Below are positions 1-64,000 of a stretch of 64,000 nt of DNA, in pieces (positions within the stretch are counted from its first letter, which is position 1; every line of letters starts with the position of its first letter). The notes beneath the pieces were generated by a model, which ran no database searches, was not told where the DNA came from, and worked only from the letters and a program-made list of their open reading frames with translations. A program made the translations under genes and the position numbers. Source of the stretch: Terrirhizobium terrae (lineage in GTDB: Bacteria; Pseudomonadota; Alphaproteobacteria; Rhizobiales; Rhizobiaceae); assembly GCF_030323265.1 (NCBI RefSeq), contig NZ_CP104990.1, positions 124,001 to 188,000 on the forward strand, in the 5' to 3' direction.

Positions 1-276
1 AGACTGATAACCGTAAAAACGTTCCCCTCAGAACTTGGACCGGTCGTCGAGATCACCGACGCAGGCAACGGGTTCCAAGATGTAGATCGCGCATTTATGC
101 CGTTCTTTACGACTAGGGAAAGCGGCATGGGGATGGGACTCTCCATATGTGAATCCATCATCACCTCTCACGGAGGTAAAATTTGGGCAGAGAACGTCGA
201 CCAAGGCGCTCGCGTAAGCTTTACGGTTAGGGGAAGTTTCGGAGAGCCCATCAATACTGCCGAAAGAGCCAGATGA
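1..276 (+). CDS. Sensor histidine kinase, C-terminal part (5' truncated by window edge)
   Basis: Reading frame 1 is open from the first base to TGA at 274-276 (91 codons). It carries the end of a HATPase_c ATP-binding domain: a G1-type motif (ITDAGNGF), an F-box (MPFFTTRESGMGMGLSIC) and a G2-type glycine region ending in a conserved SHGG. This is the catalytic end of a HisKA-type kinase close in style to the kinase at 18798-20150, which has FFTTRKEGMGMGLSICRS. The sensor and phospho-acceptor parts lie outside the window, and no response regulator follows directly. The family is certain; the signal sensed cannot be told. Confidence 0.9.
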   Translation, partial: RLITVKTFPSELGPVVEITDAGNGFQDVDRAFMPFFTTRESGMGMGLSICESIITSHGGKIWAENVDQGARVSFTVRGSFGEPINTAERAR

Positions 277-406
277 AGCTCTTGTAGTCACTTAGCTCGC
301 CGCGAAACGATATATAACGGCCCCCTTCCACCACAGAACAAGCAGTAGAGACAGGCAGGGTACGATCCGCTGGCGACCCGAGGTACGCCTCGTCCGACCG
401 CCCTGA

Positions 407-856
407 TCAGGCAGACCTGGCTGCGACAGGAAGGCGGAACGGGGCGCCCAGACGATTGAAAGCATTCATCGCCGCAATTGTGATGGTCAGATCGACAAGT
501 TCCTTCGGCGAAAATGCTGCCGATGCTGCCGCATACGCCTCATCCGAGGCATGTGTCTCGCTGATACGTGTCACTTCCTCGGCCCAAGCCAGAGCTGCGC
601 GTTGCTGATCGCTGAACAGATGCGGGACCTCGGCCCACACGGTTACCAGAAGGATCTTGTCGATGGGCATGGTTTTACGCAGGTCACGGCTATGCATGTC
701 GATACAATGGGCACAACCGTTGATTTGAGATACCCGAAGGAACACAAGATGGATCAAAGCCTCGGGAAGGTCAGTATTTTGCATTACATAATGATAGACG
801 CCAAGTAGCGTTTTTGCACCTTCCGGTGCAATCTCGTGCCAATTCATGCGGGACAT
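407..856 (-). CDS. AhpD-like carboxymuconolactone decarboxylase family protein
   Basis: 149 residues, the usual length for single-domain AhpD-like proteins. The redox signature C48-A-H-C51-xxx-H55 is present, as in alkylhydroperoxidase AhpD, where the cysteine pair reduces peroxide with the help of the histidine. The rest is an all-helical CMD fold with a conserved AAMNAFNRLGAP ending. It is the last of three minus-strand genes (SnoaL-fold protein, Ada-like, this one), about 100 bp after the Ada gene, so a stress/alkylation response unit is plausible. A second ATG lies three codons in. A paralogue with the same Cys/His positions is at 4884-5351. The actual substrate is unknown. Confidence 0.85.
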   Translation of the reverse strand: MSRMNWHEIAPEGAKTLLGVYHYVMQNTDLPEALIHLVFLRVSQINGCAHCIDMHSRDLRKTMPIDKILLVTVWAEVPHLFSDQQRAALAWAEEVTRISETHASDEAYAAASAAFSPKELVDLTITIAAMNAFNRLGAPFRLPVAARSA

Positions 857-956
857 TTTGCTGCCTTTCGGTGTTTGGGCGAGAGTATTTCGTTACCCAC
901 CGGATGCCGTCTGGAATCGTCGTGCAAGGCCGGTTGGATGCACCCGGATTTGAGCT

Positions 957-2006
957 CTATGACGGTTTGTGCAACTTTTTCGTCGCCGTGTATTCCCGCT
1001 CAAGCAGGGTCGTTTTTTTATCCAGCCCCCAAGTGTAACCGAAGAAGGTGCCGTCGCTCTTAACGACCCGGTGACACGGAATGGCGACTGCCAGAGCGTT
1101 GGAGGCACAGGCGCTGGCGACGGCATTTATGGATCGAGCATGCCCGATTTTTCTGGCAATCTCAGTGTAGGAAGCCGTCTGCCCAGCGGGAATGCTTTGC
1201 AGTGCCCGCCATACACGTCTCTGAAAAACTGTTCCCCGGATATCGAGCGGCAGGTCATGTGACAGGTCCGGTGCTTCGATAAGGCCGACGACCTGAGCAA
1301 CAATGAGTTCATAGTTGGCATCGCCTCCAACAAAATTGGCCTTCGGAAAGCGATCCTGCAAATCCTGAAGTAAAATCTCCGGCGAGTCACCCATAAGGAT
1401 CGCAGCAATTCCCTTCGCACTCGAGGCAACGACAATAGCCCCAAGTGATGTTTGTCCTACGGCGAACCGTAACGTCTCCTGTTTCCCACCATCTCTGAAA
1501 TGGCGTGGCGTCATGCCAAGGGATTTGTTGGTCACGGCGTAAAATCTCCACTTGAGCTATAGCCCGCGTCATAGAATGACTCGGTTACGGGGCGCCCACG
1601 CAGAAGTCTCTCCCTTACGTCTGCCGCCAGCTTCTGTTCCTGGTATGCCCGAGGCGTTAGCCCAGTATATTTTCGGAAAAGCCGATGAAAATGCCCTTCA
1701 CTTATGCCGATTGAATGGGCTAACGCAGCCACTGAAGCTGGGGTGTCTGCGGCTTCGATCAACCGACAAGCTTCAGCGATAGTTTCGCAATTTTGTTGAC
1801 GAATACTTCCTTCATTCGGCCGGCAGCGGCGGCAAGGGCGGAAACCCGCACGCTCGGCGTCCTTTGCGGAAACGAAGATTTTCTGGGCGAGGCACGCGGG
1901 AACCACAAGATAGCCGGCAGTATATTCCGGTAGTAATCACGCCACGCCACGTGCCTCCGAAGCGGACATCTGCACTCGGATTGACGTTAAGCGCTACGCC
2001 AGTCAT
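957..2006 (-). pseudogene. ada: Ada-type bifunctional methyltransferase/AraC regulator, broken by two frameshifts
   Basis: Three consecutive frames together spell an Ada protein. Frame one (from ATG at 2006) has the N-terminal zinc/methyl-phosphotriester region (TTGIYCRLSCGSRVPRPENLRF). Frame two continues with AGFRPCRRCRPN and an AraC helix-turn-helix (SIGISEGHFHRLFRKYTGLTP). Frame three has the O6-methylguanine transferase domain with the acceptor motif AIPCHRVV. The joins near 1888 and 1537 are each repaired by adding one base beside a T run. Ada takes methyl groups from alkylated DNA and then activates its own regulon. The start ATG overlaps the TGA of the upstream SnoaL-type gene by one base, so the two are probably translationally coupled. 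The N-terminus is shorter than usual. The breaks may be sequence errors. Confidence 0.85.
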
Positions 2007-2410
2007 CAGAGCTGGTCTCGGCTTTGTGCGCCAAATGGATTGTCGATCAGGTAGCGCCAAAAGCCGTCGTCACCTCGGCGCGCGATATCTGTTGCTGTCG
2101 CGATCATGTTGACCTCGGTGCCATCGCGGGCGGTGCCGATATAGGACCAATCGAGGATGAGCAGCGCCGTATCCGCTGCGACATGGATTTGGCGTTGGTT
2201 GATCGACATCTGGAGGCCGAGAGAAAAATACCTTTCAAGTTCCGTTCCGATTGCTTCTCGCCCCTTATGTCCATGCCCGGACGCGTCGATGATCATACCG
2301 TCCGAATGGTAGAAACCGAGCATTGTTTCGACATCAAGTGAGTTGAGGTGGGCGAGCAAGGCCGGGACAATACCTTCCGGTGTGGTTGCCAAGGCATAGT
2401 TCTGGTTCAT
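2006..2410 (-). CDS. SnoaL-fold / nuclear transport factor 2-like protein
   Basis: 134 residues with the layout of the SnoaL/DUF4440 family: an N-terminal helix pair (LLAHLNSLDVETMLGFYHSDGMIID), then GREAIGTELERYF and beta strands ending in W-x-Y-L-I-D-N-P-F. Members are small cone-shaped barrels that act as isomerases, hydrolases or binding proteins; no catalytic set can be assigned here. It is first in a minus-strand run with ada and the AhpD-like gene and overlaps the ada start by one base. Its upstream region is shared with the divergent isochorismatase-like gene. Confidence 0.75.
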   Translation of the reverse strand: MNQNYALATTPEGIVPALLAHLNSLDVETMLGFYHSDGMIIDASGHGHKGREAIGTELERYFSLGLQMSINQRQIHVAADTALLILDWSYIGTARDGTEVNMIATATDIARRGDDGFWRYLIDNPFGAQSRDQL

Positions 2411-2738
2411 CTGACTTTTCCTCTCGTCATGTAGCCCTACTGCAGGTGGGGCCGGATCGTGATGACACGAATCTGGAGAGTAAAAACTCCACTTTCTGAT
2501 CTCAGATTCATTCTGATTCAGTGTTTGCCGCCGGCTCCAGACTGGCCACCCCGAAGAGAGCGGCAGACATTAGCCCAAACGGACGCTACCTTAATTTGTG
2601 AGAAAGTATCGCATACGTGCGTATATCTTTCGCTGATCCGCAGCGATGGTACGCATAGCTACATTTCAACGGTGACGCGTCTAGGCCAATCACCCAGGTG
2701 CGCGGCGCCAAATTTTTCAAACAAGCTAAAGGTGCGAT
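2411..2738. other. Divergent intergenic region (328 bp)
   Basis: This separates the SnoaL/ada/AhpD unit (minus) from the isochorismatase-like gene (plus), so it should hold both promoters. I see no coding potential. A short inverted repeat, ATACG-TG-CGTAT, lies at about 2613-2624. No clear sigma-70 boxes can be assigned with confidence. Confidence 0.4.
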
Positions 2739-3547
2739 ATGTGCGATGATTGCAATGCTTCCACACGTAGGAACTTCCTCTCGGGCCTCGGAGTCGCAGC
2801 CGTAGGAAGCGTCGCTGCGGCGACCTCTGCTAGGAGCCAGGGCGTTGCGGACGACCCGTACGCCGACCCACCAAAAGGCGCTCTTCAAGACCCCGGTATG
2901 ACGCTCGACATAGAGCGAGCGGCCCTTGTGGTGATTGACCCCCAAGTCGACTTCATGAGCCCCAGAAGTCCGGCATGGCCAGTAGTAGGGGAGAGCGTGA
3001 CGGAGCACAACGTGGTTCCCAACCTCGTCAAACTATTTCGTGCCGCGAAATCGTCAAACATGCCTGTGATCATCTCTCCGCACTATTACTACCCCCACGA
3101 TCACCGTTGGAAGGTTGAGGGGCCGCTGGAGATGCTCCAACATAAGCTCGGGATGTTCGACCGGAAGGGGCCTTTGACTCTCGACGGCTTTGCCGGATCG
3201 GGCGCGGAGTGGATGCCTGAATTCAAAGATTACATTGAGGACGGTAAGACTATCGTATGTTCTCCGCACAAGCTATACGGCCCTCAAGCGAATGACTTAG
3301 TGCTTCAGTTGGGTAAGCAGCGGGTCAACCAAGTGGTATTGGCAGGCATGGCTGCAAATCTTTGCGTCGAATCTCATTTGCGGCATCTTCTCGAGAACGG
3401 GTTTGAGGTTGCCGTGGTTCGCGATGCAATCGCTGCAGCCAAGCTGCCGGAGGGGACGGCTATATGGCCGCGCTTATCAATTTCCGCTTTATTGCCAATG
3501 CCCTTTGGACAACCGATAGATCGGTGAAGGAGATGGCGAAAGTCTGA
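2739..3547 (+). CDS. Isochorismatase-like cysteine hydrolase with Tat leader (frameshifted near 3455)
   Basis: The N-terminus has a twin-arginine type leader (TRRNFLSGLGVAAV followed by an Ala-rich stretch), so export to the periplasm is likely. The mature part has the isochorismatase/nicotinamidase core: the catalytic Asp in ALVVIDPQVDFM and the nucleophile Cys in VVLAGMAANLCVESHLR. Near 3455 the frame shifts by one base; restoring it continues as MAALINFRFIANALWTTD and ends at TGA 3545-3547, giving a normal family length. ATG 2739 is preceded by AAAGGTG. The family hydrolyses amides or vinyl ethers; the substrate here is unknown. Tat-exported members of this kind are found in proteobacteria but are poorly characterised. 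Confidence 0.8.
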
Positions 3548-3864
3548 TCCAGGGGAGGATATACTTTTTCTGCCTACCGGCGACCTTGATCGACTGGGCG
3601 TCTGGGGCGGAAGATGGCAGGCGCATTCAAGGCAAGTCATCGGTCGCTTGCGGTATGACGCTATCGCTCAACTCCGACCCGGACGGGTTGGGTATTCGCT
3701 GCGGAATGAAACTTTAATTCCCTCTTCCGCTGCCACCTGATCGGCGCGACATCCCGAGGTATATCTTGCCGGTGTGGCTCAATGCGGCGACTCTCCAGGG
3801 ATTGAGGCGAACTAACCAGATCAATAGCCAGCCTCCCAACTGATCTAAACCCAAGGAGAATGTC
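3548..3864. other. Intergenic region (317 bp), no gene recognised
   Basis: One frame stays open from about 3549 to the TGA near 3740 after correcting the neighbouring shift, but its translation resembles nothing I know and it has no start signal. The last bases (CCAAGGAGAATGTC) are a strong ribosome binding site for the following reductase. Confidence 0.35.
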
Positions 3865-4616
3865 ATGAAAATCGTCGTAGTAGGTGGCACCGGTCTCGTC
3901 GGAAGCAAGGTCGCGGGTTTGCTGTCCGCGCGCCATCTTGAAGTCGTTGTCGCGTCACCAAGCACCGGGATCAATAGCATCACCGGGGAAGGTCTGGATG
4001 CCGCGTTGCAAGGGGCTGATGTCGTCGTGGACGTCACGAACGCGCCGTCCTTCGACGCCGCTGAAGTCATGAAATTCTTCAATGTCTCGACAACCAACCT
4101 TCTAGCGGCGGAGAAGAAGGCAGGAGTGGGGCACCATGTGGTCCTCTCGATTGTCGGCACGGATGGTCTGCCGGGCAATGGCTACTTTGTAGCCAAGGCC
4201 GCCCAAGAGGCTTTGCTGGAAAAGTCGGGCGTCCCGTTTTCCATTATACGCGCAACGCAGTTCATGGAATTCATGGGAACAATTGCCGATGCAGGTACCT
4301 CGGGGGCGAGACACGGCTCTCTACCAGCAACTTCCAACCGATTGCCGTAGATGATCTGGCCGAATTCCTCGTTGACGCAATTATCGGTTCTCCCTTGAAC
4401 GGTTCGATCGACGTTGCAGGGCCAGACCGTGGTCGCATGTGCGACATCATCGCTCAATACCTTGAAGCCGTCGGTGATCCGCGCAAGGTTATCCCCGATG
4501 CGAGTGCCGGCTATTTCGGCTGCGCGCTGGAGGAGAACTCCCTGGTGCCGCTCGGGGAGGCTCGCATTGGCTCCACGAATATTGCGACGTGGGCGCAGCG
4601 GGGGAAAGCCGCCTGA
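3865..4616 (+). CDS. NmrA-like NAD(P)-binding SDR family protein (frameshifted near 4302)
   Basis: The N-terminus is an atypical-SDR dinucleotide fold (VVVGGTGLVGSKV), followed by DVVVDVTNAPSFD and NGYFVAKAAQEALL (Tyr/Lys region), then SIIRATQFMEFMGTIAD. Near 4302 a run of four G should be five; the other frame then continues QPIAVDDLAEFLVDAIIGSP and DVAGPDRGRMCDIIAQYL to TGA at 4614-4616. The joined protein of about 250 residues is the normal length for NmrA/YwnB-like reductases, which act as NAD(P)H-dependent reductases or redox-sensing regulators. AAGGAG lies nine bases before the ATG. Function beyond nucleotide binding is not evident. Confidence 0.8.
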
Positions 4617-4832
4617 CGCCAGGTATCTTAAGCTGGTCGCCATGCCCGCTCAGCGAGCAAGGCGCCCAGCCTCTGTAGTCCTGAATAGCTCCTGAATTCT
4701 ATCAGAAAGAGATCCGCAGGACACACCGATCATGCCTGGGCTTTGACGTTATATTTTGTCCGTTGAGCGTCGATCATGCATTCGTCTCTGTAAGGCGGCA
4801 ATTGCAGTTCAATGCTCGGCGGCGTGGAGGAA

Positions 4833-4858
4833 ATCCGAAGCTGGCAGAAGCTTCGGAT
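4833..4858. terminator. Hairpin between convergent genes
   Basis: Perfect 10-bp arms ATCCGAAGCT / AGCTTCGGAT enclose a 6-nt loop. The hairpin sits 3' to both the plus-strand reductase and the minus-strand AhpD-like gene. On the minus strand the arm is followed by TTTCC. This fits a two-way terminator, though neither side has a strong U tract. Confidence 0.5.
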
Positions 4859-4883
4859 CTCCATAATTTAGTACCGAAGGCGG

Positions 4884-5351
4884 TCAAGCTGCGGCGGGTG
4901 TGGTCTCATGGTCAATGGGATGCTGGAGGCGTATGGCCAAGGCCATGCGGTTCCACACGTTGATCGTGGCTATTGCGGTCGATAGCTTGGCAATCTCAGC
5001 GTTGCTGAAATGCTTTCTCATTTTGTCGAAGTCCGAATCGGGGATGCCTGTCTGGGAGACGTTGGTCATGCTCTCCGCCCAATTCAGTACTGCCCTCTCT
5101 TTTTCGTCGAAAAGAGCCGATTCCTTCCAAACAGCGATAAGCGCGATCCACTGATTGGAAAAGCGAGCCTTCTCGGCTTCCTTGGTATGCATGTCTACGC
5201 AGTAAGCGCAGCCGTTGATCTGCGACGTCCTGATCTTCACAAGACTAAGATAGCGCTTCTCTATCCCGGATTTCTGGACGTACATCTCAAGGCCCATGAT
5301 GGCTTTGAAACTGTCGGGTTCAACGGCATTAATATCAAAACGAGGTTGCAT
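4884..5351 (-). CDS. AhpD-like carboxymuconolactone decarboxylase family protein
   Basis: 155 residues with C48-A-Y-C51-xxx-H55, the same spacing and positions as the paralogue at 407-856, and the shared text SLVKIRTSQINGC. The active-site pattern points to a peroxidase-type thiol chemistry as in AhpD, but for most members of this subgroup the substrate is not known. It stands alone on the minus strand, convergent with the NmrA-like gene. Its upstream region (5352 onward) is shared with the kinase remnant and contains the long palindrome at 5494-5527. Confidence 0.85.
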   Translation of the reverse strand: MQPRFDINAVEPDSFKAIMGLEMYVQKSGIEKRYLSLVKIRTSQINGCAYCVDMHTKEAEKARFSNQWIALIAVWKESALFDEKERAVLNWAESMTNVSQTGIPDSDFDKMRKHFSNAEIAKLSTAIATINVWNRMALAIRLQHPIDHETTPAAA

Positions 5352-5493
5352 CCCATTACTCCCAATCTGTTTTACGCCACGCGTGACTCCGCCGGCGATC
5401 GAACGCTAATTTTTGGGTTGGAGATAAGAAAGCTATACGTTCGCTATCAAGCTGTCTCCAGCCTGCAACCGTGCAGACCTCAAGATGCTCGTC

Positions 5494-5527
5494 GTGGTTT
5501 ACCTATCCGCTCGGATAGGTAAACCAC
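5494..5527. promoter_or_regulatory. Perfect 15-bp inverted repeat, probable operator or hairpin
   Basis: Arms GTGGTTTACCTATCC (5494-5508) and its exact reverse complement (5513-5527) flank the 4-nt centre GCTC. It lies 143 bp upstream of the AhpD-like start (minus) and about 450 bp upstream of the FixJ-type regulator start (plus), in non-coding DNA. No T tract follows on either side, which argues against a simple terminator. A dyad of this size fits a dimeric DNA-binding protein. The binding protein is not known. Confidence 0.6.
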
Positions 5528-5684
5528 GGCCATCGGCGCGGTAGAAAGCCGCAAGCAATCGACGTAGCCTATGTATCACATTCGGCAGTACCACAATGAA
5601 AGGCTCGCGGCGCGCCAGCGCCGCTTATTTCAACGGAACTGGAGACGGGTAGTCATCGTGGATCTCGCTGTTACCTCCGACCAG

Positions 5685-5882
5685 ATGTTCGACAAAGGGC
5701 AGCGAAAGCAAAAACTCCAATTCGTCGAGGATAGCGGTGGCCACCTATCAAGTCTCGCACTTTTAGGACGAATGACCAGCTCCTTTATTCTGGATACCCG
5801 TCAGCCGCTTTCCGTCATAGTCGCGGACTGGATGGCTCTGCTTCTACGTTTCGCAGGACGCTACCGCATTTCTCAAGTCACA
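5685..5882 (+). pseudogene. Decayed histidine-kinase dimerisation domain fragment
   Basis: The frame around 5750-5860 reads LALLGRMTSSFILDTRQPLS followed by VIVADWMALLLRF. This matches the HisKA helix of the kinases elsewhere in this window (for example SELSISIAHDLNQPLQGVV), including the Q-P-L motif, but the phospho-accepting His is Leu (codon 5790-5792, CTG). No ATP-binding domain follows: the FixJ-type regulator begins about 100 bp later. I read it as the leftover of the kinase that once partnered that regulator. The similarity is short, so an accidental match cannot be fully excluded. Confidence 0.5.
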
Positions 5883-5979
5883 ATGGGACATGCATTCCGA
5901 TCGCAATTCCAACAGTTCACGTATCGGGTTCAGCGGCTACAAGGACCTACATCTCGTCTTCAAAGTAAGGAGCTTTACC

Positions 5980-6639
5980 GTGTCAGAAGAGATCGACGAT
6001 GACGTCAGTCGGCAAAAGGTCTATATCATTGATGACGAGGCTAACCTACGGGCCTCTTTGCTTAATTTTTTTGAATCGGTGCAAATCGAAGCTGTCGGTT
6101 TCAGCAGTGCTGAGGAATTTTTGGCCGAAGCGGAAGAGGGCAGTTCTGGTTGCATTCTCCTAGACATCCAGATGCCCGGCATGACAGGACTTGAGCTTCA
6201 GGCGGAACTCCTGCAGCGCAACAATCCCATGCCAATCATTTTCATCACCGGAAATGCAAGCGTATCCATCAGCGTTTCTGCAATGAAGGCCGGCGCCTTC
6301 GACTTTTTGCTGAAGCCCTTCAATTCGCAGGCCGTTACCGCATCGATTAGTAGAGCAATGGAGTTCGACAAGTTGGCCCGCATGAGAAAAACGGAGGAGG
6401 ACAGCATAAGGGAGCGATTTTGCAGATTGACGCCACGTGAAACGGAAGTTTGGGAATATGTCTCTCAGGGGCTCATGAACAAGCAGATTGCATTCGAGAT
6501 GAGCATCAGTGAGATCATGGTGAAACTACACCGCGGCCGGATGATGAAAAAGATGGATGCAAAGTCGGTCGTCGACATCGTGCGTATGTTCGACAAGATT
6601 ACTGCTGTTGATCGCCAATCAACAACACTACACTCTTAG
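5980..6639 (+). CDS. FixJ/NodW-type response regulator (REC + LuxR HTH)
   Basis: From GTG 5980, which has AAGGAG seven bases upstream, this is 219 residues. The receiver has the acidic pair IIDDE, phospho-acceptor D62 (LLDIQMPGMTG), Thr90 and K112 (LLKPF). The C-terminal HTH has LTPRETEVWEYVSQGLMNKQ and the recognition segment IMVKLHRGRMMKKM. That segment is identical to the one in the regulator at 20179 and close to the one at 12522, so all three probably bind similar DNA. Its partner kinase seems to be lost: only a fragment lies upstream. An AraC gene converges on it with a 4-bp overlap. Confidence 0.9.
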   Translation: MSEEIDDDVSRQKVYIIDDEANLRASLLNFFESVQIEAVGFSSAEEFLAEAEEGSSGCILLDIQMPGMTGLELQAELLQRNNPMPIIFITGNASVSISVSAMKAGAFDFLLKPFNSQAVTASISRAMEFDKLARMRKTEEDSIRERFCRLTPRETEVWEYVSQGLMNKQIAFEMSISEIMVKLHRGRMMKKMDAKSVVDIVRMFDKITAVDRQSTTLHS

Positions 6640-7175
6640 ACCAAAGCGCGAGCACCTGCTCGCTTTTGCGAACTCTGGCGACGCCATTCGCTGGGTGAAA
6701 GACCTTCGAGACGACGGAATAGGCGACAGAAATGTGCGTGATCCGACAGGCCGCATTGCTCAGCGATGGACGCCAGCGGGCAGCTAGAGCTCGTCATGAG
6801 CATTTTTGCTTTTGCCACCCGCGCTGCCATTACGAAAGAATAGGGTGAAACGCCGAAGGCTATCATGAAAGCACGCGTGAAGTGCCCTGCACTGAGCCTT
6901 GCCTCCATGGCGAGGTCACTGACTTTGATTGGGTTACCGACATTTTCAGCCACATACGCTCGTACACGGCGGCATTGCCAATCCGTCAACCCGCTTCTTC
7001 CCCTTAGTAGATTTCCCATCGGGCGAGGATTTCTCAATGCTTGGCTGCTTTCTAGGTCGCGGGCGTAGGGGAGGTGTAAGGTCATCTTTTTCAGCCCTAT
7101 TCTGCTTCGCGCTCGGGACAGCACCGATTGGCCTCTGAAAATGCTATCTCCCTGCCGCTTTGAAAATGTATTCAA
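6636..7175 (-). CDS. AraC-family transcriptional regulator, short form
   Basis: The C-terminal 100 residues form a two-HTH AraC/XylS domain: DLAMEARLSAGHFTRAFMIA then FGVSPYSFVMAARVAKAKML, and IAEQCGLSDHAHFCRLFRRL with GLSPSEWRR. There is no sugar-binding or other effector domain, only a short N-terminal arm. The longest version starts at TTG 7175; an ATG at 7085 gives 149 residues and keeps the whole DNA-binding domain, and is equally likely. The gene lies 45 bp downstream of the ABC permease on the same strand, so it may be the last gene of that transporter operon and its regulator. A similar short AraC gene is at 47687. Confidence 0.8.
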   Translation of the reverse strand: MNTFSKRQGDSIFRGQSVLSRARSRIGLKKMTLHLPYARDLESSQALRNPRPMGNLLRGRSGLTDWQCRRVRAYVAENVGNPIKVSDLAMEARLSAGHFTRAFMIAFGVSPYSFVMAARVAKAKMLMTSSSCPLASIAEQCGLSDHAHFCRLFRRLEGLSPSEWRRQSSQKRAGARALV

Positions 7176-7220
7176 ACGTCGCTAGGCCCTATCCCGCAGT
7201 ATAGGTTGCTTCTTGGGATG

Positions 7221-8210
7221 CTAGTCGAACGTGATCCTCGGATCAGCGATCCGTTGAGCCATTTCCACCAGTGTTCCGACCGTGATGTAAATCGCACCAA
7301 GGATTAGCGCTACGCCGAGGATCGCGGTGAAGTCGGAATAGGAAAGCGCCTGCACGGTGTACATTCCGAGTCCGGGCCAACCGAAGATCCGTTCGACAAC
7401 GAGTATATTACCGAAGAGGAGCCGAACCTGGAGGCCGCTCATAGTCAGCGCGCTGTTGGCTGCATTTCGCAGTCCGTGCCGCATGACGACGGTGATGAGC
7501 CGAAGACCCTTACCTCGTGCCGTCCTGATGTAGCCCTGCCGCATGACGTCTAGCAGGGAACTTGTTAGAACCTGTCCAATCGCTACAGCAATCGGTGCCG
7601 CCAGGACACAAGCGGGCAGCACGAGATGTGCGAGGGCATCGCCGAAAAGGGGAAGGTCACCTGAAGCGAGCGTATCGACAATTAGAAGTCCTGTAGGCCC
7701 CGAAAAACCTCGGACATCCAGACGCCCGGATCCGGGAAGCCACCCGAGATGGAACCAGAACAGGTATACAAATAACAGGCTGGTAAGGAATACCGGCGCC
7801 GATCCGATGCCGGCGAAGGACAGGCGAAGTATGCGCAAGGCGGGATATGTTGCTTGGAGGACTGCCAATGCTGCCGCAGCTAGAATGCCGATCACCATTG
7901 CCACGACCGCCAACTCCAAGGTCGCTGGTGCATACTTCGCGATATCGCTCAGAACAGGCTGCCTGGTTCTGATAGACGTTCCTAGATCCCCCTTCATCAA
8001 GTCAGCTAGAAAGCGACCGTATCGGGTGACGATGTCATCATCCAAACCCATTTGCGTCCGCAAAGCCTCAATGGTGGCTGCCGGCGCGGCTGGCCCTGCA
8101 ATCAGCCGAGCCGGATCTGAAGGGACAACGCTCTGCAGACAAAACACGACAAACGTCATCAGCAAAAGTGTAATGATGCCACTTCCGAGCTTGCGCGTTA
8201 GAAATCCCAT
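7221..8210 (-). CDS. ABC transporter permease, DppB/OppB/NikB type
   Basis: 329 residues with the standard DppB layout: an N-terminal TM helix (SGIITLLLMTFVVFCLQSVVP), the DPAR-containing extracytoplasmic segment, several TM helices and the EAA loop region (YIRTARGKGLR). It forms half of the membrane channel for import of peptides, opines, nickel or similar solutes. It is the last transporter gene of the minus-strand operon, starting 4 bp after the DppC-type permease stops. Confidence 0.9.
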   Translation of the reverse strand: MGFLTRKLGSGIITLLLMTFVVFCLQSVVPSDPARLIAGPAAPAATIEALRTQMGLDDDIVTRYGRFLADLMKGDLGTSIRTRQPVLSDIAKYAPATLELAVVAMVIGILAAAALAVLQATYPALRILRLSFAGIGSAPVFLTSLLFVYLFWFHLGWLPGSGRLDVRGFSGPTGLLIVDTLASGDLPLFGDALAHLVLPACVLAAPIAVAIGQVLTSSLLDVMRQGYIRTARGKGLRLITVVMRHGLRNAANSALTMSGLQVRLLFGNILVVERIFGWPGLGMYTVQALSYSDFTAILGVALILGAIYITVGTLVEMAQRIADPRITFD

Positions 8211-8214
8211 ACGC

Positions 8215-9093
8215 CTAACGCCCCTTGAGCGTCCGGCGAATGCCGTCGCTCAGAAGGTTCGCGAACAAACAAATGCAGAAGATCATGACCGCAGGCAGGA
8301 TCGGTCGCCACCAGAACATCGTCAGGCTGTCGAGCGATCGCGAAACCAACGCCCCTAGTTCAGGAGCGGGATCCGGCTGACCCAGGCCGAGAAATGACAT
8401 CAGTGATAACGCCATCACGACATTAGAAATATCCACGCCCGCTGCCACAATCAGCGCTGGAAGGACGCTTGGAAGTCCGTACTTGAATAAAAGCCTTGAT
8501 CGAGTAGCACCTGAAACAATCGCACCAAGGTAGTGCGGCGAAGCTTTGACCCGCCTTAGCTCGTCGCGTGCAATCCACGCATACCAAGGCCACCAGCAGA
8601 TTACGATTGCCATGACCGAGTGCTCAATGCCAGGCCCTAGCGCCGCCGCGAATGCGATGGCGAAAAGCATTGATGGCACCATCAGGAATACGTCGGTCAC
8701 GCGTTGTAGGACCGTATCGACCCATCCACCCATGAATGCCGAGATCAATCCTATCGCCGTGCCGAAGGCAAAACTCGCTATGATGATCGCCAAGCCAGGG
8801 AGCCACGTAAATCTGATGCCGAGAACGATACGTGAAAAGAGGTCGCGACCTATCTCATCCGTCCCAAATAAATGAACTGAAGAAGGCGAGAGAAAAGCAT
8901 CGCCGACTCGCAGTTGTGGATCAAACGGCATGAATAACTGGGGGAAGAGCGCTACAAAAGTAAACAACAGAAGTCCGCAAGCGCCGATTATCCCAAGCAC
9001 ATCGGGCACCCGGCGAGAGCCTTCATTGTGAAGTGAGGAATGATCGTGGAGTTTCCCGCGTCTGAAGGTGCTCAGCATTGGCCGGCGGTCCAT
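8215..9093 (-). CDS. ABC transporter permease, DppC/OppC/NikC type
   Basis: 292 residues. It contains the characteristic HLFGTDEIGRDLFSRIVLG motif after the first TM helix and a BPD permease domain with LGAIVSGATRSRLLFKYGLP as the EAA-like loop. It pairs with the DppB-type subunit. ATG 9093 overlaps the 3' end of the ATPase gene by 22 bp; an alternative ATG at 9078 overlaps by 7 bp. Either way the genes are tightly coupled. Confidence 0.9.
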   Translation of the reverse strand: MDRRPMLSTFRRGKLHDHSSLHNEGSRRVPDVLGIIGACGLLLFTFVALFPQLFMPFDPQLRVGDAFLSPSSVHLFGTDEIGRDLFSRIVLGIRFTWLPGLAIIIASFAFGTAIGLISAFMGGWVDTVLQRVTDVFLMVPSMLFAIAFAAALGPGIEHSVMAIVICWWPWYAWIARDELRRVKASPHYLGAIVSGATRSRLLFKYGLPSVLPALIVAAGVDISNVVMALSLMSFLGLGQPDPAPELGALVSRSLDSLTMFWWRPILPAVMIFCICLFANLLSDGIRRTLKGR

Positions 9094-10693
9094 TCAGCCG
9101 GGGAGCTGTCCGGCCATTGCGCGTATTCATCTGTCCAACGCTTGAGCTGTCCGTCGCAAAGCTCGTAGATTCTATCTGCGACAATTCGTGCGGCTGCGTG
9201 ATCGTGAGTCGCAAGAATGATAGCGGTGCCGTATTCGCGGCGGATACGTCTCAAAAGATTGAGCATTGACAATGCCAGCGTCGTATCTTGTGCGCTGATG
9301 GGTTCGTCGCAGAGAAGTAAGCGTGGATATACGGCAAGTGCCCGTGCGATTGCCGCACGCTGGCACTGTCCAACGGAGAGCTCGGAGGAAGCGCATCCAT
9401 TAGCGATGTTTCGAGGCCGACGAAGTTGAGCGTCTCGATCAAGCGCCGACGTTGGGCCGCCTTATCGACTTTTCGAGACTTCAATCCCTCCACGATCTGC
9501 TCACCAATGGGAAGCCAAGGGGTGAGAAAAGATTTAGGGTCTTGAAAGACAAACTGTGGCTTCACCTCTGCGTGCCAGTTTACAGTTCCTGTTTCATGAG
9601 AAAGCAGTCCTGCCGCGATCTTGAGGAAGGTCGATTTGCCGATGCCACTTTCTCCCACCAGCACAACGCACTCGCCCGATCTCACCGTCATGTCGACTGA
9701 ACTCAGAATCGTTTGATGTCTCGATCGGAAGCGCTCCCTGCTCCTGAAGCCCTTCGAAACGGCATTCATCTCGAGGACTATATCATTCGTCGAGAGCTGC
9801 GGCCTTACCGCATCGAATTCGCCCAGAGACGGGCTGGATTTACTCGAAAGCCCTTCGCTGCGACTTTGATTCATTGATAGAGGTGCAGACCGGGCTGTCA
9901 TCTTGTCGTATCTGATGGTCAGAAGCCCAATGGTGCAAGGGTGGGTTGGACCTACAAACACATCCGCCGTTCGCCCGTGTTCTACAACTCTTCCAGCCTC
10001 CATGATCGCTATCTTGTCCGAGGCCTCGGCGACACTTAGGTCATGAGTATTGATTACGACGGCCGCGCCATCTTTCGCGAGCGCCCGAAGAAGAGAGATC
10101 ACTTTCGCCTTGTTGTCGGGATCTAATCCGGTCGTTGGTTCATCTGCTACGATCAACGGGGCCGGCACAGCGGTTGCCATAGCGATCAGCACGCGTTGCC
10201 GTTCTCCTCCGGAAAGCTGATGCGGGAAGCTGCGCATGACGCGATCCACATTGCCGATCCCCGCCCATCGCAAGCGATCGACTGCGAGCTGATCCCCACA
10301 GGTTTCTGTCATCTGCTTACGGACGGTCATGGCAGGGTTGAGAGCGTCCAGCGGGTCTTGAGATATAACCCTAACCAGTGATTTTCGAGCGATTCTCAGC
10401 TCGGCCTCGCCCACGCCAACGATTTCTTTGCCCATGATACGGATTGAGCCCGTCACAGCAGGAATGCTGGCCTCAGGAAGAAGCCCCTGGACGGCGTGTG
10501 CTAGTGTTGATTTACCGGAACCGCTTGGCCCGACGATGGCAGTAATCTCGCCGGAATACGCGCAAAAATTCAGCCCGCTAAGAACCGTCTGGCGCCGGCG
10601 ACCTCGGGACATTGAGACATACAAGCTTCGGATCTCAAGCGTGGCAGGAGATGGCGCGGGTGCCTTACTCTCCGCTCGCGCGAGATCGTTCAT
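9072..10693 (-). CDS. Fused DppD-DppF type ABC ATPase (frameshifted near 9388)
   Basis: Two nucleotide-binding domains lie in one protein. Domain 1 has Walker A GPSGSGKST, signature LSGGERQR and Walker B LIVADEPTTGLD. Domain 2 has Walker A GESGIGKST, signature LSVGQCQR and Walker B RLLLCDEP. One base is missing near 9388, inside the second signature; the other frame carries the rest to TGA at 9072. Tandem ATPases of this kind (as in YejF or GsiA) energise peptide-type importers. The stop of the substrate-binding gene overlaps this ATG by 4 bp. The SVGQ signature in domain 2 departs from SGGQ and may reflect an asymmetric ATPase cycle. Confidence 0.88.
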
Positions 10694-12227
10694 CGCCGAA
10701 TACTTCCGAAATCTATATTTCCGGGAGGATACACCGGCCTCAGGCCAAGCTCATGGATGTCATCTGCGTGCACGACGACATCCTTGACTTCGACCAACGG
10801 GATTGCAATTCCGGCATCGAAGATCATCTGCCCGGCCCGTTCGTAGAGAACGTTTCGCTTCTCGACATCGGTCAATGCCCCCGCCTCTTCGATGAGGCGA
10901 TCGGCCTCATCTATATGCCGACCGAAAAAATTGACCGGGGCGTCTTTGGTGAAGAACGCCTTGGCTTGGTTCTCCGGATGAGCAGCGTCCGGTCCCGCGA
11001 TTGTTAAAAGCAGATCGGGAGGCGCGCTGGAGTTCTTTAGACTGAAAGCAGCACCTGGTGGCAAGGAATAGGCGGTGGCTTTGATCCCTAAAGAGGCCAG
11101 TTGGGCTATCAACAAGCTTGAGATCCGCTGGTAGCCCGGTGAAGCACTGTGCTGACCAATGACCAAGCTGACAGGGCCGCGACGCGTGATGATATCCTTG
11201 GCGCGATCGAAGTCCTTCGGAAAGACGATCGGTTTTTGGGATCCAGAACGACAACGGGATAAACCGACTTGGCGGCCGACGCATACTCGCCGAAAGCATC
11301 GGCTGCCCAACTCGCAGGGTTCACGGCCGTAAGTATCGCCTCTCTGATTTCGGGGTCATCGAGCGGAGATCCAGGTTTTGCGAACAATGTGTAAAGGCTT
11401 ACACTGGCAGACGAAGATACACTCAGTCCCTCAGGCAGTCCCCGAAGCTGGGCGAAGGGATATCCTGTTGGAACGACGTCAATGTCTCCGGTTCGCAACT
11501 GGAGCATTTGCTGACTAATGTCTGGAACGATCGGTATCTGAATCTCGTCAAAATAGGGTTTGCGACCCCAATAGGCATTGTTCTTTTTGAGAACGTAACC
11601 GTCGCCGCGATTGAACTCTTCAAGCGTGTAAGGGCCGGTTCCGTCGGCATGTTCATTCAACCAACCTGTGGCGTTGTCCGTCTGGTCGTGTTGAGCAAGC
11701 GCTGTTGGGCTGATAACCTTGGGACCCCACGGACTAGCAAGGCTATCCAGGAATGATGGTTGCGCGTGTTTAAGCACTATCTTCAGCGTAAGGTCGTCAA
11801 TGGCTTCTATCTTTTCGACATTCGCGAAAAAGTAGGAAAGAGCGAGGCCGCTATCCCGTCTTCGAAGGAAGGAAGCAGAAACATCTCTGGCAGTCATCTC
11901 GGTACCATCGTGGAATTTTACGCCTTTCACCAAATCGAATTCGTACTCCTTGCCGTCGTCGGAGATCCGCCATTCTTTGGCCAGCCGGCCGATGATCGTC
12001 ACTGTCCCAGGCGCATATTCCACAAGGCCTTCATAGACATTGTTTATTGCGCTCATCGCCCCGATTTCGAAGCCGTTATCGGGGTCGAAAGTGGCGATAT
12101 CGTTGAAGGCGGGAACCCGAAGCGCCTCCTTTGACATGACTGGATGAGCCAGAAGCGAAGCTGCCAGCGTGTAGGCGATTATGCGAGCATTGAATAAATC
12201 CAACCGGTTGAGGGCCATGATTCCCAT
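10690..12227 (-). CDS. Family 5 extracellular solute-binding protein of the ABC importer (frameshifted near 11240)
   Basis: Starts with a signal peptide (IIAYTLAASLLAHPVMS). Family 5 hallmarks are visible: INNVYEGLVEY, LAKEWRISDDGKEYEFDLVKG-V-KFHDG, GTGPYTLEEF and PDISQQMLQLRTGDIDVV. Near 11240 the frame shifts; the second frame continues FDRAKDIITRRGPVSLVIGQ to the C-terminus and overlaps the ATPase start by 4 bp. Total length about 510 residues, normal for DppA/NikA-type proteins. It binds the solute in the periplasm. No heme, nickel or opine specificity can be read from the sequence. Alternative start ATG at 12218. Confidence 0.88.
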
Positions 12228-12521
12228 GCTCTATAAATCTCCTTGGGGCGTGTGGAAAACACATTTGGTGGGATTTCTAACATCCAGGATCGGTCATGAA
12301 CCAGTTCCAGGTCGCGATTGGGCTTGAACATCTCGCGCCAAATATTCTGCTGCAGCCACGAAAACTGACCGGCATTTACAGGGGGAATTGACTTGCTATC
12401 TGGCAAAATGGCTCCGAGCTGAGCGACGTCGGAGATGTGCTGGGTTCCAAAGCCCGGTTTTGCTTGATAAACATTTCAGCCGGGTGAGTTCGCGCCGCGA
12501 GCTGTTGTTGGGGGACTGATC
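12228..12521. promoter_or_regulatory. Divergent promoter region between ABC operon and two-component genes
   Basis: 294 bp without a recognisable gene, between the minus-strand importer and the plus-strand regulator at 12522. The last bases contain GGGGGA six bases before the ATG, a suitable ribosome binding site. I cannot place promoter boxes with confidence. Confidence 0.4.
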
Positions 12522-13172
12522 ATGGAGGTGGCTGCCGCGCGGCCGTCGGAACTGCCGATCGTAACGCTGGTCGACGATGATGCTCACGTACGCGAAGCGA
12601 TGGAGAACCTTCTCTGCTCTGTCGGCATTGACACGATTTCTTTTGCTTCCGCCCGGGAGGTGATCGAGGCGACCTTGCCGGATCGGCCGGGTTGCTTCGT
12701 TTTGGACGTCCGTATGCCGGGCTTGAGCGGTCTCGATCTACAAGGCCATCTACTCAAGCAAGGAAACCATACGCCGATCATATTCCTCACAGCGCATGGG
12801 GATATTGCCATGAGTGTGGAGGCGATGAAGGCCGGTGCGCGCGACTTTCTCACAAAGCCCGTGCGGGATCAGACCTTTCTTGACGCCGTCTCGCGAGCAA
12901 TAAACGCAGATTTGGCAAGGCGCGAGGTAGAATACAGCTCGCGCAAGCACGTGACACTTTACGAAAGTCTCACTGCCCGTGAACGGCAAGTTTTCCGCCT
13001 GGTCGTTGAGGGCAGTCTGAACAAACAGATCGGTTTCGAACTCGGCATTTCAGAAGTCACGGTAAAACTGCATCGAAGCAATATGATGAAGAAGATGCAG
13101 GCAACGACATTCAATAGTCTTTTCAATGCGTGGCAGGCACTTCCCTTGAATATCCGAGAAAACGAGGAATAG
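12522..13172 (+). CDS. FixJ/NodW-type response regulator (REC + LuxR HTH)
   Basis: 216 residues. Receiver: VDDD near residue 18, phospho-acceptor D62 (LDVRMPGLSG), T90 in LTAHGD and K112 in LTKPV. The HTH begins LTARERQVFRLVVEGSLNKQ and the recognition helix reads VTVKLHRSNMMKKM. It is followed at 135 bp by the large PAS kinase gene, so they probably form one system with the regulator first. The domain structure equals FixJ: phosphorylation is expected to free the HTH to activate target promoters. Confidence 0.92.
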   Translation: MEVAAARPSELPIVTLVDDDAHVREAMENLLCSVGIDTISFASAREVIEATLPDRPGCFVLDVRMPGLSGLDLQGHLLKQGNHTPIIFLTAHGDIAMSVEAMKAGARDFLTKPVRDQTFLDAVSRAINADLARREVEYSSRKHVTLYESLTARERQVFRLVVEGSLNKQIGFELGISEVTVKLHRSNMMKKMQATTFNSLFNAWQALPLNIRENEE

Positions 13173-13306
13173 GCGCGATACCCCCGGCAACGAACCTGTC
13201 CTACGAGATAGGTTTCGATGCTTATATCCTCGGTATAGCTTGAGCTTGGTCATTAAGTGATCCGCTACCGTAGCCCGGCGCGTCCTCATCATCCTTGGAA
13301 GACGTG

Positions 13307-15967
13307 ATGGATTTCCAGACATCACAGCAGCGTCGCTGGTTTGCTTTCTCGGCGAGTGCGGTTGGTGCAGTTGCTTCAGTTATCTTGAACGAGCCTGTCG
13401 GCCTGCTGATAGCCGTGGCCTTTGCCACGATTTGCTTCGGCTGGAGATGGGGTATTGCGACCGCGGTTACTATAAGTGCGGTGGCTGCTGCTCTTGTTTG
13501 GGCAGAGGGCAACCTGGCCAGCATGAATGCAGGCAGTTGGGCCGCCTACGCGATTAGCGCCTTCGGTATATGGGCCGTGATTTCAGCTTACAGAACGATC
13601 TCCTTCTATGATCAAGTCTACAAGACTGTGCGGCCCACACTTGAGGATATACCGGGTCTCGGGTGGTCAGCGTATCCAGATGGACGCATGCGGTTCATCA
13701 ACCCTGCTGCTACGGAATTTGTCGGTATCACACCGGAAGAAATGAAGAAGCGGATGGAGGGGACCGACACAGCATGGTGGACGCCTTTCATTCATCCGGA
13801 TGACCAGGCAAGAAGCATGGAGCTTTGGCGTCACAGCCTCAAAACAGGCGAGCCGCTGATCGACGAACAACGTGTTCGTCGCTTCGACGGAACTTACAGA
13901 TGGTTTCGAGACACTGCTATCGCGTCCCGTGACGAGAACGGGAATATCACTGCTTGGTACGGATCTACGGTTGACATTACTGATCAGAAAAATGCCGAGT
14001 CAGCATTGAAAGCGAGCGAGCAACAGCTTCGCGAACTTATCGACACGGTTCCGGCACTGATTTGGCGTGCAAGTCCGGATGGAAAGACCGCCTATGTAAA
14101 TAACCAACTGATCGAATGGTTTGGGTTATCGACAAATGATGTCGAAACCGGAGGGCTGGACGACGTGCTGATGAATGCCGTCCATCCAGATGAGCGGCAC
14201 GATGTGCAAAATGCGGTGAGGCTGCATTTTGCCGCGCGCAAGCCATTCTGTCTGAAATACCGCCAGAGACGCTCTGACGGGTCATATCGGTGGATCAATG
14301 CTAGAGTCCAGCCGCTCATGGACCCGGAAGGTTCGATCGTGCAGTGGTATGGAGTATTCCTCGATATCAACGATGAGATTGAGGCATTAAACGCGCTACA
14401 ACGCAGCGAAACTGAAACCCGTCTCATCGTCGATACCGTCCCGACCTTGATCTGGTTGATGTCCGGCGATGGCTATGTGTACTACTTTAACGAACGGATG
14501 GTCGATTGGACGGGAATAAAACTCCAACAGCATTTGACCAAGTCCCCGGCTGGGCGGCCGACGTATTCGGAATTGATACACCCGGACGATAGCGAACGAA
14601 TCGCAAGAGAGTTCAAGACGGCATTTGAAACCGGCAGCGCTCTACATACAAAGGGTCGGTTGCTCAGGAAAGACGGCCAATTCCGCTGGCTTGACTCGCG
14701 AGTAGAGCCATTGCGCGACGACACGGGAGCCATCATCAGATGGTACGGCGTTTCGATCGATATTGAAGAGGAGGTACGAGCCCAGACTGCGTTGCAAGAG
14801 AGCGAGGGGTATCTTCAACATATGATCGATACCGTGCCTGTCGGGATCGTCCTGTCTGATAACGCTGGTCGTCCAGTGTACATGAATAAGCGGCTTATCG
14901 ACTACAATGGCCTCGGCGTTTCGCGCAGGGAAAAAAGCGGGCAGATCGATATAAATCCCACGTTGGCGGATCTCGTTCATCCCGACGACAGGGAAGCAGT
15001 CGAGAGCCGTTGGGCTACAGCCCGTACGAAAGGGAAACCCTATGCGATGCGTTATAGGCAGCTTAGAGCGGACGGAGCTTATCGCTGGGTTGAGGACCGG
15101 AGCGAACCATTTTTAGACGACGATGGCAGGGTGCTTCAGTGGTACGGAGTGAACCTGGACATTGATGATGAGGTCAAGGCGCAAGAAGCGTTGCGGGTTG
15201 CAGACGAACGGCTCGCGCGGACTTCAAGGACCGTAAGCCTCTCGGAACTTTCGATCTCGATAGCGCATGATCTCAATCAGCCTTTGCAGGGGGTCGTCTC
15301 GAACGTTACCGCATTCAAGAATTGGCTGAAAGCGACGCCGCCCAATTATGAGCGGGCGACCCGCACTGCGGAGTGGATCATACGTGATGCGGAGGCCGCT
15401 GCCGACGTCGTCAGCCGTATTCGAACGATATTTTCGCAGACTGAGCACCGGCGGGAGCCAATTTCTCTGAAAGCGGTTATAGAGGACGTGAAGGGTTCGC
15501 TTGCCGATAAGCTGATCGCTAGCAAGATCAAGGTCAATCTCGACTTCGACGCGGATCTTCCAGAACCATTTGCAGATCGCGTGCAGATAGAGCAGGTCGT
15601 TCTGAACATCCTGAAGAACAGTATCGAGGCATTCGAAGGTGTTCGGCCTCGCGGACGGATAATTGCGGTTCGCGCGCGCTCGCGCGACTTGGAGAACTTG
15701 GAGGTTTCAGTCAGCGATAACGGCGCAGGTATTGAAGATCTCAGCAAGGTTTTCGAAGCGTTCTATACGACGAAAAGCGACGGCCTCGGCATAGGGCTGG
15801 CAATCTGCCGCTCGGTGATCGAAGCTCATGGAGGGCAACTTAGCGCAACCAATCGAAGTAAGGGAGGGGCAGTGTTGAGTTTCACATTGCCGCGGAGAGA
15901 AAAGCTGGAGAACGCGATGGCAAGCGCTCACGTTGGAATGGCGTCGGAGAAAAGCGATCTGCAATAG
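13307..15967 (+). CDS. Multi-PAS sensor histidine kinase
   Basis: About 886 residues from ATG 13307, which has GGAAG five bases upstream (an in-frame TTG at 13295 is also possible). Two to three TM helices lie in the first 100 residues, with only short loops, so sensing is cytoplasmic or within the membrane. Four consecutive PAS/PAC units follow, each ending in a W-Y-G-(S/V) element and D-I-(T/N/E/D) exit. The dimerisation helix has SIAHDLNQPL with the phospho-acceptor near His654, and then N (NILKNSIEAF), G1 (DNGAGI), F (FYTTKSDGLGIGL) and G2 boxes. The PAS units lack an obvious heme-ligand motif. Paired with the regulator at 12522. Similar to rhizobial NodV/NwsA-like kinases in plan. Confidence 0.92.
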   Translation: MDFQTSQQRRWFAFSASAVGAVASVILNEPVGLLIAVAFATICFGWRWGIATAVTISAVAAALVWAEGNLASMNAGSWAAYAISAFGIWAVISAYRTISFYDQVYKTVRPTLEDIPGLGWSAYPDGRMRFINPAATEFVGITPEEMKKRMEGTDTAWWTPFIHPDDQARSMELWRHSLKTGEPLIDEQRVRRFDGTYRWFRDTAIASRDENGNITAWYGSTVDITDQKNAESALKASEQQLRELIDTVPALIWRASPDGKTAYVNNQLIEWFGLSTNDVETGGLDDVLMNAVHPDERHDVQNAVRLHFAARKPFCLKYRQRRSDGSYRWINARVQPLMDPEGSIVQWYGVFLDINDEIEALNALQRSETETRLIVDTVPTLIWLMSGDGYVYYFNERMVDWTGIKLQQHLTKSPAGRPTYSELIHPDDSERIAREFKTAFETGSALHTKGRLLRKDGQFRWLDSRVEPLRDDTGAIIRWYGVSIDIEEEVRAQTALQESEGYLQHMIDTVPVGIVLSDNAGRPVYMNKRLIDYNGLGVSRREKSGQIDINPTLADLVHPDDREAVESRWATARTKGKPYAMRYRQLRADGAYRWVEDRSEPFLDDDGRVLQWYGVNLDIDDEVKAQEALRVADERLARTSRTVSLSELSISIAHDLNQPLQGVVSNVTAFKNWLKATPPNYERATRTAEWIIRDAEAAADVVSRIRTIFSQTEHRREPISLKAVIEDVKGSLADKLIASKIKVNLDFDADLPEPFADRVQIEQVVLNILKNSIEAFEGVRPRGRIIAVRARSRDLENLEVSVSDNGAGIEDLSKVFEAFYTTKSDGLGIGLAICRSVIEAHGGQLSATNRSKGGAVLSFTLPRREKLENAMASAHVGMASEKSDLQ

Positions 15968-16561
15968 GCTCGGCTCTGCGTAGAAAGCCGGAAAAATTGA
16001 CCGTGTCCCTGCCTCTCAATCAATTACTGGAGCGCTGGCTCGATTTCCCAGCTTAAGAGAAAGGTCCGGCGGGATGATGTGGGCTCGGTGCTCCGGCCGA
16101 TACCTAGTATCCGTTGGTGAGTTGCCTGCCTAAAGGAGCTTTTTCCAGGCGCATTGAGAGCTGACCGTTCTAGGTGATCTTTATCTGCTCTTCTGACGTG
16201 GCGATCACTTCAGCGCTTTTTTGCAGGCGACACGTGGAAGCAAGTCGGCCAATGGATGCCTGAACCACCCTGTCCTGCGGTCGGAAAATTCACTGGCAAC
16301 GCGGAGCCGACCTGAGAACGCTGCGTCTGTCACGTGGGCCACCGCTATTTTACGCGCATACCTACCGAATGGAAGCGGTGATATATATGTTTCAATGTCC
16401 GCATAGCATGATATGGGAAAGACCTGGGTGGTGCTGTCCCCACGGCACGGGATGTCAATTGTGTCCTTAAGCAGGAACCTATAAACTGGCGAGCGTTGCC
16501 AAAACGAGAACTTGAGCGCTCGCGTTTCCGAAATCCCCTTGCGAAAAGTGACGAGTTTCAA
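15968..16561. other. Intergenic region (594 bp), no gene recognised
   Basis: Both strands have open frames of 60-270 codons overlapping here, but none shows a known motif or a good start. Base use looks AT-richer than in the flanking kinase gene. It may hold the promoter of the receiver gene at 16562. Confidence 0.35.
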
Positions 16562-16945
16562 ATGGCAGGTTCGTGGGTAGCGGATGTCGCAATCATTGAG
16601 GACGACATTCATCTTCGCAACTCGATAAAAGACCTTTTGGATACCGCGGGGTACTCCAGCGAACTTTTCGGCTCGGCGGACGAATTCCTGGACAGTCAGC
16701 GTTACCGTTCGGTCGGGTGCATCTTGGCGGATGTTAGAATGCCGGGCACTTCCGGTATCGAGATGCTTAGATGGCTCAAATCCCAGGGCGATTGTCCTCC
16801 GGTCCTCATCATGACGTCCTATGGCGACCAGCAAATGCATGCGACGGCGTTGAAGCAGGGCGCTTCCGGGTTCCTTCCCAAGCCGATTGATACCACTTTG
16901 CTCTTGCGGATAATCCAAGAAGTCATCGAAAGTCCCCAACTCTAG
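16562..16945 (+). CDS. Stand-alone receiver domain protein (FixJ-type REC without output domain)
   Basis: From ATG 16562, 127 residues covering a single receiver: IIEDDIHLRNS acidic pocket, phospho-acceptor near D57 (ILADVRMPGTSG), MTSYGD switch Thr/Ser region and LPKPI lysine. It stops right after the last helix, so there is no DNA-binding domain. The sequence around D57 is of the same FixJ class as the full-length regulators in this window. Single receivers usually act as phosphate sinks or shuttles. An upstream ATG at 16496 would add 22 residues without known sequence. Followed at 122 bp by an EmrA-like gene. Confidence 0.85.
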   Translation: MAGSWVADVAIIEDDIHLRNSIKDLLDTAGYSSELFGSADEFLDSQRYRSVGCILADVRMPGTSGIEMLRWLKSQGDCPPVLIMTSYGDQQMHATALKQGASGFLPKPIDTTLLLRIIQEVIESPQL

Positions 16946-17067
16946 TGGGTGATGCCGGTAGAACCGCGAGATCACAGACGCCTCCCGGTACTCTATCGTA
17001 TAGCTGTCGATCTGCCCCACTTCGTTCAAAAATGCCCTCGCGGTTATTTCGCTGAGGAGCAGTTTCG

Positions 17068-18222
17068 ATGGTAAATTCGTTTTTTAAGGGGACGCCCGAA
17101 GTTCTCACACTTCCAGGCGTGAATAGAGAGCCAGGAACTCCGTCATCCAACGAGCCGACCAGCCCGACAGCCGTTGCTGCACGTAGATTACCCATCTCCC
17201 GTAGCGTTTTGCTAGGAAGTGCTCTCTCCGCCGTGGTCATCTATGGGGCATATCAGGGATATCAGCATTACACTGTCGGCCGTTTTATCATGACGACAGA
17301 TGATGCCTACCTGAAGACGGACTTTACCGCGGTTGCTCCAAAAGTCTCCGGTTACATCAGCGAAGTTCTTGTCGCAGACAACGAACAAGTAAAAGCTGGC
17401 CAAGTTGTAGCCCGGATTGATGATCGTGATTTCCGATCGGCGCTGGCGCAGGCGCGTGGCGACTTGGCTGCAACCGAAGCAGCAATCGAGAACATCAATG
17501 CGCAGATCGTGCTCCAAAACGCTCTCATCGATCAAGCGAAGGCCGTACTTGCCTCTTCCAAGGCTAATCTCGAGTTCGCCCTTTCTGACGCAAGAAGATC
17601 TGAGCATCTCGTCTCGAGCGGATCGGGAACACTTTCGCGCGCGGAGCAGGCACAGTCGGTGTTAGAGCAGGCGAGGGCCGCCGTGGATAGCAACAAGTCG
17701 GCGGTAGTCGCCGCTGAGAACAAGGTTCCTGTGTTGGAGACACAGCGCAACCAGGCGATTGCGCAAAGGGATCGATCGAGAGCGGCGGTCGGGCAGGCCG
17801 AGCTTAATCTTTCTTATACAAGCATCGTGTCGGCGATCGATGGGACTATCGGTGCCCGTACCATCCGCCTCGGCCAACTCGTCAGCGCGGGCACACAGCT
17901 TATGGCGGTGGTCCCTTTGAATGCCATTTACGTCGTAGGAAACTTCAAAGAAACGCAGCTGACAGGGGTTGCGCCAGGGCAGAAGGTATCAGTGAGGGTC
18001 GATACATTCCCAGATGCGCGGATTGTCGGTCACGTCGACAGCGTATCGCCGGCTAGTGGCCTAGAGTTCTCATTACTTCCAGCTGACAACGCGACGGGCA
18101 ACTTCACGAAGATTGTACAACGCATTCCCGTAAAGATCTTGATTGACGATGGTGAGTATGGCGGCCGGCTTCGATCGGGGATGTCCGTGGTGCCGAGCAT
18201 CGATACCAGAACCGCACCCTAG
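17068..18222 (+). CDS. EmrA/HlyD-family membrane fusion (adaptor) protein
   Basis: 384 residues. A cytoplasmic N-terminus is followed by one TM helix (LLGSALSAVVIYGAYQGYQ, residues about 50-68), the conserved TDDAYLKTDFTAVAPKVSGY biotinyl-lipoyl half, a coiled-coil hairpin (residues about 110-215) and the second lipoyl half with GQLVSAGTQLMAVVPL. Such proteins link an MFS pump of the EmrB/DHA2 type to an outer-membrane channel for drug or metabolite export. No pump gene is next to it; the only DHA2 pump in the window is at 27072-28664. GAGGAG lies eight bases before the ATG. The adaptor at 21641-22833 is a clear paralogue. Confidence 0.9.
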   Translation: MVNSFFKGTPEVLTLPGVNREPGTPSSNEPTSPTAVAARRLPISRSVLLGSALSAVVIYGAYQGYQHYTVGRFIMTTDDAYLKTDFTAVAPKVSGYISEVLVADNEQVKAGQVVARIDDRDFRSALAQARGDLAATEAAIENINAQIVLQNALIDQAKAVLASSKANLEFALSDARRSEHLVSSGSGTLSRAEQAQSVLEQARAAVDSNKSAVVAAENKVPVLETQRNQAIAQRDRSRAAVGQAELNLSYTSIVSAIDGTIGARTIRLGQLVSAGTQLMAVVPLNAIYVVGNFKETQLTGVAPGQKVSVRVDTFPDARIVGHVDSVSPASGLEFSLLPADNATGNFTKIVQRIPVKILIDDGEYGGRLRSGMSVVPSIDTRTAP

Positions 18223-18797
18223 CTATTGATTTAGGGGAGTTGAACGAGGGCAGGCACCATCCCAGTTGGGCTTGGAGAAGCTCCGTCATGTTTTACCTGG
18301 GGCTCCGGTGGCTCTCCTGACGAGATCGAACTGGGGCTCCGTTGTTTGGGATGTGACGTCAATGCTCGCCCCGACGCGCTAGAAGGGGTTCTCAAGTTAC
18401 CTGAATTGCTACCATAAGTAGCTTTCCTTGAGGCGAGAAAACCGAGGCGTTCAGCGGCTCTGTGCTTCTCGTCGTGCCAACCTAACCTACCAGCTAGGTA
18501 GGCGAGGGTGAGCCCGCGTCATATGCTGATATAGTCTCAGTGCAAGAGCGCGATTATCTGCTCGAAAGTTTGTCATCGGCGGATTTTACAGGCCAAAAGT
18601 CATTTCTGGCCGCCAGTCGTTTTTTAGTTGGCGGGCTTAGGCTCAGCCCGAAGTAACAGTAAGAAATCATACCAATGTATTGTGAAATAGCAGGCAAGCA
18701 ATCTCAATCAGCGGGCGTGGCTGATTAGGCGTGTGGTCGCAGTCGAACACATAGCTGACGACAATTTTGGCATCTGGCTTCTCGATAGATTTCGGAC
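18223..18797. other. Intergenic region (575 bp) with a short palindrome
   Basis: No gene recognised. CTGGGGCTCCG is repeated directly at about 18297 and 18331. A short dyad CCTACC-AGCTA-GGTAGG lies at 18486-18502, some 300 bp upstream of the next kinase gene. Its core resembles the CCTA...TAGG core of the palindrome at 5494. Confidence 0.4.
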
Positions 18798-20150
18798 ATG
18801 AACGCCGATTTCATTTCGGGGAAATGCCGGGGGATGAACGAGATGAATGTAACCACGATCCCAAATGAAAGCATTATTCCCGGCGCTTTGCAGGAGTTGA
18901 GCCGTAGACTGGATGAACTTGAAGCTAGCGAAATTCGTTATCGAACGCTCTTCAACAACGTGCCGGCCGCCGTCTTGCAAGTGGACGCTAGCGACGTCGA
19001 AGACATTTTCGTCAACCTCAAACGTAGCGGAGTGGCTGATATTGATGCGTATCTGCTCGATAATCCGCATCTTGTTGATATTGCTAACAATTCTGTAATT
19101 GTGAGAGAGGTGAATGAGGGGGCTCTCAAGTTGTTCGGGGCGACCGACGTCTCGCAACTTCTCGCCCCTGTAGCATATATCTTCGCCGGAACACCTGAGG
19201 CTTCGAGCAATGTCATGTCCGCTCATTTTCGCGGACGTCCCAATCATTACCAGAAGCTCAAAATAAATGCATTCGACGGACGTATTATCGACGCTGCCCT
19301 GATGGTCTCATTTCCACAATCAACCTCGAGCTTCGATACATCGGTGCTGATGATCATCGACATGACGGAGCAGGTGCGCATCGAAAAGGAACTCAAAAAG
19401 ATGGAGTCCGAGTTCGCTCATTTCTCGAAGCTTTCCATTTTGGGCGAGTTTTCCGGAGCGATTGTGCATGAGGTCAAACAGCCGTTATCCGTCGTTGCCA
19501 ATGATGCTGCCACCGCACTGCGGTGGCTGTCACGGAACGATCCTAACGTCCCGAAGATCCGCGAGCTTGTCGAGAGGATCGAAGAGAGTGTCGGCCGTGC
19601 GCACGATGTGATCAGGCGCGTCCAGGAAATGGCAAGCAAGACCATGTCTGAAAGGCACCTCTGCGATGTCAACCACCTGGTGGCCGGCGCGCTGGCTTTC
19701 GTACGGAAGGAGGCTACGCGGAGGTCGGTAACGATCACGAGTAAATTGGCCGCTTCCCCTTCAACCGTTGAGGCGGACCCGGTCCAAATCCAGCAGATTG
19801 TCGTCAATCTCGTCATCAATGCGATGCAGGCAATCGAGAGGTCGGGCTCTCAACCAGGGCGTATTCAGGTTTTGACGAGAAGCGAAGATTGGCGGGTGTT
19901 TATCGAAGTGACCGATACCGGACCCGGAATTCCCGAAGGCCTCGGTACCGAGATTTTCGAAAGCTTTTTCACGACCCGGAAGGAAGGAATGGGTATGGGA
20001 CTGTCCATATGCCGCTCCATCGTCCGAAGCCATGGCGGTGAGATTTCGGCGCGTGACGTTCCGACCGGCGGAGCGTCATTCGAAGCCTGGCTGCCTGTCG
20101 TTTTGCCCAATGAAGTGGATTCTCATGCATCCCGCGTAGCCGGCAGTTGA
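18798..20150 (+). CDS. PAS-type sensor histidine kinase, soluble
   Basis: 450 residues from the longest start; ATGs at 18834 and 18843 are in frame and the last has GGGGGA upstream, so the N-terminus is uncertain by up to 15 residues. No TM helix is visible. A PAS-like domain (IRYRTLFNNVPAAVLQVD to MIIDMTEQVRIEKEL) is followed by the dimerisation helix GAIVHEVKQPLSVV with the phospho-acceptor near His224, then N (NLVINAMQAI), G1 (DTGPGI), F (FFTTRKEGMGMGL) and G2 boxes. The FixJ-type regulator starts 28 bp downstream, so they form one operon and a cognate pair. Cytoplasmic signal unknown. Confidence 0.9.
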   Translation: MNADFISGKCRGMNEMNVTTIPNESIIPGALQELSRRLDELEASEIRYRTLFNNVPAAVLQVDASDVEDIFVNLKRSGVADIDAYLLDNPHLVDIANNSVIVREVNEGALKLFGATDVSQLLAPVAYIFAGTPEASSNVMSAHFRGRPNHYQKLKINAFDGRIIDAALMVSFPQSTSSFDTSVLMIIDMTEQVRIEKELKKMESEFAHFSKLSILGEFSGAIVHEVKQPLSVVANDAATALRWLSRNDPNVPKIRELVERIEESVGRAHDVIRRVQEMASKTMSERHLCDVNHLVAGALAFVRKEATRRSVTITSKLAASPSTVEADPVQIQQIVVNLVINAMQAIERSGSQPGRIQVLTRSEDWRVFIEVTDTGPGIPEGLGTEIFESFFTTRKEGMGMGLSICRSIVRSHGGEISARDVPTGGASFEAWLPVVLPNEVDSHASRVAGS

Positions 20151-20178
20151 TGGAGTTTGTGGAGAAGGAGGAAACGCC

Positions 20179-20880
20179 ATGTTACATCAAGCGGCATTCC
20201 GAGACGCCGCACCGTTGATCACAATAGTGGATGACGAGGATATCGTTCGTAGGTCATTGGTCGATCTGTTTGTGTCTTTCGATTTGCCCGCGATAGCCTT
20301 TGATGGTGCCAGTGAATTCCTTGCGGGATTTAATCCTGAACGCCCCGGCTGCTTGGTGCTTGATATCAATATGCCCGATTGCAGCGGGTTGGAGCTTCAA
20401 AGGAGGCTTTCCGATATGGGCTGCAGTCAACCGGTTGTGTTCATAACCGGTTTTGAGGATGTGAAAATCTCAATAGATGCGATGAAAGCGGGAGCCACGG
20501 ATTTTTTCCTCAAGCCCTTCGATAGCGCGCAAGTGGTTGCTGCTGCGCTGCGGGCAATAGATCTCGATGGTGAACGCAGAAGCGAGCGGGTGCTGCTCGG
20601 AGGCGCCCAGCGGTGCTACGAAAAACTCACTCCACGTGAACGCGAAGTCCTGAGATTTGTGACAGACGGCCTGCTGAACAAGCAAATCGCGTGGGAAATG
20701 GGTATCAGTGAGATTATGGTGAAGCTCCACCGAGGTCGCATGATGAAGAAGATGGAGTGCCGTACTCTAAGTGAGCTGGTACGTCGTTATGATCTCCTGA
20801 TAATGGCTGAAAATGCGTCGAGCCAAGAAACTCACTCGCAATTCCTCAGCGATACCCGATACCCATCACGTATTCTCTAA
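20179..20880 (+). CDS. FixJ/NodW-type response regulator (REC + LuxR HTH)
   Basis: 233 residues with AAGGAGG before the ATG. Receiver: IVDDED, phospho-acceptor D62 (LDINMPDCSG), T90 in FITGFED, K112 in LKPF. HTH: LTPREREVLRFVTDGLLNKQ with recognition segment IMVKLHRGRMMKKM, identical to the regulator at 5980. It is co-transcribed with the kinase at 18798. The 3' end overlaps the convergent CBS gene by 35 bp. The C-terminal tail of about 25 residues after the HTH is not found in the other regulators here. Confidence 0.92.
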   Translation: MLHQAAFRDAAPLITIVDDEDIVRRSLVDLFVSFDLPAIAFDGASEFLAGFNPERPGCLVLDINMPDCSGLELQRRLSDMGCSQPVVFITGFEDVKISIDAMKAGATDFFLKPFDSAQVVAAALRAIDLDGERRSERVLLGGAQRCYEKLTPREREVLRFVTDGLLNKQIAWEMGISEIMVKLHRGRMMKKMECRTLSELVRRYDLLIMAENASSQETHSQFLSDTRYPSRIL

Positions 20881-21289
20881 GCAGTTCCTCTTCGCTCTCG
20901 GTCTCCTTCAAAAGTCCCCCGAGTACGTCGCGAGCGTTGAGGACACCGACTGCGCGCCCTTCCCGGTCTTCCACCGGTAGATGGCGAAAGCTATTTTGGC
21001 TTAGAGTTCGCCAGACTTTCTCGAGGGTGTCCTCAAGGTCGCAGCTGACGATCTCTTTCTGCATCACAGATGCGATCGGGATTGCCGGATCTAGTCTCCC
21101 CAATTTCACGAAGCTGCGCATGAGATCGCTTTTGGTTACAATGCCTGCCAGCCTTTCGTCCTCCCGGCAGGCCAGAATCATTTCTGCGCCGTCCCTGAAA
21201 AGCGCTGCGGCATCGAGTGCCGGCGCGTCTGGCGATATTTTTATGAGCCGGGCCTTCGCCTTGTCGATGATCTGCTTCACGAATGCCAT
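20846..21289 (-). CDS. CBS-domain pair protein
   Basis: 147 residues from ATG 21289, preceded by AGAGGAAAC (a longer frame exists but lacks sense). Two CBS repeats: residues about 10-65 (ISPDAPALDAAALFRDGAEM then AGIVTKSDLMR) and 75-130 (VSCDLEDTLEKVWRTLSQN then AVGVLNARDVL). CBS pairs bind adenosine nucleotides and sense energy or redox state; a stand-alone pair would act on a partner protein. It converges on the regulator at 20179 and overlaps its last 35 bp. Confidence 0.88.
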   Translation of the reverse strand: MAFVKQIIDKAKARLIKISPDAPALDAAALFRDGAEMILACREDERLAGIVTKSDLMRSFVKLGRLDPAIPIASVMQKEIVSCDLEDTLEKVWRTLSQNSFRHLPVEDREGRAVGVLNARDVLGGLLKETESEEELLREYVMGIGYR

Positions 21290-21640
21290 AGTTTCCTCTC
21301 CCGTATCCATATGACCGTTGAAGGCTTGGACATTCCGAGAGCGGACGGCTCTCGTGCTATGCTGTCCGATGAACCAGACTAGCGTCGAGCGGATTGGTGG
21401 TGGAGCTATACGGCAGTTTGCCATCGCGAGGGCAATCCGTTGTCCTTTCTCGCGATGAGATAAAATAGACAACGGGGCCGTCCTGGCGGATAGACGACCC
21501 CGCTACTTCATGCCAATCGCTGGGACCCTGGCGGGTGGGGGCTTTGGGGTCCATTCCTGTAGAGGCGGTCTGCAGGATCGCGATATGCGCTTACAATGAT
21601 ACCGGGTTGTGCCGGCAGATCTATCTAGACCGACGTATAC
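21290..21640. other. Intergenic region (351 bp) with two inverted repeats
   Basis: No gene recognised. CGAGAGC-GGACG-GCTCTCG (21336-21354) is a tight hairpin 47 bp upstream of the CBS start. CATCGCGAG and its exact complement (21422-21430 and 21449-21457) form a second dyad with an 18-nt spacer. The region also holds the 3' side of the EmrA-like gene and probably its terminator and the CBS promoter. Confidence 0.45.
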
Positions 21641-22833
21641 CTATCGATTGTTTGACCAGAGGCCGGCGGTAGCGGACCTGCCATTGGAGGTATCGATCCG
21701 TGAAATGACGGACATGCCCGACCGCAACTTGCCAGAGAGAACGCCTTCGTCGACAGATATTTTCACCGGGATGCGCTGAACGATCTTCGTGAAATTGCCC
21801 GTAGCGTTATCTGTAGGAAGGAGAGAGAATTCGGACCCGCTGCCTGGTGACAAGCTCTCTACATGGCCGCGAACCTCGACACCTGGAAAGCTGTCGATGC
21901 GCATGCTGACGGGTTGCCCGGCCTTCACGTCAGTCAGTTGTGTTTCCTTAAAGTTTGCAACGACGTATATCGAGTGTAGCGGCACGACTGCCATCAATTG
22001 CGTCCCGGCGTTCACCAGTTGACCTACGCGGAGCGTTCTTGCTCCGACTGTGCCGCCCACAGGTGCGATTATCCGGGTGTAGGATAGGTTGAGTTCAGCC
22101 TGCGCCACCTGCGCTTCGATTCTATGGCGCTGTGCTACCGCTTGATTCTTTTGCGTTTCAAGTACTGGAATTCGATTTCTTGTAGCGACCACATTTGCCG
22201 CATCGCGTGCCACGGCCGCATCGGCTTGGTCCCGTGCCGAGGCTGTCTGTTCTGCGCGTGATAGCGTTCCAGCTCCATTGGTGATCAACTTTTCCGACCG
22301 CTCCGCCTCAGTTCGCGCGAAAGCGAGGGCGGCCTTCGATGATTTCAGTGCGGCCTCTGCTTGATCGACTAGAGAATGTTGGAGCGTTATCTGCGTCTCC
22401 ACGTTCCTGATTGCAGCATCGGCGGCCTCCAAGTCGGCTTTGGCCTGCAATAGCGCGATCTGGAAATCCCTGTCATCGATGTTTGCCAGGAGCTGTCCGG
22501 CAACAACTACTTCATTGTCGTTAACCAGAACCTCCCTGATATACCCGGAAACTTTGGGCGCGACAGCGGTAGCATCCGCTTTAACGTAAGCGTTGTCAGT
22601 TTCCTCGATAAAACGATCGATGACCATGTTTTGGTAGACCGTCTGCGTAACAAATACAGTCCCCGCGAGTAGGGCCGAAGATAGGACTATAAGTCTGAAG
22701 GTCTTGCGTTTCCGGGGGCTACAACGGTTTCCACGGCGGTGTTGCTTGGGGGAAGAGGAGCATCAGCTTTCGCAACCACGCGCAGCCCATTCTGGGATCC
22801 GCCGAATGTTTCTAGGCGGGGCAGTTCAACCAT
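21641..22833 (-). CDS. EmrA/HlyD-family membrane fusion protein (frameshifted near 22720)
   Basis: The first 40 or so codons from ATG 22833 (GGAGACGGAAG upstream; MVELPRLETFGGSQNG) are in one frame; near 22720 a base is missing in a CCCCGG run and the frame moves to one with the TM helix (IVLSSALLAGTVFV) and the rest. The rest has ETDNAYVKADATAVAPKVSG, a coiled-coil hairpin and the second lipoyl half (GQLVNAGTQLMAVVPL). It closely resembles the adaptor at 17068-18222. Divergent from a LysR gene, which probably controls it through the inverted repeat at 22909-22940. The pump partner may be the DHA2 exporter at 27072, on the same strand but 4 kb away. Confidence 0.85.
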
Positions 22834-22908
22834 CTTCCGTCTCCTGACCGTACATGAGGCGGGCAACGATGCCCGTCCGAACGACTAAATGGAGAGAAAA
22901 TCAGCCTG

Positions 22909-22940
22909 TGATAATCGGCGAAGATATGAAAGGATTATCA
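22909..22940. promoter_or_regulatory. Inverted repeat in the EmrA/LysR divergent promoter
   Basis: Perfect 8-bp arms TGATAATC (22909-22916) and GATTATCA (22933-22940) with a 16-nt spacer, 27 bp before the LysR start and 76 bp before the EmrA-like start. LysR regulators commonly bind AT-containing dyads in a divergent promoter, so this is the best candidate operator. Confidence 0.55.
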
Positions 22941-22966
22941 AGCATAGGTTTATAGTTGGATTTGTT

Positions 22967-23866
22967 ATGGACAGACTGACGAGTCTCGAGGTTTTTGGCC
23001 GCGTGGTTGAAACGGGTGGGTTTTCAGCCGCTGCCCGCAAGCTGAACATGTCCACGACAATGGTGGCCAACCATATCAAGGCCTTGGAAGAAAGCCTCGG
23101 TGTTCTCCTTCTGCAACGGACGACGAGGAAGGTTAGTCTCACCGAGACCGGGCGACTATATTACGAGCGGTCATCCGCCATATTGATGGATCTAGAAGAG
23201 GCTAATGCCGCTGCAGGCGCCCTTAGCTCTACGCCTCGTGGGCAACTGAGGATCTACACGAATGCTTCCATGATCCAGATCCTTGCACCGATTGTTTCGG
23301 AATTCATCCACCAGCATTCGGGAGTCACGGTAAGCGCCGATATTGGTGAGCGCATGGTCGACATGGTCGACGAGGGATATGATCTGGCGATCCGAATGAC
23401 CACACCGGATTCCAATCTCATTGCCCGCAAGCTTGCGACGTGGAAGCATGTTGCGGTCTGTTCACCGGACTACATCGTACAGCACGGAGCGCCGACCGTA
23501 CCGGGGGATCTGATAAATCATAACTGTCTGCGCTATGCACTCTATGCCTATGGAGACCTTTGGCGCTTTGTGGATAGCGCAGGTTCGATCATAGAAACTC
23601 GGATTAAAGGCAATGTTGTCTCAAGCAGTGCGGATCTCCTGCGCGACCTTGCCGTGAGGGGGCATGGGATTTTCCTGGCTCCAGGTCCGGTAGTCAGCGA
23701 AGACATCGCCGCGGGAAGGCTCGTGGGATTGATGACAGAGTACAGCGGCGTCGAATTCACCGTGAGTGCCATTTTCCCCAATCGCAATCACCTGCCAAAC
23801 AAGGTCAGGTTGTTTATCGATCTACTTGTTGAACGTTTCGCCACTTTGCCGCAATTCCCGACCTGA
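22967..23866 (+). CDS. LysR-family transcriptional regulator
   Basis: 299 residues from ATG 22967, chosen because MDRLTSLEVFGRVVETGGFS is the standard LysR start; upstream codons have no family match. The HTH (AAARKLNMSTTMVANHIKAL) is followed by a periplasmic-binding-like effector domain with the LIARKLATWKHVAVCSPDY segment typical of the AaeR/DmlR subgroup. It is divergent from the EmrA-like adaptor, the usual arrangement for a regulator of an aromatic-acid or drug efflux system. The effector is unknown. Confidence 0.92.
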   Translation: MDRLTSLEVFGRVVETGGFSAAARKLNMSTTMVANHIKALEESLGVLLLQRTTRKVSLTETGRLYYERSSAILMDLEEANAAAGALSSTPRGQLRIYTNASMIQILAPIVSEFIHQHSGVTVSADIGERMVDMVDEGYDLAIRMTTPDSNLIARKLATWKHVAVCSPDYIVQHGAPTVPGDLINHNCLRYALYAYGDLWRFVDSAGSIIETRIKGNVVSSSADLLRDLAVRGHGIFLAPGPVVSEDIAAGRLVGLMTEYSGVEFTVSAIFPNRNHLPNKVRLFIDLLVERFATLPQFPT

Positions 23867-23890
23867 ACTACCTGGAGGTTCGGGAATTGC
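23851..23890 (+). terminator. Hairpin overlapping the LysR stop codon
   Basis: Arms GCAATTCCCGA and TCGGGAATTGC are exact complements, extended by ACCT/AGGT with one bulged base. The TGA of the LysR gene lies in the loop side of the left arm. No U tract follows, so it is a weak intrinsic terminator or an mRNA-end hairpin. Confidence 0.45.
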
Positions 23891-24178
23891 TCTCGCGCGT
23901 TCCCTCTTGGCGCGCCGATGCAACACGGGTTTGACCGCATATACGCGTCCGGTCTGCTCCGTCCTGGAGCTAACACGCTCAGACGAGCGATGCTGAGCTG
24001 GCACACCTCTGTATAGCTTACTCGATTGCTTGGATTGACTAGATTCAGCATGACCTGCCCCACATCCAATGCATTGGGGAGGTTTAGGCGATGGCGCGGC
24101 TACCGTCGCTCATCACTTCGGTCAAGCGATTTTCTCCGTGTCGGCGGCTGCGTTCCCCTCACAACTTAAGGAGTTGAA

Positions 24179-24958
24179 ATGTTGAAGCCTTTCAGAACGA
24201 CATATATCGCCGCCTTTCTCACAGCGGCTGCGTTGCCTGGCTATGCGGCCGACCCCAAGCCAACGGTTGTGCTCGTCCACGGCGCCTTTGCGGACGCATC
24301 GAGCTGGGGTGGGGTGATCACCAGACTGGAGGACGAGGGCTTCCCCGTCATCGCGGTGGCAAACCCGCTGCGAGGCGTCAAATCTGACGCAGACTACGTC
24401 AGACGCGTAGTGGCCGGCGTCAGCGGCCCCGTTGTGCTCGTTGGCCATTCTTACGGCGGCTCCGTAATCAACGACGCTGTGCCGACAGAAGGCAATGTGA
24501 AAGCCCTGGTTTTTGTCGCAGCCTTTGCGCCGGAGGAAGGAGAGAGCGCGGCCCAGCTTTCTGGAAAATTCCCCGGGAGCACATTGGCAGGTACCCTTGG
24601 CAACGCCGTCGAACTCGAAGGTGGTCAGAAAGACCTCTACATTGACCAGGACAAGTTTCACGATCAGTTCGCAGCAGATGTCTCCAAGGACGAGGCGAGG
24701 ATTATGGCGGCAACGCAGCGCCCGGTGACCGAGGCCGCGTTGGGCGAACCATCGGCGAAAGCCTCCTGGAAGAACATCCCGTCCTGGTTCGTATACGGCG
24801 ATGCGGACAAGAACATTCCGCCGAAAGTCCTTTCATGGATGGCTGAACGAGCGCACTCCAAGGAGACGGTGGTCGTGAAGGGTGGGTCTCATGTCGTCAT
24901 GGTCTCTCACCCGGCGGTCGTCGCCAAGGTTATCGAAGATGCTGCGACATCCAAGTAG
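24179..24958 (+). CDS. Exported alpha/beta hydrolase
   Basis: 259 residues with a Sec signal peptide (TTYIAAFLTAAALPGYAA, cleavage near residue 24). The hydrolase fold shows the oxyanion strand TVVLVHGAFADASSWGG, nucleophile elbow GHSYGG, an acid in VYGDADKNIP and the catalytic His in GGSHVVMVSHP. This subgroup is related to plant-type esterase/hydroxynitrile lyase-like hydrolases and is common in Rhizobiales. AAGGAG precedes the ATG. A second, unrelated-looking exported hydrolase follows 58 bp later, suggesting a joint operon. Substrate unknown, probably an ester or lactone. Confidence 0.88.
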   Translation: MLKPFRTTYIAAFLTAAALPGYAADPKPTVVLVHGAFADASSWGGVITRLEDEGFPVIAVANPLRGVKSDADYVRRVVAGVSGPVVLVGHSYGGSVINDAVPTEGNVKALVFVAAFAPEEGESAAQLSGKFPGSTLAGTLGNAVELEGGQKDLYIDQDKFHDQFAADVSKDEARIMAATQRPVTEAALGEPSAKASWKNIPSWFVYGDADKNIPPKVLSWMAERAHSKETVVVKGGSHVVMVSHPAVVAKVIEDAATSK

Positions 24959-25016
24959 GGCTGCGCTTGTATCAGCGGGACTTCGCCATCGTAGCCCAGG
25001 CCAATGGAGAGATTGA

Positions 25017-26047
25017 ATGTTCAACAAATACGCACTGAGCCGGCGCAACCTTCTGATCGCGGGCTCAGCTGGTGTCGCCTCCGTTTCGTTCCAGATTGCA
25101 TCCTCTAAAGCGGCGACTGCAGCAGAAGGTGACGCTATGAGCCAAGGTTCTTTTGGAACTCTCAAAACGATCAGGGCGGGTGTGCTGAATGTAGGGTATT
25201 ATGAGTTGGGGCCTGCTGACGGGCAACCGGTCATCCTGCTGCACGGCTTCCCATACGACATACAGAGCTATGTCGACGTCGCGCCCCTTTGGCGGCAAAG
25301 GGGTTCCGTGCAATTGTACCTCATCTTCGGGGTCACGGTGCCACCACATTCCTTGATGCGACGACGCCGCGGTCCGGCCAGCAAGCGGCAATCGGTCAGG
25401 ATCTAGTGGAGTTTTTGGACGCCCTTCACATCGAGAAGGCGATTTTCGCCGGATACGACTGGGGTGGTAGAGCTGGTTGTGTCGCCGCCGCACTTTGGCC
25501 AGAACGTTGCATCGGGCTTGTATCGGTAAACGGGTATCTTATTCAGGACATTGCCAAGGCGCATCTGCCTGCCCCGGCAAGGGTGGAGCGAGGCTTCTGG
25601 TACCAGTTCTATTTTCAAACCGAACGGGGCAGGGCGGGGCTGAGTGCTCACCGTCGGGACATTGCTGAACTCATGTGGCGTGATAATTCGCCGACATGGC
25701 AGTTCAGCAAGGAGATATTTGAGCGTTCTGCGCCATCGTTCGACAATCCCGATTACGTCGATGTCGTGATCCATTCCTATCGTCACCGACTAGGTGGGGC
25801 GGCAGGCTATCCACAATATGGCGAACTTGAAGCCCGACTGGCAGCACAGCCGGTCATCACCGTACCGACAGTAACGCTTGATGGCGATTCCGACGGAGTT
25901 GTTCCCGCGACTGACGGGAAGTCGAGCGCGGCCAAATTCTCGGCGAGGAGGCTTCATCATGTGGTGAAGGGTGTTGGGCATAACCTGCCCCAGGAGGCAC
26001 CACAGGCCTTCGCAGAGGCCGTTATGGAAGTTGCCACCCTAAGGTGA
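25017..26047 (+). CDS. Alpha/beta hydrolase with Tat leader (frameshifted near 25300)
   Basis: The N-terminal twin-arginine leader is LSRRNLLIAGSAGVASVSF. After it come PVILLHGFPYDIQSYVDVAP and, one base shifted near 25300, AAKGFRAIVPHLRGHG, the nucleophile region FAGYDWGGRAG (Asp, not Ser: haloalkane dehalogenase/epoxide hydrolase type), and the His in VKGVGHNLPQEAP. Restored length about 343 residues. The G-x-D-x-G elbow suggests an epoxide hydrolase or dehalogenase-like reaction using an aspartyl ester intermediate. GGAGAG precedes ATG 25017. Together with the preceding hydrolase it may form an exported detoxification pair. Confidence 0.82.
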
Positions 26048-26129
26048 AGCGCTGCAACGGACATTGCAGTCAAAACACGTGTTAAACGGCTGCGACTTAT
26101 CCGGGCAGACTGTTTGTGTCGGGACGTCG

Positions 26130-26368
26130 TAGTGCCGATCCACGAACTGCCTGCCCGCTCTGCGCCACGCTTGGACATGGTCAAGCGGGCGGGCTACAAG
26201 TGAGCATGTCGCGCAAGTGATATATGATGCGGTCACCGATGGTACGGATCAGCTAAGATACGTTGCGACAGAGGACATCAGAGTGCCCGTCGATAAGCGC
26301 CGCGGAAGCTCTGAAGAGGAATTATGAGCTTCATGCGGGAGCGAATGACGCCGAGCCTGACCAAATGA
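26130..26368 (+). pseudogene. Short-chain dehydrogenase C-terminal remnant
   Basis: From about 26199 the frame reads SEHVAQVIYDAVTDGTDQLR then YVATEDI and SSEEEL, followed after a one-base shift by SFMRERMTPSLTK and TGA at 26366-26368. This matches the end of classical SDR oxidoreductases (V-A-x-V-I-Y-x-A-x-T-D-G...L-R-Y-x-A-x-x-D). Further upstream a shifted frame gives RLDMVKRAGYK, also SDR-like. No Rossmann glycine motif or YxxxK is present. It is therefore a broken tail left downstream of the two hydrolase genes. Confidence 0.6.
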
Positions 26369-26401
26369 TCTGCACTTCAGGTGATAGATCCCGTTCCGAT
26401 G

Positions 26402-26976
26402 TCATCGTGGCGATGGGTTGATACCGCTACGGCTCAGCAATCTTTGAAGCGAACGTCGGTCGAGCTGAAGCTGACGAGCGGCTAACGATACATTCGACCG
26501 GCTGACATTGACGACATGCTCGATATATTCTCGTCTTAGACGATCAGGCTGTTCGATCCTGCAATCCGGAGGGATATTGGCGGATCCGTGCAAAAGAATA
26601 CTGAGCAGGAATTCCTCGTCTGTGGGTTTCGGTACCAAGTCTTGTGCTCCCGCCTTAACCGCAGAGACTGCAGTTGGGATGTCCGCAAACCAGGTATGCA
26701 CGATTGTTCTTGTTCCCGGTAGCTGAGCGGATATCCAACGAATGAGGTTCAAGCCCGGACCGTCCGGAAACCTCAGCTCCGTCAAAACGAAAGCCGGCTT
26801 AGTCTCCCGAAAGGCAGCCACCGCATCACAGATCGTCGAACAAGCAACCACATGACAGCTATGCTCCGCCAATCTTGAGGCCAAAGAAGCAGCTTTTCTC
26901 AAAAAAGGGATCAGCAATAACAACTGTAGCATCTGATGGTTGCTGGTAAGATGCTATCTTGCCGTTAAGATTCATC
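26402..26976 (-). CDS. RegA/ActR-like response regulator with altered receiver (frameshifted near 26906)
   Basis: From ATG 26976 the first codons read SDATVVIADPF, then one T too many in a six-T run shifts the frame near 26906. The remainder has a receiver-like domain and a Fis-type HTH (SRSNVSLAARQLQLDRRSLQ), the layout of RegA/PrrA/ActR. The receiver is unusual: the phospho-acceptor position has Glu (VLTELRFPDGPGL, where RegA proteins have TDLRL-D-G), and only one acidic residue is left in the N-terminal pocket. The Lys (LVPKP) is kept. Such a protein may be active without phosphorylation. It stands alone; no RegB kinase is nearby. ATG choice is inferred from the restored frame. Confidence 0.7.
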
Positions 26977-27071
26977 GCTGCGTCATCTCGTTGGTGATGC
27001 AGCCAATCTAATCATCGCCTATCGACGCAGACACTATACAGGAAGATACCATATCCCAATCAAAGGCCATT

Positions 27072-28664
27072 TCACTGTTTAGGCGGAAGGATGCGTCCAA
27101 GCGCGATCTTCCATAAGACAAGGCATGGCGCAGCTCCGAAAAAGAATAGCGTGATTGCGAAAAACGCTGTGTCGAAGGCTATGGTTGTCGACTGGAGAGC
27201 CACCTGCTTTCCGATGAGGGAAGCCGCCGACTTCACGGCAAGCCCGGACTCCATGCCGCGAGCGGTGAGTACGTGAGCCAGAGAACCGATCCGGTCGATA
27301 ACCTCCTGGCGTCCCGGCATGATGTGGGCAGCGAGTATCGCTCGGTTGTAGGCAGTCTGATCTTCGATGAAGGTCTGGAGAAAAGAAATCCCGGCGAGGC
27401 CACCCATCTGGCGACCGACATTGAATAGAGCAATCCCGAATATAAGAACCGACTTGTCCAGGCTCATCATTGTGACCAGCGTGATGCTCAAAAACAGGAA
27501 GCCGAGAGCTGCGCCTCTGATCAGTATTGCCGGCGTCATGTCGGGTATCCCGCTTCCGCTACTGGAGCCGGACAAGAGCCACATCGCCAGCATCAAACCG
27601 AGAATGCCGAAGGGCACCGTGACGATGCCAGGTAGCTTCAGCTTTTGGATGATGAAGGCTGTAAGAAATAGCGATCCGATGAAGAAAAGGGTGCTCGGAA
27701 GCAGCAGGCTGCCGGCCGCAGTCGGCGTCATCTTGAGGACAGATACCGCGAACGACGGGATCGCATAGCTGCTACCGAGCAGCGCGAAACCCGCGGCGAG
27801 ACTGGCGGCTACACCGAAGTCGAAATTGCCGTTCCGGAAAATCTTGAAGTTGAACAGCGTCGCAGAGGAGGGAGTGTATATCTGTCGAAGAATCTGAACC
27901 GCTAATGCGGTTAGTCCAACTGCTGTCGCGACGATAATTGTTCGGTCGTTGAACCAATCCCACCTGTTACCCTGGTTGAGTACGAAGGTTAGAGTAAATG
28001 CAGCTACCGCAAACAGTGCCAGCCCCAACGGATCGAGTTCTACCTTCGCACTGTCCACCTCTTCGGCTTGTGGAGCCAGCGCAAGCATAAGGAGCCCTGC
28101 AATGCCGAACGGAACGGAGCAGAGGAAAATAAAGGACCAATCGATCTGATCGATTAGCCATCCCTGCATGTATGGCGCAAGCGTCGCAGGGGCGACCACC
28201 GAACCGATCGCGTAGAAACTCTGGACAACAGGCTGTTGCCGCAGTGGGAATACGCGGAAAAGAAGCGCTTGAGCACCGACAAGCAAAACGCCGCCGCTCA
28301 GGCCCTGCGCAAGTCGTAGCGCAAACATCAGATCGAGGTGTTCAGTGTAGGCGGCTCCATAGCACGCGGCAGTCATGATGACGGCTGCGAACAGCACGCT
28401 TCGATAGAGGTTGAATACGCCCGCGAGCCACGGCGTTAGGACGAAAGCGATAAGCTTTGCGGCTGTATAACCATAGTCAAGCTTGGCGAATTCGTCCGCA
28501 GAGGCATGGGTGCTGCCCATGATGTCCAGACGAGCCATCGAAAGTGCAGTTCCGGCGATTGCATCAGTCAAGACGACTGTCATTGCGCCCAACAGCAATA
28601 ATATTGCGCCAGCACCAATTGATGGCACCGCGACAGCGGTCGCTGAGTTCGAGCCGTTTGCCAT
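27072..28664 (-). CDS. MFS exporter of the DHA2 (EmrB-like, 14-TM) family
   Basis: 530 residues from ATG 28664, preceded by GGAGAAAG; a longer frame to 28730 lacks a ribosome site. Many hydrophobic helices are visible from residue 13 to 515, and the DHA2 motif region (FALRLAQGLSGGVLLVGAQA) with QGWLIDQIDWSFIFLCSVPF is conserved. The family uses the proton gradient to export drugs or metabolites, often with an EmrA adaptor. Two EmrA-like adaptors occur at 17068 and 21641, neither adjacent. Its neighbour upstream is a LysR gene on the same strand. Confidence 0.88.
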   Translation of the reverse strand: MANGSNSATAVAVPSIGAGAILLLLGAMTVVLTDAIAGTALSMARLDIMGSTHASADEFAKLDYGYTAAKLIAFVLTPWLAGVFNLYRSVLFAAVIMTAACYGAAYTEHLDLMFALRLAQGLSGGVLLVGAQALLFRVFPLRQQPVVQSFYAIGSVVAPATLAPYMQGWLIDQIDWSFIFLCSVPFGIAGLLMLALAPQAEEVDSAKVELDPLGLALFAVAAFTLTFVLNQGNRWDWFNDRTIIVATAVGLTALAVQILRQIYTPSSATLFNFKIFRNGNFDFGVAASLAAGFALLGSSYAIPSFAVSVLKMTPTAAGSLLLPSTLFFIGSLFLTAFIIQKLKLPGIVTVPFGILGLMLAMWLLSGSSSGSGIPDMTPAILIRGAALGFLFLSITLVTMMSLDKSVLIFGIALFNVGRQMGGLAGISFLQTFIEDQTAYNRAILAAHIMPGRQEVIDRIGSLAHVLTARGMESGLAVKSAASLIGKQVALQSTTIAFDTAFFAITLFFFGAAPCLVLWKIALGRILPPKQ

Positions 28665-28910
28665 GGAAACTTTCTCCAACGGAAGCACCGCCCATGTTCT
28701 GGAAAATTGGTGCAGGATAGAAGCCAACAATGCCCTTCTGCAGGCTCTCCGATAATCTCCTGATTTTTGGATAGAGCCTCAAACGAGAGTTTAAAGTGAC
28801 CGTGTCACAGTGCGATCAGATAGCCTCTGCAGCACGGAAGATAGATGAGCTTAGGTTTACCCGCTTGTCGCGCTGGGCCGCTTTGATCGTAGCTGCAGGA
28901 AGTTGGTCAT

Positions 28911-28958
28911 GAAAAAGCCGCCCCTGTCACGGGGCGGCAAAGCGGACCAAAGTCCGCT
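28911..28958 (-). terminator. Intrinsic terminator of the LysR gene
   Basis: On the minus strand GCCGCCCC-GTGACA-GGGGCGGC is followed by TTTTTC, a textbook intrinsic terminator lying about 140 bp after the LysR stop. A second hairpin (AGCGGAC-CAAA-GTCCGCT, 28941-28957) lies just before it in the direction of transcription. GTGAC-CGT-GTCAC at 28796-28808 is a further small dyad, 132 bp upstream of the MFS start. Confidence 0.75.
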
Positions 28959-29077
28959 GCTCAGGTCACGAGAGGGGGACTTACCCGAGCACGTCGCCGC
29001 GGTGGGGCTGGGAGGACTTGGCGACGAGTGTAAGATAACTCGAACGCCGGTGGGGCCGGCAGTTATACAAAGGTGTG

Positions 29078-30034
29078 CTAATTTTCCCGCTGCGCCCGAG
29101 GTGACGGGCGCGCCCCCTCCCGAACAGCTCGGTGGTGGGCTATAAAGGCCTTAACAGCGGGATTGCTTTCATTCTTTCGGTAGACGACTGCAAGTTCGGT
29201 CTTAACGTCGTTGTCCAACAGCGGCAGGTAGCGGACGCCAGGTAGCCGTAGGCAATCCAAACTCTTGGGCACCAAGGCTATCCCGATACCAACAGCTATC
29301 ATGCTGGCAATGGTGGTGAAGTCGCGCCCTGTCGCGTTGATTTTGGGCTTGAATCCAGCCTCACCGCAGGCATCCAGAGTATTCGCGTGGAAACCGATAT
29401 CCGAGGGTTGGCGCGGGGTGATGAATGTATCCGAGTGGAGGTCCGGAAGGCTAATTGCGGTCTTGGCCGCCAATCTGTGTGCGCTAGGCAGTGCTATGAC
29501 CAACGGCTCTTTTAACACGATCATGGAGCTCAACTCCGATGAAATTGGAGCAGGAGGGCGGATGTAGCCAAAATCGACCTCCCCATCTTTGATCCGCTCT
29601 AGCTGCTGTCTCATCTCCATCTCAACGAGCTGGAGTTCGATATCCGGCAAACCGCGTCGAAATGAGGAAATGGATTCTGTAAGGATTCCCGAATATGCTG
29701 CCGAAGCGACGTAGCCGACGGTGATCCTCCCCGACTCTCCGCGTCCGACCCTTTTGAGCTGAGCAAGCGTAGCATCTGCTTGTGCGACGATCTTCATCGC
29801 GTCTTCATAGAGAGCTTGCCCGGTTGGTGTAAGGTTCACTGACCTCTTCGACCGGTCAAGCAACGGAAGGCCGATAATAGCCTCAAGAGCAATTATCTGT
29901 TGGCTGAGACCGGGTTGCGCGATGCCGAGCTTTGCGGCGGCGCGTTCGAAATTCCGCTCTTCTACGATAGCGATGAAATATCTCAGGTGCCTCAGCTCGA
30001 AGTTTGTCGCACGCTGTCTGCCCGTTGTTTTCAT
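29078..30034 (-). CDS. LysR-family transcriptional regulator (BenM/CatM-like)
   Basis: 318 residues. The HTH domain reads ELRHLRYFIAIVEERNFERA then LGIAQPGLSQQIIALEAIIG, the form seen in BenM/CatM/CatR-type regulators. The effector domain carries VGYVASAAYSGIL and FGYIRPPAPI. It is divergent from the TonB-dependent receptor at 30178 with a 143-bp shared region, and on the same strand as the MFS exporter, which starts 414 bp downstream. It could control either neighbour. An intrinsic terminator follows it. Confidence 0.9.
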   Translation of the reverse strand: MKTTGRQRATNFELRHLRYFIAIVEERNFERAAAKLGIAQPGLSQQIIALEAIIGLPLLDRSKRSVNLTPTGQALYEDAMKIVAQADATLAQLKRVGRGESGRITVGYVASAAYSGILTESISSFRRGLPDIELQLVEMEMRQQLERIKDGEVDFGYIRPPAPISSELSSMIVLKEPLVIALPSAHRLAAKTAISLPDLHSDTFITPRQPSDIGFHANTLDACGEAGFKPKINATGRDFTTIASMIAVGIGIALVPKSLDCLRLPGVRYLPLLDNDVKTELAVVYRKNESNPAVKAFIAHHRAVREGARPSPRAQREN

Positions 30035-30177
30035 CGAAAACCCGCGTTTATAATCGTCAAGGTATACCTAATAGAAGCGCTGCTTCTGAAAAAAGATGGT
30101 TTCGTTTATTGGATTTGATGCCCCGCTGTCGATAGAAAGATGATCGATTTTGTCCAGATTTTGCGCGCGGGGGCGGC

Positions 30178-32298
30178 ATGCAGCTTTTTCGAAACCATCT
30201 TCTTGTCACGACAGCTGTCGCGTTCGCCGTTTCCGGCGCTGGGATAGCGATAGCACAGGAGCAGCAGGATACGACGCTCGCGCCGATCGTGATCCAGGGA
30301 CAAGGCGAAGGCGACCCGCGCGGCCCCGTTGACGGATACGTCGCAAAGACCAGCGCCACGGCATCCAAGACGGGAACGCCTATTCTCGAAACGCAGCAGT
30401 CGATTTCTGTGGTGACGCGGGATCAGATCGAAGCACAGGCGGCTCAGACCCTTGGTGAGGCCTTGAACTACAGTGCAGGCGTCGTCGGCCAGCCGTTTGG
30501 GGCCGATCCCCGCTTCGATTCCCCGATCGTCCGCGGCTTCGATGGCAGGCAGTTGCAATATCTGAATGGCCTCAAGCTGATGCGCACGGCGGGCGCGCCG
30601 ACCGTTGAAGTCTACGGTCTCGAACGGGTCGATGTCCTTCGTGGTCCTGCCTCCGTCATGTATGGTCAAGGAAATCCGGGCGGCATCATCAATCAGGTCA
30701 GTAAACGTCCGCAGTTCGAGAACTTCGGTGAGGTCGGAACGCAGGTCGGCAGCTACGATAATTACGGTGCTTTCTTTGATTTCGGCGGCGTGATCCCCAA
30801 CCACGAGGCGTTCGCCTACCGTTTGACAGGTCTCGCGAAGACTGCCGGCGCACAGACGGATAACCTGGACAATGACCGATACTTCATCGCCCCCGCGCTG
30901 ACGTGGAAGCCGGATGAAGATACATCGCTCACCATTCTCGCCAGCGTTCAGCACGACAACCCGAGCAGCCCTTCCGGCCTTCCGCCGCAATACGTTCTGG
31001 GAAACTCGGATTTCAAACTTCCGCGCGACTTTTTCGTCGGCGATGAAAGCTTTGACGATTCCAGCAGGACGTTGACCAATTTCGGATATGAGTTCGAGCA
31101 TCGCTTCAGCGAGATATGGACGTTTCGGCAAAACCTTCGCTACACGAATTTCGACTGGAATTATCAAGCGCTCGGAATGGCGTCCGCAGGACTTGGAGCT
31201 GACGGCCGCACGCTGGCGCGAACAGCGACCTTCCAAGACGAAAACCTGAATACGTTTAACGTCGACAACAACTTGACGGCGGAGTTTTCGACGGCTGCAG
31301 TCGATCACAAGGTTCTTCTCGGCCTCGACTATCGCTACTTCGACAACAATGTACGGACCCGTTTCTTCCGCGCGACACCGCTCGATGTGCTGGATCCGAG
31401 CTACGGTGGACCGATCTCGCTTCTGGCGCCGACACTCGATACCAAGGTCAAAAGTGACCTGTCACAGGTCGGCATCTATGTTCAGGATGAGTTGGCCTAT
31501 GATAACTGGCGCGCTACTCTTGGCCTTCGCCAGGACTGGGCGTCGACGCGCGGTTCCACGACGAACGGGCTCACCGGCGTTTCTCGCTCGCTTGATCAGG
31601 ACGACCACAAGCTGACCGGTCGCGCAGGCCTGAGTTATCTGTTCGACGGCGGAATCGCCCCCTACATTAGCTACGCGACGTCTTTTGATCCGGTCGCGAG
31701 CTCGGCAGGCGCGGATTTCAAGCCGAGTGAAGGGGAGCAGTGGGAAGCGGGGATCAAGTACCAGCCCGACGGCTGGAACGGCTTCTTCTCAGCTGCCGTA
31801 TATGACCTTAAGCAGACCAATGTGCTCCGTACCGTTGAAGGTGTTACACAGCAGATCGGTGAAGTGCGTGTCAAAGGCGTCGAGCTTGAGGGCGTGATTA
31901 GCCTGTCTCAAGGTCTCGACCTGCGGGCCGCATATACTTACACCGATGCTGAAATCGGCGCGGGCGCTGATGACGGCAATCGCGTCGAGAACGTTCCACG
32001 TAACGCCGCAAGCTTGTGGGTAAATTATACCTTCCAGGAAGATACTGCCCTCAACGGGTTTGGTATTGGTGGCGGCGTTCGCTACGTGGGGCAGCGTTTT
32101 GGAAACAGTGCCAACACTTTCGACCTGGATGGTGTGACCTTGTTCGATGCCGCGCTGACCTATCGCAAGGATAACATCAAGGGATCGCTTAATTTCCAAA
32201 ACCTTGGCGATGAAAAATATGTTGCGAGCTGCAGCACGTTCGGCTGCTACTACGGTGATGGTCGCACTGTCATAGGGAAGCTCAGCTATACCTGGTAA
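30178..32298 (+). CDS. TonB-dependent siderophore receptor (FhuA/FpvA-like)
   Basis: 706 residues, the normal length for the group. Signal peptide: LLVTTAVAFAVSGAGIAIAQ. A TonB-box-like segment (DTTLAPIVIQG) follows, then the plug domain (TQQSISVVTRDQIEAQ, YLNGLKLMRTAGAPTVEVYG, ERVDVLRGPASVMYGQGNPG) and a 22-strand type barrel ending in aromatic YTW. It resembles hydroxamate (ferrichrome-type) receptors. Downstream are FhuD-like and FhuB-like genes 4 bp away and overlapping, so the three form one siderophore uptake operon. Start ATG 30178 has only a weak GGGGGC site. Iron control is likely but no Fur or Irr box could be defined. Confidence 0.93.
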   Translation: MQLFRNHLLVTTAVAFAVSGAGIAIAQEQQDTTLAPIVIQGQGEGDPRGPVDGYVAKTSATASKTGTPILETQQSISVVTRDQIEAQAAQTLGEALNYSAGVVGQPFGADPRFDSPIVRGFDGRQLQYLNGLKLMRTAGAPTVEVYGLERVDVLRGPASVMYGQGNPGGIINQVSKRPQFENFGEVGTQVGSYDNYGAFFDFGGVIPNHEAFAYRLTGLAKTAGAQTDNLDNDRYFIAPALTWKPDEDTSLTILASVQHDNPSSPSGLPPQYVLGNSDFKLPRDFFVGDESFDDSSRTLTNFGYEFEHRFSEIWTFRQNLRYTNFDWNYQALGMASAGLGADGRTLARTATFQDENLNTFNVDNNLTAEFSTAAVDHKVLLGLDYRYFDNNVRTRFFRATPLDVLDPSYGGPISLLAPTLDTKVKSDLSQVGIYVQDELAYDNWRATLGLRQDWASTRGSTTNGLTGVSRSLDQDDHKLTGRAGLSYLFDGGIAPYISYATSFDPVASSAGADFKPSEGEQWEAGIKYQPDGWNGFFSAAVYDLKQTNVLRTVEGVTQQIGEVRVKGVELEGVISLSQGLDLRAAYTYTDAEIGAGADDGNRVENVPRNAASLWVNYTFQEDTALNGFGIGGGVRYVGQRFGNSANTFDLDGVTLFDAALTYRKDNIKGSLNFQNLGDEKYVASCSTFGCYYGDGRTVIGKLSYTW

Positions 32299-32302
32299 AC
32301 CC

Positions 32303-33198
32303 TTGGATCTTAAATCACCGGTGCATTTGGGGCGTCGAGAATTCGTTCTCGGCGTCGCTGCTTCTTTGGTCGGTGGCAGGGCCTTGGCCGTAGGCGAGCC
32401 GCGACTTGCCGCAATCGACTGGGCGATGCTCGAAACCGCGATATCCCTGGGCGTGATGCCCGTGGCTGCGACTGAACTTATTCAGTTCCGCAAGGATGCC
32501 ATTGAGCCGGAAATCCCTCAGACCGTGATAGATCTCGGTCTGCGGGGCACCCCAACTTCGAGCTTCTTCAGCTCTTAAAGCCCGATTTGATCCTGCTTTC
32601 TCCATTCTACACACGGCATCAGGCCGCTTTGGAGCGGATCGCGCCGATCATCTCGTTGCCTTTCTACATACGAGGCGAGCCGCCATTTGAAAAAGCTGTT
32701 TCGGCCATCCAACGTCTCTCAGAGCGACTGCACAGGCAGGATGAAGCATCAAAGGTGCTTGCAGGCATTGAGGCCCAGTTGAAGGAGTATCGCGAAAGTC
32801 TCGCGCAATTTGCTGGCAGGCCGTTCTATCTCGTCAATGTAGGCGATGCCCGGCATGTTCGCGTATTCGGGTCGGATAGCATGTTCGGCAATGTTCTTTC
32901 CAGAATGGGTCTGCAGAACGCATGGACAGATAGGTCCCGCTATACTTTCGCGGCTCCTGTACCAATCGAACAACTGGCCGCCCGAGAAGATGCGCGCATT
33001 GTCATCGTTTCCGAGATACCTGTCGAAGCGCGAAGTGGCTTGAAGACCAGCATGATCTGGAACTCTCTAGTTCCGGTTAAGGAGCACAGGATCTTGATGC
33101 TCGATAACATCAATCCCTACGGCGGCGTGATTGCGGGGATGCGGTTTGCCCGCCTCCTCAGTGAGGCACTGTTGGCCGAGGGCGGGCAAGAGCAATGA
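32303..33198 (+). CDS. FhuD-like siderophore-binding protein (frameshifted near 32557)
   Basis: The N-terminus has a Tat-like leader (GRREFVLGVAASLVGGRALA), as in FhuD proteins of rhizobia. Then comes the periplasmic-binding fold start LAAIDWAMLETAISLGVMPV. Near 32557 a C is missing; the other frame continues FELLQLLKPDLILLSPFYT and VEARSGLKTSMIWNSLVPVK to TGA at 33198. Full length about 298 residues is normal. It delivers ferric siderophore to the membrane permease. The start is TTG 32303, 4 bp after the receptor stop; GTG 32321 is an alternative. The stop overlaps the permease ATG by 4 bp. Confidence 0.85.
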
Positions 33199-35152
33199 GA
33201 CAGGCGGTCATCGTTGGCGGAACCGCACTTCTCAGTGCGTTGGTTCTCTTCTTGCTAACTGCGAGCCAGCATTTGAGGATATCGGATTGGCCCGATGCCC
33301 TTTTCGGTTATGGACCATCAACACTCGACGAGATCATACTTCTCTATGGAATTTTCCCGAGAGCCGGGGTTGCGGTAGTCGCCGGTGCCGCATTGGGGCT
33401 ATCGGGAGCACTGCTTCAGCAGTTATTGCGCAACCCAATTGCGGATCCATCAACGCTCGGCATATCTGCCGGCGCACAGCTCACGATCGTGGTAGCGACG
33501 CTTTTCTTCCCGGAGTTCCTGGATGGCAGTCGCACTCTGGTCGCCCTGTCGGGTGCTGGTGCTGCCGCAACGATCGTCTTTGCGCTCGGTTGGAGATCCG
33601 CCTTCGAGCCAGTCACCATGGTCGTGTCCGGCATGCTGGTCGGTGTCACGGCTGTTGCCTTGTCATCTGCGCTCACTCTCGCTCAGGGCGAGTATTTGAT
33701 GTCGCTTATAACGTGGAACGGTGGCTCGTTGAGCCAGCAGGACTGGTCTGCATTCAATGCGCTGTCAATCGAGCTTGTGATTGGCATGGCTTTTGCGCTG
33801 CTGCTTGTCCGACCCTTATTGCTGTTGGGACTTGGTGACGCCAGCGCCACGTCCCTCGGTGTCAGCCTGCGCGGTATAAGATTGGCGGCCGCGATCGTTG
33901 CTACGGTTTTAGCTGGCTTGGTTGCCGCAAACGTCGGCTTGGTCAGTTTTGTCGGATTGGCCGCCTCCGCAATCGTGCGCGGATGTGGCATACGCAGGCC
34001 GTCAGCCGTACTCGCACTTTCCCCTTGGCAGGCGGTTTGTTCCTCTGGCTATGTGATGGAGCGGTGCAGGCGGTATCTGGCGCGACCGGCGAGACTTTCC
34101 CTACCGGTTCCGTCACCGCACTGATAGGCGGTCCTGTATTACTATGGCTGTTGCCTAAAGTGCGAACGCTGCCGGCAACGGCCCCATCTCATGGCAACAC
34201 GCGACGTCTCCAATTTGCAAGCGGTATGGCCGGATTCCTAGCCTTCCTCCCGATCATTCTGGCCCTGGCGTTTTTTGTCGGCAACGATGGACAGATCTGG
34301 CGCGTCCTGTCCTATACTGAAGCGGGAGAACTTCTTCAGTTGCGCTGGCCCCGCTTATTGGCCGCCGCGGGAGCAGGAGGCCTTTTGGCGCTGACGGGGG
34401 CAATCCTACAGCGGATGACCGGAAACCCAATGGCCAGCCCAGAAGTAATTGGGGTGAGTGGTGGTGCGGGGCTCGGGTTTGCGGCCTCGCTGACTCTCGT
34501 TCCCGCGGGCGGCCCTTACAGCCTCGTCATTGGAGCGGCGCTGGGAGGGCTGGCGGCTATGTCGGTCGTGTTGGCTTTTGCTCGCAGCCACAATCTCCCT
34601 CCGGAAAAGCTGCTTCTGGCGGGGATTGCGGTCAGTTCCTTGAGCTCATCGATGTTGGCGGTCCTCATGGCTGCGGGAGATCAACGAGCATGGCAGATTC
34701 TCGCTTGGATCGGTGGTTCAGCCTCCGCCGCAACCCCTGCCACTGCGATCCTCCTCGCGACCCTGTCGATTCTGGTCATGCTCGGTACGATTACGCTTGT
34801 CCGTTGGCTGACTGTCCTCCCGCTAGGTCAAGCCACTGCGCACAGTCTCGGTATCCCGATCGTGAGCAGCAGGGTGACCATACTTGCGTTGTGTGGCCTC
34901 TCAACCGGCGCAGCGTCGGTGCTCGTCGGACCTTTAAGTTTCGTGGGGCTTATCGCGCCCCATATTGTGATGCGGGCTGGGTTCGTGTCCGCACGAGACC
35001 ATCTGGTATCATCTTTCGTTTTGGGGGCATTGATCATGGCTTTTGCCGATTTCGGGGCAAGGACAGTCACATTCCCCTACGAGTTGCCGCTAGGGCTCTT
35101 CGCCGCGATGGTCGGGGCTCCGTACCTCATCTGGCTAGTTAGTCGAAGATGA
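33195..35152 (+). CDS. FhuB-like double-length siderophore ABC permease (frameshifted near 34000)
   Basis: Two FecCD-type halves are fused, as in FhuB. Half one (33195 onward): GAALGLSGALLQQLLRNPIA then DPSTLGISAGAQ, and SFVGLAASAIVRGCG. A shift near 34000 joins PLAGGLFLWLCDGAVQ of half two, which has ALTGAILQRMTGNPMASPEV then IGVSGGAGLG and VGLIAPHIVMRAG. About 652 residues in total. It should import ferric hydroxamate across the inner membrane. Its FhuC-type ATPase is not next to it: a cytochrome operon follows instead, so the ATPase must be encoded elsewhere or shared. Confidence 0.88.
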
Positions 35153-35461
35153 ACATTCATCGCGATCGTCGTCATTGAGGCTGAAGGCCTTGGCGCAGCC
35201 GAGCATCTATTCACCTGTGAGTGAGGAGGAGACCGCTACCGCTGTCGAATAGGTCTAATACGGGCAAGGTCTCGGGCGAATGCACGTATACATTCGTATA
35301 TGTGTCGTAGTAATATGATCATGTGTTACGTGTTGTATTGATTGTTTCAGTGATTTCCAGCGCCTGACACCAGCGTCTTTGGTGAGGCACGTTCTTCGAA
35401 AGGCACAGGTTGTCGCCACGTTTCAGTGGAGGCGCTCGTTTGCCTGCAGCATCGGTGTGCC
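35153..35461. promoter_or_regulatory. Promoter region of the cytochrome/oxidase operon
   Basis: 309 bp with no gene and visibly AT-rich in the last half. It contains the imperfect dyad CACGTATAC-ATTC-GTATATGTG (35283-35304; one mismatch in nine), about 158 bp before the first cytochrome start. This is the best candidate for an activator site, perhaps for the regulator encoded at 42304. Confidence 0.5.
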
Positions 35462-36177
35462 ATGAAGACCCAGATCCTATTCATAGGTCTCTGTTCCATC
35501 ACGCTTCTCACCAGCATTGCGACGGTGGAAGCGCAGACCGCGGATACTCAAGGCATGGCGGAGCGGGTACAGGCTTGCACGCCGTGCCACGGAGCGCAGG
35601 GTAAGGGCACGAACGATCCTTACTTCCCCAGATTGGCAGGAAGCCTTCCGGCTACCTCTATAACCAACTCGTTGCCTTCAGGAACGGTCGGCGAAAGTAC
35701 CCGCCGATGAATTATCTCCTGCAGTTTCTGCCGGATCCTTACCTGAAACAGATTGCCGAATATTTTGCGGAACAACGTCCGCCACAGCCCCCGCCGGACC
35801 CGATCGTGGTGAGCGACGCCGTCAAGGATCACGGTCGTATGCTCGCTACAGCTGGCGACATTGATCGTGGTATTCCTGCCTGCGTGGCTTGCCATGGCTC
35901 TTCACTCACAGGGCAGGAGCCCGGCATTCCCGGTCTCTTAGGGCTGAGGGCCAGCTATCTGAGCGCTCAACTCGGTGGCTGGCGCTATGGAACACGCACG
36001 GCTTTGTCACCTGACTGTATGCAGATTGTCGCGGGACACCTGACGGAGAACGATGTTCGCGCGCTAGCCGCCTGGCTGGCGTCCTTACCTGCACCCGAAA
36101 ACCCTGTGCCCGCAGCTGTCGGGAGCTTCTCGCTACCTCTCGCATGCGGCAGCCAGCCATCGGAGGTGCAGCAATGA
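35462..36177 (+). CDS. Dihaem c-type cytochrome, c4-like (frameshifted near 35645)
   Basis: Signal peptide ILFIGLCSITLLTSIATVEA. Haem motif one is CTPCH (near residue 39). A shift near 35645 joins the second part, which has CVACH and the usual GHLTENDVRALAAWLASLPA helix. About 238 residues with two haems: a c4-type electron carrier in the periplasm. ATG 35462 was chosen for the signal peptide. The stop overlaps the next cytochrome start by 4 bp, beginning an operon of electron-transfer proteins. Confidence 0.85.
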
Positions 36178-37442
36178 AACGCTCCCTGGCACGAACTTCT
36201 GAGCTGGTTTTCCGGTCTGCTGTAGCTGCTCTCCTCGGCATCTGTCTGGGAACCGAGGCAAAGGCGGAAGACCGCAACCCGTCTAATATCATCGAGAAGG
36301 GTGAGTATCTGGCACGCGCAGGCGATTGTATCGCTTGCCACACCGCTCCCGAGGGAAAGGTTTTCGCCGGGGGACGGGCGATGCCTACGCCGTTCGGTAC
36401 GATATACACCTCGAACATAACGCCTGATCCGGAAACCGGGATCGGGAAGTGGACAGCTGACGACTTCTACAGGACCATGCATGAAGGGCGGTTTCCGGAT
36501 GGAGGTCTTCTCTATCCGGCAATGCCCTTCGCTTCCTATACCAAGGTCACTCGTGAAGACAGTGATGCGATCTATGCGTATCTGCGCTCCATTGAGCCTG
36601 TCTCCAGGGAGAATAGGGAGCACGATCTGGACTTCCCCTACAATAACAGGACTCTCATCCTGGGCTGGAGAACACTCTTTTTCAGCCAGGGCACCTACAA
36701 GCCCGACCCGGCGATGTCGGCTGAGTGGAACAGGGGCGCTTACCTTGTCGAGGGCCTGGGCCATTGTGGCATGTGCCACACGCCGATCAATGCACTTGGC
36801 GGAAACTCGGAGTCCGACGCCTTCAAGGGCGGCCTGATCCCGAACCAGAATTGGTACGCGCCGTCTCTGACGTCCAACAAGGAAGCCGGTCTCGGGCTAT
36901 GGAGTATCGAAGAGATCACCGATCTCTTGCAGAAGGGAATTTCCCACCGCGGTGCGGTTTACGGGCCGATGGCGGACGTCGTCTACAACAGTCTTCAGTA
37001 CCTGAACGATGCCGACACCAAGGCTATGGCCGTCTACCTCAAGAGCATCGCTCAAGACAGTCCGAAACCAGTAACCTCGCGGCTTCCGCATGCCGAAAGC
37101 AGTCTTCTCTTGAGCCTCGGGAAGGCCGTGTACGACCGCGACTGCGCAAGCTGCCATGGCGTAAACGGCGAGGGCAGGCCGCCCCATTATCCTCCACTCG
37201 CGGGCAATCAGTCGATCCAAATGGATTCTGCCGTCAACGCAATTCGTATGGTCCTCAATGGTGGCTATCCGCCCGGCACTTACGGCAATCCGATGCCGCA
37301 CGGAATGCCGCCGTTCTCGATTAGCCTCTCGGACGACGAGGTTGCGGCAGTTGTCAGCTACATCCGCACGTCATGGGGAAATGCCGGCGCACCGGTGAGT
37401 GCCGCGGAAGCCAATCAGCTGCGGTCAGCACCGCTTCAGTGA
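36174..37442 (+). CDS. Triheme c-type cytochrome, alcohol/sugar dehydrogenase subunit type
   Basis: 422 residues from ATG 36174. After a signal peptide (SAVAALLGICLGTEAKA) three haem motifs appear: CIACH (about 55), CGMCH (about 200) and CASCH (about 325), each with downstream Met candidates (MPTPFGTIYTSNITPD; MPHGMPPF). This is the layout of the membrane-linked cytochrome subunit of quinoprotein/flavoprotein dehydrogenases such as alcohol, gluconate or fructose dehydrogenase. No dehydrogenase catalytic subunit is encoded next to it; instead oxidase subunits follow, so it probably feeds electrons to that oxidase. A longer frame to 36144 exists but ATG 36174 gives the coupled 4-bp overlap. Confidence 0.92.
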   Translation: MKRSLARTSELVFRSAVAALLGICLGTEAKAEDRNPSNIIEKGEYLARAGDCIACHTAPEGKVFAGGRAMPTPFGTIYTSNITPDPETGIGKWTADDFYRTMHEGRFPDGGLLYPAMPFASYTKVTREDSDAIYAYLRSIEPVSRENREHDLDFPYNNRTLILGWRTLFFSQGTYKPDPAMSAEWNRGAYLVEGLGHCGMCHTPINALGGNSESDAFKGGLIPNQNWYAPSLTSNKEAGLGLWSIEEITDLLQKGISHRGAVYGPMADVVYNSLQYLNDADTKAMAVYLKSIAQDSPKPVTSRLPHAESSLLLSLGKAVYDRDCASCHGVNGEGRPPHYPPLAGNQSIQMDSAVNAIRMVLNGGYPPGTYGNPMPHGMPPFSISLSDDEVAAVVSYIRTSWGNAGAPVSAAEANQLRSAPLQ

Positions 37443-37490
37443 GGAAAACAATGATTAACACAGAAGGTCCAGATCGAGATCCTGGTGTGC

Positions 37491-37631
37491 ATGACGCGAG
37501 AGTCGATCTCGATCGTGACGAGCGGACCTCATGGCGCGATAGTTGTAGCGGGAATAGCGACCTTCGTTGTTGTCGCCATGTGGCTCCTGTTCTACTGGCT
37601 CGTATTTCTCCCAAGGGGTGCCGCACCATGA
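37491..37631 (+). CDS. 46-residue single-TM protein, probable small oxidase subunit
   Basis: A short frame from ATG 37491 to TGA 37629-37631 encodes MTRESISIVTSGPHGAIVVA followed by the hydrophobic span GIATFVVVAMWLLFYWLVFL and a short RGAAP tail. One TM helix of about 23 residues is predicted. Its TGA overlaps the ATG of oxidase subunit II (ATGA), the same coupling used by all other genes in the operon. This argues that it is real. B-family (ba3-like) oxidases often have a small extra TM subunit. A second, better ribosome site (GAGGAAAACA) precedes an ATG at 37451 in another frame; a frameshift joining the two cannot be excluded. Confidence 0.65.
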   Translation: MTRESISIVTSGPHGAIVVAGIATFVVVAMWLLFYWLVFLPRGAAP

Positions 37632-38191
37632 CCGTTGGCGAGCACCGATCTGAAAGCGCTGCTGTCGCTGAGAAGATAGAGCGGCGGTGGGCGGCAATCT
37701 CAATTCTCATCATCGTTTTCCTGACCGCTATGGCCGCCGTTGCGGGCATACATCAAGCGACGATGCCCCAAAGTCGGGTCGAGCTAATCGATCCGGAGAG
37801 AATTCATTTATCCGGTGAGTTTGTCGAAACGAACCTCGGGTCTGCCGTAGAGCCTGACGGTTCCGTTACGCTGCGGGTCGTAGCTCAACAATACTCCTTC
37901 ACCCCTCAATGCATCGTCGTGCCGGTCGAGACGAAAGTGACGATCAGAGGAACGAGCGCCGATGTCGTCCATGGCCTCATCATCCAGCAGACCAACGTCA
38001 ATGCGATGCTTGTTCCCGGATACGTCTCGGAGCAAGTGGCGCGTTTTCCCAAAACCGGTGATCACCTGATGCCGTGCCAGGAGTTCTGCAGCGTGGGACA
38101 CGAAGGAATGTGGGCGATGGTGAAGGTCGTCGAGCGCGAAGAATTCAAGGCGCTTTCAGCAGGCAAGCAGAGGATCAGCTGTGTTAAATAG
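37628..38191 (+). CDS. Cytochrome c oxidase subunit II (CuA protein)
   Basis: 187 residues. One TM helix near the N-terminus (AAISILIIVFLTAMAAVAGI), then a periplasmic cupredoxin domain with the binuclear CuA motif C-x-E-x-C-x-x-x-H-x-x-M (CQEFCSVGHEGM) and an upstream CuA His (DVVHGLII). The single TM helix and short length are typical of B-family (ba3-type) oxidases rather than the two-TM aa3 type. It accepts electrons from the operon's cytochromes. It overlaps the previous small gene by 4 bp and the subunit I gene by 11 bp. Confidence 0.93.
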   Translation: MTVGEHRSESAAVAEKIERRWAAISILIIVFLTAMAAVAGIHQATMPQSRVELIDPERIHLSGEFVETNLGSAVEPDGSVTLRVVAQQYSFTPQCIVVPVETKVTIRGTSADVVHGLIIQQTNVNAMLVPGYVSEQVARFPKTGDHLMPCQEFCSVGHEGMWAMVKVVEREEFKALSAGKQRISCVK

Positions 38192-39805
38192 TCGACGTCT
38201 AATCCTCGCACATTTCTGGTTTGCCTTTGGCGTGTTCGGTTTCGCGCTGTTGCTGGGCGCATGGCAAATGTTCATCCGTAGCCCATTGGCGTCGTGGATC
38301 GGTAACCCCGAGTGGTACTATCGGTCGGTAACAGCCCATGGAACTATCATGGGCTACGTTTTCCCAACGCTGATTGCGATGGGATTTGGCTATGCCATCA
38401 CTGAGAGCGCGCTGAAGACGACACTCTACGGCATCCGCTGGGCCTGGACGGGCATCTGGATGATCCTCGTCGGGGCCATAATGGCGATGATCCCTGTGTC
38501 TGCCGGCCTTGCTTCCGTTCTGTATACCTTCTATCCGCCGATGATCGGCAACCCCTTCTACTATATAGGGGTCGTACTCGTTGTGGTCGGGTCATGGATT
38601 TGGGTGGCGTTGATGCCCATCAACCTCGCCCGATGGAAGCGCTCCAACCCGGGAGCGCCGGTCCCGTTGGCGATGTATGCGAATGTCGCCGGATCCTTTC
38701 TGTGGGGATGGACTGCCGTCGGTGCCTCGCTTGAGCTTATTTTTCAAATAATTCCTGTAGCAGTCGGACTTCGCTCGACAATCGACGCTGGCCTTGCTCG
38801 AGTATTCTTCTCTTGGACCCTGCATGCCATCGTCTATTTCTGGCTGTTCCCGACCTATATCGCCTACTACACGATCGTTCCGAGGGCGATCGGGGGAAGC
38901 TCTACAGTGACTCGATGGCTCGGATATCTTTCGTGCTCTTCCTCGTCGTGGCCATGCCGATCGGCATACATCACACGTTCGCAGATCCGATGGTCGGCGC
39001 TGGCTTCAAGTTCATTCATTCAGCTTTCACGGCAATCGTTGCACTGCCAACCTTGCTCACGGTGTTCACGATATGCGCCTCCGTCGAGATTGCCGGGAGA
39101 TTGCGTGGAGGTCGCGGAGCATTCGGGTGGCTAGTGGCGCTACCTTGGCGTAATCCGACCATGCTTGCGGTCGCATTCTCCTTCATCATGTTGGGGTTCG
39201 GCGGCGCAGGCGGGTTGATCAACATGAGCTATCAGCTTGATGCGTCGATCCATAATACCCAGTGGATCACAGGACATTTCCACCTGATCTTCGGCGGCGC
39301 GATCGTCATCATGTACTTCGTGATTGCCTATGATCTTTGGCCCCATCTCACCGGGCGGAAATTGCAAGATCTCTCGCTTATGCGGCTCCAGCTATGGCTT
39401 TGGTTCATCGGAATGATCGTCACCACATTTCCTTGGCACTATGTCGGGATACTGGGGATGCCGAGGCGAATGGCCTACTACGACTATTCGCATCCTGCCG
39501 TTGCCGATCAAGCGATGCCGGTTGTCCTCTCGGCGGTCGGCGGGCTAATCCTGGTCGTCTCAGCGATCTTGTTCTTTGTCGTGCTGATCCGTGGACATCG
39601 ATCGCCGATCGCAAACCCAGGTGAATATCAGTTCGCAGTCGCAGTTCATCCGCCGCAACGTGTGCCTGTTGCCTTAAACAGTCATGGCCTGTGGGTCGCG
39701 CTGATGATCGGTTTGACGGCAACCAACTACGGGTTCCCGATCCTTCAGCTAGCCTTCCGCAGTGACACCTCCGTTCCGGCAATTTACGTTGGGGTGCAAA
39801 AATGA
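38181..39805 (+). CDS. Heme-copper oxidase subunit I, B-family-like (frameshifted near 38900)
   Basis: The first frame has the low-spin haem His (YRSVTAHGTIMGYVFPTLIA), many TM helices and the CuB His/Tyr motif WTLHAIVYFWLFPT (His-x-x-x-Tyr). One base is lost near 38900, in an AAGCTC stretch; the second frame continues with the CuB pair GIHHTFADP and the two haem ligands TGHFHLIFGG. Total about 541 residues. GTG 38181 is the start, inside the end of subunit II. No subunit III gene is present. This should be the O2-reducing proton pump subunit of a ba3-like enzyme, expected to have high oxygen affinity. Confidence 0.92.
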
Positions 39806-40593
39806 ACGGAGAGCGCCTTTTCAGTTTAGCCAACCGTTGGTTTTCGACGAGTGTCGCCCTAACGGTCATCATCTTTCTGCTTTCGGCCATAATCGGGTTT
39901 CTCCTGCTGCCATACGCAGATGAGGATAGTCGCTTCGCAAGCTTGTGGGACGCCATCTGCAGTGCTGCGGGCTTTCCGGTCAGCCGGTCGGCGACAGATG
40001 TTATCGTGCCCGAATTCAAGGTATCTTCCGCAACCTTCGATGTCGCAGGGCTCAGATCGCCGGAAGCCGTTTCGATCGGGCGTGGCGCAACGCTCGCGCA
40101 GCAATGCGCGATCTGTCACGGCCCTGAAGGGGTGAGCCGGGCCGACTCTCCGAACCTTGCTGGCCAGTATGCTGCGGTTATCTACAAGCAACTACACGAC
40201 TTCAAATCCGGCGCCCGGGTGAACGCGACCATGAGCCCGTTCGCGGTGAACATGTCGGAGCAGGATATGCTCGATTTGGCATCCTACTACGCCTACCTCC
40301 CGCGGCTTCCATCCAAACAGGGCGCTGGTTCCACGCCAGTGCCACTGATTGTCGCGAATGGCGCGCCGATGCGTGGCATCGCCCCTTGTGGCTCGTGCCA
40401 CGGCGGAATAGAGAGGAAGGAAGGCAGTCCTTGGCTCAACGGGCAGTCGGCGACCTATATTGAGGCGCAATTGAACGCGTTCGCATCGGGTGCCCGCAGA
40501 AACGATACCAGCCAGCAGATGAGAAACGTGGCGCGGGCTATGACGCCGGAAGAAATCAGGGCTGCTGCTGCCTATTATGCCTCGTTCCAATAG
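39802..40593 (+). CDS. Membrane-anchored dihaem cytochrome c, c4-like
   Basis: 263 residues. One TM anchor near the N-terminus (STSVALTVIIFLLSAIIGFL, residues about 16-36) is followed by two c-type domains with CAICH and CGSCH motifs, each with a Met-containing helix (MSPFAVNMSEQDMLDLASYY; MRNVARAMTPEEI). It overlaps subunit I by 4 bp and is the last gene of the operon, so a direct electron donor to CuA of this oxidase is likely. It is paralogous in plan to the first cytochrome at 35462, which lacks the anchor. Confidence 0.92.
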   Translation: MNGERLFSLANRWFSTSVALTVIIFLLSAIIGFLLLPYADEDSRFASLWDAICSAAGFPVSRSATDVIVPEFKVSSATFDVAGLRSPEAVSIGRGATLAQQCAICHGPEGVSRADSPNLAGQYAAVIYKQLHDFKSGARVNATMSPFAVNMSEQDMLDLASYYAYLPRLPSKQGAGSTPVPLIVANGAPMRGIAPCGSCHGGIERKEGSPWLNGQSATYIEAQLNAFASGARRNDTSQQMRNVARAMTPEEIRAAAAYYASFQ

Positions 40594-40795
40594 ATCCTCA
40601 GATCCAATGGCGGGACGCTTTGCAGTCTGAGGAAGGTTACCCGCGGACACAGCGTTCGTATCTAGATAGGCCAGCTAGAGGGCTGACGTCGACCGAATAT
40701 TGGGCTAAATGGTTGCCCTAACCAGCCAGCTGAAGCGCATCCGGAACAGTTACCGATTCTGAACTGGGTCCTTCGGCCTACAGACGGCAACGGAT

Positions 40796-42307
40796 ATGAG
40801 ACCTTTTCTACCCTCGAAGAACCTTCTCCCCAAGGCTCTCGCGGCGTGGGCAGTTGCCGCTATCGCCGCATTATGCCTGCTCGCCACCTATCAGTATCGA
40901 TGGGGAGTGGCGGAGCTTTCGGAGCAGGTCCGTGCAACAAATCTGTTGTTGGCTGAAAGATTAGCTCAACACGACGCGCATCTGTCAGCGTTGGGGGCTA
41001 TGGTGAGAATGTCACCGGACGAGCCGTCGTCTAACATTCAAGGGCTAGCGGATAACATCGTCACTCGGTACCCGCGGATCAAAGAGATCGCGACATTACG
41101 GATCCGTGGACAAGATGTGAGCACCGTCTCGTATGGAGCCGCTAAAAAGCCCGCCGTCGAGTTGGTACGCGATTCCGACGGCCTGCCGACTTTGGGGCAG
41201 GTGGGAGAAGTGGTGACAAGGGCCACGGCATCCGCCAATGCCTATGACATCTTTAAGCTCGTGGCTCCGGATCGGATGTTGCGACTGCGTATAGATGCCG
41301 ACGAGTTGCTGGGTGTTGATGACTTTCCTCCCGAATATTCCGTGACGTTGCTGTTGGGAGATCAGGTGATCTCCTCTCACCAGGCGGTTGGAAGGTCGCT
41401 CATCTCCGCGGAAAAATATCAGGTATCCAACAATGCCCATCAGCCCGTGAGGCTGCAGGTCGGGCGCAGCTTCGGTGTCTTGGAGCTGCTCCCACCGAGA
41501 CTTGTTGTGCCAATCCTCCTGATATTAGCTGGAACTGCTTGGCTTTTCGTACTCTATTTGGAGGCAAGCAGGGAGCGCCGTAGGCATGAACGACGAGCGA
41601 TGCTGCTTGAGCAGAACGCAAAGCTTGCGCATGCCGGGCGCGTCAACGCGCTCGGCGAATTGGCTTCCGGCATAGCCCACGAATTGGCACAACCGGTCGC
41701 GGCAATGTTGAGCCAAAGCCAGGCGGCTCGCCGGGCGATGTCGATGGGCCGATCCGATATTCTCGATCAGGCGCTGGACGCCAACATCCGTGAAGCCAAG
41801 CGAGCCGGCGATATTCTTAGCCGCATGCGTGCTTATGTCTCCGGCGCGGCTGCGCAAATGGAGAAGGTAAGCCTTGCCGATGCGTTGGGCGGCGCGCTGC
41901 GGATCGTGGAGTCTGATGTCGAACAGCGCGGAATTTCTCTTCACGTAAACTTCCCGGAGAAGCCGATCTGGGTTGAGATTGATGTCATTGCCTTTCAACA
42001 GGTCATACATAACCTGATCCGCAACGCTGCCGATGCAGTAGCGCATCTCCCCGACCCTGAGATAGCCCTCGCAGTGGAGGGCGAGGGAAATCTCGTCACG
42101 ATAACGGTGTCCGATAATGGGCCCGGAATCGAGCCGCTTTCGCTGCAGCATATATTCGAGCCGTTCTTCACGACGAAAGCCGACGGGATGGGGCTAGGCT
42201 TACCTCTATCCGCCCGCCTGATAGAAATGATGAATGGTTCGATCGATGCCCGTAACAATGGCGGCGCATGCTTCACGATCCGCCTGCCGTTGGAAGGTGC
42301 CGCATGA
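40796..42307 (+). CDS. Membrane-bound sensor histidine kinase with periplasmic domain
   Basis: 503 residues. TM1 (ALAAWAVAAIAALCLLATYQ, residues about 14-33), a periplasmic domain of about 200 residues, TM2 (VVPILLILAGTAWLFVLYL, near 240-260), then a short coiled coil and the HisKA helix GELASGIAHELAQPVAAM with phospho-acceptor near His295. HATPase: NLIRNAADAV, DNGPGI, FFTTKADGMGLGLPLS. The plan is like DctB/TtrS kinases. It overlaps the following response regulator by 4 bp and lies 202 bp after the oxidase operon, so it may control that operon. The periplasmic ligand is unknown. Confidence 0.92.
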   Translation: MRPFLPSKNLLPKALAAWAVAAIAALCLLATYQYRWGVAELSEQVRATNLLLAERLAQHDAHLSALGAMVRMSPDEPSSNIQGLADNIVTRYPRIKEIATLRIRGQDVSTVSYGAAKKPAVELVRDSDGLPTLGQVGEVVTRATASANAYDIFKLVAPDRMLRLRIDADELLGVDDFPPEYSVTLLLGDQVISSHQAVGRSLISAEKYQVSNNAHQPVRLQVGRSFGVLELLPPRLVVPILLILAGTAWLFVLYLEASRERRRHERRAMLLEQNAKLAHAGRVNALGELASGIAHELAQPVAAMLSQSQAARRAMSMGRSDILDQALDANIREAKRAGDILSRMRAYVSGAAAQMEKVSLADALGGALRIVESDVEQRGISLHVNFPEKPIWVEIDVIAFQQVIHNLIRNAADAVAHLPDPEIALAVEGEGNLVTITVSDNGPGIEPLSLQHIFEPFFTTKADGMGLGLPLSARLIEMMNGSIDARNNGGACFTIRLPLEGAA

Positions 42308-42885
42308 TCTATCTCATCGATGACGATGGATCGGTACGGGAGGCGCTCACGCTCCTGCTTACGACATATGGTAAGGAGGTCGCCGGATTTCCTGATGCCA
42401 TTCATTTCCTTGCGCATGTCGACAAAACCAAGCCCGGCATCGTAATTTCAGATCTCCGGATGCCGACAACGAGCGGTTTGCAGCTTTTGAGCAAGCTTGA
42501 AGAGCTAAAGATCGATTGGCCCGTGATAATGATAACCGGTCACGGAGATGTCGAAGCCTGTCGTCGCGCTTTCAAAGCTGGCGTGACGGATTTCTTCGCG
42601 AAGCCTGTCGATGAACACGTGCTTATGGATGCCATAACGCAGTGCGAAAATCAGCTGGCTGAGATCATTGGACGTGGCGAAGTTCGCTCACTTTTAGATC
42701 AGCTTACAGCTCGCGAGCGTGAGGTTGTGGAACTCGTATCGAAAGGCCTCGGCACCAAGGAAATCGCAACTGCTTTGGAGATCTCAGCAAGAACCGTTGA
42801 TAGCCATCGCGCAAGCGTGGCCGTCAAATTGGGCACACACGCTGTGGCAGAGCAAACGCGTCTCTGGCTGGCCGGGTATCCGTAA
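42304..42885 (+). CDS. FixJ/TtrR-type response regulator (REC + LuxR HTH)
   Basis: 193 residues. Receiver: IDDDG, phospho-acceptor D50 (VISDLRMPTTSG), T82 region MITGHGD, Lys in FAKPV. HTH: LTAREREVVELVSKGLGTKE and SARTVDSHRASVAVKLG. The recognition helix differs from the other three FixJ-type regulators here, so its DNA site should also differ. Co-expressed with the kinase through a 4-bp ATGA overlap. Likely targets are the oxidase operon upstream and the GlcG-like gene downstream. A palindrome overlaps its stop codon. Confidence 0.93.
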   Translation: MIYLIDDDGSVREALTLLLTTYGKEVAGFPDAIHFLAHVDKTKPGIVISDLRMPTTSGLQLLSKLEELKIDWPVIMITGHGDVEACRRAFKAGVTDFFAKPVDEHVLMDAITQCENQLAEIIGRGEVRSLLDQLTAREREVVELVSKGLGTKEIATALEISARTVDSHRASVAVKLGTHAVAEQTRLWLAGYP

Positions 42886-42895
42886 TTATACGGAT
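42878..42895. promoter_or_regulatory. Palindrome upstream of the GlcG-like gene
   Basis: ATCCGTA-ATTA-TACGGAT is a perfect 7-bp dyad with a 4-nt centre, covering the last codons and the TAA of the regulator gene and 84 bp before the next ATG. It could be an operator for the GlcG-like gene. A shared feature with the dyad at 35283 is the paired TAC/GTA elements. Confidence 0.45.
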
Positions 42896-42978
42896 GCGGC
42901 TCCGTGAAAGCCCCAATTTTTACAAGACCTATGACGGTTTAAGTTCTCCAAGAGGAAACTCGACACCCTGGAGAAAAA

Positions 42979-43467
42979 ATGAAACACGTCCTTCTTTCAA
43001 CCGCGTTCGTTGCCGTCCTAGCTGTCCCTACATTTGCTCAGGATACCGTAAGCCAGAAAAGCATAGGCACCGGGTTGGCAGTCGAAATCGCCCAGTCGGC
43101 CGTTGCTGCCTGCTCCGCGGAGGGTTACAACGTAACCGCTTCGGTAGTGGATCGCGCCGGCGTCCCGCTGGCTCTGGTCCGTGCTGAGGCTGCCGGCACC
43201 CATACCGCCGGTGCCGCGACGGCTAAAGCGTTCACCTCGTCCTCGTCACGCAATCCAACCAGCGCTATGGCTGATGCGGTTAAAAACAATCCCGTAGCCG
43301 CCGGCTTGGTCGATATTCCGGGCTTTCTGGTTTTGGCGGGTGGCGTCCCGGTCAAGTCGGGCAAGGAAACGATCGGCGCAATCGGCGTAGCAGGTGCTCC
43401 TGGCGGCAATCTGGACGAGGCTTGCGCAAACAAGGCTATCGAGAAGTATGCCGATCGCCTGAAGTAG
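42979..43467 (+). CDS. Exported GlcG/HbpS family protein (DUF336)
   Basis: 162 residues with a Sec signal peptide (VLLSTAFVAVLAVPTFAQ, cleavage after Ala). The mature part is a GlcG/HbpS domain: MADAVKNNPVAAGLVDIPGF, VLAGGVPVKSGKETIGAIGV and AGAPGGNLDEACANKAIE. HbpS of Streptomyces binds haem and works with a two-component system, and related GlcG proteins sit in glycolate or oxidase loci. Here it follows the kinase/regulator pair, so it may be a periplasmic haem or redox sensing partner of that kinase. That link is inference. Confidence 0.88.
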   Translation: MKHVLLSTAFVAVLAVPTFAQDTVSQKSIGTGLAVEIAQSAVAACSAEGYNVTASVVDRAGVPLALVRAEAAGTHTAGAATAKAFTSSSSRNPTSAMADAVKNNPVAAGLVDIPGFLVLAGGVPVKSGKETIGAIGVAGAPGGNLDEACANKAIEKYADRLK

Positions 43468-43849
43468 CGGCGATCATCGATCGCCCAAGGCCACCTTCTT
43501 GGGCGTCGTCTTGATCGAGACGCGGGCATTGAAGGCTATGGTGACACCGCATCTCGTATGCGGTGTCACCTTGATTATCAGTTTTCAGCGAGCAACTCGG
43601 ATTTCAAAGGCGCCCTTGGTTGTGCGCGGTCTTTCAGTCGGTTTCCGGTAGAAAAACATCAGCGGGCCGAGGAGGTGGAATAATACAAGACCGAAAAAGC
43701 TCTTTGGTCTAAATCGCTATTCCCGTACTCAACACAACGGTTCAGTAGGCCACCAGCTGCTATCACATATCAGCGCTGCACATATGAAGCATGCGTCTCC
43801 GTAAGATGAGATCATAAGGCGCGTCGCTGTTGCACATGAAAGTCTTTAA
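43468..43849. terminator. Terminator hairpins and intergenic region after the GlcG-like gene
   Basis: The 382-bp gap holds two hairpins. CGCCCAAG-loop-CTTGGGCG (43482-43505) starts 15 bp after the stop. GGTGACACCGCAT-CTCGT-ATGCGGTGTCACC (43540-43570) is a perfect 13-bp stem followed by TTGATTATCAGTTTTC. Together they should end transcription of the oxidase/two-component region. CACATAT occurs twice around a CAGCGCTG palindrome near 43763-43785. No gene recognised. Confidence 0.6.
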
Positions 43850-44077
43850 ATGGATTGGGTCCCTATCGTCTTCGTCACGTTCAAGGCTCTCGCGCTGGGC
43901 ATTGCCATGTTCTTCGCCATCAAATGGCACTATGATCAGGGAGGGAAGGGGGACACACGAGCGCTGTTGCGTACCGGCAGTACGATGGCCCTTGTCTTCC
44001 TACTGGCTTTGCTCGGCGTCGGTTTCGTTGCGTTCGAGCTTAGCGGAATGCTCGGTTTGGATCTGAGCTTACCATGA
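43850..44077 (+). CDS. Small two-TM membrane protein of unknown function
   Basis: 75 residues: one helix at the N-terminus (WVPIVFVTFKALALGIAMFF), a positively charged loop (KWHYDQGGKGDTRALLR) and a second helix (TMALVFLLALLGVGFVAFEL). The regular hydrophobic pattern and clean start/stop suggest a real gene, but there is only a weak ribosome site and I recognise no family. It stands alone between the GlcG-like gene and the OmpR-type regulator. Confidence 0.55.
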   Translation: MDWVPIVFVTFKALALGIAMFFAIKWHYDQGGKGDTRALLRTGSTMALVFLLALLGVGFVAFELSGMLGLDLSLP

Positions 44078-44450
44078 TCGCATCGCGACTAATCTACCCG
44101 CTCCAAGGCCTCGCTTCGCCCGCCGCTTCGTAATCTTGATTCCCGATTAGCGGTTCGTCGGCGCGGTTCATGTCGCTCCGCCACGCCAGGGAAAGCTGTC
44201 GGCGTCTCTGGAAACATGCGGACGTTGTCAACCTGCGTCCATTCTAAGTTTGGCGTGTTTGCATATCTCCCAAGCGTCTCGCCTTTAGGAAGATAGAAGG
44301 CTCCAAGCCCTGCGACATAACGCCGTATCTATAAAAAGATGCATTTAAAATGAATGTTTATACGCCTAGATACCTGTGAGCCGGGATAGGAGCGGCATAA
44401 CGTGGGCCACGTTAGCCCATGGGATATTAAAGCAGGAAGCAACGGCCGCC
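44078..44450. other. Intergenic region (373 bp) before the OmpR-type regulator
   Basis: No gene recognised. The last third is AT-rich. CATTT-A-AAATG (44342-44352) is a small dyad about 100 bp before the regulator start and may be part of its promoter. Confidence 0.4.
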
Positions 44451-45201
44451 ATGAAACATATTCTACTGGTAGATGATGGGTCTAATGCGATCGAGCTGAC
44501 GGCGGCTTACCTCTCTCGTTTTGGCTTCCGCGTCACCTCTGCCCGTGACAGTCAGCAGATCAAGAAAGTTATCCTGGCAGAAGTCGTCGACGTCGTCGTT
44601 GTCGACCTCGACATGCGTCAAGAGAATGGCTTGGACATCGTTCGTATTTTGGCATCACTTTCAGATGCGCCGATGATCATCATCAGTGGGAACCGCGTCG
44701 AGGAAGCTGACAAGGTCGTCGGCCTCGAGCTAGGGGCAAGCGATTATCTTACGAAGCCGTTTGGGAATAGAGAGCTGCTCGCCCAGAATCCGCTCGCTCG
44801 CGCGAAGGAGAAGTGACGCTACCGTTCAACGAGAAACGAAAGCCTACTCCTTCGAGGGATGGACGCTCCACGCAAAGCAACGAGTTCTTCAACCAACAGC
44901 CGGTCGAGACAAGAGATTGACGGCGGCCGAATTCAACCTGCTCGTAGCGTTTTTGCGCGCACCTCGGCAAATCCTGTCACGCGAACAGTTGATTGCTGCG
45001 TGTCGTCTGAACAACGACGCGATCTTCGATCGGAGCATAGACGTCACGGTTTTGCGTCTCCGGCGAAAGCTGGAGGTTGAGCCGGCAGCTCCCAAACTCA
45101 TCAAGACGAAGCGTGGTTTGGGTTATCTTCTCGAGGCCCATGTTGAGCTTCATGAGACCCCGAAACTACAGCGTGATGCCAGGAAGACATCTTATCGATA
45201 A
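44451..45201 (+). CDS. OmpR/PhoB-type response regulator (frameshifted near 44783)
   Basis: ATG 44451 begins MKHILLVDDG. The receiver has phospho-acceptor D52 (VVVVDLDMRQENGL), ISGNR and K in YLTKPF. A shift near 44783 (one base missing in GCCCAGAATC) joins the linker ELLARIRSLARR and the winged-helix domain (KRLTAAEFNLLVAFLRAPRQ, LSREQLIAACRLNND, RSIDVTVLRLRRKLE, KRGLGYLLEAHV). Full length about 250 residues. It is followed 10 bp later by a methyltransferase gene, so they share an operon. No kinase is adjacent; it may be phosphorylated by an orphan kinase. Confidence 0.85.
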
Positions 45202-45211
45202 GGAGCCGGCT

Positions 45212-46033
45212 GTGAGCAATAGAGTTGCTGACAATCAGAACGCGGTGCCTGGTACTGAACTCAATGTGGATCGTATGCCAGCATATCTGCTTTTCGCACG
45301 TCTCGGTAAGAGGGTTCTCAGGCCTGGTGGGCGTCATATGACGCATGACCTCGTTTCTGGACTTTCTGTAACCGAGCTGGATGACGTTGTTGAGTTCGCT
45401 CCGGGGCTTGGAGGAACAGCGTTACGGCTTCTTGCAGAACATCCGAAGAGCTATGTGGGGGTGGAACGCGATCGCGATTGTGCACGCATCGCCGCCGAAA
45501 GCATGACGTGGTTCACTCAAGCTTCGGTCAGGGTAGGGCAGGCCCACGCAACCGGATTGGACAGCGGCTCGGCGAGCGTCGTCGTCGGCGAAGCTATGCT
45601 GACCCTGAACCCGGATGCACGCAAGCACGAGATCGTCGCCGAGGCATCGAGGCTTCTTCGACCCGGTGGACGCTATGGGATCCACGAGCTTTGTCTGGTG
45701 CCCGACGAGATGCCGCAGGCAGAAAGGCGAGAGATTGCCCGCCACCTCTCGGAAGTTCTGCACGTCGCCGCACGACCCTATACTATATCGGAATGGTCGG
45801 ACTTGCTCGGCCTCTATGGATTTAAGGTCAAGCGGTCCGGCTTCGGCAGAATGGCGCTTTTGAATCCGCTCAGGATCGTTGCCGACGAAGGAATTTTCGG
45901 CGCGTTTCGTTTTGCGCGCAATGTCGCGAGAGATCCCAAGGCGAGAAGTCGATTGGTCGCGATCCGCAGCACGCTTAAGAGATATCGCAACGATATCTCA
46001 GCAGCTTATTTCATCGCCGAGAAACAAGGATGA
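45212..46033 (+). CDS. Class I SAM-dependent methyltransferase
   Basis: 273 residues from GTG 45212, which has AAGGAG six bases upstream; a longer frame reaches back into the regulator gene without support. SAM motif I is DVVEFAPGLGGTALRLLAEH with the acidic end of strand 2 in VGVERD. Motif post-II is SASVVVGEAMLTL and the region RLLRPGGRYGIHEL is motif III/IV-like. It resembles small-molecule methyltransferases of the UbiE/arsenite-type fold, but lacks the conserved cysteines of ArsM. It is coupled to the OmpR-type regulator. Substrate unknown. Confidence 0.82.
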   Translation: MSNRVADNQNAVPGTELNVDRMPAYLLFARLGKRVLRPGGRHMTHDLVSGLSVTELDDVVEFAPGLGGTALRLLAEHPKSYVGVERDRDCARIAAESMTWFTQASVRVGQAHATGLDSGSASVVVGEAMLTLNPDARKHEIVAEASRLLRPGGRYGIHELCLVPDEMPQAERREIARHLSEVLHVAARPYTISEWSDLLGLYGFKVKRSGFGRMALLNPLRIVADEGIFGAFRFARNVARDPKARSRLVAIRSTLKRYRNDISAAYFIAEKQG

Positions 46034-46259
46034 TGTCGTGACTTTGGATATCGTATCGGACGCCTCTTCATTTCCGTTGTGCTTACAATCTGTAGGCTAG
46101 ATTTGTTGCCGAGCGCAGCAAACAAGACGTGATGGCAACTGATCTAATAGAGAAATCCATGATTTGGTAAGCAAAGGAGGCTGCGGAAGCCCTGTGGACA
46201 TTGACTCCTAGATGTTCTGATTCAATTACGAACATGTCCCGCCAAATAGGAGTTAACTG

Positions 46260-46667
46260 ATGGCTGATGATACCAACGTAGAGGCCGCGACGACCGCTGC
46301 CACAAATGCACCCGTTGCCGCACCCGCAGTCAAGAAAACCCGCAAGCCACGCGCGCCGAAAGCTCCTGCTGAAGTTGCCGCGACCACCGATGTCGTGGCC
46401 TCTGAAGCACCGGTCAAGAAGACACGCGCCAAGCGTGGAAGCAAAGTCGCCGAGGTAAAGACGCCGAAGGCTGTTGCTCGCAAGACCACGACGAAGACAA
46501 CGGTCGCCCGTAAGGGTGCGACGCCTGCGGCTCGTGCTGCTGAACCGATCGACGACATCGCCGCACTTCTAAAGCTCGAAGAAGAGAACAAAAACCTTCG
46601 CAAGCAGCTCTCTGACAAGCTGCGCGCCGAAAACGCCGACCTGCGCAAGCGCCTGGGACAGAAGTGA
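46260..46667 (+). CDS. SyrB-like protein, Ala/Lys-rich with C-terminal coiled coil
   Basis: 135 residues. The first 85 are rich in Ala, Lys, Thr and Pro with repeated KKTRKPRAPKAP-type blocks, like a histone H1 tail. The end (ALLKLEEENKNLRKQLSDKL then AENADLRKRLGQK) matches the coiled coil of SyrB and SyrB-like regulators of Sinorhizobium, where SyrB represses syrM. AGGAGT precedes the ATG. The basic tail suggests DNA binding. Followed by a 12-bp hairpin. Another coiled-coil protein follows at 46778. Confidence 0.75.
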   Translation: MADDTNVEAATTAATNAPVAAPAVKKTRKPRAPKAPAEVAATTDVVASEAPVKKTRAKRGSKVAEVKTPKAVARKTTTKTTVARKGATPAARAAEPIDDIAALLKLEEENKNLRKQLSDKLRAENADLRKRLGQK

Positions 46668-46703
46668 TTGCGACAATCATCAGCTGACGTAGTCGTCTGT
46701 TGG

Positions 46704-46735
46704 AAGTGCCGGACCTGCAGCTTGGTCCGGCACTT
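46704..46735 (+). terminator. Hairpin after the SyrB-like gene
   Basis: AAGTGCCGGACC-TGCAGCTT-GGTCCGGCACTT: perfect 12-bp arms with an 8-nt loop, starting 37 bp after the stop. The right arm ends in CTT and is not followed by a U run. Probably a terminator or mRNA-end hairpin. Confidence 0.6.
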
Positions 46736-46777
46736 GGAATCCGGCTTAACCGCCGTCCCATGCGAAAGGTATGAAAT

Positions 46778-47388
46778 ATGAGAACGCCGTGGAGATTTCT
46801 GTCTGACCTGGTCACGAGAAAGCCGACGGCAGGTCATGTCGATGAACATTCGAATGAAGAGAAGGTCGAGGAGCCCAAAAGCTGCCGTCCTCCGATCGAT
46901 CTGTAGATCTTGAACCCGGAGCGATCGAGGCGGGAACCGACCACGGCACTGCCGAGATCCTCCCGGTAAATGCAGATGACGGTAAGAGTGGACGGACCGC
47001 TGAACAGGACATCGCTATGAGTGATGATCAAGGGGCCGCGGTGGAAGGGCCAATCGGTAGCCGCGCAGAACGGGTAAGTGTTGCGGAGGCATCGAACTCC
47101 GATGAGCTGACAGGGAACCCGGCCGAACTGAGCAGCCCTGGCAAAGTTTCGGAACGAAAGCTGCCGGTGACGCCCAGGAAGGCAAGATCTCCACATATTG
47201 CTGTAGAGCAGGCTGCCGAGACTGCCGAGAACGAGGCGCTGGAAGCCGCCTCAGGAGCGAAAACACTCTTCGATGAAATGGCCGAGTTGGACGCCGAAAT
47301 TTCTAGCTTGAGAAAGCAGCTCAGCGAGAAGCTGATCGCGCAGAATGAACAGCTGCGGAAAATGGTGCAGCGGTTCGATAGGATTTAG
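46778..47388 (+). CDS. Second SyrB-like / coiled-coil protein (frameshifted near 46888)
   Basis: ATG 46778 begins MRTPWRFLSDLVTRKP, preceded by AAAGG. After about 36 codons a one-base shift is needed; the second frame then runs SSDRSVDLEPGAIEAGTDHG to a C-terminal coiled coil (LFDEMAELDAEISSLRKQLS then EKLIAQNEQLRKMVQRF). That end is close in pattern to the SyrB-like gene just upstream, but the Ala/Lys-rich tail is replaced by an acidic region. An internal ATG at 47017 would give a 123-residue protein. Existence of the long form is inferred from open frames and the plausible start. Confidence 0.5.
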
Positions 47389-47659
47389 CTCGCCGACGAG
47401 CCGCCAGCAAACTTTGTGCTATTCAGCCAATGGAGCCGCGGCGACGCGGGAAGGTAGATAGCGTCCTTATCCGAGGCGGCTTGAGCCGATCAGGTCCGGA
47501 AGGCGCCTAGCAGAGGAAGTCCGCTGGAAAAGCAAATGGGTGATCGTCGACAGATGGCTAGGAACTTTTTCTTCGACTTATAGTGTTCACCTCGCTTTCA
47601 AGTGCCTAAGGCAGACCACCGTATATCTTAGCGAATCCAGCTTTCCAGCTAATCTGAAT

Positions 47660-47683
47660 CCCGTTGAAAATAACGGGGTTTTT
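47660..47683 (+). terminator. Terminator-like hairpin directly before the AraC start
   Basis: CCCGTT-GAAAAT-AACGGG is followed by GTTTTTAT, the look of an intrinsic terminator, and ends 4 bases before ATG 47687. If transcription begins upstream, this could act as an attenuator or mask the ribosome site. It may also lie inside the coding region if the gene starts further upstream. Confidence 0.45.
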
Positions 47684-47686
47684 ATC

Positions 47687-48232
47687 ATGCACGGTATCTC
47701 TGAACGAATTCGATCGTCTGCAGAAAGCGGCGTTAAGCAGTTCGGCTACGTAACCCCTGACGCACAAACCGCATTCTCCGTTAAACGGTCGAAGGAAATG
47801 CCATCGATAGCTGCGTCGATGGCAAAGGCCTTGCCGTTATCTCGAATTCCGAGCTCAAGCGATTGCTTGAAAGGGGGCTTACCCGAGTGGAAGATCAAAA
47901 GGGTGCAGGCTTTCATACTGGAGAACCTTTCCTCCAGTATTTCCGGGGAAGACATGGCGACGGTCTGCGGGCTGAGCGTAAGCCACTTTCAGCGGGCATT
48001 CCAAAGCAGCTTTAATTGTTCCCCACATCGCTATGTCACAAAACTCCGCTTGGAATTGGCACGTCAGATGTTGGTAAAGACGGATTTGCCTATAAAGTTT
48101 ATTGCGCTGGAATGTGGCATGGCAGATCAATCCCATTTGAACAAAGTATTGAAGCGAGAGTGGAGCGTTACCCCTTGCGCGTTGAGGCGGGAAGGTGGCC
48201 TTAAGGTCTCCCGCTCCGATAGGTGCCGCTGA
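47687..48232 (+). CDS. AraC-family transcriptional regulator, short form
   Basis: 181 residues from ATG 47687. The last 110 residues are an AraC HTH domain: EWKIKRVQAFILENLSSSIS, MATVCGLSVSHFQRAFQSSF then NCSPHRYVTKLRLELARQML, IKFIALECGMADQSHLNKVL. The N-terminus is a short arm without an effector domain. The same frame is open to 47540, so an earlier start is possible. It shares its layout with the AraC gene at 6636. The downstream uronate genes are on the same strand but have their own promoter region. Confidence 0.8.
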   Translation: MHGISERIRSSAESGVKQFGYVTPDAQTAFSVKRSKEMPSIAASMAKALPLSRIPSSSDCLKGGLPEWKIKRVQAFILENLSSSISGEDMATVCGLSVSHFQRAFQSSFNCSPHRYVTKLRLELARQMLVKTDLPIKFIALECGMADQSHLNKVLKREWSVTPCALRREGGLKVSRSDRCR

Positions 48233-48341
48233 ATCGAATTACCTATGCCTGCGCGCGCTTGATTGCACAGAGATCATCCGCGCATCAATTCGACACCCGA
48301 ACAAACTTGTTGACCTATTCGGCGTCACTTGTAGTATCTCC

Positions 48342-48362
48342 TTGGTCATCATGTATGACAAC
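48342..48362. promoter_or_regulatory. Probable FadR-type GntR operator upstream of udh
   Basis: TTGGTCAT-CATGT-ATGACAAC is a dyad with six of eight arm positions matching, 41 bp before the udh ATG. The core GTCAT...ATGAC is typical for FadR-subfamily GntR repressors that control uronate and aldarate genes. No such regulator is encoded next to it in this window. Confidence 0.5.
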
Positions 48363-48402
48363 ATTTTGGCGACGCTTACGATTGCCGATCCTGGGAGGGT
48401 TC

Positions 48403-49203
48403 ATGCTGAAGAAACTGCTGCTGACAGGCGCTGCGGGCGGTGTTGGTCGAAGCATACGTCCGTTGCTGTCTCAGCTTGCGGAGACGGTCGTCCTCTCTGA
48501 TATCGGTGAGATCAGCGATCTGGCCGCAGGCGAGACCTTCGTCCGATGCGACCTTGCCGATGCCGAGGGCGTTTCGCGCATGTTCGAGGGCGTCGATGGT
48601 GTCATCCATCTCGGCGGCGTGTCGGTCGAGCGTCCGTTCGACCAGATCCTGCAGGGCAATATCGTCGGTCTCTACAATCTCTACGAGGCGGCCCGCCATC
48701 ACGGCCAGCCGCGCATCGTCTTTGCCAGTTCCAACCATGTGGTTGGCTTTTACCGGCGTGACGAGCATATCGACAATACCGTCTATCCGCGGCCGGACTC
48801 GCTCTATGGCGTCTCGAAGGTGTTCGGCGAGGCAATTGCCAGCATGTATTACGACAAGTTCGGCCAGGAGACCCTGTCGGTCCGGATCGGTTCCTGTTTT
48901 GAAAAGCCGGCCAATCCCCGCATGCTGGCGACGTGGCTGAGTGTCCGCGACTTCGTCTCGCTCTGCGGACGGGCTTTCGACACGCCGCGTCTCGCGCATA
49001 CGATCATCTACGGCGCCTCGGCGAATGACGAGCAGTGGTGGGACAACCGCAATGCCGCCTTCCTGGGTTGGCGCCCGCAGGACAGTTCCGTCAAGTGGCG
49101 CGTCGAGGTGGAAACTGCGGCCGGCAGGCAGGATCCCAACGATCCGGCCGTGATCTATCAGGGCGGCGCGTTCACGAGCGCTGGTCATCCGGCCGACACC
49201 TGA
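48403..49203 (+). CDS. udh: Uronate dehydrogenase
   Basis: 266 residues, the length of the Agrobacterium uronate dehydrogenase, which oxidises glucuronate or galacturonate to the aldarolactone with NAD. SDR features: nucleotide loop LLLTGAAGGVGRSI, SSN at 109-111 and catalytic Tyr135/Lys139 (SLYGVSKVFGE). Also conserved with Udh are HLGGVSVERPFDQILQGNI, VRIGSC and ASANDEQWWDN. GGGAGGG precedes ATG 48403. The aldehyde dehydrogenase 67 bp downstream acts at the end of the same oxidative pathway. Confidence 0.9.
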   Translation: MLKKLLLTGAAGGVGRSIRPLLSQLAETVVLSDIGEISDLAAGETFVRCDLADAEGVSRMFEGVDGVIHLGGVSVERPFDQILQGNIVGLYNLYEAARHHGQPRIVFASSNHVVGFYRRDEHIDNTVYPRPDSLYGVSKVFGEAIASMYYDKFGQETLSVRIGSCFEKPANPRMLATWLSVRDFVSLCGRAFDTPRLAHTIIYGASANDEQWWDNRNAAFLGWRPQDSSVKWRVEVETAAGRQDPNDPAVIYQGGAFTSAGHPADT

Positions 49204-49270
49204 TAGGATTATCGAATTTCCAGTCATATATAATCAGCGGCCGAAGGAATGGCCGCAGGAGGATTTCACC

Positions 49271-50704
49271 ATGACCATCCGTCAGAACCTGATTGCCGGC
49301 GAGTGGGTCGGCAGCAACGGCTCGGAAAACATCAATCCCTCCGACACCAAGGACGTCGTCGGCATCTATGCGCAGGCGAGCGCCGATGACACGCGCCAGG
49401 CGATCGCCGCGGCGAAGGCTGCCTTCCCGGCATGGTCGCGATCCGGCATTCTGGAGCGCCATGCAATCCTGCGAAAGACGTCTGACGAAATCCTGGCGCG
49501 CAAGCAGGAACTCGGCGAGCTGCTGTCCCGCGAGGAAGGCAAGATCCTGGCCGAGGGCATTGGCGAAGTGACGCGCGCGGCGCAAATCTTCGACTTCTTC
49601 GCCGGCGAAACCCTGCGTCTAGCCGGCGAGGTTCTGCCTTCCGCCCGACCCGGGATCGGCGTCGAGATTACCCGCGAGCCGCTCGGCGTCATCGGCATCA
49701 TCACGCCCTGGAATTTCCCGATCGCCATTCCGGCCTGGAAGATCGCGCCGGCGCTCTGCTACGGCAACACGGTCGTGTTCAAGCCGGCCGAACTCGTGCC
49801 CGGCTGCTCCTGGGCGATCGTCGATATCCTGCATCGCGCAGGCCTGCCGAAGGGCGTGCTCAACCTCGTCATGGGCCCGGGCTCCGTGGTTGGTCAGACG
49901 ATGCTCCACAGCCCCGATCTCGCCGGCATCACCTTCACGGGATCTACCGGCACGGGCAAGCGCGTGGCCGCCGCGTCGATCGAGCATAACCGCAAGTTCC
50001 AGCTGGAAATGGGCGGCAAGAACCCGATGGTCGTGCTCGATGACGCTGACCTGACGGTCGCGGTCGAGGCTGCGGCCAATTCCGGCTTCTTCTCCACCGG
50101 CCAGCGCTGCACGGCGTCCTCCCGCCTGATCGTCACCGAAGGTATCCATGACCGGTTCGTCGATGCGCTGACAGAGAGGCTTAAGACCATTCAGGTCGGC
50201 CACGCCCTGAAGCCTGAAACCCATGTCGGCCCGGTCGTCGATGCCCGTCAACTGAAGCAGGATACCGACTATATCGATATCGGCGTCAAGGAAGGTGCAA
50301 AGCTGGCCTTCGGCGGCGAGCGCGTCGAGCGGGATACGCCCGGCTTCTTCCTGCAGCCGACGCTGTTCACCGAGGCGACCAATGCGATGCGGATCTCCCG
50401 CGAGGAAATCTTCGGCCCTGTCGTGAGCGTCATCCGCGTCAAAAACTATGACGAGGCGCTGGCGATGGCCAATGACACGCCATTCGGTCTCTCGGCCGGC
50501 ATCGCCACGACCAGCCTGAAATATGCGACACACTTCAAGCGGAATTCGGAAGCAGGCATGGTCATGGTCAACCTGCCCACCGCCGGCGTGGATTTCCATG
50601 TTCCCTTCGGAGGGCGCAAGGCGTCTTCCTTCGGGCCGCGCGAGCAGGGCAAATATGCCGCCGAGTTCTTTACCGTGGTGAAGACCGCATACACGCAGGC
50701 ATGA
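49271..50704 (+). CDS. Alpha-ketoglutarate semialdehyde dehydrogenase (aldehyde dehydrogenase family)
   Basis: 477 residues. Aldehyde dehydrogenase hallmarks: ITPWNFPIAIPAWKIAPALC, Rossmann GSTGTGKRVA, general base near Glu246 (LEMGGKNP) and nucleophile near Cys280 (FSTGQRCTASSR). Overall similarity is to ketoglutaric semialdehyde dehydrogenases, which make 2-oxoglutarate with NAD(P) as the last step of oxidative uronate, arabinose or aldarate breakdown. The pairing with udh supports this, although the lactonase and dehydratase steps are not encoded here. GGAGG precedes the ATG. An intrinsic terminator follows. Confidence 0.9.
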   Translation: MTIRQNLIAGEWVGSNGSENINPSDTKDVVGIYAQASADDTRQAIAAAKAAFPAWSRSGILERHAILRKTSDEILARKQELGELLSREEGKILAEGIGEVTRAAQIFDFFAGETLRLAGEVLPSARPGIGVEITREPLGVIGIITPWNFPIAIPAWKIAPALCYGNTVVFKPAELVPGCSWAIVDILHRAGLPKGVLNLVMGPGSVVGQTMLHSPDLAGITFTGSTGTGKRVAAASIEHNRKFQLEMGGKNPMVVLDDADLTVAVEAAANSGFFSTGQRCTASSRLIVTEGIHDRFVDALTERLKTIQVGHALKPETHVGPVVDARQLKQDTDYIDIGVKEGAKLAFGGERVERDTPGFFLQPTLFTEATNAMRISREEIFGPVVSVIRVKNYDEALAMANDTPFGLSAGIATTSLKYATHFKRNSEAGMVMVNLPTAGVDFHVPFGGRKASSFGPREQGKYAAEFFTVVKTAYTQA

Positions 50705-50709
50705 TGCGT

Positions 50710-50745
50710 AAACGGCCGCCCGGAGACATCCGAGGCGGCCGTTTT
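50710..50745 (+). terminator. Intrinsic terminator after the semialdehyde dehydrogenase
   Basis: AAACGGCCGCC and GGCGGCCGTTT are exact complements around a 13-nt loop, followed by TCCC. The A run before and T run after allow function on either strand. Begins 6 bp after the stop. Confidence 0.8.
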
Positions 50746-50851
50746 CCCTGAAATCCATCCGATTTTGACCCGTGCATGAGGAAAGGCATGGACGGAATGG
50801 GCTTTTGCCTTACTTCCCCGACTGGACGGTTTTCAGGACAGGGCAGGGATA

Positions 50852-51916
50852 GTGGTTCAACGCGTCAGTTTTTATATATTGCTGGTTCTGGTGACTCTGG
50901 CGTTCATCGCCGTCATTCTTCCCTTCTATTCGGCCATCTTCTGGGCTGTTGTCTTCGCCATTCTCTTCTTCCCACTCTATAGCTGGATTGAGAAAAAGCT
51001 CGGCGGCCGGCGCAACACTGCCGCCGTTCTGACGGTTTTGATCTGCCTTTGCCTCGTCATCCTGCCAGGCCTTGCGATCCTGAGTTCGCTCATTCAGGAG
51101 GGAGCCAGCGTCTACCAGAAGATATCGAGCGGCCAGATCGATCTTCCCCGGATGTTCAATCAGGTCATCGACGCCTTGCCGGTCTTCTTACAGGACCGCG
51201 TGCGCAGCTTGGAAACCGGTGGCTTTGCGGATTTCCGGGAGCGATTCTCGTCCTCGCTCATGCAGGGCGGAAGCTTCTTTGCGGGTAGAGCGCTGACCTT
51301 CGGTCAGAGCACACTCGAGTTTTTCATCGCTTTCGGCCTGATGCTTTACCTGCTCTTCTTCCTTTTCCGCGACGGGCGAAGCCTGGCAAAGACGATCCGC
51401 GACGCGGCGCCTTTGAGCGACGAGCATACGACCCAGTTCATGGCGAAGTTTGCCTCCGTTGTCCGGGCGACCGTGCGCGGCAACATCATCATCGCCATCA
51501 TTCAGGGCGCGATCGGTGGCGTGACCTTCTGGGCGCTCGGCGTACAGCCGGCCCTGCTCTGGGGCGTGCTGATGGTCATCCTGTCAATGGTTCCGGCCGT
51601 CGGCGCGGCACTGGTCTGGGTGCCGACGGCGATCTATCTCGCGGTGACCGGAGCGGTTCTGCAGGCCGTCATCATCGTCGCTGTGGGCGTCTTCGTCATT
51701 GGTCTGGTCGACAATCTCCTACGCCCGCCGCTGGTGGGCAAGGAAACGAAGATGCCGGACTATGTGGTCCTGATCTCGACGATCGGCGGCATTTCGCTGG
51801 TTGGTGTCAACGGCTTCGTCATCGGGCCGCTGATCGCAGCCCTGTTCATCGCCGCCTGGTCCCTGTTCGAAAAGGAGCGGGAGCGCGGGCCGGAGGAAAG
51901 CATTTCGCCCGACTGA
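50852..51916 (+). CDS. AI-2E family (PerM/UPF0118) membrane protein
   Basis: 354 residues from GTG 50852 (GGGCAGGGAT upstream). Seven to eight TM helices: two at the N-terminus, with a soluble linker of about 80 residues after the third, and four to five at the end. Conserved features include PFYSAIFWAVVFAILFFPLY, GAIGGVTFWALG and VDNLLRPPLVG. The family includes TqsA and proposed sodium/proton antiporters. The transported solute is unknown. It stands between the uronate genes and a Gly-rich exported protein. Confidence 0.88.
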   Translation: MVQRVSFYILLVLVTLAFIAVILPFYSAIFWAVVFAILFFPLYSWIEKKLGGRRNTAAVLTVLICLCLVILPGLAILSSLIQEGASVYQKISSGQIDLPRMFNQVIDALPVFLQDRVRSLETGGFADFRERFSSSLMQGGSFFAGRALTFGQSTLEFFIAFGLMLYLLFFLFRDGRSLAKTIRDAAPLSDEHTTQFMAKFASVVRATVRGNIIIAIIQGAIGGVTFWALGVQPALLWGVLMVILSMVPAVGAALVWVPTAIYLAVTGAVLQAVIIVAVGVFVIGLVDNLLRPPLVGKETKMPDYVVLISTIGGISLVGVNGFVIGPLIAALFIAAWSLFEKERERGPEESISPD

Positions 51917-52041
51917 TCACAGCCCGACCAATTATGGTCGGACCATGGTCTGGTTGAGGCCTTCGCAAAGGTCCAATGGCGGAACTATGGCCGTGGTTCA
52001 GGTGTTGCCTGACCATATGGATGTTCAACCAGATATGCGCG

Positions 52042-52524
52042 ATGGAGGCTGCCATTCACTCCCGCCGACAGATTATTGCGAGCCTGACTTTCTCCACATT
52101 GGCGATCCTGTTGCCGTTCCAGGCCAATTCCGCGCTGGCCAGAGGCGGCCATGGTGGCGGTGACGGCAGCGGAGGTGGTCGCGGCGGCGGTAACGGTTCC
52201 GGAAACGGTGGAGGTGCAGATGGCCGTGGCGACAACAGAGGTGGCAGCGGCGGTAACGCAGGCGGTAAAGCAAGAGGTGCCGATCCCCGCGGCCTTGCCG
52301 GCGGTCAGTCGTCGGGAACCCAGGAGAACGGCCCAGCTCAGGGCGTGAATATGACCCCGGGACAGGCCACGGACAGGAGCCTCAGCGTCAGACACAGCAA
52401 CGGCATGGCGGAAGAAATCGACAGCCAGGGCCGCTATGTGATGCGGGATAATCGTGGCCGGACGATCGTCAACCGCTCGGCCACGCAATCCGATCTCGAT
52501 CGGCTTCGCTCGCTTACGGATTGA
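52042..52524 (+). CDS. Gly-rich exported protein, unknown function
   Basis: 160 residues from ATG 52042, chosen for the signal peptide (IIASLTFSTLAILLPFQANS then ALA). The mature N-terminal half is a low-complexity stretch of Gly with Asp, Asn, Arg (residues about 35-90). The C-terminal half (NGMAEEIDSQGRYVMRDNRG then RTIVNRSATQSDLDRLRSL) is ordered and looks like a conserved small domain found in rhizobial exported proteins. It converges on the NarL-type regulator gene with a 9-bp gap. Confidence 0.75.
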   Translation: MEAAIHSRRQIIASLTFSTLAILLPFQANSALARGGHGGGDGSGGGRGGGNGSGNGGGADGRGDNRGGSGGNAGGKARGADPRGLAGGQSSGTQENGPAQGVNMTPGQATDRSLSVRHSNGMAEEIDSQGRYVMRDNRGRTIVNRSATQSDLDRLRSLTD

Positions 52525-52533
52525 GATGCGTAG

Positions 52534-53195
52534 TCAGGATGCGGCGCGCATCGATCCGTCACGCATCGCCTCGTTCCAGGCGATAGCGGCGGCCGTGCGG
52601 TTGCTGACGTTGAGCTTGGTGAAGATCCGCGTCATGTGATGCTTGACCGTCTTCTCGTGCAGATCGAGCTCGATTGCGATCTGCTTGTTGCTCAGCCCGT
52701 TCGCCGCAAGTTCCAGCACTTCGCGCTCGCGCGTCGTCAGTTCGCTCATTCCGGCAAGGGAGGTGTCGTCGTTCGCGGCCGTCTGCGGTTCCGCCAAAAG
52801 CTTGGCGGAAAGCGACGGCGCGACATAGCCTTCGCCCCGCGCCACCGAATGGAGGATTTCCGCCAGCGATGCCGAGCCGATGCCCTTGAGCACATAGCCT
52901 CTCGCACCATCCTGCAGCGCTCGGCGAATGTCGTCACTCGTCTCCGACACGGTCAGCATGACGATCTTCTGGTCCGGGCAGCCGGAAAGGATCGGCGCAA
53001 TCGCCTCCAGTCCGCTGCCAGGCATGGAAATATCCATCAGCAGAATGTCGGGGCGATGCTGCTGGGCGATATGGATCGCGTCCTCCGCGCTGCCGCCCTC
53101 GGCGATGATATCGAAGCCCATTTCCGTCAAAGTGCGCGTCACACCCTCCCTGAACAGGGGTGGTCGTCGCATACGGCAACCCGTAGATCTGCCAT
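52534..53195 (-). CDS. NarL/FixJ-type response regulator (frameshifted near 53158)
   Basis: ATG 53195 starts MADLRVAVCDDHP; one C is missing in a CCCC run near 53158 and the frame then continues LFREGVTRTLTEMGFDIIAE. The receiver has phospho-acceptor Asp in ILLMDISMPGSG and Lys in YVLKG. The LuxR-type HTH reads LTTREREVLELAANGLSNKQ and LHEKTVKHHMTRIFTKLNVS. About 219 residues. The ATG overlaps the TGA of the kinase gene by one base, a coupled pair. Signal and targets unknown. Confidence 0.88.
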
Positions 53196-54694
53196 CAAGC
53201 CTTCTCCGTCTCACTCATTTTCAGCGACATCGTCACCTTTGTCCCGTCTTTGCCCGAGGCGATTTCGAAACGCCCGCCGAGGCTTTCGACCCGTTCGCGC
53301 AATCCGGCAATCCCAAGGCTCGTCGACTTGATCGACGAGGGATCGAAACCGGATCCGCCATCAATGACATCGATGACAACGCAGCCATCCTCCAAACGTT
53401 GCAAAACCTGCTGCCCTACACCGCCGGCATGTCGCCAGCCGTTGTTCAGTGCCTCCTGCACGAAACGGTAGATGCAGATTTTTTCCGCAGGCGTCGGTTG
53501 CCACTCAATGGCGGCAAGTAAAAGGCGAACGTCGAAACCCGTGCGATCGCGGTATCTTTGAACGGCCTGCTTGATCACCTCAGGCAGGGTCGCGGCCTCG
53601 ATTTCCGGCAGGATGAGGTCGTGGCAGATGCCGCGGATCTCGCGCATCGCTTCCTGCAGGCTGGTCTTGATCGACGCGACCTCCGCCTCCCGTTTTTCCG
53701 GCAACACCTGAGCGCCCAGCATGGCGGGGCTGTCGATGCGCAACGAGGCGTATGCAATCAGCTGCGCCGGCCCATCATGCAGATCGGCGCCAAGGCGCCT
53801 GAGAAAGCGTTCGTTCAGCGCCGTCGTTCGCTGGCTTGCGTTTTTCACGCGGGCGTGGAGCGCGCGGTTCTGCTTCAAGAGATCCGAGAGCTCTCCGACA
53901 CGGGCATTGAGGAGGCCGCGCTGCAGGTCGATCAGCCGGCTGCCGCGCAAAACAATCAATGAGAGAAGCGAGAAGATCGCCGCGATCACTGCTGCGACCG
54001 CCAGCCATGCCCGCAATCGCGCATTATAAAGACTATGTTGGAAATCGGTCGCAATCTCGTAGAATTCCGACACCGCGACGACTTCGCCGGACCAGGGCTG
54101 CAGCACCGGATTGTAGATTTCCAGGAGCGGCGGTGGATCATCCCCCAGAGCCGATGCCTCCTCCGGATCGATCTGGTTGAACTCCGACACCATCTTTCCG
54201 GAAAAGGCCGTCTGAAGGTCCTCGCTCGGTGTGAGTTTCTTGCCCATCAGCGTCTTGTCATTGGCATAAAGGATGGTGCCGTCCTTGCGCCACAGCCGGA
54301 AGGAGACGAGGCGACGGCCGAGCGCGCCCTGCGACAGGGTTTCGTCCAGCGCCCGCTCGATCGTCTCGTCGAGCTTTTCCGTCGTCGTCATGTCGGGAAG
54401 GATCGGGGCGATGATGCTGTCGACATAGAGCGCTGTCGAGGCCGCCGAATTGCGGGTGACGGCATCCTCGATCAGGCTTGCGACGAAGGCACCGACGATC
54501 AGGATGGCAGCAGCCGACACCAGTCCGCCGGCGATGATGAACTGGCGGGCGAGCGATTGGCTGTTCCAATGAGCGATGACGTTGGGTAGCCGCACGTAAG
54601 CCTCGGATGAACGCAGTTTGCGCGACGTAAGTATGGCTCGGTTTCCGCCGGTCAATGGGCCATGTGGCCACTGTTTTCGATGGATCGGGACCAA
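53195..54694 (-). CDS. NarX/DesK-type (HisKA_3) sensor histidine kinase
   Basis: Up to 499 residues. TM1 (QFIIAGGLVSAAAILIVGAF, near 51-72), a periplasmic or extracytoplasmic sensor of about 150 residues, TM2 (LAVAAVIAAIFSLLSLIVLR, near 231-250), a coiled coil, then the HisKA_3 phospho-acceptor near His306 (LGADLHDGPAQLIAY) and an ATPase end with EALNNGWRHAGG, DGGSGFDPSS and GLRERVESLGG. The start is uncertain: GTG 54595 would remove 33 residues that do not look conserved. Paired with the NarL-type regulator. Confidence 0.88.
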   Translation of the reverse strand: MVPIHRKQWPHGPLTGGNRAILTSRKLRSSEAYVRLPNVIAHWNSQSLARQFIIAGGLVSAAAILIVGAFVASLIEDAVTRNSAASTALYVDSIIAPILPDMTTTEKLDETIERALDETLSQGALGRRLVSFRLWRKDGTILYANDKTLMGKKLTPSEDLQTAFSGKMVSEFNQIDPEEASALGDDPPPLLEIYNPVLQPWSGEVVAVSEFYEIATDFQHSLYNARLRAWLAVAAVIAAIFSLLSLIVLRGSRLIDLQRGLLNARVGELSDLLKQNRALHARVKNASQRTTALNERFLRRLGADLHDGPAQLIAYASLRIDSPAMLGAQVLPEKREAEVASIKTSLQEAMREIRGICHDLILPEIEAATLPEVIKQAVQRYRDRTGFDVRLLLAAIEWQPTPAEKICIYRFVQEALNNGWRHAGGVGQQVLQRLEDGCVVIDVIDGGSGFDPSSIKSTSLGIAGLRERVESLGGRFEIASGKDGTKVTMSLKMSETEKA

Positions 54695-54781
54695 AGTCGG
54701 ATAGCGCGCCGCAAAGGTCCAAGACCGGAACCGCTTTATCGGGACGGCGTTCTTTGCCCATCACAAACAGGGAGTTGTGTC

Positions 54782-55174
54782 ATGAAAAAGATCATTCTCG
54801 TATCTGCTGCCATCGCAGCTTTCGCAACCGGCGCAATGGCCCAGCAGAGCACGGTAAACGGCGCAGTCGGCGGTGCTGTGACTGGTGCAATCGTAGGTGG
54901 TCCAGTAGGTGCGGCAGTCGGCGGCATCGTCGGCGCTGCCGCCGGCACGGCCATCGATCCGCCGCCGGAACGCGTCGTCCGTTATGTCGAGACCCAGCCG
55001 ATGCCGGCACAGCGCGTCGTCGTTCAGGAGCGCGTCGTGGTCGGCAAGCCGATCCCGCAGCAGGTCGTGCTGACGCCGATCCCGGAAGACCCGGCTTACG
55101 CTTATGCCGTGGTCAACGAGCAGCGCGTGATCGTCGATCCGCAGACCCACACGGTCGTGCAGGTCATCGAATAA
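54782..55174 (+). CDS. DUF1236-like exported protein
   Basis: 130 residues. Signal peptide ILVSAAIAAFATGAMA, then a Gly/Ala/Val-rich hydrophobic segment (GAVGGAVTGAIVGGPVGAAV) of glycine-zipper type and a C-terminal domain with IPEDPAYAYAVVNEQRVIVD and QTHTVVQVIE, the mark of DUF1236 proteins in Rhizobiales. GGGAG precedes the ATG. Function unknown; often stress-related envelope proteins. It is divergent from the two-component kinase. Confidence 0.85.
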   Translation: MKKIILVSAAIAAFATGAMAQQSTVNGAVGGAVTGAIVGGPVGAAVGGIVGAAAGTAIDPPPERVVRYVETQPMPAQRVVVQERVVVGKPIPQQVVLTPIPEDPAYAYAVVNEQRVIVDPQTHTVVQVIE

Positions 55175-55197
55175 GCTGTTGCCGCACTTCGAAATGG

Positions 55198-55227
55198 AAG
55201 GCACCCGGAGATCTCTCCGGGTGCCTT
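55198..55227. terminator. Two-way intrinsic terminator
   Basis: AAGGCACCCGGAGA and TCTCCGGGTGCCTT are complements separated by two bases (real loop about six). T-rich sequence follows on the plus strand (TCCATTTT). It lies between the convergent DUF1236-like and monooxygenase genes. Confidence 0.75.
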
Positions 55228-55240
55228 TCCATTTTACGGC

Positions 55241-56596
55241 TCAACCGCCGTTTTGCCGAGCTGCGGCATAACGGTTGACCGGCATCGACAGGCCGAGATT
55301 TTCGCGCAGCGTCGATCCTTCGTATTCCTCGCGGAACAGCCCGCGGCGGCGCAGTTCGGGCACGACCAGTTCGACGAAGTCGGTCAGGCTTGCCGGTAGC
55401 GTCGGGAACATCAGGATGAAGCCGTCGGCGGCGCGCGCCTCGAACCATTCCTCCATGAAGTCGGCGATTTCCTTCGGCGTGCCGGTAATGCCGTTGCCGG
55501 TGCTCTTTTCCGCATAATGGCGGATCAGGTGGCCGAGGGTGTGGCCCTGCTTGATGAAGTCGGTCAGTTCCTCGAACAGCGCCTTGGAGCCCTTCGGCTG
55601 CTGCGGCAGGCGCTCCATCGGGAAGGGCTTGTCGAGTTCGGCGCCGGAAAGATCGGTTTCCAGAAATTCGCCCAGCATCCAGCGGCCGACATCGGGATGC
55701 AGGTTGTCGATCAGGAAACCGACCTTGGCCTGCGCTTCCGCCTTCGTTTCCCCGACATTGACGACGATGCCCGGCATCATCTTCAGGTCGTCCTGGCGAC
55801 GGCCGTATTTCGCCATGCGGCTTTTGACGTTCTGGTAGAAGGCGCCGTTGCGCTCGATGCTGGAGGCAAGGCTGAAGACGATTTCCGACGTGCGGGCCGC
55901 GAGTTCCATGCCGGCTTCAGAGCCGCCCGCCTGCGCGATCACCGGCCGGCCCTGCGGCGTCGAGGCGATATTCAGCGGACCGCGTACCTGGAAATGCTTG
56001 CCCTTGTGGTTCAGCGTATGCAGCTTGTCCTTGTCGTAATAGACGCCGCTCTGCCGGTCGAGCAGCAGCGCATCCGGCTCGAAACTGTCCCACAGGCCGA
56101 AGACGACATCGACGAATTCCTCGCCTCGTTCGTAGCGGGTCGCGTGCGGATCGAGCCCTTCGCGGTTGAAGTTGTATCCCGTCTCGTCATGGTCGGAGGT
56201 CACGACGTTCCAGCAGGTGCGGCCGCCGCTCAGGTGATCGATGGAAGAGAAGATGCGGGCGATGTTGAAGGGCTCGTAATAGCTGGTCGAGGCGGTGGCG
56301 ACAAAGCCGAGCTTTTCCGTCATGGCGGCAAGCGCGGTGATCAGCGTCAGCGGCTCGAAGCGGTTCATCTTGGTCGGCGAGCGGGAGAGCGCTTCCGGAT
56401 CACCGATCGCGGCGGCCGGTGAATCGGCCACGAACATGAAGTCGAGCTTTGCCTGTTCCGAAATCCGCGCGACGTTCAGGAGATGGTCGATCTTGTTGGC
56501 GCCGTTGACGTCGGCGGCCGGATGCAGCCAGCTCGCGGGGTTGAAGCCGAATGTATAGACAAATGTTCCGAGTTTCAGCTTGTCTTCGCGGGCCAT
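55241..56596 (-). CDS. LLM-class flavin-dependent monooxygenase, NtaA/SnaA/DszA type
   Basis: 451 residues, the length of the NtaA/SoxA-like luciferase-type monooxygenases that use FMNH2 and O2 to cleave C-N or C-S bonds. Seen: LGTFVYTFGFNPASWLHPAA, the FMN-binding region FVATASTSYYEPFNIARIFS, SIDHLSGGRTCWNVVTSDHD, the phosphate-binding RPVIAQAGGSEAGMELAART and a C-terminal LVVPELRRRGLFREEYEGST typical of the family. AAAGGAG precedes the ATG. It is the last gene of the minus-strand importer operon, so it should act on the imported compound. No flavin reductase is nearby. Confidence 0.9.
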   Translation of the reverse strand: MAREDKLKLGTFVYTFGFNPASWLHPAADVNGANKIDHLLNVARISEQAKLDFMFVADSPAAAIGDPEALSRSPTKMNRFEPLTLITALAAMTEKLGFVATASTSYYEPFNIARIFSSIDHLSGGRTCWNVVTSDHDETGYNFNREGLDPHATRYERGEEFVDVVFGLWDSFEPDALLLDRQSGVYYDKDKLHTLNHKGKHFQVRGPLNIASTPQGRPVIAQAGGSEAGMELAARTSEIVFSLASSIERNGAFYQNVKSRMAKYGRRQDDLKMMPGIVVNVGETKAEAQAKVGFLIDNLHPDVGRWMLGEFLETDLSGAELDKPFPMERLPQQPKGSKALFEELTDFIKQGHTLGHLIRHYAEKSTGNGITGTPKEIADFMEEWFEARAADGFILMFPTLPASLTDFVELVVPELRRRGLFREEYEGSTLRENLGLSMPVNRYAAARQNGG

Positions 56597-56627
56597 GACT
56601 GTCAGCTCCTTTGCGTCGAATGTTATG

Positions 56628-57380
56628 TCAGATCGCCTGTGACGGGGTAAAACGGGCGGTCAGCGTGTGGCTGCCGCCGGGATAGGTCAGGCGCACCGCC
56701 GTGACCGATTGATCGAGCCGCCATGTCTGGCGCTCGACGACCATGACGGGACTGCCCGCCGCAATAGCCAGATGCGCAGCCTCGGTGGCGCCCGCGCCTT
56801 GGGCTGCGATCCGGTGTTCGGCGGCGCTCCACGGCACATGGTCGAGAAGCCAGGGACCGGGCGACAGAAGCTCGAAGCTTTCCGCGTCCGCCTCCGGCAC
56901 CACATCGAGATTGATCAGGCGCTGCTCCAGGCAGAAGGGGGCGTCGCCCGCATGATGCAGGCAGGTGATATCGATGATCTTCTGCCCGGCCGACAGCCCG
57001 AGAATTTCAGCCTCCTTGCCACTCGCGGGCCGCACGGTGCGGGCAAGGATGCGGTGGCTGTAGCTTCTGCCCGCCGCCTTCACCTCTTCGCGGATGTCAT
57101 AGATCTCCAGGATCGCGCTCTGCGCCTTCTGGGGCAGGACGACGCTGCCGATCTTGCGACGCCGCTGCACGAGGCCGGCGCGGGCGAGCTGGGTGACGAC
57201 CTTGTTGACCGTCATGCGCGAGCATCCGTATTGCTCGGCAAGCTGCTGCTCGGAGGGAATGCGATAGCCGGGCGGCCAGCGGCCGGTCAGGATATTCTGC
57301 TCGATATCGGAGAGGATCCGCTGGTGAAGCGAGATGGTCGGATCGGCTATATCGTGAGCAGTCACCTTTTCCTGGATCAT
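56628..57380 (-). CDS. GntR-family regulator, HutC subfamily
   Basis: 250 residues. Winged-helix domain (ILTGRWPPGYRIPSEQQLAE then YGCSRMTVNKVVTQLARAG, residues about 30-80) followed by a UTRA effector domain, the HutC plan. HutC-type regulators are usually repressors released by a pathway intermediate. The start overlaps the ATPase stop by 4 bp; the gene lies inside the importer/monooxygenase operon and most likely controls it together with the divergent hydrolase operon. The dyad at 60483-60498 is a candidate operator. Confidence 0.9.
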   Translation of the reverse strand: MIQEKVTAHDIADPTISLHQRILSDIEQNILTGRWPPGYRIPSEQQLAEQYGCSRMTVNKVVTQLARAGLVQRRRKIGSVVLPQKAQSAILEIYDIREEVKAAGRSYSHRILARTVRPASGKEAEILGLSAGQKIIDITCLHHAGDAPFCLEQRLINLDVVPEADAESFELLSPGPWLLDHVPWSAAEHRIAAQGAGATEAAHLAIAAGSPVMVVERQTWRLDQSVTAVRLTYPGGSHTLTARFTPSQAI

Positions 57381-58168
57381 GCGAGCATGCTGGCTCCGCG
57401 ATCGAGATAGGTGTCGAGGAACTGCTCCAGGCGCGGATGCCGCGGCTTTGCGAAGATTTCGGCAGGCGGGCCAGAGAACAGCAGGCGTCCGTGATCGAGG
57501 AAGCTGATCTGCTGGCCGACGCTCGCGGCAAAGCCGATCTCGTGGGTGACGACGACCATGGTCATGCCTTCGGCCGCCAGATCGCGCATGACGTTCAGCA
57601 CTTCTCCGGTCAGTTCCGGATCGAGCGCCGATGTCGGCTCGTCGAACAGCATGATTTTCGGTTCCAATGCCAGCGCACGGGCGATCGCGACACGCTGCTG
57701 CTGCCCGCCGGAAAGCTGCGACGGGTAGTGGCCGGCGCGGTTTTCCAGCCCCACCTTGCGGAGCTGCACCATAGCACGATCTTCCGCTTCCGCTTTCGGC
57801 ACCTTGCGGACGATCTTCAGCGCCTCGCTGACATTGCCGAGCGCCGTCATATGCGGCCAGAGATTGAACTGCTGGAAGACCATGCCGGTCTTCGCCCGCA
57901 CCGCACGGATCTGGGCGGCCGGCAGCCGTTCGCGCTTGCCGTTCGCATCCTCGAAGAAGCCGAGGGCCTCGCCGTTGATGGTGATCATGCCGCTGGTCGA
58001 TTCCTCCAGAAATGCGAGGCAGCGGAGCAGCGTGCTCTTGCCCGAGCCGGACGGGCCGATCAGGCAGGAAACCTTGCCTTCCGGAATCTCCAGGTCGATG
58101 TCCTGCAGCACGGTGGTTTCCCCGAAGCGCTTGACCAGTTTGCGGATGGTGATCGCGGGTACACTCAT
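57377..58168 (-). CDS. ABC ATPase of polar amino-acid type importer (GlnQ/HisP-like)
   Basis: 263 residues with Walker A GPSGSGKST, Q-loop, signature LSGGQQQR, Walker B IMLFDEPTSALDPEL and switch His in VVTHEIGFA. The insert GEALGFFEDANGKRERLPAA between Walker A and the Q-loop is seen in a subset of the family. It energises the two permeases encoded immediately upstream. It overlaps both neighbours by 4 bp. Confidence 0.93.
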   Translation of the reverse strand: MSVPAITIRKLVKRFGETTVLQDIDLEIPEGKVSCLIGPSGSGKSTLLRCLAFLEESTSGMITINGEALGFFEDANGKRERLPAAQIRAVRAKTGMVFQQFNLWPHMTALGNVSEALKIVRKVPKAEAEDRAMVQLRKVGLENRAGHYPSQLSGGQQQRVAIARALALEPKIMLFDEPTSALDPELTGEVLNVMRDLAAEGMTMVVVTHEIGFAASVGQQISFLDHGRLLFSGPPAEIFAKPRHPRLEQFLDTYLDRGASMLA

Positions 58169-58833
58169 GCTTTTGAAAACCTCAGTCGGGAAAGACGTTT
58201 TTCAGCCTGGCGGCCGAGCCGATCCGTCAGTTCAACGATGATCCAGTAGGTGACGGCGAGGACGAAGATCGCCTCGAGGAAGGCATATTGTTGCGAGCCG
58301 ATGGCACTGACGGTCGCCGTCAGTTCCGGCACGGTGATGATCGACAGCACGGCGGACTCTTTCAGCAGGATGATCGCCAGATTGATCGCCGGCGGCAGCA
58401 CGATCAGCGCCATTTCCGGCATCTGGATACGCGCGATGGTCTGCAGCCGCGACATGCCGAGGCATTCGGCCGCTTCCACATGGCCATGCGGAACCGAGGC
58501 ATAGCCTGCGCGAAACACCTCGCTGTAATAGGCCGCGCTATAGACGGTGAGGCCGATCAGCCCGCAGGGGATGGGATCGAGCATCAGCCCGACGAACGGG
58601 CCACCGTAATAGAGCAGAAAGATCTGGATCAGGAAGGGCGTGCCGCGCAGCACCTCGACGACGGCGCCGAGGACGGTATTGACGACGAAGCCGCCGAAGC
58701 GCCGTGCCGTCGCGACGATGAAGCCGGCGACCACGCCGCCCAGCACGCCCGCGACCCACAGCCACAGCGTGACGAACAGACCGCTGCCGATCTCCGGCAG
58801 CTTTTCGATGATGACCTGCGGATCGAACATCAT
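58165..58833 (-). CDS. Polar amino-acid type ABC permease
   Basis: 222 residues, five TM helices. The HisM/GlnP-type features are FLIQIFLLYYGGPFVG, IGLTVYSAAYYSEVFRAGY and the EAA loop ECLGMSRLQTIARIQMP. It overlaps the ATPase and the second permease by 4 bp each. Confidence 0.92.
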   Translation of the reverse strand: MMFDPQVIIEKLPEIGSGLFVTLWLWVAGVLGGVVAGFIVATARRFGGFVVNTVLGAVVEVLRGTPFLIQIFLLYYGGPFVGLMLDPIPCGLIGLTVYSAAYYSEVFRAGYASVPHGHVEAAECLGMSRLQTIARIQMPEMALIVLPPAINLAIILLKESAVLSIITVPELTATVSAIGSQQYAFLEAIFVLAVTYWIIVELTDRLGRQAEKRLSRLRFSKA

Positions 58834-59471
58834 GCCGAGGCTCCCCTCAGGGATTTCTCGGCATAGCGCCCCAGAAGCGCGATGGCGGAATTGATGACGA
58901 AATAGATGAGCGCCGCGCTGGCGAAGATCGGGATCGGCATATAGGTGCTGGAGGCCAGATCCTGCGCCATCTTGGTGATCTCGATAATGCCGACCACCGA
59001 CACGAGCGACGAGGCCTTGAGGATCATGATCGCCTCGTTGACCAGCGCCGGGAAGGTCAGCCTGAGCGCGATCGGCGCGCGGATGCGCAGGAAGGTCTGG
59101 ACGCCGTTGAAGCCGGCGACATCCGCCGCCTCGACCAGCCCGCGCGGTACGCTCGCAAACCCGCCGCGCAGGTTTTCCGCCTGATAGGCTGCGGTGCAGA
59201 GCGAAAGACCGACGATTGCCGCGACGATACCCGGCACGTTGATGCCGATCACCGGCAGGAGCGTGTAGATCAAGAGCAGCTGGACGAGCAGCGGCACGCC
59301 GCGGAAAAAGCTGATGAACAGCCTTGCGGGCAGGAGATAGATCGATTTTCCGGACTGGATCGCGGCAGAAAGCAGCATCGCGATCACGAAACCGATCGCG
59401 ATCGAGACCAGGCTGATGCCAAGCGTCTTGAGTGCCGCTTCCAGTAGAAGCGTAAAAAGTTTCAGCGTCAT
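58830..59471 (-). CDS. Polar amino-acid type ABC permease
   Basis: 213 residues, five TM helices; FFRGVPLLVQLLLIYTLLPV, LCTAAYQAENLRGGFASVPR and the EAA region DVAGFNGVQTFLRIRAPIAL. Forms a heterodimer with the permease downstream. It lies 95 bp after the binding-protein gene, across the hairpin at 59528. Confidence 0.92.
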   Translation of the reverse strand: MTLKLFTLLLEAALKTLGISLVSIAIGFVIAMLLSAAIQSGKSIYLLPARLFISFFRGVPLLVQLLLIYTLLPVIGINVPGIVAAIVGLSLCTAAYQAENLRGGFASVPRGLVEAADVAGFNGVQTFLRIRAPIALRLTFPALVNEAIMILKASSLVSVVGIIEITKMAQDLASSTYMPIPIFASAALIYFVINSAIALLGRYAEKSLRGASA

Positions 59472-59527
59472 CGGCTACGTATCATCCGTCGCCGGTTCTA
59501 AGTCCACCGGCTGCAGCGAACGGGAGA

Positions 59528-59550
59528 GGGGATGCGCGATGCGCATCCCC
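59528..59550 (-). terminator. Intercistronic hairpin after the binding-protein gene
   Basis: GGGGATGCGC-GAT-GCGCATCCCC, a perfect 10-bp stem with a 3-nt loop, between the binding-protein stop and the first permease. Hairpins of this kind commonly stabilise the upstream mRNA and reduce read-through, so the binding protein is made in excess. Confidence 0.65.
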
Positions 59551-59566
59551 AGCTTTTAAGCAGGGC

Positions 59567-60395
59567 TCAGAACGCCGGGTCCGGAACGGAATCCGGCGTG
59601 TCGAACGTGGTGCCGAACCACTTTTCCTGCAGCTTCCCGAGACGGCCGTCCTTCTTCATCGCAATGATCTCATTGTCGATATAGTCGAGCAGCGCCTTGT
59701 GATCGTCGTCCTTGGTGCCGATGAAGCCGAAATAGGTTTTCTTGCCGAAGGCAGAGCGTCACGACTTCGAACATGCCGTTGCGCTGCTTGGCAACGAAGG
59801 CGATGTTCGGCAGCGAGTTGGCGACGGCAACCACGCGGCCGGCGGCAAGGTCTGCATAGGCGTCGTTGAACGACACGTATTCGCGCACGTTGACCTTTTC
59901 GGAGAGGGTCGCGGAATATTCCTGCAGCTGGGCGAGCTGCGCGGTTGCCTTGCCGACGCCGACGGCCTTGCCGGCAATGTCTTCCGGCTTGGTGATCGAG
60001 CTGTCGCCGGCCTTCTTCAGGATCGCGACGGATGCTTCGGCAACCGGGGCGCTCATGCGGTAGCGGGCGATACGGGCCTTGGTGATCGTGGCCGGGCCTG
60101 CGACGACATCGAACTTGCCGGCTTCAAGGCTCGGCAGGACGCTGTCCCAGGGAAGCTCGACCCATTCGATCTTGACGCCGAGGTCCTTGCCGAGCGCTTC
60201 GAAGAAGTCGACGTTGAGGCCCTTGTGTTCGCCGGCATCGATGAAATCGAAGGGGGCGAATGCAGTCTCGGTGCCGACCTTCAGCACGCCGGCCGCTTTG
60301 GCCTTGGCCAGCACGTCTTCGGCATGGGCCGAAAGCGAAGTGGCAAGCAGAAGGGCGCCGGCGGCGACAGCCTTCATCAATTTTCTCTTGAGCAT
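59567..60395 (-). CDS. Family 3 solute-binding protein of the ABC importer (frameshifted near 59755)
   Basis: ATG 60395, with GGAGAAAT upstream, begins a signal peptide (AVAAGALLLATSLSAHAE). The mature protein has the SBP_bac_3 pattern: LKVGTETAFAPFDFIDAGEH then KGLNVDFFEALGKDLGVKIE, PSLEAGKFDVVAGPATITKA, AGKAVGVGKATAQLAQLQEY. One base is missing near 59755; the restored frame reads TYFGFIGTKDDDHKALLDYI and ends KWFGTTF...DPAF, TGA at 59567. About 276 residues. It captures a small polar compound in the periplasm, perhaps an amino-acid, hydantoin or carbamoyl derivative judged by the neighbouring enzymes. Confidence 0.9.
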
Positions 60396-60482
60396 TGGTG
60401 ATTTCTCCGCTTTGTTTAGTCTCAAATCCGCAGTCCGGCTGTTTCCCATCCATGTCGGCGATTTTTCGCCGCTCTCGTTATT

Positions 60483-60498
60483 GACTATACAAATAGAC
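60483..60498. promoter_or_regulatory. Candidate GntR operator in the divergent promoter
   Basis: GACTAT-ACAA-ATAGAC is a dyad with five of six arm positions matching, in the 276-bp region between the importer operon (minus) and the amidohydrolase operon (plus). It is AT-rich and contains a TATACA core as in many HutC-family sites. Assignment to the GntR gene at 56628 is inference. Confidence 0.45.
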
Positions 60499-60671
60499 CG
60501 ATGTTCGCTGGCTGGTCAACGGCGCACATCGATGGCGGTTGGGCATAAAGTTTGGCGGTTGGTCGTGGTCCGGACGGCGTGTGTCGGGATCGGGATATCG
60601 GCGCCCCGCCGCCATGGTGAGGCTCTGACTTTGCCGTTACGGCACGATGAGAACTGCAAGGGAGCACTGCC

Positions 60672-62054
60672 ATGTCCGATTTCGATCTCGTTCTCAAAGG
60701 CACGCTGATCTTGCCCGATCGCATCGTGCCGGGCGGTTTCGTCGCGGTTCGGGATGGTCTGGTCGCGGCAGTGGGGCAGGGCGACATGCCGGCGGCGCGC
60801 GAGAGCCATGATCTCGGCGAATCGCTGATCCTTCCCGGCGCGATCGACGCCCAGGTCCATTCCCTGTCGCAGAAGAACCAGGAGGATTTCATCTGGTCGA
60901 CCCGCTCGGCAGCGGCCGGCGGCGTCACGACGATCGTCGACATGCCCTATGACGAAGGCAATCTCGTCTGCTCCGCCGAGGCCGTGCGCGGCAAGGCGCT
61001 GCACGGCGAGAGCCAGGCGCGCGTCGATTTCGCGCTCTACGGCACGGTCGATCCGCAGGAAGGGGCAAAGCGCATCCTCGAACAGGTCGCAGCAGGCGTC
61101 TCCGCCTTCAAATTCTCCACCTTCGGCACCGACCCGAAGCGTTTTCCCCGCATTTTCGCGCCTCTGATGGCCGAGTGTTTTGCTGCCATTGCCCCGACCG
61201 GCCTCACCGCCGGCGTCCATAACGAAAACGACGAATATGTCCGCTGGGCAATGGAGCAGGTAAAGGCCTCCGGCATCACCGATTACCGCGCCCATGAAAT
61301 GTCGCGCCCGCCGCTGACTGAGCTTTTGGCGATGACGGAGATCTACGAGATCGGCGCCGCCACTGGCTGCCCGGCGCATGTCGTCCATTGCTCGCTCGGC
61401 CGCGGCTACGAGATCGCCGCCGGCTATCGTGCGCAGGGCCATCGCGCCACGGTGGAATGCCTGATCCATTACCTGACGCTCGACCAGGAGACGGATGCGA
61501 AACGGCTGGGCGGCAAGTCGAAATGCAATCCGCCGATCCGCCCGCGCGCCGAGGTGGAAAAGCTCTGGCGGCAGCTCGCGGCCGGCAATGTCACGCTTCT
61601 GTCGACCGATCATGTCAGCTGGTCGCTCGACCGCAAGACCAATTCGGACATGCTCGCCAACGCGTCCGGCCTGCCGGGGCTGGAGGCGATGGTGCCGCTT
61701 TTCGTCAAGGGTGCGCTGGAACGCGGCGTGTCGCTCACCTGGGCAGCGAAGCTGATGACGCTCAACCCCGCAAGGCATTTCCGCATCGACCATATCAAGG
61801 GCGCGCTGGAAGTCGGAAAGCATGCCGATATCACCGTGCTGATCAAAGAAGAGCATTTCTTCGACGCGTCCAAGACCGGCAACAACGTCGTCGGCTGGTC
61901 GCCCTATGACGGCATGACCTTGCCTTACAAGGTCGCCGGAACCTATCTTCGCGGCACGCTCGCCTATGACGGCACAACCGTGCTTGCCGAACCCGGCACC
62001 GGCCGTTTCGTCCGTCCTCCCATCAGTCTCGCAATCCAGGAACATGCCGCATGA
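60672..62054 (+). CDS. Dihydropyrimidinase/allantoinase-like cyclic amidohydrolase, altered metal site
   Basis: 460 residues. Amidohydrolase features: strand-end DAQVHS at 59-64, carboxylated-Lys candidate K147 (SAFKFSTFG), metal His183 (GVHNEN) and His239 (AHVVHCS), and catalytic Asp313 (LLSTDHVSW). In hydantoinases and allantoinases the first motif is D-x-H-x-H; here the first His is Gln61. The rest of the site is intact, so the enzyme may hold one metal or use Gln as ligand. AGGGAG precedes the ATG. The carbamoylase gene overlaps by 4 bp. Together they would open a cyclic ureide and then remove the carbamoyl group. Confidence 0.88.
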   Translation: MSDFDLVLKGTLILPDRIVPGGFVAVRDGLVAAVGQGDMPAARESHDLGESLILPGAIDAQVHSLSQKNQEDFIWSTRSAAAGGVTTIVDMPYDEGNLVCSAEAVRGKALHGESQARVDFALYGTVDPQEGAKRILEQVAAGVSAFKFSTFGTDPKRFPRIFAPLMAECFAAIAPTGLTAGVHNENDEYVRWAMEQVKASGITDYRAHEMSRPPLTELLAMTEIYEIGAATGCPAHVVHCSLGRGYEIAAGYRAQGHRATVECLIHYLTLDQETDAKRLGGKSKCNPPIRPRAEVEKLWRQLAAGNVTLLSTDHVSWSLDRKTNSDMLANASGLPGLEAMVPLFVKGALERGVSLTWAAKLMTLNPARHFRIDHIKGALEVGKHADITVLIKEEHFFDASKTGNNVVGWSPYDGMTLPYKVAGTYLRGTLAYDGTTVLAEPGTGRFVRPPISLAIQEHAA

Positions 62055-63301
62055 CATCGAATATCGCCGTCAACGCCGATCGGATCGCAACCGATATCGA
62101 CGCGCTTGCGGCAATCACCGAGCCCGACCGGCCCTGGACCCGGCGTGCCTTCACCCCGATGTTTCTGCGCGGCCGTGACTATGCGGAAAAGATCTTTCGC
62201 GAGGCAGGACTTGAGACCCGCATCGATGCCGCCGGCAACCTGATCGGGCGTCGCAAGGGCAAGGCCGAAGGCAAGGGCACGCTGATGCTCGGCTCCCATA
62301 CCGATACGGTCCCGAATGGCGGACGCTTCGACGGCATTGCCGGCGTCATCGCCGCGCTCGAAGTGGCACGCGCCCTGAGTGACGCCGGCATCGAACTGGA
62401 GCATGATCTGGAAATCGTCGATTTCCTCGCCGAGGAAGTGTCTATCTTCGGCGTCTCCTGCATCGGCAGCCGCGGCATGACAGGGGTCAGGCCGCAGGAA
62501 TGGCTGGAGCGCACGGCCGATACGGACGACGGCAATATCGACCTCGCCGAAGGCATTCGCAGGGTCGGCGGCGATCCGGCCGATGCCGGTGGCCGCACCG
62601 ATATCAAGGCCTTCCTCGAACTGCATATCGAGCAGGGCACGGTGCTGGAGCGCGAGAAGATCGATATCGGCATTGTCGGCGCGATCACCGGCATTTCCCG
62701 CTACGAAATCCTCATCGAGGGCCGCGCGGATCACGCCGGCACGACCCCGATGAATGCGCGTTACGATGCGCTGAGCGCTGCCTCGCTGGTCGTGCTCGGC
62801 ATCGAACGCATCGCGCGTGAACTGGCCGCCGGACCGAGCTATTTCGCCGGCACCGTCGGCGAATTCTCGATGGAGCCGAATGCGGCCAACGTCATTCCTT
62901 CCCATGTCCGCATGCTGATCGACGCCCGCGCCGTCGAGCCCGCCGTGATGGAGAGTTTTGTCACGCAGCTTTCCGAGCTTTGCGCCGAGACCGCCACCGC
63001 GCGCCAAGTGACGATCGCCGAACCGCGCCGGGTCTCCAATGCCGCGCCGACGCCGATGTCTGAGATGATGACCGATCTTCTGGCGTCAAGTGCCGCGCGC
63101 ATCGGTGCCACCAGCCGACCGATGGTGTCCGGCGCAGGTCACGACGCGGCCTTCCTCTCCAAGGTCGCCCCTGCTGCGATGATCTTCATCGCCAGCAAGG
63201 ATGGTCGCAGCCACGCCGCGGAAGAGTGGTCGGAAAACGATGCCATCACGCTCGGCGCCGCGGTACTCTACGAAGCCGTTCTCGAACTCGACAGGAAATA
63301 G
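62051..63301 (+). CDS. M20-family N-carbamoyl-amino-acid hydrolase / allantoate amidohydrolase type
   Basis: 416 residues. Metal ligands of the M20 group are visible: His83 (LGSHTDTVPNGG), Asp94 (GRFDGIAG), Glu128-Glu129 (FLAEEVSIFG), His192 (LELHIEQG) and a C-terminal His (AGHDAAFLSK). The dimerisation (satellite) domain has ADHAGTTPMNARYDA. Such enzymes hydrolyse N-carbamoyl amino acids or allantoate, releasing ammonia and CO2. It overlaps the amidohydrolase by 4 bp and is followed 12 bp later by the DUF917 gene. Confidence 0.92.
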   Translation: MTSNIAVNADRIATDIDALAAITEPDRPWTRRAFTPMFLRGRDYAEKIFREAGLETRIDAAGNLIGRRKGKAEGKGTLMLGSHTDTVPNGGRFDGIAGVIAALEVARALSDAGIELEHDLEIVDFLAEEVSIFGVSCIGSRGMTGVRPQEWLERTADTDDGNIDLAEGIRRVGGDPADAGGRTDIKAFLELHIEQGTVLEREKIDIGIVGAITGISRYEILIEGRADHAGTTPMNARYDALSAASLVVLGIERIARELAAGPSYFAGTVGEFSMEPNAANVIPSHVRMLIDARAVEPAVMESFVTQLSELCAETATARQVTIAEPRRVSNAAPTPMSEMMTDLLASSAARIGATSRPMVSGAGHDAAFLSKVAPAAMIFIASKDGRSHAAEEWSENDAITLGAAVLYEAVLELDRK

Positions 63302-63313
63302 GGAGATAGCAAG

Positions 63314-64000
63314 ATGGGCCGCATATTGACGGAAAAGGATGTCGAGGCTGCGGTCCGCGGGGTTCGGTCTATGCCGCGGGCGGCGGCGGATGGTCGGATC
63401 ACGGGCGCATGCTGGGCTATGCCGCCGTCTCGATCGGCAAGCCGGAGCTGATCTCCATCGACGAACTCGAAGACAATGATTGGGTCGCCACCGCCGCGGC
63501 GATCGGCGCCCCGGCCTCGACCACCGCCTGGGAAATGCAGGGCATCGATTACGTCAAGGCGGTCCAGCTGCTGCAGGATGCGCTCGGCGAAAAGGTCTCG
63601 GCGCTGATGATCGGCCAGAACGGAAAATCCTCTACGCTGAACGGCTGGCTGCCGTCGGCCATCCTCGGCACCAAGGTGCTGGATGCCGTGGGCGACGTCC
63701 GCGCCCACCCGACCGGCGACATGGGCTCGATCGGCATGGCCAATTCCCTGAACAGATGATCCAGACCGCCGTCGGCGGCAACCGTGCTGAAAACCGCTAT
63801 ATCGAACTCGTCGTGCGCGGCGCAACCGCCAAGGTCTCGCCGGTCCTGCGCACGGCCTCGGACATGTCCGGCGGCTTCATCGCCTCCTGCCGCAATCCAC
63901 TGCGCGCCTCTTACGTCCGCCAGAACGCAGCCCTCGGCGGCATCAGCCTAGCACTCAAGCTTGGCGAGGCGATCATCGAGGCGGACAAAAAGGGCGGCCA
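63314..64000 (+). CDS. DUF917 (S-methyl-thiohydantoin desulfurase-like) protein, 3' truncated, two frameshifts
   Basis: ATG 63314 (GGGAGATAGC upstream) begins MGRILTEKDVEAAVRG. One G is missing near 63363; then SVYAAGGGGW, DHGRMLGYAAVSIGKPELIS and GKSSTLNGWLPSAILGTKVL follow. A C is missing near 63752; then EQMIQTAVGGNRAENRYIEL continues to the window end. The GGGG-W...GEP/GKP pattern and the NG...P segment are those of DUF917, a family named S-methyl thiohydantoin desulfurase and related to hydantoinase-like genes. It is the third gene of the plus-strand hydrolase operon. Confidence 0.8.

What the first reader, a model, noticed from the sequence alone, without database searches (positions are those of the whole stretch)
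35462..43467. Self-contained respiratory module: three multihaem cytochromes, a ba3-like oxidase and its own two-component system
Six genes joined by 4-11 bp overlaps or close spacing encode a dihaem cytochrome, a dehydrogenase-type triheme cytochrome, a 46-residue TM protein, single-TM CuA subunit II, B-family-like subunit I and an anchored dihaem cytochrome. A kinase with a periplasmic sensor, a FixJ-type regulator and an exported GlcG/HbpS-like protein follow. The triheme type normally belongs to a quinoprotein or flavoprotein dehydrogenase, yet no dehydrogenase is here. The set suggests a direct cytochrome-to-oxygen route, possibly for a periplasmic dehydrogenase elsewhere, controlled by a haem or redox sensing trio.
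Basis: partly seen in the sequence, partly recalled or inferred. Interest (0 to 1): 0.85.

Follow-up and report, generated by a model that had tools for sequence, protein, structure and literature searches.

The report
Seven-haem oxygen-respiration gene cassette
Six neighbouring genes, kept in the same order in many soil and plant-associated bacteria, encode an oxygen-consuming enzyme of a known family plus three haem proteins that likely feed it electrons; the sensor genes beside them here appear to be a separate unit, and what supplies the electrons is still unknown.

Summary
The six-gene cluster is real and conserved: all six genes lie in the same order in 70 of 73 genome loci and 7 of 7 plasmid loci of Alpha- and Betaproteobacteria. 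It is a B-family (ba3-type) cytochrome c oxidase with subunits I, II (CuA) and IIa (the "46-residue TM protein"), flanked by 2-, 3- and 2-haem cytochromes. Ligand residues and the Tyr pattern are kept in 77 of 77 unbroken copies. The triheme is a single clade split off from the other sampled trihemes. No triheme-using dehydrogenase lies directly beside it where I looked, and 8 of 44 carrier genomes lack both tested dehydrogenase families. The kinase/regulator/HbpS-like trio is not part of it: 0 of 80 loci, and it occurs alone elsewhere. A subset of promoters carries an exact FNR/FixK-type box (11 of 78 against 6 of 4540 control windows), suggesting low-oxygen control; the window's promoter has none. 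In this assembly three of the six genes are broken by frame changes, part of a genome-wide pattern. The oxidase core is known (PMC3128077 Table 1); my searches found no description of the six-gene unit.

The parts
35462..36177 (+). Gene 1: exported diheme c-type cytochrome (c4-like), split in this assembly into two frames (35462-35710 and 35707-36177); relatives have it as one gene
   Evidence: ORFs; PF00034 in the 3' piece; 2 CxxCH in 75 of the 77 loci with all six genes; single CDS in annotated plasmids
36174..37442 (+). Gene 2: triheme c-type cytochrome related to the cytochrome subunits of alcohol/glucose/fructose dehydrogenases; intact
   Evidence: Best PDB matches 8gy2_B, 8hdd_B, 9x0q_B, 7w2j_C; 3 CxxCH in 76 of 77 loci; own clade 98/97
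37451..37631 (+). Gene 3: oxidase subunit IIa (CbaD-like single TM helix); start and helix lie in different frames in this assembly
   Evidence: Directly upstream of subunit II; PX1-3G[T/A] plus downstream Trp in 74 of 79 loci, the criteria of PMC3128077
37628..38191 (+). Gene 4: CuA subunit II, one N-terminal hydrophobic helix
   Evidence: PF00116; best PDB match 1ehk_B, ba3-type oxidase; CuA motif in 80 of 80 loci
38181..39805 (+). Gene 5: B-family subunit I, split in this assembly (38181-39134 and 38813-39805)
   Evidence: PF00115 in both pieces; intact relative L012 matches ba3 chains, best E 7e-103; two pieces
39802..40593 (+). Gene 6: membrane-anchored diheme cytochrome (c4-like); intact
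   Evidence: PF00034/PF13442; hydrophobic stretch before the first haem motif in 78 of 79 loci
40796..42307 (+). Neighbour, not part of the module: sensor histidine kinase of a separate HK-RR-HbpS unit
   Evidence: HisKA/HATPase; unit found apart from the oxidase
42304..42885 (+). Neighbour, not part of the module: FixJ-type response regulator of the same trio
   Evidence: Response_reg + GerE; beside the kinase in 7 of 7 other genomes
42979..43467 (+). Neighbour, not part of the module: exported HbpS/GlcG-like protein of the same trio
   Evidence: PF03928 E 3.6e-26; beside the kinase and regulator in 6 of 7 other genomes

Best explanation
By sequence, the six genes at 35,462-40,593 encode a B-family (ba3-type) cytochrome c oxidase (subunits I, II with a CuA motif, and IIa) packaged with three c-type cytochromes carrying 2, 3 and 2 haem motifs, which likely pass electrons from the periplasmic cytochrome pool to CuA and so to oxygen, probably as a low-oxygen branch of respiration. 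Shown by sequence: oxidase identity, CuA, haem/CuB ligands, the active-site Tyr and K-channel positions, haem counts, gene order, inheritance as one unit. Inferred: the soluble diheme (gene 1) and the triheme (gene 2) collect electrons from several possible donors (bc1-derived cytochromes, or periplasmic dehydrogenases where a host has them), and the membrane-anchored diheme (gene 6) delivers them to CuA. The triheme looks like a dehydrogenase cytochrome that was captured by an oxidase and lost its dehydrogenase. Inferred from a subset of promoters only: FNR/FixK-family control. The HK-RR-HbpS trio is most likely an unrelated neighbour.
For: Order of all six genes kept in 70 of 73 genome loci and 7 of 7 plasmid loci (the 73 were selected by subunit II; L049 and L067 are cut by contig ends, L042 lacks a detectable IIa). 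Pairwise distances of five of the genes correlate at r 0.91-0.95 over 75 loci. PDB matches: subunit I of relative L012 to ba3 chains, best E 7e-103; subunit II to 1ehk_B, E 1.2e-21. In 77 of 77 unbroken subunit I copies: low-spin His pattern, CuB His/Tyr with two further Tyr, HH, HxH; Thr pair in 76 of 77. CuA in 80 of 80. IIa motif in 74 of 79. Triheme one clade 98/97, sister to diheme-triheme pairs without oxidase, split from the other 15 trihemes at 99/100. Flanking genes differ by lineage. Exact TTGATN4ATCAA in 11 of 78 promoters against 6 of 4540 control windows; at least 9 of 10 positions in 18 of 78 against 37 of 4540. Bll4482 of B. diazoefficiens, whose RefSeq number (NP_771122) is next to that of subunit II (NP_771121), is listed with the nitrogenase-like symbiosis pattern, as is FixK2.
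Against: Only a minority of promoters carry the FNR-type box; the window's own promoter (best 7 of 10, background level) does not, and only 1 of 28 betaproteobacterial ones reaches 9 of 10. Eight of the 11 exact boxes are from Bradyrhizobium and so not independent. I found no biochemical data on any member. That Bll4482 is the triheme rests on accession numbering and gene order, not on a sequence I compared. Nothing shows which cytochrome touches CuA. A Mo-cofactor-binding protein gene lies about 10.6 kb from the module in Mesorhizobium B2-1-1, so a dehydrogenase partner is not excluded there. In the window itself three genes have broken frames, so function in this strain is unproven.
Confidence: 0.66

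Rival explanations
1. Dehydrogenase-coupled cassette: the triheme is the cytochrome subunit for a quinoprotein or flavoprotein dehydrogenase encoded elsewhere, and the cassette sends its electrons straight to oxygen.
For: The triheme's best PDB matches are such subunits; two of the nearest non-module relatives on plasmids sit beside GMC oxidoreductase and Gluconate_2-dh3 genes. 36 of 44 carrier genomes have at least one of the two tested families somewhere.
Against: 8 of 44 carrier genomes have neither PF13618 nor a TIGR03075 match. Rhizobium sp. Root708 (G474) has only the module triheme and one partial match at E up to 1e-20. In the window's genome the GMC enzyme and a Mo-type enzyme have their own triheme and the PQQ enzyme is followed by a single-haem cytochrome ORF. 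The module triheme is a separate clade. Other dehydrogenase families were not tested, and one further split triheme of this genome (L215) has no partner that I identified.
Confidence: 0.15
2. bc1-bypassing cassette: the triheme takes electrons from ubiquinol, reversing the direction used by its dehydrogenase relatives, so the cassette is a complete quinol-to-oxygen chain.
For: Carrier genomes without the tested dehydrogenases exist; dehydrogenase triheme subunits normally meet the quinone pool (recalled).
Against: The module triheme lacks the C-terminal extension seen in the solved dehydrogenase cytochromes (the match ends 30-55 residues before their ends), though relatives L104 (GMC-type) and L200 have tails nearly as short. 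No quinone site was tested.
Confidence: 0.1
3. Nitric oxide reductase or NO-defence enzyme rather than an oxygen reductase.
For: In Mesorhizobium sp. B2-1-1 the module lies between nirK and NnrS, near ric and DUF2249 genes; in Caballeronia SBC1 near DUF2249 and hemerythrin genes. B-family NO reductases exist (PMC11388526 passages).
Against: The CuB-His/Tyr pattern is kept in 77 of 77 unbroken copies and the Thr pair in 76 of 77, as expected of an O2 reductase (role of the Tyr recalled). The NO-related neighbourhood is seen in two of the six annotated plasmid neighbourhoods.
Confidence: 0.05
4. In this strain the module is a decaying pseudogene cluster.
For: Three of six genes have frame changes.
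Against: Frame changes look genome-wide: ORF N50 336 aa against 410 and 409 in two same-genus genomes, two other triheme genes and one 16S copy are also in pieces, completeness is 91.25%. This points to sequencing or assembly indels.
Confidence: 0.2

Closest known systems
ba3-type (B-family) cytochrome c oxidase of Thermus thermophilus (1ehk; organism of the chains recalled), with subunit IIa (CbaD)
   Same: Subunits I, II and IIa in the order IIa-II-I; CuA subunit II; ligand, Tyr and K-channel positions
   Different: Here three c-type cytochromes with seven haem motifs are encoded in the same unit
Putative B-family oxidases of Burkholderia multivorans ATCC 17616 (YP_001585718/9) and Bradyrhizobium japonicum USDA110 (NP_771121) in Prunetti et al. 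2011 (PMC3128077; abstract, outline and passages incl. Table 1 rows seen)
   Same: Probably members of this very clade: same genera, and the tabulated subunit masses roughly fit the gene lengths here; sequences not compared
   Different: That table lists subunits II and IIa; in the passages I saw the flanking cytochromes are not described
Triheme cytochrome subunits of alcohol, glucose, fructose and aldehyde dehydrogenases (8gy2, 8hdd, 7w2j, 8gy3)
   Same: Three-haem architecture and sequence
   Different: No such dehydrogenase gene directly beside the module; separate clade from the sampled dehydrogenase-type trihemes
HbpS-SenS-SenR of Streptomyces (PMC4991794, listing and abstract start seen)
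   Same: Exported HbpS-family protein with a kinase and a regulator, like the neighbouring trio
   Different: The regulator here is FixJ-type; homology of the kinases was not tested. Not part of the oxidase module
cbb3 oxidase (FixNOQP)
   Same: Works like it if low-oxygen control holds: c-type haem relay to an oxidase, FNR/FixK-type boxes in a subset
   Different: Different oxidase family (B, with CuA; cbb3 is C-family without CuA, recalled)

Membership tests
B-family (ba3-type) heme-copper oxygen reductase | Subunit I most similar to ba3 structures | tested here: met
   Intact relative L012: the 18 best PDB sequences have E 7e-103 to 3e-100, 1ehk among them named BA3-type; next 7deg_A 4e-76; the rest 1e-15 or weaker (that all 18 are T. 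thermophilus ba3 and 7deg A. aeolicus is recalled)
B-family (ba3-type) heme-copper oxygen reductase | Haem and CuB ligands and active-site Tyr | tested here: met
   Low-spin His, CuB His/Tyr pattern, HH.F.DP and HxH each in 77 of 77 unbroken copies; L039 and L074 are broken and L067 is cut
B-family (ba3-type) heme-copper oxygen reductase | K-channel-type residues (positions recalled from T. thermophilus ba3) | tested here: met
   Further Tyr pair 77 of 77; Thr pair 76 of 77 unbroken copies; Glu before the subunit II helix in 71 of 80 by pattern and visible in 8 of the other 9
B-family (ba3-type) heme-copper oxygen reductase | CuA in subunit II and separate subunit IIa | tested here: met
   CuA motif 80 of 80; IIa motif with Trp 74 of 79 loci
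B-family (ba3-type) heme-copper oxygen reductase | O2 reduction and proton pumping | not testable with these tools
   Needs purified enzyme
Triheme dehydrogenase (ADH/FDH/GDH type) complex | Triheme cytochrome of the family | tested here: met
Triheme dehydrogenase (ADH/FDH/GDH type) complex | Adjacent or constant dehydrogenase subunit | tested here: not met
   No GMC, Gluconate_2-dh3 or PQQ dehydrogenase among the annotated genes of six plasmid regions (tables incomplete; a Mo-cofactor-binding protein lies about 10.6 kb away in L077); among 20 flanking-family representatives scanned only a short-chain (SDR) dehydrogenase occurs; 8 of 44 carrier genomes lack both tested families
Module controlled by the neighbouring HK-RR-HbpS trio | Trio conserved beside the module | tested here: not met
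   0 of 80 loci; 75 of the 77 loci with all six genes hold at least 2.5 kb after gene 6; trio without the oxidase in 6 of 7 other genomes
FNR/FixK regulon | TTGATN4ATCAA in the promoter | tested here: inconclusive
   11 of 78 exact and 18 of 78 with at least 9 of 10, far over control, but absent in the window; only 1 of 28 betaproteobacterial promoters reaches 9 of 10

The most novel reading that the evidence does not exclude
A mobile, complete 'plug-in' respiratory chain: the triheme, captured from a dehydrogenase, now takes electrons directly from the quinol pool (or from an unknown periplasmic or extracellular donor), so that one six-gene cassette moving between Alpha- and Betaproteobacteria gives its host a bc1-independent, low-oxygen route to O2.
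Probability: 0.13. Interest if true: 0.75.

Novelty: new variant of a known kind. Interest (0 to 1): 0.48.

Why it matters
It would define a widespread seven-haem form of the B-family oxidase in soil and plant bacteria, in which a dehydrogenase-type cytochrome appears to have been recruited to an oxidase. The unit may add a low-oxygen respiratory branch to symbionts such as Bradyrhizobium. In annotations the triheme can be called an 'alcohol dehydrogenase', as Bll4482 seems to be, which would mislead metabolic models.

Tried and rejected
Own two-component system: rejected by synteny. A shared promoter element between the trio and the module: alignments of trio intergenic stretches and of five module promoters showed none by eye; no inverted repeat was reported in the window's module promoter. 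Loss of a C-terminal membrane anchor as a mark of the module: dropped, because L104 and L200 have tails nearly as short. NO-linked function: two of six annotated neighbourhoods. NsrR-like pattern: 0 of 77. Near-identical plasmid DNA: none. Cupriavidus record L082 has no gene table. Papers: searches listed no paper that I recognised as describing the six-gene unit; only listings were seen for most hits, the library lacks most subscription papers, and one NO-reductase paper I asked for is not held. PMC4036050 (passages) says USDA110 has eight terminal oxidase complexes and does not contain the word ba3. A first residue pattern was wrong (0 of 79) and corrected; HH.FADP (50 of 79) was too narrow and HH.F.DP fits 77 of 77.

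Dropped rows: L031, L039, L049, L067 and L074 were left out of the distance comparison; L039 and L074 have broken subunit I and L067 lacks most of it, so they are outside the '77 of 77' counts. In the tree the label 'dehydrogenase type' means 'not module, not pair'; GMC genes were seen clearly beside L104, L205 and L213 and Mo-type genes beside L204, weak GMC matches in L210-L212, and the rest were not confirmed. Searches got 44 carrier genomes (41 of the 73 loci plus G000, G004 and G011) and got 17. Flanking families: 20 representatives picked from the 70 largest clusters listed were scanned.
Full report
What is there. The window is bases 124,001-188,000 of contig 3 (777 kb) of a 5.89-Mb, three-contig genome. 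Its 16S gene matches Rhizobiaceae best in the plasmid collection; among the 15 records listed the highest identity is 97.1% over 86% of the query, to a Neorhizobium record. Reading frames and families confirm six tightly packed genes: diheme cytochrome, triheme cytochrome, small TM protein, CuA subunit II, subunit I, anchored diheme cytochrome; then kinase, FixJ-type regulator and HbpS-like protein.

Broken frames. Gene 1 and subunit I are each split into two frames (for subunit I), and the small TM gene starts in one frame and continues in another. Intact copies exist in relatives. The breaks are not special to the module: outside it the window has FecCD-like permease and OmpR-like regulator genes in two pieces (families read by eye), two further triheme genes on contig 1 are in two pieces, one 16S copy is fragmentary, and ORF N50 in ten 20-kb samples of the genome averages 336 aa against 410 and 409 aa in six and four samples of two same-genus genomes. 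Sequencing or assembly indels are the simplest reading.

Conservation. A search with subunit II found 73 loci. All six genes lie in the same order and strand in 70 of 73; L049 and L067 are cut by contig ends and L042 lacks a detectable small TM gene. The seven plasmid loci fetched all have them. Five genes share their history (r 0.91-0.95 over 75 loci). The module is patchy: 3 of 57 genomes of the genus, own included, and 5 of 398 sampled over the phylum at E up to 1e-80, own included. The protein database holds 7390 similar subunit I proteins at E up to 1e-30 among 7998 scored, of which 120 were listed; that set may include other B-family oxidases. In a Burkholderia contaminans plasmid the module lies between inverted, 100% complementary arms of at least 4.5 kb that hold a Tn3-family transposase gene, so it can plausibly move as one piece.

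The oxidase. Subunit I of an intact relative matches ba3 chains best (E 7e-103), and subunit II matches 1ehk_B. Low-spin His, CuB His with the Tyr pattern, HH and HxH are kept in 77 of 77 unbroken copies, the Thr pair in 76 of 77, CuA in 80 of 80. The small TM gene satisfies the subunit IIa criteria of Prunetti et al. 2011 (PMC3128077; abstract, outline and passages seen): directly upstream of subunit II, one helix, PX1-3G[T/A] and Trp (74 of 79 loci). Their Table 1 already lists B. multivorans and B. japonicum oxidases that are probably members of this clade.

The cytochromes. Haem motif counts are 2, 3, 2 in 75 of the 77 loci with all six genes; L031 starts at a contig end and L074 has broken frames. 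The triheme's best solved relatives are the cytochrome subunits of alcohol, glucose, fructose and aldehyde dehydrogenases. In a tree of 46 trihemes the 28 module proteins form one clade (98/97), sister to three diheme-triheme pairs found without the oxidase and without GMC or Gluconate_2-dh3 matches nearby in Massilia (two) and Variovorax (other dehydrogenase types were not scanned there). The two groups together are split from the other 15 at 99/100 (some long branches, so deeper order is unsure).

Electron donor. No GMC, Gluconate_2-dh3 or PQQ dehydrogenase is annotated in the six plasmid regions. Dehydrogenases of other kinds do occur there: an iron-containing alcohol dehydrogenase and PdxA in L078, tartrate dehydrogenase in L076, a succinate dehydrogenase iron-sulfur subunit in L080, and in L077 a Mo-cofactor-binding protein about 10.6 kb from the module that could be a triheme-using type; by their product names none of these recurs between the regions. 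Among 20 flanking-family representatives scanned there is one short-chain dehydrogenase family and one MauG-like diheme peroxidase. Of 44 carrier genomes, 29 have a Gluconate_2-dh3 gene, 25 a PQQ alcohol dehydrogenase and 8 neither. In the window's genome three enzymes found have their own cytochromes: GMC with triheme (L213), Mo-type with triheme (L204), PQQ enzyme followed by a single-haem ORF (L216). A split triheme at L215 has no partner that I identified. So a fixed dehydrogenase partner is unlikely, but untested families remain.

Regulation. The trio is a unit of its own: in 7 of 59 other genomes (five at 56-61% kinase identity, two at 36-37%) the kinase has the regulator beside it in 7 of 7 and the HbpS-like gene in 6 of 7, with variable neighbours. 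Only one of the seven genomes, G004, also has the oxidase, on another contig. In the 80 module loci there is no HbpS-like match and no close kinase or regulator. Promoters of the module show an exact TTGATN4ATCAA box in 11 of 78 loci against 6 of 4540 control windows of the same loci. Eight of the 11 are Bradyrhizobium; the others are Faunimonas, Beijerinckia and an alphaproteobacterial MAG. At 9 of 10 positions Rhizobium, Sinorhizobium, Methylobacterium and Janthinobacterium join (18 of 78 in all). In Methylobacterium nodulans a Crp/Fnr gene lies just upstream. The window's promoter has no such box. In PMC6321122 (passages and table rows seen) Bll4482 of B. diazoefficiens, named 'alcohol dehydrogenase', is listed among genes with the nitrogenase-like symbiosis pattern, as is FixK2. 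Its accession NP_771122 adjoins NP_771121, the subunit II of PMC3128077 Table 1, so it is probably the triheme; I did not compare its sequence.

Conclusion. A B-family oxidase of known kind in a conserved six-gene, seven-haem package, probably a low-oxygen branch at least in some Alphaproteobacteria, with an unknown and probably flexible electron source.

Noticed in passing
40796-43467; L095-L101: Kinase, FixJ-type regulator and exported HbpS-like protein form an independent conserved trio, similar in make-up to Streptomyces HbpS-SenS-SenR. The regulator-HbpS gap holds a short inverted repeat (ACCGA..TCGGT in several relatives, ACGGA..TCCGT in the window).
   Followed up: partly
G000 genome-wide; 33195-35152 and 44376-45201 in the window: Genes outside the module are also split by frame changes, and one 16S copy is fragmentary; the assembly seems to carry many indels.
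   Followed up: yes
L079:4000-22432 (Burkholderia contaminans plasmid): The module lies between inverted, 100% complementary arms (3458 and at least 1083 nt, adjoining) that include a Tn3-family transposase gene: composite-transposon-like.
   Followed up: partly
L077 and L080: The module sits among NO-related genes (nirK, NnrS, ric, DUF2249, hemerythrin) on a Mesorhizobium and a Caballeronia plasmid.
   Followed up: partly
L198, L199, L103: Diheme-triheme cytochrome pairs related to genes 1-2 occur without the oxidase and without GMC or Gluconate_2-dh3 matches nearby in Massilia and Variovorax.
   Followed up: partly
30178-35152: A TonB-dependent receptor and FecCD-like permease genes (iron uptake by look) lie directly upstream of the module.
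   Followed up: no
43850-44077; L098:8000-8227: A 75-aa TM-like protein without a Pfam family lies near the trio here and in one relative.
   Followed up: no
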